From: a bacterium
Lineage (GTDB): Bacteria; Cyanobacteriota; Vampirovibrionia; Gastranaerophilales; Gastranaerophilaceae
DNA: 43,320 nucleotides
Direction of reading: 5' to 3'
NCBI GenBank assembly: GCA_017467605.1
Contig: JAFUSQ010000038.1
Location: forward strand, 1 to 43,320
Made by a program: the position numbers and the translations under genes. Shown piece by piece: positions 1-43,320 of the stretch; the stretch's first letter is position 1; each line of letters begins with the position of its first letter. The notes below the pieces were generated by a model that was given only the letters and a program-made list of their open reading frames with translations, did no database searches and had not been told where the DNA came from.

Positions 1-254
1 TTACCGGTGACAACGACTTCCGCGAGCGTTCCACCGTCAAGAGTGACATCATCATCTTTTTTCGGTGCTTTACCGGTGACAACGACTTCTGCGAGTGTAC
101 CGCCGTCAAGAGTGACATCATCATCTTTTTTCGGTGCTTTACCGGTGACAACGACTTCTGCAAGTGTACCGCCGTCAAGAGTGACATCATCATCTTTTTT
201 CGGTGCTTTACCGGTGACAACGACTTCTGCGAGTGTACCACCATCAAGAGTGAC
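1..254. repeat. 69-bp tandem repeat array inside a coding region
   Basis: The element starting TTACCGGTGACAACGACTTC recurs at 1, 70, 139 and 208, an exact 69-bp period with few substitutions, mostly at third codon positions of the minus-strand gene. The period is a multiple of three, so copy-number change would add or remove 23 residues without a frameshift. The array continues beyond the left edge. Confidence 0.95.
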
Positions 255-890
255 TTCTTCATTTTGTGCAATTTCTTCACCGGTTGGGTTTTCAGGTTTT
301 ACAGTTACTTCTGCAAGTATATTATCAAATTTTTGTGTTGTTTTATTGCCTGAAGGGTCGGTTGTGGTCATACTTATCATATTACCGTTATTATCGTATT
401 CATATTCCATTGTTGTTCTTAGGGCTTCGTTTTGCGGATCCTGTACTTCCATAGTTGGTCTGTCTTCTTTAAAACCGGTTTCACTTGTGTATGTTGCTTC
501 TATTAAATGACCGCCGGAATTTCTTTGTGACGTGATAGATGCCAAATCTCCGTTTTCATACTGTCGTGTAACTGTTTGGTTCCCTTCTTGTCTAGTAGTT
601 CTTACCAAATCACCTTCCGGAGTTCTTGTCTCTTTATAAGTCTTGTCTGCTGAAATTGTTGTGATGGTTCCGTCCTGATGGTAAACAAGAGTTGTACCGT
701 CCGCCTGAACTTCCGGTTTTCTTGCCGTTATGGTAACTTCAGGCAAAGTCCCACCATTAATGGTGGGTTGTGGTTTTTTACCAAAAACCACAACCTCTTT
801 CAAGGTTCCTCCATCATAAGTTTTTTCAGAATGTTTTGCTTGATTGTTTCCCGTTACTTGCGGGTGATAATTGCTTACGCCTTCAACCAT
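1..890 (-). CDS. Repeat-rich hypothetical protein, C-terminus outside window
   Basis: Reading the minus strand from the ATG at 890 gives an open frame of 296 codons that runs off the window at base 1. A GGAG ribosome binding site lies about 8 nt before the ATG. The first 50 residues hold two degenerate copies of a motif (GGTLKEVVVFGKKP and GGTLPEVTITARKP). A middle region (about 55-195) is rich in Thr, Arg and Asn with YD-repeat-like text such as YEYDNNGN. The last part is an array of a 23-residue unit, VTLDGGTLAEVVVTGKAPKK plus DDD, with three full copies and one cut by the window edge. There is no signal peptide or membrane segment. I do not recognise the family. EVVVTG resembles the start of TonB-receptor plugs, but nothing else supports a receptor. 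Confidence 0.7.
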   Translation of the reverse strand, partial: MVEGVSNYHPQVTGNNQAKHSEKTYDGGTLKEVVVFGKKPQPTINGGTLPEVTITARKPEVQADGTTLVYHQDGTITTISADKTYKETRTPEGDLVRTTRQEGNQTVTRQYENGDLASITSQRNSGGHLIEATYTSETGFKEDRPTMEVQDPQNEALRTTMEYEYDNNGNMISMTTTDPSGNKTTQKFDNILAEVTVKPENPTGEEIAQNEEVTLDGGTLAEVVVTGKAPKKDDDVTLDGGTLAEVVVTGKAPKKDDDVTLDGGTLAEVVVTGKAPKKDDDVTLDGGTLAEVVVTG

Positions 891-1006
891 GTTAAATACT
901 CCATATTTTATGCTTATACCTTTTGGTTGTCGGCATTTATTTTGTGTAACTTTAATATTAATTGAATTTTATTAAGACATGTTACATAATTATTTCAGTA
1001 CATATA

Positions 1007-1034
1007 TTGAAAAATTTGAAAAATAGTTTATAAT
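1007..1034 (+). promoter_or_regulatory. Sigma-70-type promoter for a candidate small RNA
   Basis: TTGAAA (1007-1012) and TATAAT (1029-1034) are separated by 16 bp. The predicted start is near 1041, exactly where the structured region 1042-1232 begins. No plus-strand gene follows, which favours a non-coding transcript. Confidence 0.65.
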
Positions 1035-1040
1035 GTAAGA

Positions 1041-1240
1041 AAGGGCAGGCAAGTTGTGACCTTGCCTATAAAAGCCCCTATTTAGTTGTTTTGAGCACTA
1101 TGATTATCAGTAAGATAAGCCATAGTGCTTTTTCAGTTATACTGAAATCCAACTATATCACCTCCCCTCATCAGCCTTTACGATTTACTGTCGTTCCGGA
1201 GGGAGGGGCGGTTTGTTTTAAGGACCTGCCCTCATATAAT
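1041..1240 (+). ncRNA. Candidate structured non-coding RNA, about 190 nt
   Basis: This stretch lies downstream of a near-consensus promoter and is closed by complementary ends, AGGGCAGG (1042-1049) and CCTGCCCT (1225-1232). Inner pairings visible are GGCAAG/CTTGCC just after the 5' end, GCCCCT (1074-1079)/AGGGGC (1204-1209), TAGTTG/CAACTA, AGCACTATG/CATAGTGCT, TTCAG/CTGAA, and CCTCCC (1161-1166)/GGGAGG (1201-1206). Length and paired ends resemble a 6S RNA, but the fold looks multi-branched rather than one long irregular hairpin, so I do not assign it. It also lies antisense to a possible 24-residue hydrophobic peptide at 1078-1152, which raises a type I toxin-antitoxin reading. There is no clear U-tract terminator at its 3' end. 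Confidence 0.5.
1078..1152 (-). CDS. Possible 24-residue hydrophobic peptide (type I toxin-like), speculative
   Basis: On the minus strand a TTG at 1152 opens a 24-codon frame that reads as a short N-terminus (MDFSITEKA), a membrane-like core (LWLILLIIIVL) and a basic tail (KTTK). The sequence GGGGAGGTGAT just before it is an unusually long match to the 16S anti-Shine-Dalgarno, with GGAGG 8 nt from the TTG. An upstream CCTCCC could pair with and hide this site. Small hydrophobic peptides with sequestered strong ribosome sites and an overlapping antisense RNA are the hallmark of type I toxins. Against it: the start is TTG, the frame is very short, and the region may simply be the complement of a structured RNA. 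Confidence 0.22.
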   Translation of the reverse strand: MDFSITEKALWLILLIIIVLKTTK

Positions 1241-1296
1241 AATACCTAATCAGAAAATAAAAACATCATATATAAAGTGGAGTTATTTTTAATAAT

Positions 1297-1500
1297 TTAA
1301 TCAGGGATATATGTAAATAAATCACCCGGAGTACATTCAAGGGCAAAGCACAATTTGTTCATTGTCTCAAATTCTATACCTTTAGTCCTGTCGTAATATA
1401 AATTATAGACTGTATTATAATCAACACCTGCAATTCTCGCAGTTTCTGAAATGTTCGTTTTTCTTTTTCCTATGATTGTAGATACATTATTTGTTATCAT
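1297..1500 (-). CDS. Small XRE-type HTH regulator (67 residues)
   Basis: A 67-residue Cro/C1-type helix-turn-helix protein that is almost entirely DNA-binding domain. The recognisable parts are ISETARIAGVDYNTVYNLY (turn and recognition helix) and the closing NKLCFALECTPGDLFTYIPD. It is a same-length paralogue of the gene at 5559-5762, whose end differs at only a few positions. No ribosome binding site is visible. Instead TACAAT (minus strand, 1507-1512) lies exactly 6 nt before the ATG, suggesting a leaderless transcript. Its start region overlaps the divergent plus-strand promoter at 1532-1560, so it may regulate that small RNA or itself. No pilin gene is adjacent, unlike the four other minus-strand XRE genes here. 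Confidence 0.85.
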   Translation of the reverse strand: MITNNVSTIIGKRKTNISETARIAGVDYNTVYNLYYDRTKGIEFETMNKLCFALECTPGDLFTYIPD

Positions 1501-1531
1501 AGTGTAATTGTAAAAAATTTTTTATTACATG

Positions 1532-1560
1532 TTGACATTTCTGAATTTATGCAGTAATAT
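1532..1560 (+). promoter_or_regulatory. Near-consensus promoter for small RNA
   Basis: TTGACA (1532-1537), a 17-bp spacer and TAATAT (1555-1560) form a strong sigma-70-type promoter with a predicted start near 1567. It points away from the XRE gene at 1297-1500 and toward a gap that ends in an intrinsic terminator. Confidence 0.65.
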
Positions 1561-1566
1561 ATGCGT

Positions 1567-1707
1567 ATAAACAGTTAAATTTGAAACAAAAATTTATACT
1601 GTTCTACGCACAATGCGTTGTTGTGTAAAAAAGGGCTCGTTGGAGTTAGCAATCTGGAAGATGAAAAATGGGCGATTCAGATATTTCCGAATCGCCCATT
1701 ATTTTAT
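1567..1707 (+). ncRNA. Candidate small RNA, about 140 nt
   Basis: This is a transcript unit defined by a strong promoter (1532-1560) and an intrinsic terminator (1667-1707), with no convincing coding frame between. Two further hairpins are visible: ACAGT-TAAATTT paired with AAATTTA-TACTGT near the 5' end, and ACGCA/TGCGT around 1605-1617. The short frame from the ATG at 1613 has no ribosome binding site and runs into the pfp antisense strand, so I do not call it a gene. Function is unknown. Its position beside an XRE regulator suggests the two may be linked. Confidence 0.45.
1667..1707. terminator. Intrinsic terminator between pfp and the small RNA
   Basis: AATGGGCGATTC (1667-1678) pairs perfectly with GAATCGCCCATT (1689-1700) around a 10-nt loop. 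A T-rich tract follows on the plus strand, and a shorter TTTTT run follows the hairpin on the minus strand, so it can end both pfp (minus) and the plus-strand small RNA. Confidence 0.85.
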
Positions 1708-1716
1708 TTTTTTATG

Positions 1717-3399
1717 TTATACGGAAGCTAATTCTTTGTTTCTTTCAAGCTGCAATGTAACGGTTGTTATGTCACAAACAGAGCTTGGTCCAAAGTATTG
1801 AATAGCTCCAGGGAACAAGTATCTGTCATTCATTGCCCAGTCTTCTCTATTATCTTGTAATTGTTTAAATACAGGACCGTTGAGTTTGACTAAAGCTTTT
1901 TGAATAACAGGTTTCATTTCGCCATGGCGTTTTTCCATATTCATCATCATTGTAAGAGGGATACCGCCCGCAATCCATTTATCAGCAGGAGCGGTTAAGT
2001 TTCTGACAGATGATAAATACCCTGTTAAACCAAAATTAATCAATGCAAACGCATTGTAACCCAATGAGTAACAATAATCTGCATCAAAGTTAGATGGGAA
2101 TGCACAACGTCCTTCATATCCGAAGAAGTGTGATTGTGCTGAAAATTTACCAATGTATTCGCCATTTGATTTAAGTTCACTTAATTTGCTTGAAATCATT
2201 TCAATTAACAATTTTTCTGTTTCAATTTTTGAAACTTGAACGTTGCCATGCGGGTCTCTGTCTGCCAACAATTGTTCTTTAATTATTGATGGAAGTGAGT
2301 TGTAAACTTTTGCATTTTCATCATCAAGTCTGTGTTCAACGATTGCAAATTTATCGCGAATTGTTGTTGCATTGATAAAGCTTGGGTCAGATTCAAGTTC
2401 AGCCATAATGTCATTAAGATTTGCAATCATTGATTTCATTTCAGGAATAAACTCAATTAAACCTTCCGGAATAACTGCAATACCGAAGTTTTTGCCGTTA
2501 TTTGCACGTCTTACGATAATATCTGACATATAGTCAATAATTGATGATAATGACATTTTCTTAGCTTCAACTTCTTCTGAAATCAAAGTTATATTTGGTT
2601 GAGTTTGAAGGGCTGCTTCTAAAGCTACATGAGAAGCACTTCTTCCCATAATTTTTACAAAATGCCAATATTTTTTTGCAGAATTAGCGTCTCTTTGAAT
2701 GTTTCCGATAAGTTCGGCATAAGTTTTTGTTGCGGTATCAAAACCAAATGAAATTTCAATCTGTTCATTTTTCAAATCCCCGTCAATTGTTTTAGGGCAG
2801 CCGATAACTTGAATGCCTGTTTTGTTTTTAACAAACCATTCAGCTAAAAGTGCGGCATTGGTATTGGAATCGTCTCCGCCGATAATTACTACTGCACTTA
2901 TGCCAAGTTTTTGACAAACATTGTATGATTCTTGGAATTGATCTTCTGTTTCTAATTTTGTTCTGCCTGAACCGATAATATCAAATCCGCCGGTATTTCT
3001 GTATTCATTAATAAATTCATCGGTGAATTCTATGTATTTGCCATCAATAATACCTGACGGACCGCCTAAGAAACCATATAATTTGTTTTCCGGATTAGCA
3101 GATTTCAATGCGTCATACAAGCCTGCGATAACGTTGTGTCCGCCGGGAGCTTGTCCGCCTGATAAAATAACACCAACATTTTTAACTTCTGATTTTGAAG
3201 CTGATGAAGTTGATTTGAAAGTTACGGTTGGTTTTCCGTAAGTGTTAGCAAATAATGCTTTAATTTGTTCTTGGTCTCTTACTGATTGAGTCGCAGAGCC
3301 TTCAACCAATTCCAAAGAGTTTACACCGTTTTGTAAGCTTGAAGGAAGTTTTGGTTGATACTTTAATCTTTCAATTTGTAATGGTGAAAGTTTAGTCAT
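1717..3399 (-). CDS. pfp: Pyrophosphate--fructose-6-phosphate 1-phosphotransferase
   Basis: This is the PPi-dependent phosphofructokinase that interconverts fructose 6-phosphate and fructose 1,6-bisphosphate in cytosolic glycolysis and gluconeogenesis. At 560 residues it matches the long plant/spirochaete-type PFP subfamily rather than the roughly 320-residue ATP enzymes. Diagnostic motifs: GGQAPGGHN (81-89), GGDDSNT (174-180, where the second Asp of GGDD disfavours ATP), PKTIDGDL (202-209, with the PPi-type Lys and the catalytic Asp) and MGRSASH (251-257). A good ribosome binding site (GGAAAGGAAC) precedes the ATG. It is transcribed alone on the minus strand and ends at the hairpin 1667-1707. 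A PPi-linked enzyme fits a fermentative organism that saves ATP. Confidence 0.95.
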
Positions 3400-3591
3400 T
3401 TAATTTGTTCCTTTCCTTTTGTAATAATATTCACATGCAACATACTACTACAAACAGGGTTTAATGCAATGAAAACTCTATTTGAATGGAAAAATAAAAA
3501 CGGAAACCCCTCCAAAAAGGTTGTCGGAATGACGTAATTTCCTCGTGCTTTAAGAAGGGGCTCAAAGGGTAAATAATCAGCAGTTCAAGTT

Positions 3592-5211
3592 TTATCCGCC
3601 TGCCTGCTTTTTATATTCTTTTCCGCCAACAATGCGTAAGTGACGACTTTCGCCTTCGCCAACGGATTTACTTTCAAGATTATGTTGTTCAACAAGTTCG
3701 TGTTGAAGTTTGCGGATTTGAGTATTTTGCGGAGTCAATTCTATGTCTGATGCTCCTGCCAAAATCTTTTCTATTGCGGATTTTGCTTCATCTAAGGCTT
3801 TTTCCGTAACATCATAGAATGTTTGTTTTTCATTGACTTCTGCAATATCCAAAGCATTTTTTATAACTTTTTGGATTTGTGCCATAGAATTTGTTTTCAC
3901 ATAGAATATTTGCAGTCTGTTTTCTTCTGCGGTGCTCAAAACTTTTGCTCCGCCTTTGATGAAATTTTTGTGCGCAATTACAATATCAGCATCATCAATA
4001 TTACGTGTGATTTCTGCGTTCAAATCAAGTCTTTCGATGACTTTTTCAGCGATACTTCTTGATACCGCATACAAATAAATCTTTTTGAATTTTTTTACTT
4101 CTTCAACGTATTTTTGTCTTGAGAAACTAAATTTTAAACTTTCAGGGTGCTCAATTTTATCATCAAGTGCATTGATTTTGTCTAACACAGTTGGAACTTT
4201 TTCAAGTACAGGTTCAGGATTTGAAAAACTGTAAACTTGGTCAACTTTTCTGATTTCGGGTCTGATTGGCCAACCTCGAAGAATATAATCAACTGCTTCA
4301 GAGGTGTTTTTGTAAACCGCCAATGTATTTCTGTCTAAAATTTCAATAACTATATCGAAAGTCGGCTGCTTCTCACGTTCCAAAACTGTTTTTTGTGAAG
4401 AACGGCGTTTTGCCTCATCATCACCCAAAGTAACGGATTGAATGCCGCCGACCAAATCTGATAATGTCGGGTTCTTAATCAAACTTTCCAAACTGTTACC
4501 ATGAGCAGTTGCAATAAGCATTACCCCGCGTTCGGCGATAGTCCTTGCTGCTTGAGCTTCGGCTTCTGTTCCGATTTCATCAACAACAATGACCTCCGGA
4601 GTATGGTTTTCAACTGCTTCAATCATTATATCTTTTTGGTATTCAGGTTGGCGAACCTGCATTCTTCTGGCATGTCCGACTGCGGGGTGCGGAGTATCTC
4701 CGTCTCCTGCAATTTCGTTTGATGTATCTACAATTACAACTCTTTTTCCGAGTTCATCTGCCACAAGTCGAGAAATTTCTCTTAATTTTGTGGTTTTTCC
4801 AACACCCGGTCTGCCTAAAAATAATATACTTTTATTTTGAAGACATATATCTTTTATACAGGCAATTGTTCCTGTAACAACTCGTCCAATTCTGCAAGTT
4901 AAACCAACCACTTTACCTTGCCTGTTTCTTATAGCACTGATTCTGTGTAATGTACCTGGAATTCCTGAACGATTATCTGATGTAAATTCCTGAACGTGTG
5001 AAGTTATATGATTAATATCGCTTTGTGTTATTTCAAAACCGCCAATATACTCAATTTTCCCGTCGGCGTGTCTGATTTCCGGAACTCTGCCAATGTCTAA
5101 AACTATTTCAATGGCATCTTCCATTTGAGGGTAATTAAGTTGGGATTTGATTCTGTCAGGCAGAATTTCAACTAATTTTTCTAAATCATTTTGAAATTGT
5201 ATATTGCTCAT
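3592..5211 (-). CDS. ycf45: R3H domain ATPase, Ycf45/SpoIIIAA-like
   Basis: A 539-residue single-stranded nucleic-acid-binding ATPase of the Ycf45 type, typical of cyanobacteria and plastids. The N-terminal region (1-110) resembles SpoIIIAA-like N-domains. The AAA/RecA-like ATPase follows, with Walker A GRPGVGKTT (133-141) and Walker B VIVVDEIG (207-214). The C-terminus (about 495-530) has an R3H-type segment (LQHELVEQHNLESKS followed by RHLRIV). The physiological role of Ycf45 is not established. A -10-like TATAAT (minus strand, 5235-5240) lies upstream, and AAAGG serves as a weak ribosome site. It is separated from pfp by 192 bp. The sequence supports the domain call strongly, the name less so. 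Confidence 0.88.
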   Translation of the reverse strand: MSNIQFQNDLEKLVEILPDRIKSQLNYPQMEDAIEIVLDIGRVPEIRHADGKIEYIGGFEITQSDINHITSHVQEFTSDNRSGIPGTLHRISAIRNRQGKVVGLTCRIGRVVTGTIACIKDICLQNKSILFLGRPGVGKTTKLREISRLVADELGKRVVIVDTSNEIAGDGDTPHPAVGHARRMQVRQPEYQKDIMIEAVENHTPEVIVVDEIGTEAEAQAARTIAERGVMLIATAHGNSLESLIKNPTLSDLVGGIQSVTLGDDEAKRRSSQKTVLEREKQPTFDIVIEILDRNTLAVYKNTSEAVDYILRGWPIRPEIRKVDQVYSFSNPEPVLEKVPTVLDKINALDDKIEHPESLKFSFSRQKYVEEVKKFKKIYLYAVSRSIAEKVIERLDLNAEITRNIDDADIVIAHKNFIKGGAKVLSTAEENRLQIFYVKTNSMAQIQKVIKNALDIAEVNEKQTFYDVTEKALDEAKSAIEKILAGASDIELTPQNTQIRKLQHELVEQHNLESKSVGEGESRHLRIVGGKEYKKQAGG

Positions 5212-5558
5212 ATATTCGCTGCCTTTCTATCTTGATTATATCAAAATATTCATTGGCTATTAATTGCGATTGATGGTCTAATATATCTTCTATATATATT
5301 ATAATCCATGTAACGAAATTTTTGTCATGTTTCTTTACTAAAATTGTAGTAATTTTAACAAAACTTTACATTTGAAATCGGTTTGAAAACGTGTAAAATC
5401 AACACTTTTCATTTTAAAAAATCCGAAAAAAATAAAATTAATAAATTAAAAATTTTGTCAAAATTATTTCAAAAGTTCAGCTTTACAATCCGAAATATAT
5501 GAGAGATTTTTGGTTAATATTTGTTTACTTATTTATCTTAATTCTATATCATAGACTT
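5212..5558. other. AT-rich divergent intergenic region with promoters
   Basis: This 347-bp gap holds no gene. I see a minus-strand -10 (TATAAT, 5235-5240) for the Ycf45-like gene. On the plus strand TTGAAA (5372-5377) and TAAAAT (5394-5399) are 16 bp apart. A second plus-strand set, TTTACT-N17-TATCAT (-10 at 5547-5552), lies 6 nt before the ATG at 5559. The rest is AT-rich without obvious repeats. Confidence 0.5.
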
Positions 5559-5762
5559 ATGATTGAAAACAAAGTTGCCATAGTTATGGCCGAAAAGAAA
5601 ATTGAAAAACGAGATATTACGAAATTAACTGATATCGACAGACATGTATTAAATAAGATTTATAAAGGTGAAATTAATAGTATTTCTTTGAAAAATTTAA
5701 ATAAATTATGTTTTGCACTTGATTGTACTCCCAGTGATATTTTTAAATACATTCCTGATTAG
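5559..5762 (+). CDS. Small XRE-type HTH regulator (67 residues)
   Basis: Paralogue of the gene at 1297-1500 with the same length and almost the same C-terminus (NKLCFALDCTPSDIFKYIPD here). The ATG at 5559 was chosen over an upstream ATG at 5499 for three reasons: it gives the same 67-residue length, the extra 20 residues would be a hydrophobic stretch unknown in XRE proteins, and TATCAT (5547-5552) sits 6 nt before it as in the other XRE genes here. It is a Cro/C1-type DNA-binding protein of unknown target. grpE-dnaJ follows after 90 bp with its own promoter, so a link to heat-shock control is possible but not shown. Confidence 0.8.
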   Translation: MIENKVAIVMAEKKIEKRDITKLTDIDRHVLNKIYKGEINSISLKNLNKLCFALDCTPSDIFKYIPD

Positions 5763-5793
5763 CCCCGAATTATTAAAAAATAATAAATTTCCC

Positions 5794-5821
5794 TTGTGAA
5801 TTCAAATTGATAATTTATAAT
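5794..5821 (+). promoter_or_regulatory. Promoter of grpE-dnaJ
   Basis: TTGTGA (5794-5799), a 16-bp spacer and TATAAT (5816-5821) lie about 30 bp before the grpE start. I see no CIRCE inverted repeat and no hrcA, so classical HrcA control is not supported in this window. Confidence 0.55.
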
Positions 5822-5852
5822 GTGTGTATATAATGTTGTGAAGGGAAATATT

Positions 5853-6434
5853 ATGGCAAATACAAATTCTAATCCGTTCAAAAACGAAGATCTTGTTAAA
5901 GATGAAGAAAATTTAGAAAATAATGACATTTCTGATACTGTTGAAGTTGAAGAAGCAAGTAAAGAAGAAGTTTCTGAGGAAAATGACAATAAACTTCAAG
6001 AAGAATATGACAAATTAAATCAACAATATGTCAGACTTGCTGCTGATTTTGATAATTATAGAAAACGTCAGGCGCAAGAGCGTGAAAGTCTTATAAAATT
6101 TGGGACTGAAAATGCATTGAAAAATTTACTTGAAGTTCTTGATAATTTTGAACGTGGTCAAAAAGCTTTGGAAAATGTTGACGATTGTGAAAAAGTCAAA
6201 GAAAGTTTTAGTTTAATACATAAACAAGTATTTGAGTCTTTGGCAAAGTTGGGTTTGGAAGAAATTAAGGCAATCGGAGAGGAATTTGATCCTAATTTTC
6301 ATGAAGCTGTAATGCAGACTCCAACTGATGAACACCCTGAAAATACTGTAATTGCGGAATTGCAGAAGGGTTATAAAGTTGGAGATAAAGTGTTGAGACC
6401 AACGCTTGTGAATGTTGCATCAGCTAAAGGATAA
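5853..6434 (+). CDS. grpE: Nucleotide exchange factor GrpE
   Basis: GrpE is the DnaK nucleotide-exchange co-chaperone. The protein is 193 residues from the ATG at 5853, chosen over an upstream ATG at 5820 because AAGGG lies 8 nt before it. The first 50 residues are acidic and low complexity. A coiled coil (about 48-105) follows with the family text AADFDNYRKR, and the C-terminal beta domain ends GYKVGDKVLRPTLVNVA, the GrpE signature. dnaJ follows 48 bp downstream on the same strand; dnaK is not in the window. Confidence 0.95.
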   Translation: MANTNSNPFKNEDLVKDEENLENNDISDTVEVEEASKEEVSEENDNKLQEEYDKLNQQYVRLAADFDNYRKRQAQERESLIKFGTENALKNLLEVLDNFERGQKALENVDDCEKVKESFSLIHKQVFESLAKLGLEEIKAIGEEFDPNFHEAVMQTPTDEHPENTVIAELQKGYKVGDKVLRPTLVNVASAKG

Positions 6435-6482
6435 ATTTTATTCCCAAAAGTAGAGGATATGTAAGGAAGTAGATATAAAATA

Positions 6483-7607
6483 ATGGCAGATTATTATGAA
6501 ATATTAGGAGTATCGAAAGATGCTTCAAAAGACGAGATAAAATCCGCTTTCAGAAAGAAAGCAAGAGAGTTACACCCCGATGTAAATAAAGCTCCTGATG
6601 CAGAAGAAAAATTCAAAGAGCTTGGAAAAGCTTATGAAACTTTGTCAGATGAGAATAAACGTGCAACCTATGATAGATTTGGCGAAGACGGTTTGAAAAA
6701 TGCCGGTTTTGATACAGGCGGGCCTTTTGCGGGTGGATTTGGCGATTTGAACGATATTTTTGAAAGTTTTTTCGGAGGCTTTGGCGGTTTTGGATTTGGC
6801 GGAAGGCCTGACCCTAATGCTCCTCAAAGAGGTGATGATTTAAGATATGATATTAAATTAACTTTTGAAGAAGCAGCTTTTGGGGTAAACAAAGAAATCA
6901 AATTTGAGCATCTGGAAACTTGTAAGGATTGTAACGGAACAGGTGCAGAAAAAGGTTCAGCCAAAAAAACTTGTCCTCAATGTAACGGAACAGGTCAGGT
7001 TAAGACTGTTACAAGAACTCCTTTGGGTAATTTCGCTCAAATTACGACTTGTCCGCATTGTCATGGTTCGGGTCAGGTAATTGATAAACCTTGTAAAACT
7101 TGCCAGGGACAAGGCATGGTTACTCGTGAAAAGAAAGTTGAAATAAAAATCCCGGCAGGCGTTGATAATATGTCAAAAATCAGAGTTTCCAAGGAGGGTG
7201 ATTGCGGTATAAACGGCGGTCCTAACGGAGATTTGTTTGTTGTTGTTTATGTTGAGCCGTCAAAGTATTTTAAGCGTGAAGGAATAAATGTCTTTACTGA
7301 ACTTCAAATCACTCCGGCTCAAGCTGTGTTAGGCGATACCATAAAAATTAAAACTCTTGACGGCGAACGTGATGTTGAAATACCTGCAGGAATTCAGCAT
7401 GAAAATATTGTGAAAATTAAAGGAGCAGGTATTCCTATTATTACAAAACCTTCCCAACGCGGAGATCATATTGTTATTGTTAAAATTGTTATTCCGACAA
7501 AGTTGAGTGATGAAGAAAAACATCTGTATTACAGATTGTATGAATTAAATGGCGGAAGAAAACCTCAGCAGTCAATAATGTCAAAAGTTAAGGGAGTATT
7601 TAAGTAG
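6483..7607 (+). CDS. dnaJ: Chaperone protein DnaJ
   Basis: Full-length type A DnaJ of 374 residues, co-chaperone of DnaK. The J domain (1-70) carries the HPD tripeptide at 31-33. A Gly/Phe-rich linker (about 72-112) follows. Four zinc-binding CxxCxGxG repeats are visible ([32 protein letters not shown]), then the two-part substrate-binding C-domain with [11 protein letters not shown]. The gene follows grpE in the usual order, and a secreted-protein gene starts one base after its stop codon, suggesting cotranscription. Confidence 0.97.
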
Positions 7608-7608
7608 T

Positions 7609-9027
7609 ATGCGTAAAATCCTGACATCAATTTGTTTATGTTTTTTATTTTGCACAACCGCTATGGGAATGGAAGTCCCGCAAGGGGTAAAGAATTTTAT
7701 AAATGCTGAATTCCCTGAAACTAATTTCAGATTTGATGGTGCAATAATTTTACCCGATAATACCATGTATTTGCCGGTATTCCCTGCAAAAAGTGAAAAT
7801 CCGGAAGATGGTTTGGCAATAAAGTCAACTTATCCGAACAATATGACTCTTAAACAAAAACCGGATATGTTGATTTTGAATAATAATTTCGTTCTGTTAA
7901 AAGTCGTAAATATAAACGGTAAAAAAACGGTTATAAATCTTATGGATCCGCCTGATGAACTTCAATCAGGCCTGCTTCCGCAGGATATTTTACTACCTAA
8001 AGGTCTTGTTATTCCCGAAAGTTTAAAAGGCATTATTGGTGACATTGACGTTCAAATTGCTGAAGATACAGGTTTGAGAATAAATAATTCAAGGAATAAA
8101 GGTAAAAAGTTAACAATTCCTGTTGAGTCGTTGAACGGAAAAACTTTTTATGTTTCTTCCGGTGTAAATAAAAATATTCAGGTAATTCAAACTGATGCAA
8201 AAAATCCGGAATATTCTCTTGAACAAAATAACGTTATAAATGACATGAAGGCATATAATAACGAGTTTCTTTTGGTAACTTATTTTGACTCTACTACAAT
8301 GAATGTTATTTCTTTGATGGACGAAAAAGTTATAAAAGAGGTTAATTTTGAAATATGTCCTGAACAAATTATTATAGATAAAGAAAATAAAATAGCTTAC
8401 ATAACATCAGGTTCAAATTCCAGTATTTATGTTCTAAGTCTTGAAACTATGACTTTGAAAAAACAATTAAAAGTAAACGGAATGTGTGAAAAATTTACTC
8501 TTTCTCAAGACGGTACAAAAATGTTTTACGTTGACAGAAATACTAATAATATTTGGGCGATTGAACTTGATAATAATTATTTGTTGAAAAATATCGGAAG
8601 TTTTCCTAATGTTTCAAAAATTGCTTACGAAAACGGTAAAATTTATGTAATAAGCCGAACAAAAAACAGAGTTGCAATTGTTGATTATGAAACTTTAGGC
8701 TTCTTGTCAGAACTTGAGGTTTGTGAAAAACCTGTGGATTTGTACACTCATAATGGTGATTTATTTATTTTAGGTGCGCAGGAAAATTTGGTAGAAGTTC
8801 TTAATACTAAAGATGATGTCATTACAGATAAATTATTCTTAAATACAAATGCTTTTGCAACAAATATAACACCTATTGAAAACAGTAATTTAATAATGGT
8901 AACAAATGCTCTTTCAGGTCTATATTCCGTAATTGATACGGATTTGAAAGAAATTATTAAAACAAGTCCGATTGACGTGCCTGTAAGGACAATAGTTGTC
9001 ACAGACAGGGTTAAGACAATTAAGTAA
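7609..9027 (+). CDS. Secreted beta-propeller (YncE/YVTN-like) protein
   Basis: A 472-residue protein with a cleavable signal peptide (MRKILTSICLCFLFCTTAMG, basic start then hydrophobic core), so it is exported. The middle and C-terminal parts contain repeated blades of the YVTN/YncE type: IAYITSGSNSSIYVLSLET, MFYVDRNTNNIWAIELD, IYVISRTKNRVAIVDYET and LFILGAQENLVEVLNT. The N-terminal 170 residues do not resemble a propeller. The gene begins directly after the dnaJ stop. Its ligand is unknown, and the assignment rests on blade pattern only. Confidence 0.7.
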   Translation: MRKILTSICLCFLFCTTAMGMEVPQGVKNFINAEFPETNFRFDGAIILPDNTMYLPVFPAKSENPEDGLAIKSTYPNNMTLKQKPDMLILNNNFVLLKVVNINGKKTVINLMDPPDELQSGLLPQDILLPKGLVIPESLKGIIGDIDVQIAEDTGLRINNSRNKGKKLTIPVESLNGKTFYVSSGVNKNIQVIQTDAKNPEYSLEQNNVINDMKAYNNEFLLVTYFDSTTMNVISLMDEKVIKEVNFEICPEQIIIDKENKIAYITSGSNSSIYVLSLETMTLKKQLKVNGMCEKFTLSQDGTKMFYVDRNTNNIWAIELDNNYLLKNIGSFPNVSKIAYENGKIYVISRTKNRVAIVDYETLGFLSELEVCEKPVDLYTHNGDLFILGAQENLVEVLNTKDDVITDKLFLNTNAFATNITPIENSNLIMVTNALSGLYSVIDTDLKEIIKTSPIDVPVRTIVVTDRVKTIK

Positions 9028-9039
9028 CGGTATAAAATT

Positions 9040-9612
9040 ATGATAGAAAGTTTTGATATCACTACCCAAGAAATATTAAAAGAATTGGAAAAAACTCAAA
9101 AAGAGTTTTGGAATATTTCAAGAACGACTGCTGAATTTTTATATAATCTTCTTATTGATTCTAAATCCAAAAGTGTTATTGAAGTTGGTACATCTAACGG
9201 CTATTCAGGGATTTGGCTTGGTAAAGCTATGAAAAAAAACGGCGGGAAACTTACAACTATTGAGTTTTATGATAAACGTCTTGATATCGCAAAGGAAAAT
9301 TTCAAAAAATGCGGAGTTGCCGATGTCATTGATACCAGAAAAGGTGATGCAGCGACAATTTTAGAGTATTTACCGGAAGATTTTGAAGTAGATTTTGCAT
9401 TTGTTGATGCAAATAAGCGTCAATATGTGGATTTTTTCAAATTTATTGATCCGCATTTAAAAGTTGGCGGATATATTGCTTGCGATAACGTAATTTCGCA
9501 CGCATCTAAGGTTCAAACGTTTTTGGAGGCAATTGATAAAAATCCGAATTATGAAAACGTGGTCCTTCCGCTTCCTGCGGGATTGTCGCTTGCAAAGAAG
9601 TTAAGGGGGTAA
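9040..9612 (+). CDS. SAM-dependent O-methyltransferase, family 3 type
   Basis: A 190-residue class I methyltransferase of the caffeoyl-CoA/catechol O-methyltransferase-like group. Motif I is VIEVGTSNGYSGIWL (SAM-binding glycine loop), followed by the acidic residue in LTTIEFYDKRLDIAKENF. The metal-site Asp is in DFAFVDANKRQYVDFF, and GGYIACDNVI follows. The substrate cannot be told from sequence. It starts 12 bp after the propeller gene and is probably part of the same transcript. Confidence 0.85.
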   Translation: MIESFDITTQEILKELEKTQKEFWNISRTTAEFLYNLLIDSKSKSVIEVGTSNGYSGIWLGKAMKKNGGKLTTIEFYDKRLDIAKENFKKCGVADVIDTRKGDAATILEYLPEDFEVDFAFVDANKRQYVDFFKFIDPHLKVGGYIACDNVISHASKVQTFLEAIDKNPNYENVVLPLPAGLSLAKKLRG

Positions 9613-9656
9613 ATATAATGTCACTCTTTACTTTGCAAAGTAAACTATAAAAAACT

Positions 9657-9786
9657 GACATAAAAGATGTCACCCTGAACTTGTTTCAGGGTCTCTAAAT
9701 AAAAGATTCTGAATCATCTAACGGCTACGCCGACGGATACAGGCTCACACAAAAATTTTTAGATGCTGAATCAAGTTCAGCATGAC
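9657..9786. repeat. Dispersed palindromic repeat (CCCTGAA/TTCAGGG and GCTGAA/TTCAGC)
   Basis: The gap after the methyltransferase is filled by two hairpins. CACCCTGAA pairs with TTCAGGGT (9671-9692) and ATGCTGAA pairs with TTCAGCAT (9763-9783). They flank a 70-bp segment with TAACGGCTACGCCGACGG. The whole unit recurs at 11587-11760 with an extra internal module; parts recur near 13330, 25661, 28851, 39795 and 43233. Confidence 0.85.
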
Positions 9787-9814
9787 AAAATTATATAAAA
9801 TAGGAGAAAAAATT

Positions 9815-10129
9815 ATGAGTGAAGATTGTATTTTTTGTAAAATTATAAGAGGAGATTTCGGAACGGAATTTGTTTACGAAAGTGAAAACACCGTAGTATT
9901 CAATGATATTAATCCTAAAGCACCAATTCATATGCTTGTGTGTCCGAAAATCCATGTAGCTTCATTGAATGAATTGGAAGATAAGAATTTAATGGCAGAA
10001 TTGTTGCAAACAGTGAAAGATGTAACTAAAAAAATCGGTTTAAAATCCTATAAAACACTTATAAATACCGGAAAAGAAGCAGGGCAGGAAGTTTTTCACC
10101 TTCATATACATATTCTTGGAGAAAAATAA
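9815..10129 (+). CDS. HIT family hydrolase (PKCI/HinT-like)
   Basis: A 104-residue histidine triad protein, a nucleoside phosphoramidase/hydrolase family acting on purine nucleotide substrates. It begins with CIFCKIIRGD (zinc-type Cys pair typical of HinT) and ends with the triad HLHIHIL. The usual tail after the triad is shortened to GEK, so the last residues of the family are missing. The ATG at 9815 has AGGAG 9 nt upstream; an earlier in-frame ATG at 9782 lies within a repeat and was rejected. Its stop abuts the convergent XRE gene with no gap. Confidence 0.9.
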   Translation: MSEDCIFCKIIRGDFGTEFVYESENTVVFNDINPKAPIHMLVCPKIHVASLNELEDKNLMAELLQTVKDVTKKIGLKSYKTLINTGKEAGQEVFHLHIHILGEK

Positions 10130-10360
10130 TCAATCGAATTTAATACTGGAGTCAACGAGTTCCGAAATACTTATATCAAGTACTTTTGAGAGGTTTCGCA
10201 AATACAAAATAGTTGGATTTGTGAGACCTCTTTCTACTTTGCTGTAATAACTTTTGTCAATAAATAATTTGTCTGCAATATCGTCTTGTGACAAATTTCT
10301 GAGTTTTCTCAGAATTTTTATTTTAAACCCCAGTCTTTTAAGATATTCTTTATCTTCCAT
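10130..10360 (-). CDS. XRE-family regulator of pilin pair 1
   Basis: A 76-residue Cro/C1-type HTH protein: LSQDDIADKLFIDKSYYSKV is the HTH, followed by ERGLTNPTILYLRNLSKVL. The ATG at 10360 (MEDKEYLK) is preferred over an ATG at 10429. It aligns with the start of the paralogue at 37894 (MNKEYLQK), has TACAAT exactly 6 nt upstream (10367-10372) and TTGTGA 16 bp further, and the longer version would place operator-like palindromes inside the coding region. It is divergent from the prepilin at 10491 and probably represses it and itself; that is inference from layout. Confidence 0.8.
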   Translation of the reverse strand: MEDKEYLKRLGFKIKILRKLRNLSQDDIADKLFIDKSYYSKVERGLTNPTILYLRNLSKVLDISISELVDSSIKFD

Positions 10361-10366
10361 TCCAAA

Positions 10367-10470
10367 ATTGTAGCTCTTGACAATATCCTCACAATAGTTT
10401 ATAGTAATTAATAAATGGTTTATAAACAAATTAATAGTTTTATAAAGTTATTATTTTGTTTATAAACAAA
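10367..10470. promoter_or_regulatory. Divergent promoter region with phased operator-like sites
   Basis: The regulator promoter is TTGTGA (10389-10394)/TACAAT (10367-10372) on the minus strand. A perfect 16-bp palindrome TTTGTTTATAAACAAA lies at 10455-10470 near the pilin promoter, and GTTTATAAAC recurs at 10418-10427. TATAAA cores start at 10421, 10441 and 10461, exactly 20 bp apart, with a weaker GTTTATAG at 10397. Such phasing suggests cooperative repressor binding across both promoters. Confidence 0.65.
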
Positions 10471-10490
10471 TAAAAATGGAGGTATAAAAT

Positions 10491-11267
10491 ATGATGAAAA
10501 AGTTTGAATTTACAAAACAAAATTCCTCCCCAATGGGGGAGGTTAGGAGGGGAATTTCCCGTAGGGTAAAAACTGCATTTACCTTAGCCGAAGTCCTTAT
10601 TACTCTTGGTATTATCGGAGTAGTTGCAGCAATGACTATCCCGACATTGATTGCAAATACAAACGGACAAAGATACCGAAGTCAGTTTAAGAAAACTGTT
10701 TCTACTCTAAATCAAGCAGTAAGAATGGCTCAGGCACAGTATGATTTTAATTTTGCAGATCTTGATGACCCGTTTGCAGAAGGCATGGAGGACTGTGCAA
10801 AACAAAACCCTGAACAAGTTAAAACAATCTGTTCACTATTCAACGGAACACTAACAGGTGCAACTTATCTTGGAATTATTGGTGATAATGAGGAATTAAA
10901 TAAAGTCTATAAAGACAGACCTTTTTATGCTTCTAATGAAAATATTATTGCTTGGAGTCTTGCTGATGGAGCTTTATTTGCATTAAATACCGGAAAGTTA
11001 TCTTGGTATACTGGCACTAAAAAATTGGATGATAACTTTTATAACGAAACAATGATGGGATTTATAGATGTAAACGGTATATCTAAACCTAATAAGTGGT
11101 CGGATTGCTCAAATGATAATGATTTAGGTTTCGATGAGGGGGGTGTACAATCTCCTTGTGTAGTTAAAACTAAAGATATTCATGACATATTTTTAGTTTA
11201 TTTGTATGATACAAGCGTTATTCCTGCTTCCAGTTCAGCAGCATACGTTTTTAATACTGCAAAATAA
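10491..11267 (+). CDS. Prepilin-like protein of regulator-pilin pair 1
   Basis: A 258-residue type IV pilin/pseudopilin-like protein. The prepilin site is TA^FTLAEVLITLGIIG (Ala at -1, Glu at +5) followed by the hydrophobic helix VVAAMTIPTLIA, so the mature form is about 229 residues, membrane-anchored and with an extracytoplasmic C-domain. The 29-residue leader is unusual: it includes SSPMGEVRRGISRR, encoded by an intergenic-type repeat. The mature part (RSQFKKTVSTLNQAVRM, C-terminal AAYVFNTAK) is homologous to the protein at 24366-25478. GGAGG lies 9 nt before the ATG. It is divergent from the XRE gene at 10130-10360, and a strong hairpin follows. Whether it forms pili is unknown; no pilus assembly genes are nearby. 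Confidence 0.85.
   Translation: MMKKFEFTKQNSSPMGEVRRGISRRVKTAFTLAEVLITLGIIGVVAAMTIPTLIANTNGQRYRSQFKKTVSTLNQAVRMAQAQYDFNFADLDDPFAEGMEDCAKQNPEQVKTICSLFNGTLTGATYLGIIGDNEELNKVYKDRPFYASNENIIAWSLADGALFALNTGKLSWYTGTKKLDDNFYNETMMGFIDVNGISKPNKWSDCSNDNDLGFDEGGVQSPCVVKTKDIHDIFLVYLYDTSVIPASSSAAYVFNTAK
10521..10568. repeat. Dispersed repeat inside the prepilin leader region
   Basis: ATTCCTCCCC and GGGGAGGTTAGGA form a hairpin here. Both blocks recur between genes at 16233-16261 with a slightly different loop. The copy is in frame and lies a few codons before the prepilin cleavage site. Confidence 0.8.
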
Positions 11268-11274
11268 ATTGAAG

Positions 11275-11301
11275 GGCGGGGGGCAAATATTGCCCCCCGC
11301 C
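11275..11301 (+). terminator. Strong GC-rich hairpin after pilin 1
   Basis: GGCGGGGGGCAA (11275-11286) pairs perfectly with TTGCCCCCCGCC (11290-11301) around a 3-nt loop, 7 bp after the pilin stop. There is no clean T-tract, so it may end transcription weakly or stabilise the 3' end. Confidence 0.6.
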
Positions 11302-12003
11302 TCTTATGGCTGCCTTCAAAAAATGAAGTCGAATCAGGTCATGCAATCTGACTCGCAGCCTGTTCATATCCCGCCGCCTTGTTGCATGCCCTAAAATTTA
11401 GGGTGAAATTCGGTTCGGAGATACGAAATATGTTTTTTGTTGTAATTGTTTTGCAAGATATTTGGCAGATGTTGTAATTGTACCCCATCTAACCTCCCAC
11501 TTTTGGAAGGAACAAATTATATCATTAGTGTTATGATATAGTCTGTCATTGCGAGCCCGTCAGGGCGTGGCAATGCAGAAAAATAATTGTCACCCTGAAC
11601 TTGTTTCATGGTCTCAAAAACAGATTCTGAAACACCTAACGGCTTTGCCGACGGATACAGGCTCACACAAAAATTTTCAGATGCTGAATCACCGAGTAGG
11701 AACAGAAAATTACGTTTCGCAAGCTCAACTAATTTTCTAGTCAGTTCAGCATGACAAAATTTTTGGTTCGCTTTGTAAAGTTCAGAATGACAGAAAAGAC
11801 TGGATTGCTTCGTCGGACTTACGTCCTCCTCGCAATGACGAATTTTTGATATGTTTTGTTTATTTCTTACATTATCAGAATAATATTTTTTTTAGGGGTT
11901 TTCATTAGACTTTTTGCTAATTTTTTTTGTTCAATATTCTAACCCTTTTGGCTATAGTTTTTTATCTTTCTTAACCTGATAATTTCCTCAAAAGGAGAGT
12001 TAT
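11302..12003. repeat. Repeat-filled gap without genes
   Basis: No gene is supported in these 700 bp. From 11548 to 11850 several dispersed repeats are joined. A CATTGCGAG/GTGGCAATGCAG unit comes first (11548-11580). A longer copy of the 9657-9786 repeat follows (11587-11760) with an extra GAAAATTA/TAATTTTC hairpin module. Last is a 42-bp unit (11798-11839) that recurs inside two pilin genes. The part from 11302 to 11500 holds only short inverted repeats such as CCCTAAA/TTTAGGG. The gap ends with a ribosome site (AAAGGAGAG) for the next gene. Confidence 0.75.
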
Positions 12004-13020
12004 ATGGCATGTAAGATGTTATTTTTTGATTACAGAGAGTCAGAAGAAAAATTTTTTAATGAACATAAGTTTGACAGTTATGAGATTAAGTTTTTCAAGG
12101 ATAGTTTGAATGAGGTTACAATAGGTCAATTAACAGAAGAAGATTTGGAAACAGCTATGATGATAAGTGTGAATACATCTTCCAAAATTGACGATAATGT
12201 TGTTTCGCAGTTTAAAAATTTGCGTGTCATATCAACTCGTTCAACAAGTTATGACCATATAAATTTGAATTCTTGCATAAGGAAAAATATTGCCTTAATC
12301 AATGTGGATTCTTATGGTACGAATGCAGTTGCGCAGTTTACTCTGGGTATAATTTTGCAGCTAATAAGACAAATTTGTGTAGCTTGTCATTCAATAAACA
12401 ATCCTCTTGCCCCGAAAAGTTTTTGCGGAAGGGATTTGGATAATGTTAAAATCGGGGTGATAGGAACAGGGGTTGTCGGGTCAACTTTATGTAAATATTT
12501 GAACTGCTTAGGTGCTGATATTTTTGCTTATGATACAAAACCAAATAAGGAACTTGTAGATAAATATTGTGTTCAGTATATCAAATTTGAGGATATATTA
12601 AAGGTTTCGGATATTGTTGTTTTGTTAATTCCTTATACAGAGGATAATTATCATAAATTTTCTTATGATGAATTCAAGCAAATGAAGCATGGCTCTTATT
12701 TTATAAATATTACAAGGGGTGAATTTGTTGATAATGAAGCACTTTTAGAAATTGCTAAGACAGGTAAATTCAAAGGGATTGCACTTGATGCAGTTGCGTG
12801 TCCTAATTTAAGGGCTTTTGACGGGAATCCAAAAGATGTAACTTCTGATTTTTGTATAGATACTTACGAACCAATAAGAGAATTAGCTAAACTCCCAAAC
12901 GTAATTATCACACCGCGAATGGCTTATGATACTCAAGAATCTGTTGATTACAAATTAAAAAGGACATTTGAAGCTTTGGGTGATTTTCTGCAAGGCGGCA
13001 GAAGCAACAGAGTTTTTTAA
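12004..13020 (+). CDS. D-2-hydroxyacid dehydrogenase-like protein lacking catalytic His
   Basis: A 338-residue member of the D-isomer-specific 2-hydroxyacid dehydrogenase fold (LdhA-like length). The NAD-binding glycine motif is VIGTGVVGSTLCKYLN with acidic AYDTKP after it. The substrate-binding Arg is present in NITRGEFVDNEALLE. The usual catalytic His, expected in ITPH.A..T, is Arg here (NVIITPRMAYDT), and the usual Glu in the DVYE region appears as DAVACP. These two changes argue against ordinary dehydrogenase chemistry, or indicate a divergent function. AAAGGAG precedes the ATG. The gene stands alone between two repeat-filled gaps. Confidence 0.82.
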   Translation: MACKMLFFDYRESEEKFFNEHKFDSYEIKFFKDSLNEVTIGQLTEEDLETAMMISVNTSSKIDDNVVSQFKNLRVISTRSTSYDHINLNSCIRKNIALINVDSYGTNAVAQFTLGIILQLIRQICVACHSINNPLAPKSFCGRDLDNVKIGVIGTGVVGSTLCKYLNCLGADIFAYDTKPNKELVDKYCVQYIKFEDILKVSDIVVLLIPYTEDNYHKFSYDEFKQMKHGSYFINITRGEFVDNEALLEIAKTGKFKGIALDAVACPNLRAFDGNPKDVTSDFCIDTYEPIRELAKLPNVIITPRMAYDTQESVDYKLKRTFEALGDFLQGGRSNRVF

Positions 13021-13267
13021 GATATCATTTGTCCTTCATCACTTACCCTCTCCCATAGGGAGAGGGTTCAGACTTAGTAATAAAAATTTAACAATACTAT
13101 CAGGAGAACCTGTCGGAAACAAATTTTCTGTTTAACAAAATTTGTTTGATTTTTAGTAGACCGCTTTCTTGTGCCGACAAGAGTGCTCGCCGCACGGGGT
13201 ATTCTGCTGTCAATATTGGCGGAATTACACAAATAACCGTTTTTATAATATTTACCCCCTCGACCAT

Positions 13268-13422
13268 CACTTCGTTCGCTAATTATTTGTAACACTCGAC
13301 ATTAAAGTGGACAACTCGCTTAAATGTCACCCTGAACTTGTTTCAGGGTCTATTATTATATGAACGCTCAAACAAGTCCACTCTTGTTGTTATCTCGTGT
13401 AACAATAATTGCTCACTTCGTG
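13268..13422. repeat. Long imperfect palindrome with nested hairpin
   Basis: The 471-bp gap 13021-13491 has no gene. It begins with a GAGAGGG-type repeat (about 13045-13070). At 13268-13422 outer arms (AATTATT...AACA and AACAATAATT), middle arms (GTGGAC and GTCCAC) and an inner CACCCTGAA/TTCAGGGT hairpin form a roughly 150-bp cruciform-capable element. A related copy lies at 43186-43320. It has no coding capacity and may be a MITE-like unit. Confidence 0.7.
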
Positions 13423-13491
13423 GAGGTCGAACCAAATGACCTTTTTAATAAATATTAAATCACTTGATATGTACAGTAATAGTTAAAAATA

Positions 13492-14163
13492 TTATATTTT
13501 ACCCATAATTTGTGCGGAAATTGTTCCAAAAAGATAATCAATTCTTTTTACAAGATAAAAACCTTCTGCTTCAAATTCTTTTATTAATTCATTTGGCGTC
13601 GGAAAATCTTGGCGGGATTTTAATAAGTATTTATAGTGTTCAGAATTTTTACCTAAGAGTTTTGCAAAAAACGGCACTATTATTTCAAAAATTTTTCCAA
13701 AAACATTGTGATTTCCAAAATCAAGGTGAAGGAGTCTGCCATTTGTGTCTAAAACTCTGTAAATTTCTTGAATTGCTTTTTGCCTGTTTTGAATGTTTCT
13801 TAATCCAAATCCGATAGTTACAAAATCAAATTCTTTTTCGCTAAAAGGTAAATTTGTGCAATCTGCTTGGATAAAAACACCTAAAGGATTTTTTTGTTTT
13901 GCAAGTTTTAGCATTTGGGACGAAAAATCTAATCCTATAATTTTTGCTCTCGGGTAAAATTTTGAAATTATTTTAGTGAAATCCCCTGTTCCGCAGCACA
14001 AATCAAGTCCGATTGTTCTGGGTTTTATATCAAGTTTTCTTATAGCAAGAAATTTTATAACATAATGTGTACCAAGCGAGATAAAATTGTTCATTTTGTC
14101 ATAATAAATTGAAATTTCATCAAACATATTTTGAATTTTTTGCGGTGTTTTGTCACATGTCAT
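13492..14163 (-). CDS. menG: Demethylmenaquinone/ubiquinone methyltransferase (MenG/UbiE)
   Basis: A 223-residue class I SAM methyltransferase with the full UbiE/MenG signature: MFDEISIYYDKMNNFISLG at the start, LDLCCGTGDFTKII (SAM loop), GLDFSSQMLKLA, LPFSEKEFDFVTIGFGLRN and the YRVL..GRLLHLDFG segment. It would methylate the demethylated quinone in menaquinone synthesis. No other men or ubi genes are in the window, so the pathway context is unproven. AAGGA lies before the ATG. It diverges from the DUF4127 gene with a 48-bp gap containing the palindrome-like CTAAAATACATTTTAG. Confidence 0.88.
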   Translation of the reverse strand: MTCDKTPQKIQNMFDEISIYYDKMNNFISLGTHYVIKFLAIRKLDIKPRTIGLDLCCGTGDFTKIISKFYPRAKIIGLDFSSQMLKLAKQKNPLGVFIQADCTNLPFSEKEFDFVTIGFGLRNIQNRQKAIQEIYRVLDTNGRLLHLDFGNHNVFGKIFEIIVPFFAKLLGKNSEHYKYLLKSRQDFPTPNELIKEFEAEGFYLVKRIDYLFGTISAQIMGKI

Positions 14164-14211
14164 AATTGTAAATTCCTTTGCCTAAAATACATTTTAGCAT
14201 ACAATTGTATT

Positions 14212-15549
14212 ATGAGAATTGCATTTGTACCGATAGATAACAGACCGGTTTGTTATACAATGCCGAAAATTATTTCATCTATCGATGGGGATATTGAATT
14301 TTTTATTCCAAATCGTGAATTTTTGGGAGATTTAAGAAAATCTGCCGATATTGAAAATTTGTTTGAATGGCTAAAGAATTTACCTCAAGTTGATGCAATT
14401 ATTTTATCGCTTGATACTTTGGCTTATGGGGGGTTAATTCCTTCAAGAAGGTGCCCTGAAACTTTTGATGAAATTCAACAAAGGATAATGAATTTAAAAG
14501 AAATTTTATTGTCTAAAAATTGTAAAATATATGCTTTTTCAAGTATTATGCGGATTTCTAATAACAATTATAATGATGAAGAAAAAGAATATTGGACGGA
14601 TTGGGGAAAGAAAATTTTTGAGTATTCTTTTAATACCCATAAGTTTGGAAAACCTTTTAAAAATAATATTCCAAAGGATATTTTATCAGATTATTTAAAT
14701 ACGAGAAATAGAAATTTTGAAATAAACAAAATCTATCTTGAATGGCAGAAAGAAGGCTTGTTTGATAAATTAATTTTTTCCAAAGATGATTGCGCACAAT
14801 ATGGTTTAAATGTTCAAGAAGCAGAAATTTTAGAACAAATGGGTGGTTTTACAAAAACCGGAGCAGATGAAATACCTTTAAGTCTTTTGGCAAGGGCAAT
14901 TAATGGAAATATAAAAATTTGTCCGATTTTTACAGAGCCAAATTGTAAAAATTTAATTTCTAACTATGAAGATGTATCAATTGAAAAATCTGTTTTAGGC
15001 CAAATTGAACTTGCCGGTTGCTCTGTTTCAGATTTTGATAGTGCGGATATTATATTGATAGTTAATAATTTTGTTGATCATCAAGGCGAAATTGTTATGA
15101 AAATTGATACAAAATCTTATAACAAACAATTAGTTTTACCTGAAAAACCTTATATGATTGCTGATGTGAGATTTGCAAACGGGTCGGATAACGATTTTGT
15201 TGATGCTTTATTTAAAAACAAATTATCTGACAAAAATTTTTATGGTTATTCTGCTTGGAACACTTCAGCTAATTCTTTGGGCAGTTTGATTTGTGCTTCA
15301 AAGGTTAAATTCCTTGGAAAACATTATAGAGAGGATAATTTTAAAAAACTTCAAGTTACTCGATTTTTAGATGATTGGGCATATCAGGCAAATGTACGCC
15401 AAACTCTTGCAAATCCTGATACGGACGTATTGACACTAAAAATGAAGCCTTATGAAAAAAAAGTAAAAGAAATTTTGAATGTGGATTTTGGGGTTAAATA
15501 TTCTTACCCCTGGAAAAGATTGTTTGAGGTAGAAATTGAATTTAATTGA
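14212..15549 (+). CDS. DUF4127 family protein
   Basis: A 445-residue protein recognisable as DUF4127 from its opening MRIAFVPIDNRPVCY and from LSLDTLAYGGLIPSRR (about 85-100). Its biochemical function is unknown. The ATG at 14212 is chosen because the family begins there and because TACAAT (14200-14205) lies exactly 6 nt upstream, implying a leaderless message. Its 3' end overlaps the TTG start of the mntP-like gene by 14 bp, so the two are very likely translated from one mRNA. No signal peptide or membrane segment is seen. Confidence 0.85.
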   Translation: MRIAFVPIDNRPVCYTMPKIISSIDGDIEFFIPNREFLGDLRKSADIENLFEWLKNLPQVDAIILSLDTLAYGGLIPSRRCPETFDEIQQRIMNLKEILLSKNCKIYAFSSIMRISNNNYNDEEKEYWTDWGKKIFEYSFNTHKFGKPFKNNIPKDILSDYLNTRNRNFEINKIYLEWQKEGLFDKLIFSKDDCAQYGLNVQEAEILEQMGGFTKTGADEIPLSLLARAINGNIKICPIFTEPNCKNLISNYEDVSIEKSVLGQIELAGCSVSDFDSADIILIVNNFVDHQGEIVMKIDTKSYNKQLVLPEKPYMIADVRFANGSDNDFVDALFKNKLSDKNFYGYSAWNTSANSLGSLICASKVKFLGKHYREDNFKKLQVTRFLDDWAYQANVRQTLANPDTDVLTLKMKPYEKKVKEILNVDFGVKYSYPWKRLFEVEIEFN

Positions 15550-16072
15550 TATATTGTTGTTATCTGTAGCTTTGGGAATTGATTGTCTGGTGGTTTCTTT
15601 TTCTCAAGGTTTAATATTTAAATCAAAAAGAACGGTAAATTCATTACGTCTTGCCTTTGTAATGGGCTTATTTCAGGGTTTAATGCCCATAATCGGTTAT
15701 GTAGGTACTAACTCGTTATATAAATACATTGTGCCTTATAGCAAATGGATAGTTTTTGGAATATTTTTTATTTTGGGTTTGAAATTTATATTTGAAGCTT
15801 TCCGAATAAAGCAGGAAGAAATTCAATGTATTGATTTCAAATGCCTGATTGGATATGGAATTGCAACAAGTATTGATGCTTTAGTTTCCGGTGCGACTTT
15901 AAGACTTACCCATACTAATCTTTTAATTGCGGCTATATTGATAGGTGTGGTATCTTTTATAATGTCTCTTACAGGATTTTGGGGCGGAAATTTTTTCAAA
16001 AAACTTCCTTCAAAGTATCTTGAACTGGCAGGCGGTTTAATACTTGTAATTCTTGCTATAAAGAGTTTGTAA
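15536..16072 (+). CDS. mntP: Manganese efflux pump MntP family protein
   Basis: A 178-residue inner-membrane protein with six predicted hydrophobic segments, as in the MntP family of Mn(II) exporters. Family motifs are ALGIDCLVVSFSQG in helix 1 and GLFQGLMPIIGYVG in helix 2, with a matching ATSIDALVSGATL in the second half (the internal repeat). It starts with TTG at 15536, supported by GAGGT 5 nt upstream. It overlaps the end of the DUF4127 gene. No Mn riboswitch is visible, as it is internal to the operon. Confidence 0.88.
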   Translation: MNLIDILLLSVALGIDCLVVSFSQGLIFKSKRTVNSLRLAFVMGLFQGLMPIIGYVGTNSLYKYIVPYSKWIVFGIFFILGLKFIFEAFRIKQEEIQCIDFKCLIGYGIATSIDALVSGATLRLTHTNLLIAAILIGVVSFIMSLTGFWGGNFFKKLPSKYLELAGGLILVILAIKSL

Positions 16073-16390
16073 AACAGATTGCCAATCAAGACCCACCCCA
16101 ACCCTGCGACTCGCTGATGCTCCCTGCACGCAGTCTCACTCGGCTCACAAGTTCGCCGGTTCGGCTAGTGTCCCTAGCAAGGGAGGGAGTAAAAGGATGA
16201 TTCCTCATTAAAAAGGGAGTGAGTAGAGGAGTATTCCTCCCCTGATTAGGGGAGGTTAGGAAGGGTAAGTGACAAGCTGTTTTTACTTTTTTAAAATTGT
16301 AAACATTTGTAACAAACCTGAAACCATGTGAAATCGTGCGTTCTGACATGTTTTTATATATTTAAGATATAAAAATTTGAGAGAGCGAAC
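16073..16390. repeat. Gap with GC-rich palindromic repeats
   Basis: There is no gene. From 16088 to 16270 the sequence is much richer in GC than its surroundings and contains hairpins of the CCTCCCC/GGGGAGG and CCCT.GC..AGGG types. The block 16233-16261 matches the repeat in the prepilin leader at 10521-10568. The last 60 bp are AT-rich and probably carry the promoter for the coiled-coil gene. Confidence 0.7.
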
Positions 16391-18067
16391 ATGGCAATCA
16401 GTTTACAACAACAACAGATGTATAGGCCCGGACTGGGCGGGAGCTTCGGCAGCAACCGTAGTTCATCAAGCACGTCCTCTCAAGCAGCACAAGGCTTGAA
16501 AGATCATGGTGCTGCAACTTCCTCATCTCATTATAGTTTTAAATCTAATAGCAAATATAATTTTGTTGCAGGTCAGCATGTAAGAAATAATACAAATAAA
16601 AATGATTTTACTCGTGTCAGAGGTCAAATCAACAGAACCCATTTCCAAAGACAAGTTGAAAGAAACAATTCTATCAGATATGCAAATAATGTTCCGCAAA
16701 TGCAGCAGCCGAAAACAAACGGTTGGGGATTAGCACTTGGAATCGGTATGGGTGCATTGATGCAGTATGTTAACAATAATAGTGACAAACTGAATAATAA
16801 CTCAGGCGTATCAAATAATGCTACAAATTCACAACAATTGGAATCTGCAATGAACGGTATGGGAGGAGTTGGAAGCGGTTCTAACTTGAATTCATCTGAT
16901 GCATCAAATGCAATTTCAAGTATGTCAGGTGCAACTGATTCCGTATCATTGAGAAGTGCGATAGCGAACGCGAACGGAACACTTTCAAAAATGGACAGTG
17001 AAGCTGCAAACGGTAAATTTGAAGCTAATTATAATAAAGCAAATACTAATATGAAAACTTACAAATCAGACGTAAGTAAAGCAAAAGACGGTGTATCTGA
17101 TGCAAAACAAAATGTAAAAACCGCAGATAACGGTGTAAAAACCACAACAGATGTAAGAAATACGAAACTTGCAGCATTGAAAAATGCTGATGCAACCTAT
17201 GGTAAAGCGGTTGAAGAACATACTAAAGCAATTGATGCTTCAAATCAAGGCAAACAAGCAGTTTCTAATGCTGAACAAACTTTAGCTAATACCCCTCAAA
17301 CAATACCTGACGGAAATGGCGGAACTAAACCAAATCCTGCATATCAACAAGCTAAAGATGCATTACAACTGGCAAAAGATAAATATGAAACTTTACAACA
17401 ATTAGAAAAACAAGCAAAAGCTGCACGTGAAGCAGCTAAAAAGAATGTTGATTCATCAAATAAGGCCGTAAGTGAAGCAGAATCTCAATTGGATAAAGCT
17501 CAAGACTTGCTTGGTAAAGCAAAAGATAAACAAACAACTGCTCAAAATTCACTTATAACCGCAAACAAAGGCCTTGATAAAGCTGAAACAACATTAGAAC
17601 AAGCAAAAGACGATATTGATAAATTCAAGGCATATCAACAAGACAGAAAAGAATTAAAGAGTGAAATCGAAAAACAAGAAAAACGCCTTGAAAAATTAGA
17701 GAAAAAAGAAGAAAAAGGTTATAACAAATTAACCGATAAGATTAACAAAGGTGTTGAAAAGAACGATTCAAGAGCATCAAAAATCAACCCTGATGACGGA
17801 ATGAATTTAAAAGAAAAATGGTTATCAGGCAAAATGGAACGCAGAAATGATAAGATGGAAAGACAATTAGACCAAAAAGCATCATTATCACCTGCCGTTC
17901 AAGATAAGCAATATATTGATGATTTGAAGAAAGGTCCTGCAGCATTTACAGTTGGCGGAGAAAAATACTTCAAAGGTACAACTCCCAGCGGACAGGAAGT
18001 TTTCTTTAGAGGTAATGAACCAATAACAGAAGAAATGTTCAATTCTGCAAATCCGTCAATGTCTTAA
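16391..18067 (+). CDS. Long coiled-coil protein of unknown function
   Basis: A 558-residue protein I do not recognise. The N-terminus is Gln- and Ser-rich and low complexity (1-60). A Gly/Ala hydrophobic stretch GWGLALGIGMGALMQYV lies at 111-127 (one possible membrane helix). An Asn/Ser-rich linker follows, then a long Lys/Ala/Glu-rich heptad-like region (about 185-470) broken by a Pro-rich insert near 300-315 (TPQTIPDGNGGTKPNPAYQQ). The C-terminal 60 residues look globular (AAFTVGGEKYFKGTTPSG). The length and coiled coils suggest a filament or scaffold role, but that is a guess. It is monocistronic, ending before a promoter and terminator pair at 18094-18175. Confidence 0.75.
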   Translation: MAISLQQQQMYRPGLGGSFGSNRSSSSTSSQAAQGLKDHGAATSSSHYSFKSNSKYNFVAGQHVRNNTNKNDFTRVRGQINRTHFQRQVERNNSIRYANNVPQMQQPKTNGWGLALGIGMGALMQYVNNNSDKLNNNSGVSNNATNSQQLESAMNGMGGVGSGSNLNSSDASNAISSMSGATDSVSLRSAIANANGTLSKMDSEAANGKFEANYNKANTNMKTYKSDVSKAKDGVSDAKQNVKTADNGVKTTTDVRNTKLAALKNADATYGKAVEEHTKAIDASNQGKQAVSNAEQTLANTPQTIPDGNGGTKPNPAYQQAKDALQLAKDKYETLQQLEKQAKAAREAAKKNVDSSNKAVSEAESQLDKAQDLLGKAKDKQTTAQNSLITANKGLDKAETTLEQAKDDIDKFKAYQQDRKELKSEIEKQEKRLEKLEKKEEKGYNKLTDKINKGVEKNDSRASKINPDDGMNLKEKWLSGKMERRNDKMERQLDQKASLSPAVQDKQYIDDLKKGPAAFTVGGEKYFKGTTPSGQEVFFRGNEPITEEMFNSANPSMS

Positions 18068-18093
18068 CAACTTAACTAAACTTTAACAAATAC

Positions 18094-18175
18094 TTTACAT
18101 TTTGGTTTTTGTATATTAAAATAATTTTGGCAAGATTTGCTACTCGAAAAAGAACGGTTTATCCGTTCTTTTTTT
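18094..18175 (+). promoter_or_regulatory. rimP-nusA promoter followed by early terminator (possible attenuator)
   Basis: TTTACA (18094-18099), a 17-bp spacer and TAAAAT (18117-18122) predict a start near 18129. About 20 nt later AAAGAACGG (18149-18157) pairs with CCGTTCTTT (18163-18171), followed by a T run to 18175, all before the rimP ATG at 18199. If the promoter is real, the terminator lies in the operon leader and could attenuate it. Otherwise it simply ends the coiled-coil gene. Confidence 0.6.
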
Positions 18176-18198
18176 CACTAGTAGGGAAAGGTAATCGT

Positions 18199-18681
18199 AT
18201 GAAGCAAGATATTAACAGATTAGAAATTTTAAACGCTATTACGCCATTAATCGAGAATACTGCAATGCGTTTCAATTTAATTCCCATTGAAATTGATTTT
18301 GCCAAAGAAAATCATCGCTGGTTTTTGAGAATATTTTTGTATTCAAAAGAACGAAACATAACACTTGATGATTGTGAAAATGTTACTCGCAGTCTTGAAG
18401 GGTTTTTAGATGAATTAATTCCTGTAAAATATTATCTTGAAGTTTCATCACCCGGCTTAGAACGGAAATTCAAATCCGAAAAAGAATTCTTCATCTTCAA
18501 AGGGAAGCGAATTAGTATTAAGCTGAAAGAACCGCTTGAAGGTGAAACCGAAAAAATCTTCAAAGGTGAACTTGTTGACTACGATACAAATGAAGGGTTA
18601 ACATTCTTCCGATTTGATGACGGTGTGGAACTCAAAATCCCGAAAGAAAATATTCAATCAGCTAAGTTGTATATAGACTAA
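18199..18681 (+). CDS. rimP: Ribosome maturation factor RimP
   Basis: A 160-residue RimP, needed for 30S subunit maturation. The family motif YYLEVSSPGLERKF lies near residue 80, in the middle as expected, followed by the Sm-like C-terminal domain (FKGKRISIKL and FKGELVDYD). The ATG at 18199 is used because the upstream in-frame codons include the terminator hairpin. AAAGG lies 9 nt before it. The gene precedes nusA as in most bacteria, but an inserted four-helix-bundle cassette separates them. Confidence 0.93.
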   Translation: MKQDINRLEILNAITPLIENTAMRFNLIPIEIDFAKENHRWFLRIFLYSKERNITLDDCENVTRSLEGFLDELIPVKYYLEVSSPGLERKFKSEKEFFIFKGKRISIKLKEPLEGETEKIFKGELVDYDTNEGLTFFRFDDGVELKIPKENIQSAKLYID

Positions 18682-18684
18682 AAA

Positions 18685-19151
18685 GTTAGTAAGACCGCTA
18701 AGACCGTTAAGATGGAAAGTCTGTTAATAATTATAGGGCAAGTAAATGTACTACAAAAATTTAGAAGCTTGGAAAGAAGCGATAATATTAGTAAAACAGA
18801 TATATATAAAAACAAAACAATTTCCTCAAGAGGAATTGTATGGGTTAACATCACAAATAAAACGGGCAGTAATTTCAATTCCATCAAATATTGCTGAAGG
18901 AATGTCAAGATATTCCGATAATGATAAATCTAGATTTATTGATATTGCAATTGGTTCACTTGCTGAAGTTGAAACACAATTGATAATTTCCAAAGAATTA
19001 GGATTTGTAGAGGATATTGATGAGGAATTACAATCTATAAATAAAATTAAGGCTTTGGTTATTGGATTAAAAAAATACTTAAACAAAGAAAAAGGAGAAT
19101 TAATAACGTAAAGGACTTATCAGACTTAACGGTCTTAGCGGTCTTAACAAC
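18685..19151. mobile_element. IVS-like cassette with inverted-repeat ends between rimP and nusA
   Basis: The left end (18691-18711) AAGACCGCTAAGACCGTTAA plus G is repeated exactly, inverted, at 19125-19145 (21 bp identical). The similarity extends outward and into an AGTCTG block. Each arm contains a tandem TAAGACCG. The repeats enclose a single gene for a four-helix-bundle protein. This layout matches the intervening sequences known from 23S rRNA genes, but here it sits between two protein genes. No target-site duplication is obvious. Confidence 0.65.
18746..19111 (+). CDS. Four-helix bundle protein (23S rRNA IVS-type)
   Basis: A 121-residue protein of the IVP / four helix bundle family (TIGR02436 type). 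Typical text includes YKNLEAWKEAIILVKQIY at the start and ISIPSNIAEGMSRYS in the middle, with SLAEVETQLIISKELGF after it. Family members are encoded in intervening sequences of 23S rRNA and elsewhere, and their function is unknown. The gene is bounded on both sides by a 21-bp perfect inverted repeat, and no second gene is in the cassette. It lies in the same direction as rimP and nusA, so the operon can still be transcribed through. Confidence 0.9.
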   Translation: MYYKNLEAWKEAIILVKQIYIKTKQFPQEELYGLTSQIKRAVISIPSNIAEGMSRYSDNDKSRFIDIAIGSLAEVETQLIISKELGFVEDIDEELQSINKIKALVIGLKKYLNKEKGELIT

Positions 19152-19189
19152 TTTTGATAATGATTAATAGAAAAGGAGAATAAACAAAA

Positions 19190-20440
19190 ATGATTAAAAT
19201 CGGAGCAGGAAACTTAAACGAAGTTTTCGAAGAACTGGAAAGAGAAAAAGGTATTTCAAAAGAAGTTGTTATATCTTCATTATGTGATGCAATGGTTGCA
19301 GCTTACAAAAAACATTTAAGAATTAAAGAAATCGAAAATGTTGAAGCATATTTAGATGAACAATCAGGCGAAATCGGGATTTTTAAAGGTAAAACCGTTG
19401 TTGATTCTGTTGAAGATCCTGATAATGAAATTTCATTGATCGAAGCAAAAGAAATTGACGAAGATGTTGAATTGGGTGATGAAGTTAAATTGGAAGTAAC
19501 ACCTGAACAATTCGGCAGAATTGCAGCCCAAGCAGCTAATCAAGTTCTGACTCAAAGAATTAGAGAAGCTGAAAGAAATCTTGTATTAAATGAGTTCTTA
19601 GATAAAAAAGGTACTCTAATCACAGGTATAATCCAAAAAGTTGACGACAGACGTAATGTTATAGTCAATATCGGCAAAACAGATGCGATTATGCCAAGAA
19701 AAGAACAAATCCCCGGAGAATACTATAAACCCGGTAACAGAATCAGAGTTTTTGTTCTTAATGTAAAAGAAACAACAAGACTTCCTCAAGTTATCGTTTC
19801 TCACGGTCATGCTGAAATTGTCAGAGAATTATTTGAACTTGAAGTTCCTGAAATTGAAGACGGAATTGTAGAAATTAAATCAATTTCGCGTGAAGCAGGA
19901 TATAGAACCAAAATTGCAGTATGGTCAAATGATCCGGAAGTAGATTCTGTAGGAGCTTGTATCGGACCTCGCGGAAGCCGTATTCAAACTATTGTTTCAG
20001 AACTTAAAAATGAAAAAATTGATATTGTAAGATATTCTGAAGATCCTGTTGAATATATTGTAAACGCATTATCACCTGCAAGAGTTGTTTCTGTTGATAT
20101 TATGGCAGATGACGAATATGCTCATGAAGCTTTAGTTGTTGTTCCTGATGATCAATTGTCACTTGCAATAGGCCGTGAAGGTCAAAATGTAAGATTGGCT
20201 CACAAATTGACAGGTTGGAAAATTGATATTAAATCAGTTTCTCAAATGGAGCAAGCAGAAAGTCAAAATATTCAAAATTATGAATATGATGAAGAATTAA
20301 CAGAAGAATCTGTAGAAAATGTTGTAGATCCTGATGAACTTCAAGAAGAAATTGAAGAAGAAATGAATCAACAAGCTTTAGATGAAGGTGATTTGGCAGA
20401 AGAATCTTCTGAAGAAACAGTTGAAGAAACTGAAGAATAG
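19190..20440 (+). CDS. nusA: Transcription termination/antitermination factor NusA
   Basis: A 416-residue NusA that binds RNA polymerase and modulates pausing and termination. Domains: the N-terminal RNAP-binding domain (1-125), S1 domain (about 135-205, GIIQKVDDRRNVIVNIG), and two KH domains (about 205-345) with the signatures EAGYRTKIAV, GACIGPRGSRIQTI and LSLAIGREGQNVRLA. The last 65 residues are a Glu-rich acidic tail without the AR repeats of enteric NusA. AAAGGAG precedes the ATG. infB and the YlxR gene that often follow are absent; the transcript ends at 20462-20501. Confidence 0.96.
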   Translation: MIKIGAGNLNEVFEELEREKGISKEVVISSLCDAMVAAYKKHLRIKEIENVEAYLDEQSGEIGIFKGKTVVDSVEDPDNEISLIEAKEIDEDVELGDEVKLEVTPEQFGRIAAQAANQVLTQRIREAERNLVLNEFLDKKGTLITGIIQKVDDRRNVIVNIGKTDAIMPRKEQIPGEYYKPGNRIRVFVLNVKETTRLPQVIVSHGHAEIVRELFELEVPEIEDGIVEIKSISREAGYRTKIAVWSNDPEVDSVGACIGPRGSRIQTIVSELKNEKIDIVRYSEDPVEYIVNALSPARVVSVDIMADDEYAHEALVVVPDDQLSLAIGREGQNVRLAHKLTGWKIDIKSVSQMEQAESQNIQNYEYDEELTEESVENVVDPDELQEEIEEEMNQQALDEGDLAEESSEETVEETEE

Positions 20441-20461
20441 TAATATAATTATTTTTTAATT

Positions 20462-20501
20462 AAAGCGTGCAAGACCTTTTAATTAAGGGCTTGCACGCTT
20501 T
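20462..20501. terminator. Terminator hairpin after nusA
   Basis: AAAGCGTGCAAG (20462-20473) pairs perfectly with CTTGCACGCTTT (20490-20501) around a 16-nt loop. Only a short T run follows, so efficiency is uncertain. Confidence 0.75.
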
Positions 20502-20597
20502 GTATAGAAATGTATTAATTCTCCGGAATTAGAATTGAAATTAAAAATAAAATAAATTATAATATATACTGAGGATATATTAATTTTTGGAGGATAT

Positions 20598-20903
20598 ATG
20601 CAAAAAAGATGGTATGAATTATCACCTGATGTATGTGTTGTTATTAGCCGTATTGAATTAGCAAAAGAAAATGATAGAACTCGTTATGCAAGATTTATAC
20701 TTTGGGAATTGCATAATGCAGGTTATGTTCCAAATCAAGAAATTTATATGAAAAGAATTTCAAGTTATGAGATGAAACGTTGGTATGATGGCAATAAAAC
20801 TTTATTTATGGCTTTTGAATATTTAAAAGATGCCGATAAGAATATGCAGTCTGATGTTGCGGTGAATGTGCTGCGTAAAATTCGTGAAGAAGCTGTAGCA
20901 TAA
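20598..20903 (+). CDS. Small two-repeat RWYD protein of unknown function
   Basis: A 101-residue, mostly helical protein with a clear start (GGAGG 7 nt before the ATG, TATAAT upstream). It contains two copies of a roughly 40-residue unit that begins KRWYE or KRWYD and continues with spaced hydrophobic residues (for example KRWYDGNKTLFMAFEYLKD, then VAVNVLRKI). The same unit occurs twice in the protein at 23612-23980, so the two are paralogues. I know no named family. No signal peptide or membrane segment is present; it is probably cytosolic. Confidence 0.75.
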   Translation: MQKRWYELSPDVCVVISRIELAKENDRTRYARFILWELHNAGYVPNQEIYMKRISSYEMKRWYDGNKTLFMAFEYLKDADKNMQSDVAVNVLRKIREEAVA

Positions 20904-20910
20904 ATATTAT

Positions 20911-21582
20911 TTATACTAAGCCTTCTTTCAAAGCTTTAACTGCGGCTTGTGTTCTGTCATCTACAACAAGTTTTTGTATTATACTGCAAACGTGTGCTTT
21001 TGCCGTATGAGATGATATTGTCAATTCTTCGGCAATTTCGTTATTTGATTTGCCGTCAACTACGAGTTTTAAAACTTCATATTCTCTTTGGGTAAGATTG
21101 GAATGTTGTTCCCGAAACATTGCACGAGACATTTGTCTTTGGGGTACAACCGAACAATTTTTATCTCTTAATATTGGAACTGCAAGAGGGTCAATCCACA
21201 TAGCACCTTCTTTTATTGTTTGGATTATCATTTTTAATATGTCTGTATTAATGTCTTTCATAACATACGCACAAGCTCCTGCTTGAAGTGAATTTATAAC
21301 TTCTTGTTCACTAAGGTGGGAAGTTAGCATTATAACTTTTGCATTGGTGTTAAGTTCAAGAATTTTTTTTGTAGCTTCAATTCCTGAAATATCAGGAAGC
21401 CCAATATCCATTAAAGTTACATCAGGACGTGTTGTTTTGTATTTTTCAATTGCTTCATGACCGCTGTTTGCCTCTGATGTTACTTCTAATCCTTTATGTT
21501 CTTCAAATAATGACTTTAAGCCGACACGCATTAATTTGTGATCTTCTACAAGCATTAATTTTATCGGGGTAGAATTTATCAT
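20911..21582 (-). CDS. NarL/FixJ-type response regulator, orphan
   Basis: A 223-residue two-domain regulator. The receiver domain (about 5-125) has the acidic pair in LVEDHKLMR, the phospho-acceptor Asp in TLMDIGLPDISG, the Thr in VIMLTS and the Lys in AYVMKD. The LuxR-type HTH (about 160-220) reads LTQREYEVLKLVVDGKSNNE followed by the recognition helix in SSHTAKAHVCSII. No histidine kinase is adjacent, so its signal is unknown. It converges on the small RWYD protein gene with 7 bp between stops. Confidence 0.93.
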   Translation of the reverse strand: MINSTPIKLMLVEDHKLMRVGLKSLFEEHKGLEVTSEANSGHEAIEKYKTTRPDVTLMDIGLPDISGIEATKKILELNTNAKVIMLTSHLSEQEVINSLQAGACAYVMKDINTDILKMIIQTIKEGAMWIDPLAVPILRDKNCSVVPQRQMSRAMFREQHSNLTQREYEVLKLVVDGKSNNEIAEELTISSHTAKAHVCSIIQKLVVDDRTQAAVKALKEGLV

Positions 21583-21998
21583 AATATTGCTCCTTATCAG
21601 GTTTTTACCCTCCCAAAATTTCTAAATTTTGCAATGCTCAATTTGAAATTTTTCCCTCCCTTATGAGGGTATTGGTACTATTTCATTGTTTGCCCCCTCA
21701 CCCCACCCCTCTCCTGTTGGGAGAAGGAGCCGTTGTTAACGAGCTTTGCGAGATGTACAACGGCGGGAGAGGTTTAAATATTATCAATGAAAATTTAACA
21801 CTCACCCTTATTAGGGAGGGAGTAAGGGTGGGTAATAATTATTTTATGTAATTATTATATTTACGAGTATATTTTCTTAAAACTGTTTTTTGTCCAAAAA
21901 AAGAGGGTATTATTTTCGAGATTATTATTTTAATTTTAGTATTTAAGCCAATTAACTATTTTACAAATCGGGCATTATAGTGTATAATTAAAGTTGAA
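21583..21998. repeat. Repeat-containing gap upstream of fixC
   Basis: No gene is supported. From about 21650 to 21840 there are GC-rich palindromic repeats of the CCCTCACCCC, CTCTCC and GGGAGA kind, also found near 25525, 29000 and 39600. The last 150 bp are AT-rich, with TATAAT 11 nt before the fixC ATG as a probable -10. Confidence 0.65.
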
Positions 21999-23297
21999 AT
22001 GTCAGTTAGGGAAAATAAAACAGATGTTATAGTTGTTGGAGCGGGACCTGCGGGGATTTCTTGTGCAATAACTTTGGCTAGAGCAGGTAAAGAAGTCGTT
22101 TTGATTGAACGCGGAATGTTTGCAGGAAGCAAAAATATGTTTGGCGGTGCTATTTATACAAGTGCCGTTAAAGAAATTTTTCCTAATTTTGAAACTGAAG
22201 CCCCGCTTGAAAGAAGAACTATTGAACATAATTTTGCAATTTTAGGTGAAAATGATTCTACAACAATCACATATAGAAAAGATTATAATGTAAGTTATTC
22301 TGTTATAAGGGGGAAATTTGACCGTTGGTGTGCTCAGGAAGCTAAAAAGGCAGGCGTTTATCTTGTTGATGAAACCGTAGTAAGAGGTTTAATAAAAGAA
22401 GATGATAAAATAATTGGTGTAAAAACCGAATTAGAAGAATATTATGCCGACATTGTGGTTTTAGCCGATGGTGTAAATTCTCTTTTAGCAAAAGAAATCG
22501 GTTTGAGAAAAGATATTGATACAAAAGATGTTGCACTAAGTGTAAAAGAAGTAATAAAACTGGATAAGGAAACTATAAACCAACGTTACGGTTTAAAAGA
22601 TAATCAGGGTGCGATAGTTGAAATTTTCGGAGGCCCAATGCTTGGAATGCTTGGGCTTGGGTTTATGTATACAAATGTAGATTCTGTAACTATAGGTTTG
22701 GGTATTACATTGAATGAGCTTGTAGAAAACAATTATAGACCATTTGAGCTTTTGGATAAATTAAAACAACACCCTTCTGTTGCACCATTTATTGAAGGCG
22801 GAACATTAAAAGAATATTCTGCACATTTGATTCCTGAAGGCGGTTATAAAAAAATTCCTCAGCTTTGTGATAATGGAGTAATGATAGTTGGCGATGCCGG
22901 CATGCTCGTTAATAATCTTCACTGGGAAGGTACAAATCTTGCAATGATTAGCGGTAAACTTGCAGGAGAAACTGCAATTGATGCTCTAAACAAGAAAGAT
23001 TTTTCTAAAAAAACTTTATCCGCTTATGAAAAGAAACTTAAAAAATCATTCGTAATGAAAGATATGTATACCTATCGGGATTTGATGGACGTAATGCATA
23101 TTCGTAAAAAAGCATTTCTTTCATATTATATGAAAAAAATTAATGCATTTTTTGAAATGTTCACATCAGTTGATGGCGTTCCGAAAAAAGAACATTATCA
23201 AAAATTTATAAAAAGCATTTTTACAGACAGAGGTATAGTTGAACTTTTCAAAGATGCTTGGGCAATAGTCAAATTATTATGGAGTATTTTGTTATGA
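21999..23297 (+). CDS. fixC: FixC-like electron transfer flavoprotein-quinone oxidoreductase
   Basis: A 432-residue FAD-dependent oxidoreductase of the FixC/ETF-QO family. It has the N-terminal dinucleotide-binding loop VVGAGPAGISCAITLARAG, the family-specific GSKNMFGGAIY, and the C-terminal FAD motif NGVMIVGDAGMLVNNLHWEG with ISGKLAGETAI. It would pass electrons from an electron transfer flavoprotein toward quinone or ferredoxin. The stop overlaps the start of fixX (ATGA). The usual fixA and fixB (ETF subunits) are not in the window. A -10 TATAAT lies 11 nt before the ATG, leaving almost no 5' leader. Confidence 0.9.
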   Translation: MSVRENKTDVIVVGAGPAGISCAITLARAGKEVVLIERGMFAGSKNMFGGAIYTSAVKEIFPNFETEAPLERRTIEHNFAILGENDSTTITYRKDYNVSYSVIRGKFDRWCAQEAKKAGVYLVDETVVRGLIKEDDKIIGVKTELEEYYADIVVLADGVNSLLAKEIGLRKDIDTKDVALSVKEVIKLDKETINQRYGLKDNQGAIVEIFGGPMLGMLGLGFMYTNVDSVTIGLGITLNELVENNYRPFELLDKLKQHPSVAPFIEGGTLKEYSAHLIPEGGYKKIPQLCDNGVMIVGDAGMLVNNLHWEGTNLAMISGKLAGETAIDALNKKDFSKKTLSAYEKKLKKSFVMKDMYTYRDLMDVMHIRKKAFLSYYMKKINAFFEMFTSVDGVPKKEHYQKFIKSIFTDRGIVELFKDAWAIVKLLWSILL

Positions 23298-23569
23298 ATT
23301 TAGATAAGAAATTATATACACTAAAATACTCCCCTGATACCAAATCTCACCTGAATCCGAATCAGGAGCAGTGTAAGTTATGCAAGGGCAGACCTTGTGA
23401 ATTTATATGTCCTGCAGGGGTGTATGAATGGAATGAGGACAAAAATGAATTAATTATAAATTATGAAAATTGTCTTGAATGCGGAGCTTGCAGAATTGCA
23501 TGTGAGCGAAAATCGTTAGCTTGGGAATATCCTAAAGGAACAAAAGGAGTTACATTTAAAAACGGTTAG
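23294..23569 (+). CDS. fixX: FixX-like ferredoxin
   Basis: A 91-residue ferredoxin-like partner of FixC. Cys residues in EQCKLCKGRPCEFICPAG and NCLECGACRIACE suggest one 4Fe-4S cluster plus remnants of a second, and the C-terminus YPKGTKGVTFKNG matches FixX proteins. The ATG at 23294 overlaps the fixC stop by 4 bp, indicating translational coupling. An upstream TTG inside fixC was rejected. Confidence 0.92.
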   Translation: MNLDKKLYTLKYSPDTKSHLNPNQEQCKLCKGRPCEFICPAGVYEWNEDKNELIINYENCLECGACRIACERKSLAWEYPKGTKGVTFKNG

Positions 23570-23611
23570 TGATAGGGGTAAATTAAGAAGTATTGAAAAG
23601 GAGAATGGAAG

Positions 23612-23980
23612 ATGAAAGAAGAATATTCAAATCATTACAGACGTTGGTACGACAAAGATCCTGTTTTATCAGAAGCAGTAAAAACATTAGAAGAAACAGA
23701 TGATCAAACTCAAATTAGAGTAGCTTTAAATTTAATAAAGATTATTATTGAACACAATATTGAGGACGAAAAATTTGAAGCAGTTGATGATATAATAAGT
23801 GCAGTTGGTTCAGGGCTGGACGATAATCGCCGCGGACGCTGGTATGATATTGATACAACCCTTAGAACTGCAATGAATATGTTACAAAATTGTCCTGCAG
23901 ATACTCAAAAAATTATTGCAAAAGAAATGGCAAAAATGGTTGTTGATAAAATTAAAACTGAAGATGATGACGAAGAATAG
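23612..23980 (+). CDS. Small two-repeat RWYD protein of unknown function
   Basis: A 122-residue acidic protein with AAAGGAG upstream of the ATG. It carries two repeats of about 40 residues plus a linker: RRWYDKDPVLSEAVKTLEE and GRWYDIDTTLRTAMNMLQN, each followed about 10-15 residues later by a Gln and an amphipathic helix. It is paralogous to the gene at 20598-20903. The closeness to fixCX may indicate cotranscription (42 bp gap) but gives no function. Confidence 0.75.
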   Translation: MKEEYSNHYRRWYDKDPVLSEAVKTLEETDDQTQIRVALNLIKIIIEHNIEDEKFEAVDDIISAVGSGLDDNRRGRWYDIDTTLRTAMNMLQNCPADTQKIIAKEMAKMVVDKIKTEDDDEE

Positions 23981-23994
23981 ATTGTTATAACTTT

Positions 23995-24026
23995 AAGGTG
24001 GGGTACATTTAAAAGTATCCTGCCTT
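23995..24026. terminator. Bidirectional terminator hairpin
   Basis: AAGGTGGGGTAC (23995-24006) pairs with GTATCCTGCCTT (24015-24026) with G-U pairs, followed by a T-rich tract on the plus strand. It separates the convergent RWYD gene and XRE regulator. Confidence 0.65.
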
Positions 24027-24032
24027 ATAATT

Positions 24033-24251
24033 CTATTTTTCTTTTTGTACCACTTTAATTTCGTAACCCAAAATATCAAAAATTAAATTTACTTCATCAT
24101 ATGAAATAGTGCCCCGCCCAAGCTTGTGAGATAAAGAACTCGGGGTATATTTTTTATTGGTTTTTTCGCTCAAAACTTTTGCAAGTTCTTTTTGTGTTAC
24201 CGCAGAACGCGACATTAATAATTTTACAATTTCTTTTGCATTTAACCGCAT
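24033..24251 (-). CDS. XRE-type regulator of pilin pair 2
   Basis: A 72-residue HTH protein. AVTQKELAKVLSEKTNKKYT and SLSHKLGRGTISYDEVNLIF suggest a phage-repressor-like fold with a slightly longer turn. TATAAT (24258-24263, minus strand) lies exactly 6 nt before the ATG and TTGTCA (24280-24285) is 16 bp further, a strong leaderless promoter. A CATATACGGCAA site falls inside the promoter spacer, which fits autorepression. It is divergent from the prepilin at 24366. Confidence 0.8.
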   Translation of the reverse strand: MRLNAKEIVKLLMSRSAVTQKELAKVLSEKTNKKYTPSSLSHKLGRGTISYDEVNLIFDILGYEIKVVQKEK

Positions 24252-24257
24252 TTCTTA

Positions 24258-24349
24258 ATTATACATATACGGCAATAGTTGACAAAAGTGGCAAATTGGA
24301 GTAATATTACATGTCATATACGGCATAATTGCCATATATGGCATATAAT
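24258..24349. promoter_or_regulatory. Divergent promoters with operator-like palindrome
   Basis: CATATACGGCA occurs at 24264-24274 (in the regulator promoter spacer) and again at 24315-24325. A perfect palindrome TGCCATATATGGCA lies at 24330-24343, directly before the pilin -10 (TATAAT, 24344-24349). The motif is shared by both promoters, consistent with one repressor controlling both. Confidence 0.6.
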
Positions 24350-24365
24350 ATATAGGAGAAATGTT

Positions 24366-25478
24366 ATGAACGAAAAAAATTTGGCTTTCACATTTGTAGA
24401 AGGTTCTCGCCAGACTGGATGGGGTAAATGTAATTTCCACGTCCTACGTGGTGACAAAGACGTTCAACCTCTCCGTAGGGGAGAAGTCGAGTTACGTCAT
24501 TGCGAGGAGGACGTAAGTCCGACGAAGCAATCCAGTTTGAATTGTACAGATATTTCTGGATTGCCACGCGCTCACTACGTTCACGCTCGCAATGACGGTT
24601 ATCGTCATCTTGAGCCCGCAGGGCGAAAGATCTCAATGTCAAGCAAATCTTGTAATGTATTGCGATTCTTCGGGCTTCGCCCTCAGAATGACAATCCTCC
24701 TCGCAATGACGGGGGGATTAATAACCGTAAAGAACTTATCAACTCATCTACTTATCAACTTATCCACTTTAAAAAATCAGCATTTACATTAGCCGAAGTA
24801 CTGATTACAATCGGCGTAATCGGCGTTGTCGCAGCAATGACTATTCCGACACTTATGGCAAATATTAAAGGTTTGAGAAACAGGGCTCAGTTTAAGAAAA
24901 CTTTGTCAACTCTTAATCAGGCAGTTAGAATGAATAAAGCTAAGCACGATTGGGATTTCACAAATTTAGAAGAAGACGGACAATGCGATAGTGATAGTGT
25001 ACAAAATCCGGAAACCGACAAAACTATTTGTGCAATATGGTATGGAAATATAAATGGTGTAAGACATGTTAGCAGTTATAATGTAACTAATGCAAGTAAT
25101 GTAACTAATAATGCAAGCACTTTTTATCAGCTTGCTGACGGTGCTATTGTTGGACATGGCGGTTATTTTTGGGGTTTACAAGAAGCAGGAACCGGTTGTA
25201 CTTTGAAGCTTGGCAGGAGTTTGTCAACTGAATTTAATAGTGAAGATGGAAATGGGACAAGTCTTATTAATTGTACCGGTTATATAGATATCAATGGTGA
25301 ACTCGGGCCAAACAAATTTGTAGAGTGTTCAGGCGATACAGAAACAGCGTTAGATCCTGAAAAGCCATGTGTTGTAAAAAATTCTGATATTACGGATATT
25401 TTTCCAATAGTTTTTCATGATGATATAATTGAACCTGCAACAAATGCGGCAAAGTATGTTCTAAATACCGCAAAATAG
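24366..25478 (+). CDS. Prepilin-like protein of pair 2 with 139-residue repeat-derived leader
   Basis: A 370-residue pilin-like protein whose prepilin site SA^FTLAEVLITIGVIG begins only at residue 139/140. The mature part (about 231 residues) is homologous to the pilin at 10491: RAQFKKTLSTLNQAVRM, and CVVKNSDITDIF near the end before AAKYVLNTAK. The leader is mostly a translation of dispersed repeats (RHCEEDVSPTKQS, LPRAHYVHARNDG, LRPQNDNPPRNDG), then INNRKELI...IHFKK shared with the pilin at 28806. AGGAG before the ATG at 24366 sets the start. Near the N-terminus LAFTFVEG resembles AFTLAEV and may be a decayed copy of the cleavage site. Whether so long a leader is processed is unknown. Confidence 0.8.
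   Translation: MNEKNLAFTFVEGSRQTGWGKCNFHVLRGDKDVQPLRRGEVELRHCEEDVSPTKQSSLNCTDISGLPRAHYVHARNDGYRHLEPAGRKISMSSKSCNVLRFFGLRPQNDNPPRNDGGINNRKELINSSTYQLIHFKKSAFTLAEVLITIGVIGVVAAMTIPTLMANIKGLRNRAQFKKTLSTLNQAVRMNKAKHDWDFTNLEEDGQCDSDSVQNPETDKTICAIWYGNINGVRHVSSYNVTNASNVTNNASTFYQLADGAIVGHGGYFWGLQEAGTGCTLKLGRSLSTEFNSEDGNGTSLINCTGYIDINGELGPNKFVECSGDTETALDPEKPCVVKNSDITDIFPIVFHDDIIEPATNAAKYVLNTAK
24495..24598. repeat. Palindromic repeat inside the prepilin leader
   Basis: GTCATTGCGAG...GCAATCCAG (24496-24535) and its inverse CTGGATTGCC...CTCGCAATGAC (to about 24597) form a 100-bp inverted repeat. The first arm recurs at 11798-11839 between genes and at 29160-29201 inside another pilin gene. Further repeats of the CTTGAGC/GAAAGATCT kind follow to about 24720. 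Confidence 0.85.
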
Positions 25479-25522
25479 TGGGGATTTATTGTCGGCATAG
25501 CAGTGCTGACAGTACTTATTGC

Positions 25523-25640
25523 CCCCTCACCCGCCCTTCGGGCACCCTCTCCCACGAGGGGCGAGGGAATAGAGTCTTCTGCCCCGATGGGGGAAGTGGC
25601 ACGAAGGGCCGAAGGGGAATTATCCCGCAGATGAGTGGGA
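25523..25640. repeat. GC-rich dispersed repeats after pilin 2
   Basis: CCCTCACCCGCCC-type and GCCCCGATGGGGGAAGTGGC-type repeats occur together. The second (25579-25620) matches the in-frame insert in the prepilin leader at about 38039-38085 over more than 30 bp with two differences. Confidence 0.85.
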
Positions 25641-25646
25641 AGTAAT

Positions 25647-25697
25647 ATTACAGAAAAGTAGACCCTGAAATAAATTCAGGGTCTACTTTTCTGTAAT
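25647..25697. terminator. Perfect 23-bp inverted repeat between convergent genes
   Basis: The arm at 25647-25669 (ending GTAGACCCTGAA) is the exact reverse complement of 25675-25697 around a 5-nt loop. It lies 5 bp from the end of the 862-residue gene and follows the pilin, so it can act as a two-way terminator. The core CCCTGAA/TTCAGGG is the same as in the dispersed repeat family. Confidence 0.75.
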
Positions 25698-25701
25698 ACT
25701 C

Positions 25702-28290
25702 CTAAAATTGACCATTGCGCATTTTTTCTAATGTATCATTATTTTGTTTAAAAATTACATTTTTATTTGCAGTCAATGTTGGGATTGAAGATTGATTTTG
25801 AGAGATAAATTGTTGATTTCTTGGGGCAACTTCATAAGACTTAATTGAACGCTTGCCGGTTAATCTCTGCATAAAGTTATAATATTTTTTCTTAAATCCT
25901 GTTGAGTTATTTTGTTTTGTTTCAATATCGATTAATTCATCTCTTGTATGTGGTTTTAGGGCTGTACCAACAGATGATCTTGTAAGCATTTCGCCTAATG
26001 TTGTATCAACAAGAGTTACCCAGCTCATTCCTAAAAGTGAGGCATTATATTGGTTTCTGAAGGTTGAGTTGAACAAATCAATTAACAAAGTTTGGTAGAA
26101 TAATCTTGAACCTTCTTGGACAAATCTTTCTTTAAATTTTGTATCTGCACCGTTTTTATCGTTACCGTTTGATTTCAGCATAACCATGTTATAGTTATCT
26201 GTCATTAAGAACCAGATTGTAGCGATTGATGCGGCAGTTTTTGCAAGGTTTGAAAGTTCTGCGTTTGATACATTTGATAATGAATCTTCATTCCAAGCTT
26301 TCAGAAGATTTACCTGAACAAAATCTTTGAATTTTTCAGCGTTGAAGTTTTTCTTAGTTGCTTGTTTATATATTTTATCAAAACTGTTTGCAACTGCTTG
26401 AAGATCTGTAGTTTTATTTGATATTTTAATAGTTTTTCTAAATACGTTTAGTAATTTTTCATCAATAATCCAATAAGGAAGGGTTATTGTATTCCAAATG
26501 AATTTGAACGGTGCAATTACGAAGTTAACTAAAGGTTTAACTTTCTTATCTTTCATTCCGAAATCAAGAACTGCGGTACCGTCTTCAAGTGTTTTCAAAT
26601 TAGCGGATTTTGCTATTTTTTCATATTTAAGGGCAGTTTTTTCAAAACCGTTTTCTTTCATAACTTTTACAACTTCATCAAGTTGTTCCGGTTTAACAAA
26701 GAATTTTTCGGAAGTTATATTTTTATAAAAGCTTGTAAACGGTCTGTAAATTACTTTATCTTCGAATAACTTAACTGCATATTCAAGTTTTCTTTCTGTT
26801 TCTGTTAAGCGATTATATTTTTGCGGATCAGCTTCTTTTAATGCCTGGCTGAAACTTTCAAAGGCTTTATCTATACCTAATTTTTCGTAAAGTTTTTCAT
26901 CTTTAAGTTTTAGATTATCAAAATATCTTAAAGCTGCTTGCTTAACTGCCGGAAGGTGTTTAAAACCTTTTATTCCGTAACCTAAACCTAGAATTATTGC
27001 AGAACCTTTCATTAAGGTATCAAATGATAATAAAGGTTTTTGTTGTTCTTTTTCTTTTGGTTTGTTGGTATTGAATGAACCGGTTGAAGGAACATTTTGT
27101 GCGGTATGGATTTGCGGTTTAATTTTTGCTTCCGGAGCGTTTAATTTTTGATTTTCTTGTCTTGCCTGTTCAGGGGTCAATCTTGTAATATGTTTTCCGT
27201 TAGATAAACGAGAGAACATTTCTGTAACTAAAACTGTTACCCCTGTTGTTAATACAATTCCGAATTTAGATTTGTTGATAAATTTTTGGAATGCACCCAT
27301 TGTAATGAGAGTTAAATATCCGCTTGTTAAAATTCTGCTGACTTCTTGTCTAAATCTTATTTTTCTTTCTTTGTCCGCAGCTTTTGGGTCATCATCCATC
27401 ATTCTTGATAAGTTGTAAGCATCAGTTGCCAAAAATATTGCAGGAGGCAGACCTGAAACTAATCTGTTTAAAGCTCTTTCGTGTTTTGTATCATAATTTC
27501 CTGATTTAGGGTCAAACTGTTTGAGTTGTCTTTGAATTGTTGCAGAATTCATATATTCATCTGTATCAACTTTTGCAATTATTGAAGATATTTCATCTTT
27601 AGTTAATTCTTCAACTTTTTTCCCCATTTTTTTAGCAAAAGCTTCTTTTTCTGCTTTTATCCTACCATCTCTGAAAGTTATCAATCCTTGCAAAGAGCTT
27701 ATTTTTGCATCAATTTTAGAACGTTGTCTTATATTTTTGAATAAAGGTTTTTCTAAAGTTCTTGCAGACCAATTTTTTAGTCCCGGAACTTTACCTAAAA
27801 GTTCGACAATGCCGTTTAGAATATCACCGGGTAAAACTTTGAACGGATAAATTATGCCGTCCCATGCAAGATGCGGGATAGATTTCTTTTGCAAAGTAAT
27901 ATTATCACCGTCAACAGAAATAAGTTTTGCGGATCTGCCTTTATTTTTGACAGTTATGTCCTCCCACAGTTCATAACCCATTTTGTCAACATATTTGTCT
28001 AAAAATGCGAAAAATTCTTTTTTACTGTAAATTTTTTCGATTTTAGAATACGGACCAAAAGAAAGACCTTTAAAACTCAAATTTTGTGAATTAGTTTTTA
28101 AAGGTCTCTTAATATCTTGATAGTTATACTTTGTATATAATTTTGAATGATTAATCTCTGAATTTGGGATAAGTGTTCCGGAATTTGGAGACATGTAATC
28201 CTTCTTGTATCGTTTCTTGTCTATTCGAAATTCCGTTATATTATTCACTAACATGATTTTCACACACCCGTTTTTTGTATTCTCGTCCAT
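25702..28290 (-). CDS. Large hypothetical membrane protein (862 residues)
   Basis: I do not recognise this protein. Residues 60-80 contain SQNLSFKGLSFGPYSKI, a short motif style (LSFKG) I associate with proteins of this lineage. Hydrophobic stretches suggest several membrane segments: near 335 (LTLITMGAFQKF), near 350 (FGIVLTTGVTVLVTEMF), near 430 (SAIILGLGYGIKGF), near 620 (VIAPFKFIWNTITLPYWII) and near 705 (AASIATIWFLM). Between them are basic, helical regions and a Pro/Gln-rich linker around 385-415. An internal ATG at 28254 (MLVNNITEF) is an alternative start; neither start has a good ribosome site. It sits between pilin pairs 2 and 3, but a functional link is unproven. Confidence 0.7.
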   Translation of the reverse strand: MDENTKNGCVKIMLVNNITEFRIDKKRYKKDYMSPNSGTLIPNSEINHSKLYTKYNYQDIKRPLKTNSQNLSFKGLSFGPYSKIEKIYSKKEFFAFLDKYVDKMGYELWEDITVKNKGRSAKLISVDGDNITLQKKSIPHLAWDGIIYPFKVLPGDILNGIVELLGKVPGLKNWSARTLEKPLFKNIRQRSKIDAKISSLQGLITFRDGRIKAEKEAFAKKMGKKVEELTKDEISSIIAKVDTDEYMNSATIQRQLKQFDPKSGNYDTKHERALNRLVSGLPPAIFLATDAYNLSRMMDDDPKAADKERKIRFRQEVSRILTSGYLTLITMGAFQKFINKSKFGIVLTTGVTVLVTEMFSRLSNGKHITRLTPEQARQENQKLNAPEAKIKPQIHTAQNVPSTGSFNTNKPKEKEQQKPLLSFDTLMKGSAIILGLGYGIKGFKHLPAVKQAALRYFDNLKLKDEKLYEKLGIDKAFESFSQALKEADPQKYNRLTETERKLEYAVKLFEDKVIYRPFTSFYKNITSEKFFVKPEQLDEVVKVMKENGFEKTALKYEKIAKSANLKTLEDGTAVLDFGMKDKKVKPLVNFVIAPFKFIWNTITLPYWIIDEKLLNVFRKTIKISNKTTDLQAVANSFDKIYKQATKKNFNAEKFKDFVQVNLLKAWNEDSLSNVSNAELSNLAKTAASIATIWFLMTDNYNMVMLKSNGNDKNGADTKFKERFVQEGSRLFYQTLLIDLFNSTFRNQYNASLLGMSWVTLVDTTLGEMLTRSSVGTALKPHTRDELIDIETKQNNSTGFKKKYYNFMQRLTGKRSIKSYEVAPRNQQFISQNQSSIPTLTANKNVIFKQNNDTLEKMRNGQF

Positions 28291-28319
28291 ATAAAAACAA
28301 AAGGCAAGAAAATTTTGCC
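28291..28319 (-). terminator. Intrinsic terminator of the pair 3 regulator
   Basis: On the minus strand GGCAA and TTGCC (28303-28319) form a hairpin followed by TTTTGTTTTT (to 28291). It ends the XRE gene and lies directly before the ATG of the 862-residue gene. Confidence 0.65.
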
Positions 28320-28361
28320 AAATATTAACGTAATTTTACAATTTCTATGAAACCCTTAATA

Positions 28362-28676
28362 TTATTGAATTATTTTATAAAGTTGATACAAAATTCTTAA
28401 ATTTTTGTCATCATTCTTAATATTTTGAATAAGTTCTTCTCTAATCTCGTTCAAGTCTTTCTGATGTCCAAAATCAAATAAATCTTTCGGGGTAACATTT
28501 AGTGATTGAGCTAATTTACCTATTTTTTCCGCGCGAATAAAACTTTTCCCGCATTCAATTTTACTCAAATTTCTTTCTGCAATATCAATCATTTCGGCAA
28601 GTTCTTCTTGTGATAATTTCTTTTTTATCCTTAATTCCTTAACTTTCTTACCAAAAAGTACTTTTATATCTTCCAT
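28362..28676 (-). CDS. XRE-family regulator of pilin pair 3
   Basis: A 104-residue Cro/C1-type regulator. The HTH is LSQEELAEMIDIAERNLSKI, followed by ECGKSFIRAEKIGKLAQSLN and a 35-residue charged helical tail that may dimerise. TATACT (28683-28688) lies exactly 6 nt before the ATG and TTGGAA (28706-28711) is 17 bp further, so the message is probably leaderless. It is divergent from the prepilin at 28806 and ends at its own terminator. Confidence 0.87.
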   Translation of the reverse strand: MEDIKVLFGKKVKELRIKKKLSQEELAEMIDIAERNLSKIECGKSFIRAEKIGKLAQSLNVTPKDLFDFGHQKDLNEIREELIQNIKNDDKNLRILYQLYKIIQ

Positions 28677-28682
28677 GACAAA

Positions 28683-28762
28683 AGTATAGTTTTTTAAAAT
28701 GATTATTCCAAGATATAAAAGATACTTTGTATATTGACAAAGTATTTAAAAAATTGTATTAT
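28683..28762. promoter_or_regulatory. Divergent promoters of pair 3 with inverted repeat
   Basis: The minus-strand promoter of the regulator is TTGGAA/TATACT. The plus-strand pilin promoter is TTGACA (28734-28739), 17 bp, TATTAT (28757-28762). ATACTTTG (28722-28729) and CAAAGTAT (28738-28745) form an inverted repeat overlapping the pilin -35 box. GATATAAAA-type direct repeats occur at about 28712, 28765 and 28796. Confidence 0.65.
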
Positions 28763-28805
28763 TGGATATAAAAAATACTGTGAATAAAAGTAAAGGATAT
28801 AAAAA

Positions 28806-29954
28806 ATGGAGAAAAGAAATTATCTCTGCCCGTTAGGGAAAATTAAAAAGATGCTGAAACAAGTTCAGCATGACAGGGAACAATCATGTCATTACGAGTC
28901 TGAACGTAGTGAGGACGTAGTAATCCCCTGCAAATTCTGCAAGGTGTTGCGATTGCGACGCTCATTTCATTCGCTCGCAATGACAGGGGTAAATGTTAAT
29001 ACCCTCGCCCTGCGGGAGAGGGTGTCCGAAGGACAGGAGAGGGGGCAGTCTGGATTGCCACGTCGCTGTCTTGGATTTGCTCCTCGCAATGACAGCACCG
29101 TCATTGCGAGCACGAACGACAGTGAGTGCGTGGCAATCCAGAAAAATTCGTACAAAAACGACTGGATTGCTTCGTCGGACTTACGTCCTACTCGCAATGA
29201 CAGAAGGATTAATAACTGTAAAGAACTTATTCACTTAATCACTTATTCACCTATTCACTTCAAAAAGATAGCTTTTACCCTCGCCGAAATCCTCATAACC
29301 ATTGGTATAATCGGAGTTGTTGCTGCATTAACCATTCCGGGATTGAGTAATAACTATAAGGCTCGAAGATTACATACCCAATTTTTAAAATCTTATTCAA
29401 CAATTCAACAGGCTTTTAAGCAAATGGAAGCTGATGACGTTTCATTGGACCCGTCGACGTATGATGCATCTGGGTTTTATAAGGAAGTTATGAAGTTTAT
29501 AAATGCTCCTTTTGATTGTCAAGATAATTTAGGTAATAGAAAGTTTTATTTACCTTGTTACAGTTATCAATATAATAAAACAGATAATGCCCCGCCATAT
29601 AAGAGTTTTGACGGGGATAAAGATATAAATGGAAATTATTTTGATGACGGACAAATTGCAATGCAAGATGGAAGTTTAATATTGTTTGAAAATCCGCATT
29701 CAGGTCAAGATGTTTGGGTATCTGTAGATTTAAACGGATACAACAATTTGCCAAATCGTTGGGGATATGATTTATTTACCTTTCAGTTTGTTGAAGGAGA
29801 AATCAAAGTTATGGGTGAAAAAGGTACAAATTATACAGACTTAAACAAATACTGCGATAAAAATTCTTCTAATGCACTAAACGGTGTTGCTTGTGCGTAC
29901 AAGGCCAAAAATGACCCTGATTATTTTAAATCTGTTGTAAAGGATTTTAAGTAA
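28806..29954 (+). CDS. Prepilin-like protein of pair 3 with 156-residue repeat-derived leader
   Basis: A 382-residue pilin-like protein. The prepilin site IA^FTLAEILITIGIIG begins at residue 156/157, leaving a mature protein of about 226 residues homologous to that at 37964 (QFLKSYSTIQQAFKQME, VMGEKGTNYTDLNKYC, ending ACAYKAKNDPDYFK). The leader translates several repeats: KMLKQVQHD (GCTGAA/TTCAGC hairpin), a GAGAGGG-type unit, and CATTGCGAG units, then INNCKELIHLITYSPIHFKK, which resembles the leader end at 24366. AGGA lies 9 nt before the ATG. It is the longest leader of the set. Alternative in-frame starts nearer the cleavage site lack ribosome sites as far as I can see. Confidence 0.78.
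   Translation: MEKRNYLCPLGKIKKMLKQVQHDREQSCHYESERSEDVVIPCKFCKVLRLRRSFHSLAMTGVNVNTLALRERVSEGQERGQSGLPRRCLGFAPRNDSTVIASTNDSECVAIQKNSYKNDWIASSDLRPTRNDRRINNCKELIHLITYSPIHFKKIAFTLAEILITIGIIGVVAALTIPGLSNNYKARRLHTQFLKSYSTIQQAFKQMEADDVSLDPSTYDASGFYKEVMKFINAPFDCQDNLGNRKFYLPCYSYQYNKTDNAPPYKSFDGDKDINGNYFDDGQIAMQDGSLILFENPHSGQDVWVSVDLNGYNNLPNRWGYDLFTFQFVEGEIKVMGEKGTNYTDLNKYCDKNSSNALNGVACAYKAKNDPDYFKSVVKDFK
28849..29205. repeat. Chain of dispersed repeats inside the prepilin leader
   Basis: In order: GATGCTGAA/TTCAGCATGAC hairpin (28850-28875), a TCATTACGAG...CTCGCAATGACAGG pair (about 28888-28986), a GAGAGGG unit (29001-29045), TGGATTGCCACG...GTGGCAATCCAG (about 29050-29142) and the 42-bp unit (29160-29201). 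All stay in one open frame. Confidence 0.82.
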
Positions 29955-29986
29955 TCTGCAAATCTTTTTATGTTAGAATTACAGGC

Positions 29987-30508
29987 ATGAATATTACGGC
30001 AGGGAAGTTTAAAGGGCAAAAGGTTATTGCGCCTGATGAAAATATTACACGTCCTACTTTATCTAAAGTAAGAATGAGTATTTTTAATACTTTGCAGGCT
30101 ATGATTGATTTTGAGGGCGCGAGCTTTTTGGATATGTTTGCGGGTTCCGGTATTATGGGGCTTGAAGCCTTGTCGCGCGGGTTTTCTAAAATAGTAATGA
30201 TTGAAAAAAACAGGAAAGTTTTTAATGTTATTAAATCTAATATAAAAAAATATGAGAAAGATAATGATATTAAATTAATTTTGGGTGATAGTCTTAAAGA
30301 AGCGGTAAGATTACCATTTACCCCTGATATTGTATATATTGATCCGCCTTATTTTTCGGGGGTTTATGAACAAAGCTTAGAAATTGTATCGAAAATTTGT
30401 AAAAGTATTATTATACTGGAACATGTTGTTGAATTGAATTTAAATGGATATAACGTATTAAAACAAAAAAAATATGGCGACAAATATATTACTTTTATTA
30501 AAATATAG
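29987..30508 (+). CDS. rsmD: 16S rRNA (guanine(966)-N(2))-methyltransferase
   Basis: A 173-residue RsmD that methylates G966 of 16S rRNA. Signatures: RPTLSKVRMSIFNTL, the SAM motif FLDMFAGSGIMGLEALSRG, and the catalytic IDPPYFSG. TAGAAT (29974-29979) lies 7 nt before the ATG and no ribosome site is visible, so the message may be leaderless. It follows pilin 3 on the same strand after 32 bp but probably has its own promoter. Confidence 0.93.
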   Translation: MNITAGKFKGQKVIAPDENITRPTLSKVRMSIFNTLQAMIDFEGASFLDMFAGSGIMGLEALSRGFSKIVMIEKNRKVFNVIKSNIKKYEKDNDIKLILGDSLKEAVRLPFTPDIVYIDPPYFSGVYEQSLEIVSKICKSIIILEHVVELNLNGYNVLKQKKYGDKYITFIKI

Positions 30509-30564
30509 ACGAAATATTGATTTTACTTTATAATTGCAGTGTCGTTACAGTAATGGAATGAATT

Positions 30565-31614
30565 ATGGTTGAAAAAAAGCAAAAAATATTGTTGATTAAA
30601 TTATCTTCACTTGGTGATGTAATTTTTAATATTCCTCTGGCAAATGCCTTAAAAGATGCGGGTTATGAAGTTACTTGGCTTGTTTCTGAAAAAGGAATAC
30701 AAGTAGTAAAAGACAACCCTTGCGTAGATAATGTTATTCTTGCTCCTGTCGGCAGGTGGAAAAAACGCGGAATGTCTTTGGAAAGTTTCAAAGAATATTT
30801 GGAAATTTTAAAACAAATTAGGGCTGAAAAGTTTGATATAGCAATAGATTCACAGATGATGCTAAAAAGTTTGTACTGGTTGCTATTTTGCGGGGCAAAA
30901 AGAAGAATTATATCTAAAGAAGCCCGTGAAATGGCAATTTTAGGCGGGAATGAGTGGATTGATGATATTTCTTATGCTCCTGATTCACCTATTGTGTTAA
31001 ATTATTTGAGATATGCTAATTATTTGGGAATAAATCCCGAGCAAATAAGAGTTACATTACCTCCGCGAACCGAAGAACAAATTAAAAAAGTTGATGAATT
31101 ATTGGCGGGTTTAGATAAATCAAAACCACTTGTTGTTATTGCGCCGGCAACAACTTGGGCTAACAAACATTGGAATAAAGATAATTGGAAAATTGTTGTT
31201 GAGAATTTGGCACAGAATTGCAATATTGTATTTACCGGCGGTCCAAATGACAATGAATTAATTGAATATATTAGCGGCGGAAAATTTTTAAATTTGGCAG
31301 GAAAAACAGATATTATGGAATTGATGGAGGTTTTTTCAAGGGCAAATCTTGTTTTGGCACCTGATAGCGGAAGTGCTCATTTGGCTTGGGCAACAGGAAA
31401 ACCTGCAGTCGTTACGATTTTTACCTGCACCCCAAAAGAAGTTCTTGCACCATATGGTAACAGTTCAAAATACGTTGCATTAGGCGGAAACGGATTACCT
31501 TGCCAACCTTGTTTCAAACGTAAATGCAGATTGCATAAAAATATTAATGCTTGTACTAATTTTCCTAATCCGAAAGATGTTCTGGAAGTCGTAAAAAGCT
31601 TGATATTTCAATAA
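30565..31614 (+). CDS. waaC: Lipopolysaccharide heptosyltransferase (GT9 family, WaaC-like)
   Basis: A 349-residue glycosyltransferase family 9 protein, adding heptose to the LPS inner core at the cytoplasmic membrane face. The N-terminus ILLIKLSSLGDVIFNIPLAN and VTWLVSEKGIQVV are typical of heptosyltransferase I. The C-terminal sugar-nucleotide site includes ADSGSAHL-like text (LAPDSGSAHLAWATGKPAV). A Cys-rich end (CQPCFKRKCRLHKNINAC) is a usual variation. Its presence supports a Gram-negative envelope. The exact acceptor is inferred. Confidence 0.87.
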   Translation: MVEKKQKILLIKLSSLGDVIFNIPLANALKDAGYEVTWLVSEKGIQVVKDNPCVDNVILAPVGRWKKRGMSLESFKEYLEILKQIRAEKFDIAIDSQMMLKSLYWLLFCGAKRRIISKEAREMAILGGNEWIDDISYAPDSPIVLNYLRYANYLGINPEQIRVTLPPRTEEQIKKVDELLAGLDKSKPLVVIAPATTWANKHWNKDNWKIVVENLAQNCNIVFTGGPNDNELIEYISGGKFLNLAGKTDIMELMEVFSRANLVLAPDSGSAHLAWATGKPAVVTIFTCTPKEVLAPYGNSSKYVALGGNGLPCQPCFKRKCRLHKNINACTNFPNPKDVLEVVKSLIFQ

Positions 31615-31674
31615 AATTATTGTATAATGGTGTATAAGCTTCTGTAAGTAAAAAATTGATTAAAAAGGGTATTA

Positions 31675-33582
31675 ATGGGTCTATTTGATAAATTTAAGGA
31701 AGTAACAAGAAAAGTTTCTGAAGTTGAAAATAATATTTATCATGAAAAACGTGATTATTTGGAGATTTACGAGCGAAATCTTGAATTAGAGCGTGAAATT
31801 GCAGAACGAACAGAAGAATTAAATGATGCAAATAAAAGAATGTTCACCCTTCAACACATATGGGATATGATGAATTCTTCAACCCCTTTGGAAAATGTTC
31901 TTGAAGCGATTGTAAATAGTACCCAAGGCGAACTTGGGTATATGCATTGTGCAATTATAAGAAAATGTGTTGATGAAAACGGTGATTATTTACATATTAT
32001 TGCCCAATCAAATGATTCGCTTATTGAAAGATTGAATAATATGATAGGAACACCAGGAATACAAACAAGACGGTTGAATTATTCTCAAGATAGTATTTAT
32101 TCCGATACAATGAAGCAAAGAGTTATTATTCAGTCAAAATCTATAGATTTATCCCTAAAATCTGTTTTACCCGAGTTGTCAGATGAAACAGTAACAAAGA
32201 TTTTAACTAACCAACCAATAAAATCAATTATTGTAGTTCCATTAATTGCTCAGAAAAAAGAATTTGGGTGGTTTTGCGTATTTTCTGCACGTGAAGAATT
32301 GGCAAGTGCCGAAATGGATTTTCTTTCATTATTTGCAAAACAAATTGAAATGGCTATTACAATTGCCGATTTGTTTCAGGCGGTAAGAGAACAAGCTGTG
32401 ACAGATGCTTTGACAGGTTTATATAACAGAAGATATTTTGAAGAAGCTTTAGAAAAAGAAGTTCAGCGTACAAAACGTCAACAACAGCCATTTTCAATTA
32501 TCGGTATTGATTTGGACTTTTTGAAAAAAATTAATGATACATATGGACATACTTTTGGTGATTTGGCAATAAAAACTATTGCAGAAGTGTTAAAATCTAA
32601 TGCCCGATCTGTCGATGTCCCTGCTCGTATTGGCGGTGAAGAATTTAATGTCCTTCTGCCCGGAATAAATTCAGAAGGCGCAATGGTAGCGGCAGAAAGA
32701 ATTCGTAAATCAATAGAATCTGTTGAAATTGATACAATAGGACATATTACGGGGAGTTTGGGGGTCGCAACGTATTTTGAACATACTGATAATGTAGAAG
32801 AATTATTAGAACTTACAGATCAAGCAATGTATGCTTCAAAACGTAACGGAAGAAACAGAGTTACTCTTGCAAAACCTGTGACAGAAACTTCTTGGCAAGA
32901 AATTGCGGTTAATACATTTATAGACATATTGTCAAAGAACAGAATTCCTAAAGCTCGGCATTTGTCAAAAGAATTATGTGAAAAGCTTAGTGCTCCTTCA
33001 AATAAAGATGAAGTATCTAAAGATGCATTATATACAGTTGCGGATATGCTTACAAAATTGTACAATCCGATGCATACTCCCGGTGTAATTAAAAATAAAG
33101 TAATTATGGCGGTAAGTCTTGCAAAAAGATTTGATATTCCAAAAGCTGATATTGATAATTTAAAAGTTGCGGTTCTTCTTTATGATATAGGAAATTTAAT
33201 GCTTCCTGATGAAATTTTGCAAAAAGCTACCCCTTTAACAGATGATGAACGTAACAAAATTAAAAATCACCCTATTATTGCGGCAAGAGAAATTTTAAAA
33301 CCAATATCATATATTCAAGATGTTTTACCAATTATTGAGCATCACCATGAAAATTGGGACGGGACGGGTTATCCTAATAAGCTTGCACATGATAAAATTC
33401 CGCTTACATCTCAAATTATATTGATTATAGACGAATATTTTGCATTAATTGAACACCGACCATATAGAACAAAGCTTTCAAGTGTTGATGCTTTGAATAT
33501 TATTAAAGCAGATACCGGTAAGAAATGGAATGAAGCTTTGGTTAAAGAATTTATTTCCTTAATTGAGCATGATATAGTTTAA
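31675..33582 (+). CDS. GAF-GGDEF-HD signalling protein with degenerate HD motif
   Basis: A 635-residue cytosolic c-di-GMP-type protein. A coiled coil (about 1-55) is followed by a GAF-like sensor (about 60-235) and a GGDEF domain with GGEEF at 320-324 and an intact I-site RSVD at 311-314, so cyclase activity with product inhibition is plausible. The C-terminal HD-GYP-like domain has YDIGNLMLPD where HD.GK is expected (Tyr 503 replaces His) but keeps HHHENWDGTGYP (556-567). This suggests a weakened or altered metal site. It starts 60 bp after the heptosyltransferase and is followed by thiL after 5 bp. Confidence 0.9.
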   Translation: MGLFDKFKEVTRKVSEVENNIYHEKRDYLEIYERNLELEREIAERTEELNDANKRMFTLQHIWDMMNSSTPLENVLEAIVNSTQGELGYMHCAIIRKCVDENGDYLHIIAQSNDSLIERLNNMIGTPGIQTRRLNYSQDSIYSDTMKQRVIIQSKSIDLSLKSVLPELSDETVTKILTNQPIKSIIVVPLIAQKKEFGWFCVFSAREELASAEMDFLSLFAKQIEMAITIADLFQAVREQAVTDALTGLYNRRYFEEALEKEVQRTKRQQQPFSIIGIDLDFLKKINDTYGHTFGDLAIKTIAEVLKSNARSVDVPARIGGEEFNVLLPGINSEGAMVAAERIRKSIESVEIDTIGHITGSLGVATYFEHTDNVEELLELTDQAMYASKRNGRNRVTLAKPVTETSWQEIAVNTFIDILSKNRIPKARHLSKELCEKLSAPSNKDEVSKDALYTVADMLTKLYNPMHTPGVIKNKVIMAVSLAKRFDIPKADIDNLKVAVLLYDIGNLMLPDEILQKATPLTDDERNKIKNHPIIAAREILKPISYIQDVLPIIEHHHENWDGTGYPNKLAHDKIPLTSQIILIIDEYFALIEHRPYRTKLSSVDALNIIKADTGKKWNEALVKEFISLIEHDIV

Positions 33583-33587
33583 TCATC

Positions 33588-34508
33588 ATGAAGGAAAAAG
33601 ACCTTATATCTGTTATAAAAAATACGTTAAATTCGAATTATATCGGAGATGATTGTGCGTATTTAAAAGATTTAGATATAGTTATAACTCAAGATAGTCT
33701 TGTAGAAGGTGTACATTTTTCTTTAGATTTTATAACTCCTTATCAATTGGGTTACAAATCTGTTATGGTAAATATTTCAGATATTTCTGCAAGTGGAGCT
33801 GAACCAAAATATTTAACTATTGCTTTATCAATGCCCAAAAAAGTAACAGATAAAAATTTTGTAGAAGAATTTTATAAGGGTGCAAAATCTGCTTGTCCTA
33901 ATGGGGTAGAAATTGTAGGCGGGGATATTACGGGAGCAGATAAGGTATTCATCTCCGTTTGTGCAATAGGGAAAACTCAAGGTCGTAATATTTCTTCCCG
34001 TTCAAATGCTAAAATCGGCTATAAAGTTGTGGTAAAAGGTGAACATGGCACCTCCGGCGCAGGCTTGAAATTATTGCTGAATCGAGAAAAATCTGAAAAT
34101 AAATTCACTAAAGCTCATTTAATGCCGAAAGCACAGGTTGAATTCGGCAGACAAATCGGAGAAAGTGTTAAAGAAGAATATGCAATGATGGATACGTCAG
34201 ACGGTTTAATGGACGCTTTATCAACTATTGCAAATAATAGCGGAGTTTTATTGGATATAGATTTTGATAAAGTTCCAATTGATAATGATATAAAACAATT
34301 TAGTAATTGGAAAGAATTGGTGCTTTTTGGAGGGGAAGATTACGGAATTGTTGCGGTAATCCCCGCAAGATACCATACTGATGGTACTGTTATAGGTACT
34401 GTTAAGGAAGGTTTAGGAGTTGATTTAAAGATTGACTGTAACAGCTTTCATTATAGCCAAAAAGATGTCGAAGAAAAAATATTCAATCATTTTACGAATG
34501 GAGATTAG
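33588..34508 (+). CDS. thiL: Thiamine-monophosphate kinase
   Basis: A 306-residue ThiL that phosphorylates thiamine monophosphate to the diphosphate cofactor. Motifs: IGDDCAYL near residue 19, TQDSLVEGVHF, NISDISASGAEP, IVGGDITGAD and MMDTSDGLMDAL. It lies 5 bp after the GGDEF gene and its stop is followed directly by the ispD ATG. No other thiamine genes and no TPP riboswitch are nearby. Confidence 0.93.
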   Translation: MKEKDLISVIKNTLNSNYIGDDCAYLKDLDIVITQDSLVEGVHFSLDFITPYQLGYKSVMVNISDISASGAEPKYLTIALSMPKKVTDKNFVEEFYKGAKSACPNGVEIVGGDITGADKVFISVCAIGKTQGRNISSRSNAKIGYKVVVKGEHGTSGAGLKLLLNREKSENKFTKAHLMPKAQVEFGRQIGESVKEEYAMMDTSDGLMDALSTIANNSGVLLDIDFDKVPIDNDIKQFSNWKELVLFGGEDYGIVAVIPARYHTDGTVIGTVKEGLGVDLKIDCNSFHYSQKDVEEKIFNHFTNGD

Positions 34509-35153
34509 ATGAAATATTCACTAATAATAACAGCAGGCGGAACGTCCTCACGGTATGGAAATACAAATAAACTTCTTGAAAAAATAAATGGTAAGGAAGT
34601 TATAAAATATACTGTTGATGCGTTTTTAAATGAAGTTGACGAAATAGTAATTAGTGCTAACGAATCAATAATAAATATTTTGACAGATTATTTTAAAGAT
34701 TTTGATAAAATAAAAATCATAAAAGGCGGTAAAACAAGACAGGAATCCGTATATAATGGTTTACAAATTGCTAATTGCGATTATGTTTTAATTCATGACG
34801 GAGCAAGACCGATTTTAACAAAGGAAATTATAAAAAATGTCAAAACATCAGTTCAAGAAAAAAAAGCTGTATCTGTTATGACAAAAACAATTGATACGAT
34901 TAAAGAAGTTTCGCCGGACGGTAAAATTATAAAAACTCTTGACCGTTCAAAATTGTATAATACTCAAACCCCTCAAGCTTTTGAGTTTAATCTTATTAAA
35001 ACTGTGCATGAAAAATTATCAGGGCAGAATTTCACAGATGATGCAGGCATGGTTGAGGCTTTGGGATATGATGTTTATATAGTTGATGGTGATTACAGAA
35101 ATATAAAAATAACTACAAAATCTGATATTGATATTGCAAAAAATTATTTGTAA
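34509..35153 (+). CDS. ispD: 2-C-methyl-D-erythritol 4-phosphate cytidylyltransferase
   Basis: A 214-residue IspD of the non-mevalonate isoprenoid pathway. It has the nucleotide-binding start ITAGGTSSRYG, the substrate region IKGGKTRQESVYNGL, LIHDGARPILT, and the C-terminal TDDAGMVEALGYDVYIVDGD. It begins immediately after thiL (no gap), suggesting translational coupling. Confidence 0.94.
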   Translation: MKYSLIITAGGTSSRYGNTNKLLEKINGKEVIKYTVDAFLNEVDEIVISANESIINILTDYFKDFDKIKIIKGGKTRQESVYNGLQIANCDYVLIHDGARPILTKEIIKNVKTSVQEKKAVSVMTKTIDTIKEVSPDGKIIKTLDRSKLYNTQTPQAFEFNLIKTVHEKLSGQNFTDDAGMVEALGYDVYIVDGDYRNIKITTKSDIDIAKNYL

Positions 35154-35226
35154 TAAAGTCAGAAATTTGTAGCTGAAAGAGTCTTTTTGTTGTATTATTA
35201 AAAAGATACATTTCAAAGGATAATAG

Positions 35227-36843
35227 ATGAAGAGTTCTAAATTCTCAGCGATTGTAATTGGCAGTGGTATTGCAGGATTATATTCAGCATTAAAAATTGA
35301 ACAACAGATAGATTTACCTGATGGAATTTTATTAATTACTAAATCAAAGCTTGGAGAAAGCAATTCTTACTATGCCCAAGGCGGTATGGTTGCGGTTTTA
35401 AAAGATAATGAAAAGGATTCTGTAGATTCTCATGTTTCAGATACCATAAAAGCCGGAGCAGGTCTTAGCGAAATTGATACAATAAAATTTATAAGTGAAA
35501 ATTCAGATAAAGTTGTAAAAGATTTACTAACATTTGGTGTTGATTTTGACAGAGATGAAAATGGAAATTTCACTTTGACTAAAGAAGCAGCACATAGTGT
35601 TAATAGAATTTTGCATTCAGGCGGAGATGCGACAGGCAGAGAAATGGAAATTGCTCTATGTAATGCAGTAAAATCAAATAAAAACATTCATCTTTTTGAA
35701 AATACAACTGTTGTGGATTTATTGTCCGATGGAGTTGAATGCGGGGGAGTTGTTGTTTTAAAAGAAAGTGGTGAATATGAAGCGATTTATTCTCATACTG
35801 TTGTTTTAGCTGCAGGCGGTTTGGGACAATTGTATAAATATACTACAAATCCTGTCGGCGCAACAGGAGATGGTTTTGCTTTAGCATTCAGAGCGGGAGC
35901 AGTATTGCAGGATATGGAGTTTGTTCAATTTCACCCGACAGCTCTTGCCTTTGATGATAAAATTAACCATAATCGTTTTTTGATAAGCGAAGCCGTTAGA
36001 GGCGAAGGCGCAAAACTTTGTGATAAATCAGGATTTGAATATATGGCAAAATATCACCCAAAACGTGAACTTGCACCTCGTGATATTGTTGCAAGAGCAA
36101 ATTTTTGCCAAATGCGGGATAATAACGAACCTAACGTTTATTTAAATGCATCTGTTATTGATAAAGACAAACTATTAAAGCGTTTCCCGACTATTGCAAA
36201 AAAATGCTTGGAACATGGTATAGATATTACAAAAGATTTAATCCCTGTTGCTCCTGCAGCACATTATTTTATGGGCGGAGTAAAGACTAATTTGTGTGGT
36301 GAAAGTTCAGTGAACGGACTCTATGCAATAGGTGAAGTGTCATCAACAGGTTTGCATGGCGGAAACAGACTTGCAAGTAACTCTCTTTTGGAATGTGTCG
36401 TTTGTGCGTACGAAGTTGCTGAATTTTTGAAAAATAAATTGTTAACTCAAAAAGATTTTAATAAAGATATTTTTGATGAAATAATTTCAAAATATGATTC
36501 AAAAGTTGAATTTACCAAAATTGACGTAAAAAATTTGAAATTTAGACTTCAAGATATTATGTGGGCAAATGTTGGAATTTTTAGGAGTGAACAGACTTTA
36601 AAAAAAGCATCAATTGAATTAGATGAGCTTTCAAAAGAATTTTCAAGAGTGTATAAATGTTTATCTAAAGATGAATATGAATTTAGAAATATGCTTGTAA
36701 CTGCAAAAATTATTGTAAAATCTGCATATAACCGCAAAGAATCGCGTGGTGCTCATTATCGTACAGATTTTTTGGAAAGCAATAATGAATGTGAACACAG
36801 TTTGGTAAGCAAAAATAAAGGAGAAATATATTTTGTTAAGTAG
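35227..36843 (+). CDS. nadB: L-aspartate oxidase
   Basis: A 538-residue FAD enzyme of NAD synthesis that oxidises L-aspartate to iminoaspartate (with fumarate as likely acceptor in anaerobes). The FAD loop is IGSGIAGLYSALKI. Family motifs are SNSYYAQGGMVAVL, HSVNRILHSGGDATG, EFVQFHPTAL and APAAHYFMGGVKTN, ending with STGLHGGNRLASNSLLECVV. It overlaps nadC by 11 bp. nadA is not in the window. Confidence 0.95.
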   Translation: MKSSKFSAIVIGSGIAGLYSALKIEQQIDLPDGILLITKSKLGESNSYYAQGGMVAVLKDNEKDSVDSHVSDTIKAGAGLSEIDTIKFISENSDKVVKDLLTFGVDFDRDENGNFTLTKEAAHSVNRILHSGGDATGREMEIALCNAVKSNKNIHLFENTTVVDLLSDGVECGGVVVLKESGEYEAIYSHTVVLAAGGLGQLYKYTTNPVGATGDGFALAFRAGAVLQDMEFVQFHPTALAFDDKINHNRFLISEAVRGEGAKLCDKSGFEYMAKYHPKRELAPRDIVARANFCQMRDNNEPNVYLNASVIDKDKLLKRFPTIAKKCLEHGIDITKDLIPVAPAAHYFMGGVKTNLCGESSVNGLYAIGEVSSTGLHGGNRLASNSLLECVVCAYEVAEFLKNKLLTQKDFNKDIFDEIISKYDSKVEFTKIDVKNLKFRLQDIMWANVGIFRSEQTLKKASIELDELSKEFSRVYKCLSKDEYEFRNMLVTAKIIVKSAYNRKESRGAHYRTDFLESNNECEHSLVSKNKGEIYFVK

Positions 36844-37663
36844 TTTTTATGTTGAAGATCATGTGAAATCAGCTTTAATGGAAGATATAGGATTTGGTGA
36901 TGTTACAACCGAAAGTATTGTAGATGAAGACACAATTTTTAAGGCTTCACTAGTTTCCAGATGTGAAGGTATAGTTTGCGGGCTTGATGTTTTTAAAACA
37001 GTTTTCAAAGTTTTATCAGATAAAGTAGAAGTTAAATTGTTATTTAAAGATGGTGATGAAATAAAAAAAGGTGATGTTTTAGCAACTCTGACAGGTCCGG
37101 GTAAATATTTACTTTTGGGAGAAAGAGTTTCTCTAAATTATGTTCAGAGAATGAGCGGAATTGCAACAGAAACTAACAAATATAAAAAAGCAATCGGTGA
37201 TTTGCCTTGTAAAATTGTTGATACAAGAAAAACAACCCCAAACTTTAGAGCTTTTGAAAAATATTCGGTTAAGGTTGGCGGCGGAGCATTGCACAGATTT
37301 AACCTTTCAGATTGTGCAATGATAAAGGATAATCATATTCAAGTTGCGGGTTCTGTTACCAATGCTGTGAAAATGGTAAAAGCAAATCTTTCTCATGCTC
37401 ATAAAATTGAACTTGAATGTGATACGATTGAGCAAATTAAAGAAGCATTGCCTTTGGGAGTTGATATTGTCATGCTTGATAATATGACACTTGAACAAAT
37501 GAAGGAAGCTGTCGAATTAATAAACGGCCAAGCAATTGTTGAAGCAAGCGGAGGGGTTAATTTGGATACTGTTAAGGCAATTGCACAATGCGGCGTTGAT
37601 ATAATCTCGTCAAGTGCTATTGTTGCAAAAGCTCCTGCTCTTGATATTGCACTTGATATGTAG
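36833..37663 (+). CDS. nadC: Nicotinate-nucleotide pyrophosphorylase (carboxylating)
   Basis: A 276-residue NadC converting quinolinate and PRPP to nicotinate mononucleotide. Motifs: ALMEDIGFGDVTTESIV, RMSGIATETNKY, DTRKTTPNFRAFEKYSVKVG and IELECDTIEQIKEAL, with VEASGGVNLDTV near the end. It starts with TTG at 36833 inside the end of nadB, preceded by AAAGGAG, which supports the unusual start. It is the last gene of the run starting at thiL. Confidence 0.95.
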   Translation: MLSSFYVEDHVKSALMEDIGFGDVTTESIVDEDTIFKASLVSRCEGIVCGLDVFKTVFKVLSDKVEVKLLFKDGDEIKKGDVLATLTGPGKYLLLGERVSLNYVQRMSGIATETNKYKKAIGDLPCKIVDTRKTTPNFRAFEKYSVKVGGGALHRFNLSDCAMIKDNHIQVAGSVTNAVKMVKANLSHAHKIELECDTIEQIKEALPLGVDIVMLDNMTLEQMKEAVELINGQAIVEASGGVNLDTVKAIAQCGVDIISSSAIVAKAPALDIALDM

Positions 37664-37678
37664 AGGTAAGCAAAACTT

Positions 37679-37894
37679 TTATTCAAAATTTAATAATTCG
37701 GAGGGAGTTACTCCGATAACATCAGCTATGATTTTTAATTTTGACAGGGTAATATCTGTTCTTGCAGTTTCAACCATAGAAATTGTGGAGCGAGAAATTC
37801 CTTCAATGTCGAGAAAATCGTCTTGTTTTATATGTTTAATTTTTCTTATTCTCTTTAAATTTTTTGCAAATTTTTGTAAATACTCCTTGTTCAT
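37679..37894 (-). CDS. XRE-family regulator of pilin pair 4
   Basis: A 71-residue Cro/C1-type regulator: IKQDDFLDIEGISRSTISMV is the HTH, then ETARTDITLSKLKIIADVIG. The ATG at 37894 (MNKEYLQK) is chosen over one at 37945. It aligns with the pair 1 regulator start, and GATAAT (37901-37906) lies exactly 6 nt before it. It converges with nadC (16 bp apart) and is divergent from the prepilin at 37964. Confidence 0.8.
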   Translation of the reverse strand: MNKEYLQKFAKNLKRIRKIKHIKQDDFLDIEGISRSTISMVETARTDITLSKLKIIADVIGVTPSELLNFE

Positions 37895-37900
37895 TACAAA

Positions 37901-37963
37901 ATTATCAGCTATACTGACATTAATTAAAATCAGTGTGATTGACATTTTTTAATGGAGGTAAAA
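37901..37963. promoter_or_regulatory. Divergent promoter region of pair 4
   Basis: Only 69 bp separate the two starts. The regulator -10 (GATAAT, minus strand) and a plus-strand TATACT about 10 bp away overlap. ACTGA and TCAGT form a short inverted repeat, and TGACATT occurs twice. GGAGG lies 5 nt before the pilin ATG. Compact overlap suggests mutually exclusive transcription. Confidence 0.5.
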
Positions 37964-38740
37964 ATGGGTTTAGCTAAAAGTAAATGGGATAAAGCTAGGG
38001 GTAAATATAATTGGGAGAGTGGACAAACTGTTAACTTATCTGCCCCGATGGGGGAAGTGGCACGAAGTGCCGTAGGGGAAATTTTCCGTAGGGTTGCTTT
38101 TACGTTAGCAGAAGCACTCATAACAATCGGCATAATCGGAGTTGTTGCGGCGTTAACTATTCCGGGATTGATTAATAATTACAAGGCTAATAGGTTAAGA
38201 ACGCAATTTTTAAAATCTTATTCGACAATTCAGCAAGTATTTAAACGAATAGAGACTGATGATATCTCGCTTGATTCTTCAAGTTATGCCGGTAAATCTT
38301 TTTACAAAATATTTATGAATTACTTAAACGGTGCAGCTGATTGCGGTTCGTATGGCGAGAATTGTTTTGGAGTTGAATTAAGAAATTATTATAAAAATTT
38401 AAATGGCAGTATAGCATTTGGCGGATCTATTGATGATGGGGTTATATTATTGCAAGATGGAACGGTTTTAATGTTTGATAATTATAGTGGTGCTGATATT
38501 CTAATATCGGCGGATATAAACGGTTATAATGACGGTCCGAATAAATTTGGATATGATGTTTTTATGTTCCAAATGGTAGATGAAGTACTGAAAGCTATGG
38601 GTGAAAAAGGTACAAATTATACAAATATTAACAGTTATTGTAATGTGCAGTCACAAAGCGGTTATAACGGTATTTCATGTGCATATAGGGCAAAAAATGA
38701 ATCGGATTATTTTAAACGGATTGTTAGATTAGTCAAATAA
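37964..38740 (+). CDS. Prepilin-like protein of pair 4
   Basis: A 258-residue pilin-like protein. The ATG at 37964 follows GGAGG; an ATG at 37952 would use that site as coding sequence. The leader is 45 residues and contains SAPMGEVARSAVGEIFRR, translated from a dispersed repeat, just before VA^FTLAEALITIGIIG. The mature part (about 213 residues) is homologous to the pair 3 pilin (QFLKSYSTIQQVFKRIE, MGEKGTNYTNINSYC, SCAYRAKNESDYFKR). Its last 34 bp overlap the convergent tmk gene. Pilus function is inferred only from the N-terminus. Confidence 0.85.
   Translation: MGLAKSKWDKARGKYNWESGQTVNLSAPMGEVARSAVGEIFRRVAFTLAEALITIGIIGVVAALTIPGLINNYKANRLRTQFLKSYSTIQQVFKRIETDDISLDSSSYAGKSFYKIFMNYLNGAADCGSYGENCFGVELRNYYKNLNGSIAFGGSIDDGVILLQDGTVLMFDNYSGADILISADINGYNDGPNKFGYDVFMFQMVDEVLKAMGEKGTNYTNINSYCNVQSQSGYNGISCAYRAKNESDYFKRIVRLVK
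38039..38085. repeat. Dispersed repeat inside the pair 4 prepilin leader
   Basis: CTGCCCCGATGGGGGAAGTG followed by GCACGAAGTGCC matches the intergenic copy at 25579-25620. Both halves can fold into hairpins (CCCC/GGGG and GGCAC/GTGCC). Confidence 0.85.
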
Positions 38741-39342
38741 TTATTAACAATTTCAATAACTTCATTTTTAACCTCTTGAATTGATTTTGTTGAATCAATA
38801 ACTTTAATTCGATTGGGTTCTTGTTTTGCAAGTTCAAGATAACCGTTTCTAACCCTGTTAAAGAATTCAATACCTGAATTTTCCATTCGGTCTTTAACAT
38901 TACCGACACGTTTCATTGAAGTTTCTATATCAACGTCAAAGACAAGGGTAATATCCGGGGTTTTTCCTCCTGTAGCAAGTTTATTCAAAGATTTTATTTC
39001 TTCTATATCTAAGCCCCTGCCGTAACCTTGATATGCTACAGAACTGTCCGTATGTCTGTCACACAATACAATTTTACCTTGCTCAATTGCAGGGTTGACT
39101 ATGGTATCGATATTTTGAGCTCTGTCAGCCAAAAATAAAAAAGATTCACAGCGATTTGAAACTTCGCCGTCGTAATTAAGCAGTATTTCTCTAAATTTTT
39201 CACCTAAACCTTTTGCACCCGGTTCACGAGTTAAAATAACGTCATATCCTTTACTTGATAAATAATCTTTCAAAAGATTTAATTGAGTAGTCTTACCGCA
39301 GCCGTCAGCACCTTCAAATGTAATAAATAAACCTTTTCCCAT
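38707..39342 (-). CDS. tmk: Thymidylate kinase
   Basis: A 211-residue dTMP kinase. The P-loop is FEGADGCGKTTQ, the catalytic DR motif is in CDRHTDSSVAYQGYGRG, and TREPGAKGLGE is the usual substrate loop. The ATG at 39342 (MGKGLF) is preferred because TATAAT (39349-39354, extended by an upstream TG) lies exactly 6 nt before it, so the message is probably leaderless. It lies just downstream of the rnpB terminator and converges with and overlaps the pair 4 pilin gene by 34 bp. Confidence 0.93.
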   Translation of the reverse strand: MGKGLFITFEGADGCGKTTQLNLLKDYLSSKGYDVILTREPGAKGLGEKFREILLNYDGEVSNRCESFLFLADRAQNIDTIVNPAIEQGKIVLCDRHTDSSVAYQGYGRGLDIEEIKSLNKLATGGKTPDITLVFDVDIETSMKRVGNVKDRMENSGIEFFNRVRNGYLELAKQEPNRIKVIDSTKSIQEVKNEVIEIVNNYLTNLTIRLK

Positions 39343-39370
39343 AAAGTAATTATAACACACGCAAAAAAAT

Positions 39371-39777
39371 AAAGCAGCCCGTAAGCCGCATTTTGTTTTA
39401 GGTAATCATCTATCTTGTATTAGGATTACTCCTAATCTCCAGCGATTTCTTCCGAAGTGGGCGAACAACCTTTAAAACCTTCGACTCAATCTTGCACCCG
39501 ACCGGGGTTTACCTAGCAGGTACCTTCCGATACCTCTGGTGAAGCTCTTAACTCACCGTTGCACCATCGCCTGTGATAACTAGTTTTATTAGAATGAGGG
39601 CTAACCCCTCACCCTGCCCTCTCCCCAAGGAGAGGGGAAAGTTATCCATTGGCAGTCTACATTTCTGTGGCACTATCCGCCAATTCGCATCGCCCGGAGT
39701 TTCTCCGGCGGTCTGTTCTTGGGTGTACGGACTTTCCTCACCTGAATTGATTTCAGGCGCGATTACCCGACTGCTTT
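39371..39777 (-). ncRNA. rnpB: RNase P RNA
   Basis: The minus strand shows the conserved bacterial RNase P RNA elements: AAAGCAG at the 5' end paired with CTGCTTT at the 3' end (P1), GAGGAAAGTCCG (P4 5' strand), GTGCCACAGAAA, GGTGCAACGGTGAG, GGTAAACCCC and near the 3' end ACAAAATGCGGCTTACGGGC (P4 3' strand). The 3' end runs into a T-tract, so P1 plus T7 may serve as terminator. A -10 TATAAT lies just upstream of the 5' end. A dispersed genomic repeat occupies a variable stem (39596-39640). It would process tRNA 5' ends with the RnpA protein. Confidence 0.95.
39596..39640. repeat. Dispersed repeat within rnpB
   Basis: CCCTCACCCTGCCCTCTCCC and the following AAGGAGAGGGGA form the same palindromic unit found near 21700, 25525 and 29001. 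Within rnpB it sits between the paired GATAACT and AGTTATC, extending one stem (probably P9 of the type A fold). Confidence 0.75.
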
Positions 39778-39823
39778 ATTTAATTATATTGTCATGCTGA
39801 ATTTATTTCAGCATCTGTCATTG

Positions 39824-40519
39824 TTACTCATCTTCAGCGTTTGAATTTTTGTCGCTTGTGATATTTCGGTTAACTTTTATAGCATTTATTGCCCAAACAT
39901 CAGACGCATTTACAGTAACTTGACCGTTGCCTTTAATTGTCATTTGAAATCTGTCAAAACCTGAAGTTCTGCCTGAACAATTGCTATCATCTCCACCAAG
40001 TTCTGCAACATATGCATAACCATTTCCGCCGCAATTCGGTTTTCCGTCTCCGTTAACGTCTACGGTTAATTTTATAGAACCTCCGTCTGATGCTGTTGAA
40101 TCAAATGATGCACTTGTAAATGCCCAATTCATTCCGTCAGGAGTTGAAAATGAAGCATTTGTATTAACTCCAAGACCTAATTTATCTTTAAACAGTGTGT
40201 ATAATTTATTTGCTGCAGCTTCACTGCTTTGAGTTGTGTGAGATTCGTTCCAGTTTGAACAATTTATTGAACCTGCCGCATCATCAAAACCAATTCTTTT
40301 ATCTGAAGTTGATGCGGTTTTATCAGGATAACAAGCTTCGTCATTTATTAAGTCGCTCAATACTGTTTGAACAGTGTAATAAGCCCTTTTAGCCATAAGC
40401 GTATTTTGGTTAGGCATCATATTAAATATTACAGGTAATAATATTGCGGTTAATATGGCAATAACACCCAGAGCAACCAATAATTCCGTCAATGTAAAAG
40501 CTTTATTTAATCTTTTCAT
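39824..40519 (-). CDS. Type IV prepilin-like protein with normal short leader
   Basis: A 231-residue prepilin-like protein. The leader is only MKRLNKA before FTLTELLVALGVIAILTAIL, a classical class III/type IV style N-terminal helix. The mature domain is Ser/Asp-rich with DVNGDGKPNCGG (pseudopilin-like calcium-type loop), and CSGRTSGFDRFQM follows. It differs from the four regulator-paired pilins: no adjacent XRE gene, no repeat in the leader and a different C-domain. The repeat hairpin GCTGAA/TTCAGC follows its stop and lies just upstream of rnpB. Confidence 0.87.
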   Translation of the reverse strand: MKRLNKAFTLTELLVALGVIAILTAILLPVIFNMMPNQNTLMAKRAYYTVQTVLSDLINDEACYPDKTASTSDKRIGFDDAAGSINCSNWNESHTTQSSEAAANKLYTLFKDKLGLGVNTNASFSTPDGMNWAFTSASFDSTASDGGSIKLTVDVNGDGKPNCGGNGYAYVAELGGDDSNCSGRTSGFDRFQMTIKGNGQVTVNASDVWAINAIKVNRNITSDKNSNAEDE

Positions 40520-40776
40520 TTCTCTTAATCCTCTATCTTTTAAATAAATACAAGTATATTATATCATATGAGGTTGTATTTTTCAATACAATATGTTATA
40601 CTGGTAGTAGTTGCAGGTTAAATAAGAAGAACAGATTGTAAAATTTTGTTAATATAATAGCAAAATAATCCGTTCAGACGAGTTAATACTCTATCACACA
40701 TTTTATAATGTGCATGATAGTAAACACGAATATTTGAGATATATTATCTTGAATATAAGCAAAAGGGTTAGAAAGT

Positions 40777-41154
40777 ATGGTAGATAACCGATCTGCCGGA
40801 TATTTCGGAATTGGCGGTGCTTTTAACTTTAAAAGCGGAGACATATCCGGAACAGCAGCAAAATTATCTGATGATAAAATGGGACAAGGCGGTGAATACT
40901 TCTCTCAACGCGGAGGAGAGAAAGATGCTCCTGCCCAGGAAGCTAATCCTTATATGGATCAAAGCGCGGTTTTGCGTGCAACTTTGAATTCTCTTGCAAT
41001 GATGAATGTCGCAAATGTTTTGAATGCTAAAAAACGTAAACCGGTTTTAGATGAAGAAGAAAATATTACAGAAGATTTAAAAGAAATATTAAGAGTAAGA
41101 CGCCTTCAAAATCATCAAAATAAACATAATGACAATGATGAAGTTGAAGAATAA
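40777..41154 (+). CDS. Small hypothetical protein (125 residues)
   Basis: I do not recognise this protein. The first 55 residues are Gly-rich (GYFGIGGAFNFKSGDISG, MGQGGEYFSQRGGE), the middle (about 60-85) is a helical Leu/Ala/Asn segment (LRATLNSLAMMNVANVLN) and the C-terminus is charged and ends in acidic residues. No signal peptide or membrane helix is evident. A GTTAGAAAG upstream is a weak ribosome site. The preceding 257-bp gap contains the palindrome CACATTTTATAATGTG and several A/T-rich promoter-like boxes. A hairpin at 41274-41303 follows. Confidence 0.65.
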   Translation: MVDNRSAGYFGIGGAFNFKSGDISGTAAKLSDDKMGQGGEYFSQRGGEKDAPAQEANPYMDQSAVLRATLNSLAMMNVANVLNAKKRKPVLDEEENITEDLKEILRVRRLQNHQNKHNDNDEVEE

Positions 41155-41273
41155 TTGTTATTAGCGTGACTCGCGAATAGTTTTTTACGGTATAATTACT
41201 ATCTCTCCAAGGGAGAGAAAAATTTTTCTTAGTGAACGATAGTGAACTTAGAAAAATAAGAGAGGGGTTTATT

Positions 41274-41303
41274 GCGGTGCGCCGGTAAGCGCACCCCGCT
41301 TTT
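41274..41303 (+). terminator. Terminator overlapping the metG 3' end
   Basis: GGTGCGC and GCGCACC pair around a short loop, extended by GC/GC, followed by TTTT. It ends plus-strand transcription from 40777 and overlaps the last bases of metG. Confidence 0.65.
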
Positions 41304-42879
41304 ACACTTTAACTTTAGTTTTATCGGCCAATTCGCTGTCCACTCTCAAAAATACAGGGTGAATATCTTCTTTTGATATTAATTTCCCTGCTTTTATGTT
41401 GTCTGTTGTAATATCGTCTAATTTTGTTGACAAATTATAAGATAATTGTTTTGCCATATCTTGTGCAATATTTGGACAATAGGGGTAAATAAGTGCTGAT
41501 ATTATACACATAATTTCCAAAACTGTTGCCAAAACTTGTCCGCATTCTGTCATTTTTTCTTCTTTTGCGAGAGTCCAAGGAGCGTTGTCTGTTACAAATT
41601 TGTTTGTTGCATCAACAATACCGATAATTTCTTGTGCTGCTTCTTGAATTTCAAAATGATTAAAGTGATTTTCAACGACTTTTATTGTTCCTAATGCGGT
41701 TTTTAAAAGACTTTCTGCTTCTTTTGATCGGTTTGTCAAGAATTCTTCTTTAATTTCGCCGTCAAAATATTTAACAAGCATAGACAAACTTCTGTTTAAC
41801 AAGTTCCCCATGCTGTTAGCTAAATGTGCATTAACTTTTTCTTTAAAATCCTGATCGGAATAGTTGCCGTCACGTCCGCAAGGAGCTGATGTTGCCATAT
41901 AATATCTGAAAGCATCAGGGGTTGCGAGTTCAAAAGTTTCTAAAACAGATGTCGGAGAAACTACGTTACCCAATGATTTTGACATTTTAGTTTCGTCAAT
42001 TGTAATCCAACCGTGTGCAAAAATATGTTTTGGCAGCGGTAAATCTAATGCCATTAAAATAGCAATCCAATAGATACTGTGGAACTTCAAAATATCTTTA
42101 CCGATAACGTGAACATCAACAGGCCATAATTTGTTAAACTGTTCGGATGAACCGTCAGGATCATAACCGATTGCGGTGATGTAATTTGAAAGGGCATCAA
42201 TCCAAACATAAATAGATTGTTCAGAATCATCTAATACATCAATTCCCCAGCCGACATTTTCTTTGTTTCTTGAAACTGAAATATCCTGAATATCTTCCAA
42301 TTGATTTAAAACTTCATTTGCTCTGAAGCTTGGAACTATAAATTCGGGGTTTTCTTTTATATGCTTAATTATAGCTTCTTTGTATTTTGTAAGTTTGAAG
42401 AAATAATTTTCTTCTTTAACGATATCGGGCTTTTTCAAATGATCCGGGCAGAGTCCGTCTTCGGTCAAATCTTTTGGATTAAGGAAGCATTCACAGCCTG
42501 AGCAGTACCAGCCTTCGTATTCGTGTTTATAAATATCTCCTTTTTCAACGAGTTTTTTGAATATTTTTTGAACGACTTTTTCGTGCTCTTCGTCAGTTGT
42601 ACGAATAAACTTACTATAATCTATCCCTAAGGCTTTCCAGGCGTCTTTGAATTTTTGAGAATTTATATCGCAAAGTTCTTTTGGGGTAATGCCTTGAGCA
42701 GCTGCAGTTTTTTGAATTTTTATACCGTGTTCGTCAGTACCGGTTAAAAAAAACATATTATCGGTTCTTTGCGAATAGTGACGTGCAATAATATCTGTCA
42801 GAATTTTTTCATAAGCATGACCTATGTGGGGTGCGCCGTTAACGTAATCAATTGCGGTCGTTAAATAATATTTATCCAT
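41302..42879 (-). CDS. metG: Methionine--tRNA ligase
   Basis: A 525-residue class I aminoacyl-tRNA synthetase charging tRNA-Met. HIGH is at 18-21 (APHIGHAYEK) and KMSKS at 298-302. The zinc-knuckle region is CSGCECFLNPKDLTEDGLC with a following DH, a one-zinc pattern. The anticodon-binding helical domain follows (about 350-500). The C-terminal tRNA-binding (EMAP-like) domain found in some MetG proteins is absent. Confidence 0.96.
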   Translation of the reverse strand: MDKYYLTTAIDYVNGAPHIGHAYEKILTDIIARHYSQRTDNMFFLTGTDEHGIKIQKTAAAQGITPKELCDINSQKFKDAWKALGIDYSKFIRTTDEEHEKVVQKIFKKLVEKGDIYKHEYEGWYCSGCECFLNPKDLTEDGLCPDHLKKPDIVKEENYFFKLTKYKEAIIKHIKENPEFIVPSFRANEVLNQLEDIQDISVSRNKENVGWGIDVLDDSEQSIYVWIDALSNYITAIGYDPDGSSEQFNKLWPVDVHVIGKDILKFHSIYWIAILMALDLPLPKHIFAHGWITIDETKMSKSLGNVVSPTSVLETFELATPDAFRYYMATSAPCGRDGNYSDQDFKEKVNAHLANSMGNLLNRSLSMLVKYFDGEIKEEFLTNRSKEAESLLKTALGTIKVVENHFNHFEIQEAAQEIIGIVDATNKFVTDNAPWTLAKEEKMTECGQVLATVLEIMCIISALIYPYCPNIAQDMAKQLSYNLSTKLDDITTDNIKAGKLISKEDIHPVFLRVDSELADKTKVKV

Positions 42880-43320
42880 TTCTTACCTCATTATTAATAA
42901 TTATAGAAAAATTTTATCATAAAAATAAAAGAGTTATGTTATAAGGTTAGACATAATAAATATTATTTGTATAAAATTAAAAGATTCTAAATCACCAAGT
43001 AGGAACAGAAAATTACGTTTCGCAAGCTCAACTAATTTTCTAGTCAGTTCAGAATGACAAAATTTTTTTTAATAAGCGGGGCTATGCGCCCCTGCCCCCG
43101 TTAATATTTTTGCTCCGCAGGGTCCTCCGGACGGGGGCACTTTTGGTGTCAAAAGTGCCTCAAAACCAGCGATACGCTGCGTTCACTAATAATAGCAACG
43201 GTTCAACTTGAGGTGGACAAACTCACTTTTATGTCACCCTGAATTTAATTCAGGGTCTATAAATTCTGTCGTTCAAACAATGTCCACCTTTGTTGTTGTT
43301 TCACCTGCTATTATTGTTCA
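42880..43320. repeat. Gap of dispersed repeats at the right edge
   Basis: No gene is supported. 42984-43068 repeats 11683-11765 nearly exactly (the GAAAATTA/TAATTTTC module). 43085-43170 holds GC-rich hairpins (GGGGC...GCCCC, GCACTTTTGG...AAAAGTGC). 43186-43320 is a long imperfect palindrome (AATAATAGC arms, GTGGAC/GTCCAC arms and an inner CACCCTGAA/TTCAGGGT hairpin) related to 13268-13422. Confidence 0.8.

Follow-up and report, generated by a model that had tools for sequence, protein, structure and literature searches.

An IVP-family gene between tandem-repeat arms: a candidate mobile cassette of bacterial operon spacers

The cassette between rimP and nusA

The window, by which we mean the entire 43,320 nt stretch of Gastranaerophilaceae DNA analyzed here (source genome G000, that of an uncultured bacterium of the gut), contains a rimP-nusA junction with a spacer of 508 bp, most of it occupied by a cassette of about 475 bp (18681..19155; all features of this junction are on the + strand). 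Beginning from rimP (18199..18681; Pfam RimP_N, E 8.7e-17; DUF150_C, E 1.9e-8), whose TAA stop codon, as read from the sequence, directly adjoins the cassette, the features are the 5' arm of an inverted repeat (18681..18711), composed of tandem TAAGACCG(C/T) units and containing 4 sense-strand stop codons; a gene encoding a 121 residue protein of the IVP (S23, four-helix-bundle) family, co-directional with both rimP and nusA (18746..19111); the 3' arm (19125..19155), which is the reverse complement of the 5' arm at 29 of 31 positions; a Shine-Dalgarno-like AAAAGGAG just 3' of the cassette (19171..19178), a similar site being kept in the empty spacers described below; and nusA (19190..20440; NusA_N, E 3.8e-38; KH_5, E 1.4e-29). 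The arms are 31 nt each, 94% complementary and separated by 413 nt. The original prediction described an exact inverted repeat with internal tandem repeats bracketing a single IVP-family gene, and the anatomy agrees apart from the length of the exact match, which is 22 nt (18690-18711 and 19125-19146) rather than 21.

Family assignment of the IVP open reading frame is straightforward (PF05635, E 2.6e-33; TIGR02436, E 7.9e-32), and the nearest solved structure is XCC0516 (2gsc, E 8.1e-25). It is the sole open reading frame of the cassette by both the ORF list and family search, which found no transposase there, and G000 has no other IVP gene. The cassette does not lie inside a 23S rRNA gene: its neighbors are rimP and nusA, and an Rfam search found no rRNA in the window. 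The inverted repeat is not attributable to chance: flank-to-flank alignment scored 25, whereas 1000 first-order shuffles averaged 8.9 and reached at most 15, and among the 43 open reading frames in the window only the IVP gene has flanks scoring at least 15. The predicted RNA fold of the cassette (-118.4 kcal/mol, z = -6.5) has its arms paired, and G000 encodes an RNase III gene. An IVP-specific promoter is not evident, promoter-like matches being no more common than in shuffled sequence. Two further RNA features were noted in the window: a hairpin followed by a T-run just upstream of rimP (18145-18175, AAAGAACGGTTTATCCGTTCTTTTTTT), absent from the output of the scan tool and perhaps a terminator or leader attenuator, and a bacterial class A RNase P RNA on the opposite strand (39366-39778, -).

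The IVP protein is under purifying selection. Counts of differences by codon position between the cassettes of different species (for example 14/8/48 and 24/18/67) show an excess at third positions, which indicates that the gene is maintained for its protein product; sites are saturated for a formal dN/dS.

Empty sites and recurrence at operon junctions

Comparison of the rimP-nusA junction among the 41 nusA-bearing species of the genus shows that the cassette is a presence/absence insertion. Of all the genomes used here, most are metagenome assemblies. The junction is empty in 31 species, with spacers of 14-65 bp (a count that includes G001, where rimP went unrecognized by the script and its end and a short spacer are visible in the printed sequence). 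It holds an IVP cassette in 7 species (G000, G005, G023, G030, G032, G033 and G061; that of G032 is cut by a contig end), a small GIY-YIG cassette in two (G025, G062) and a short insert, a 142-bp repeat, in one (G035). With the junction filled by the IVP cassette in seven species, empty in thirty-one and clean at its edges, we rejected an assembly artefact. The GIY-YIG nuclease-like gene (approximately 96-117 aa; L093 in G025, L144 in G062) is itself flanked by GTCATTCAGAG...GAAGAATC repeats, and has relatives in most genomes of the genus.

A cleaner filled and empty pair occurs outside rimP-nusA. In species G015 a 472-bp IVP cassette immediately follows the stop codon of a sulfatase-like gene and lies upstream of the next ribosome-binding site; its sister species G004, with flanks approximately 94% identical, is empty at that place. 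The edges are AT-rich and share a 6-8 nt match that is ambiguous as a target-site duplication. Empty sites in relatives, which the original prediction suggested looking for, are accordingly found at two places, and together with the IVP cassettes at other loci they support its proposal of an IVS-type (intervening sequence) insertion and mobile unit; the distribution is the opposite of one fixed at a single site across the order with no copies elsewhere.

Cassette-bearing species are scattered over the nusA tree, and the IVP tree does not track it. The disagreement, at modest support, argues against one ancestral insertion at rimP-nusA followed by simple descent; with that support, repeated gain, loss and transfer at the junction appear indistinguishable. 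The G061 and G032 cassettes have similar 3' ends at their common site; after comparison of the flanks, horizontal transfer between the two is no more than a possibility.

The original prediction also described the insertion as one in a core operon and suggested a search for further copies of the repeat accompanied by IVP genes. IVP cassettes do exist at other loci in other genomes. The rimP-nusA insertion is not a one-off, since operon spacers of bacteria from different phyla contain cassettes built in the same way. In other genera of the family, IVP cassettes occur at rimP-nusA at six loci (L207, L209, L211, L216, L218 and L228, with only the rimP side read for L216), and three loci lie between groES and groEL (L205, L206, L027). 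Further sites, named by the look of their translated ends rather than by family search, include guaB-guaA, nuoC-nuoD, gmd-fcl (fucose synthase) and other operons in Proteobacteria, Rickettsiales, Verrucomicrobia-type and Planctomycetes genomes. IVP/S23 proteins were found in 129 of the 291 sampled genomes of the phylum, and an Rfam search of 20 related cassette loci found no known structured RNA, rRNA included.

Placement follows a nearly strict pattern. Leaving out 23 Chryseobacterium loci, both neighbors are on the IVP strand at 33 of 36 loci, and in most cases the cassette is located between a stop codon and the start codon that follows. At seven loci (L017, L046, L050, L051, L064, L069, L082) the downstream start codon touches or nears the IVP stop, so that translation of the downstream gene runs through the 3' arm and adds residues to the N-terminus of its protein. 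Some enzyme N-termini (e.g. of fucose synthase) apparently derive from a 3' arm in this way, as tandem peptides like SNSTLNSKPQTPDP, with L075 also among the loci. The Chryseobacterium genes occupy one fixed place in 23 species, which looks like vertical inheritance.

The cyanobacterium G174 (L230-L240) contains roughly ten copies, mostly 96-99% identical, of an element of about 560-890 bp with the terminal repeat CTGAYGTTACGCA and a 7-bp duplication, TTANTAA. The IVP gene that it carries is interrupted by another insert. We rejected these copies as direct proof of cassette mobility, as they are passengers of the terminal-repeat element; they do establish that other elements can carry IVP genes.

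Arm repeats and gene-less mini-elements

The arms are tandem repeats of 7-9 nt with no common sequence across cassettes. Within the genus the unit is TAAGACCG in G000, ATAAGTAGC in G005, GATAAGTNN in G033 and G061, and GTGAATAAG in G030; elsewhere it is GTGACGC in an acidobacterium, TTTAACGA in a cloacimonete and AGGCAAT in a planctomycete. The two arms of a cassette nonetheless match each other. Pairing scores have a median of 20.5 for an arm and its own partner versus 8 for cross-pairs, with the own partner best in most cassettes. Strong inverted flanks occur at 18 of 44 IVP loci versus 9 of 272 neighboring open reading frames (Fisher p 2e-11), and outside Chryseobacterium approximately 40% of IVP loci have strong inverted arms, the remainder having weak ones or none. 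The arms also differ in coding properties: sense-strand stop codons occur at 0.117 per nt in the 5' arm versus 0.050 in the 3' arm (0.067 being expected from composition alone, in the first data set), and the 5' arm exceeds the 3' arm at 30 loci, with the reverse at 3 (p 1.4e-6). These p-values are guides, as related species are not independent points.

In a finding that goes beyond the original prediction, the arms belong to a dispersed repeat that is specific to the genome and varies between species. The arm motif TAAGACCGNTAAGACC occurs at 21 exact places in G000, 19 of them outside the cassette, and nowhere in 45 congeners; likewise, TAAGACCG arrays are dispersed in G000 only. Most of the TAAGACCGNTAAGACC sites fall within a non-coding repeat roughly 80 nt long, which in some cases has a pair of inverted arms. 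This repeat (CAATATTGTTCAAAGTCCGTTAAGACCG...CGGTGCTAAAGCACAGATTAATAAATCGTAA) was seen on G000 contigs C6, C18, C30, C33, C45, C52 and C79 (L118-L137), often joined to GTCATTGCGAG...GAAGAATC repeats and in several copies at contig ends. A scan of 1.18 Mb of G004 gave period-7 arrays of the AGTGAAT family in 11 of 11 cases, the same family as the IVP arms of that species. Arms always copied from a resident genome repeat would account for G000, G004 and G033; they do not account for G015, whose cassette arms (GGCGATAAG) are unlike its resident arrays, so that newly arrived cassettes seem to come with arms of their own.

Dispersed copies of GATAAGTNNGATAAGT number 42 in G033, 23 in G021, 16 in G061, 13 in G027 and 9 in G000. 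Several are mini-elements of approximately 110-150 bp that lack an IVP gene and have inverted arms, located in core operon spacers, among them groES-groEL (G000, G061), rpmF-plsX (G000, G021, G033), and the same sulfatase site that holds the IVP cassette in G015. Those of G000, G033 and G061 have different arm units around a common core with a GTGC-GCAC hairpin, and two IVP cassettes (L216, L218) have a similar hairpin in their leaders. On the strength of this resemblance the mini-elements look like internal-deletion derivatives of IVP cassettes; the reverse, capture of the gene by a mini-element, is also possible. The mini-element stem shows so few compensatory base changes (one pair) that covariation does not decide the matter.

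A probable IVS-type element in operon transcripts

The closest known system is the 23S rRNA IVS with an S23/IVP open reading frame, known in Coxiella and Leptospira; RNase III excises such stems from rRNA (PMC4990558). In Coxiella tandem heptamers adjoin the open reading frame, mobility has been proposed for the IVS, and excision removes the putative ribosome-binding region (PMC4990558). Already known, then, are rRNA IVSs, their inverted repeats, their open reading frame, their suspected mobility and the Coxiella heptamers beside that frame. The present cassette shares with the rRNA IVS its protein family, a length of approximately 430-475 nt, a terminal inverted repeat of approximately 28-31 bp and an open reading frame in the loop. 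It differs in lying in the spacers of protein-gene operons, in the purifying selection on its gene, and in arms that vary by species and match dispersed repeats; unlike in Coxiella, the region preceding its ATG lies inside the stem-loop and would survive excision. The open-access papers that were searched give no account of IVP cassettes as an operon-spacer class, of a link between IVP genes and short inverted arms of tandem repeats, or of the stop-codon asymmetry.

Other elements resemble the cassette in part. Terminal inverted repeats, presence/absence and short gene-less derivatives are also features of MITEs and insertion sequences, but here there is no transposase, the 7-9 nt tandem arms have no fixed sequence, the placement is strongly oriented and intercistronic, and the evidence for a target duplication is ambiguous. 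REP/REPIN sequences with RAYT genes are likewise short palindromic intergenic repeats, copies of which flank a single-copy gene; that gene encodes a Y1 transposase rather than an IVP four-helix bundle, and the present repeats are tandem arrays. STRR heptamers are short tandem 7-mers dispersed in cyanobacterial intergenic regions, similar in those respects and found in a related phylum; to our knowledge they are not tied to IVP genes and do not form inverted pairs.

We consider it reasonably probable that this is a small mobile IVS-type cassette of operon gaps that is carried on operon transcripts, in which it forms a long RNA stem. Because no IVP promoter is evident and co-direction with the neighbors is nearly strict, expression driven by the operon transcript is the simplest account. 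From the anatomy, the arms would pair in that transcript as a stem of approximately 31 bp that encloses the IVP coding sequence. The stop-rich 5' arm would close upstream reading frames and the stop-poor 3' arm would leave the downstream start open, so that insertion would do little harm to essential host genes. By analogy with rRNA, cleavage of the stem by RNase III would probably release the IVP message from those on either side; this RNA-stem idea, present in the original prediction, fits the predicted fold and the co-directional placement. The IVP protein, a probable pentamer, may bind arm RNA or DNA, and its most likely role is to maintain or move the cassette. The cassette holds no transposase and has no linked reverse transcriptase, and no mobility enzyme was found.

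The alternative that survives best, which we nevertheless think unlikely, makes the repeats the mobile thing and the gene a passenger, with inverted tandem arrays spreading via a host or transposase route and occasionally catching an IVP gene between their arms. Gene-less arms are indeed far more common than arms with an IVP gene, the G004 arrays all share the family of its IVP arms, TAAGACCG arrays are confined to G000, and in one cyanobacterium an IVP gene and its arms travel within an element that has terminal repeats and a 7-bp duplication. Against it, purifying selection acts on the gene, its direction nearly always agrees with that of its neighbors, IVP genes of many phyla have arms on both sides, and the G015 cassette, whose arms are unlike the usual arrays of that genome, points to arms that travel with the gene; G021, which has arrays and no IVP gene, may have lost it.

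Less probable still, and in our judgment doubtful, is a host function in which the gene or stem is kept to tune the RimP:NusA ratio (or that of other neighbors), for example as an mRNA RNase III site. Reuse of the same core junctions (rimP-nusA, groES-groEL, rpmF-plsX) in different genera or species, in one orientation, favors such a function, as does the fixed position in 23 Chryseobacterium species, yet most congeners lack the cassette at rimP-nusA, arm sequence is not conserved, and the neighbors range from ribosomal proteins to sugar enzymes.

Avd of diversity-generating retroelements is a four-helix-bundle pentamer, the same structural kind as IVP. A retroelement-like unit with IVP as the partner of a reverse transcriptase, suggested by the relationship of the IVP fold to that of Avd and by four reverse-transcriptase matches in G000 (all on other contigs), is very improbable, as no reverse transcriptase adjoins the cassette, unlike Avd, 5 of the 7 rimP-nusA cassette species (G005, G030, G032, G033, G061) have no RVT_1 match, and RVT_1 presence is uncorrelated with the cassette.

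Returning to the mobile cassette, a wider generalization is possible, and we offer it tentatively: IVP genes outside rRNA may largely be the coding form of a widespread intercistronic mobile element, made nearly translation-neutral by its stop-rich 5' arm, stop-poor 3' arm, lack of a promoter and RNA stem, with arms of short tandem repeats whose sequence is rewritten in each genome, concertedly on the two sides, and with the 7-9-nt tandem repeats scattered through many bacterial genomes as its footprints. If true, it would link the IVP family to these puzzling repeats, provide a natural case of a low-cost insertion into essential operons, and make two older ideas about rRNA IVSs testable, namely that they are mobile and that their protein serves mobility. 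The results suggest that an IVS-type element once known mainly from rRNA genes also lives in mRNAs; the IVP/S23 family carries no known function, and mobile cassettes, if they are most of its non-rRNA copies, would give it a biology.
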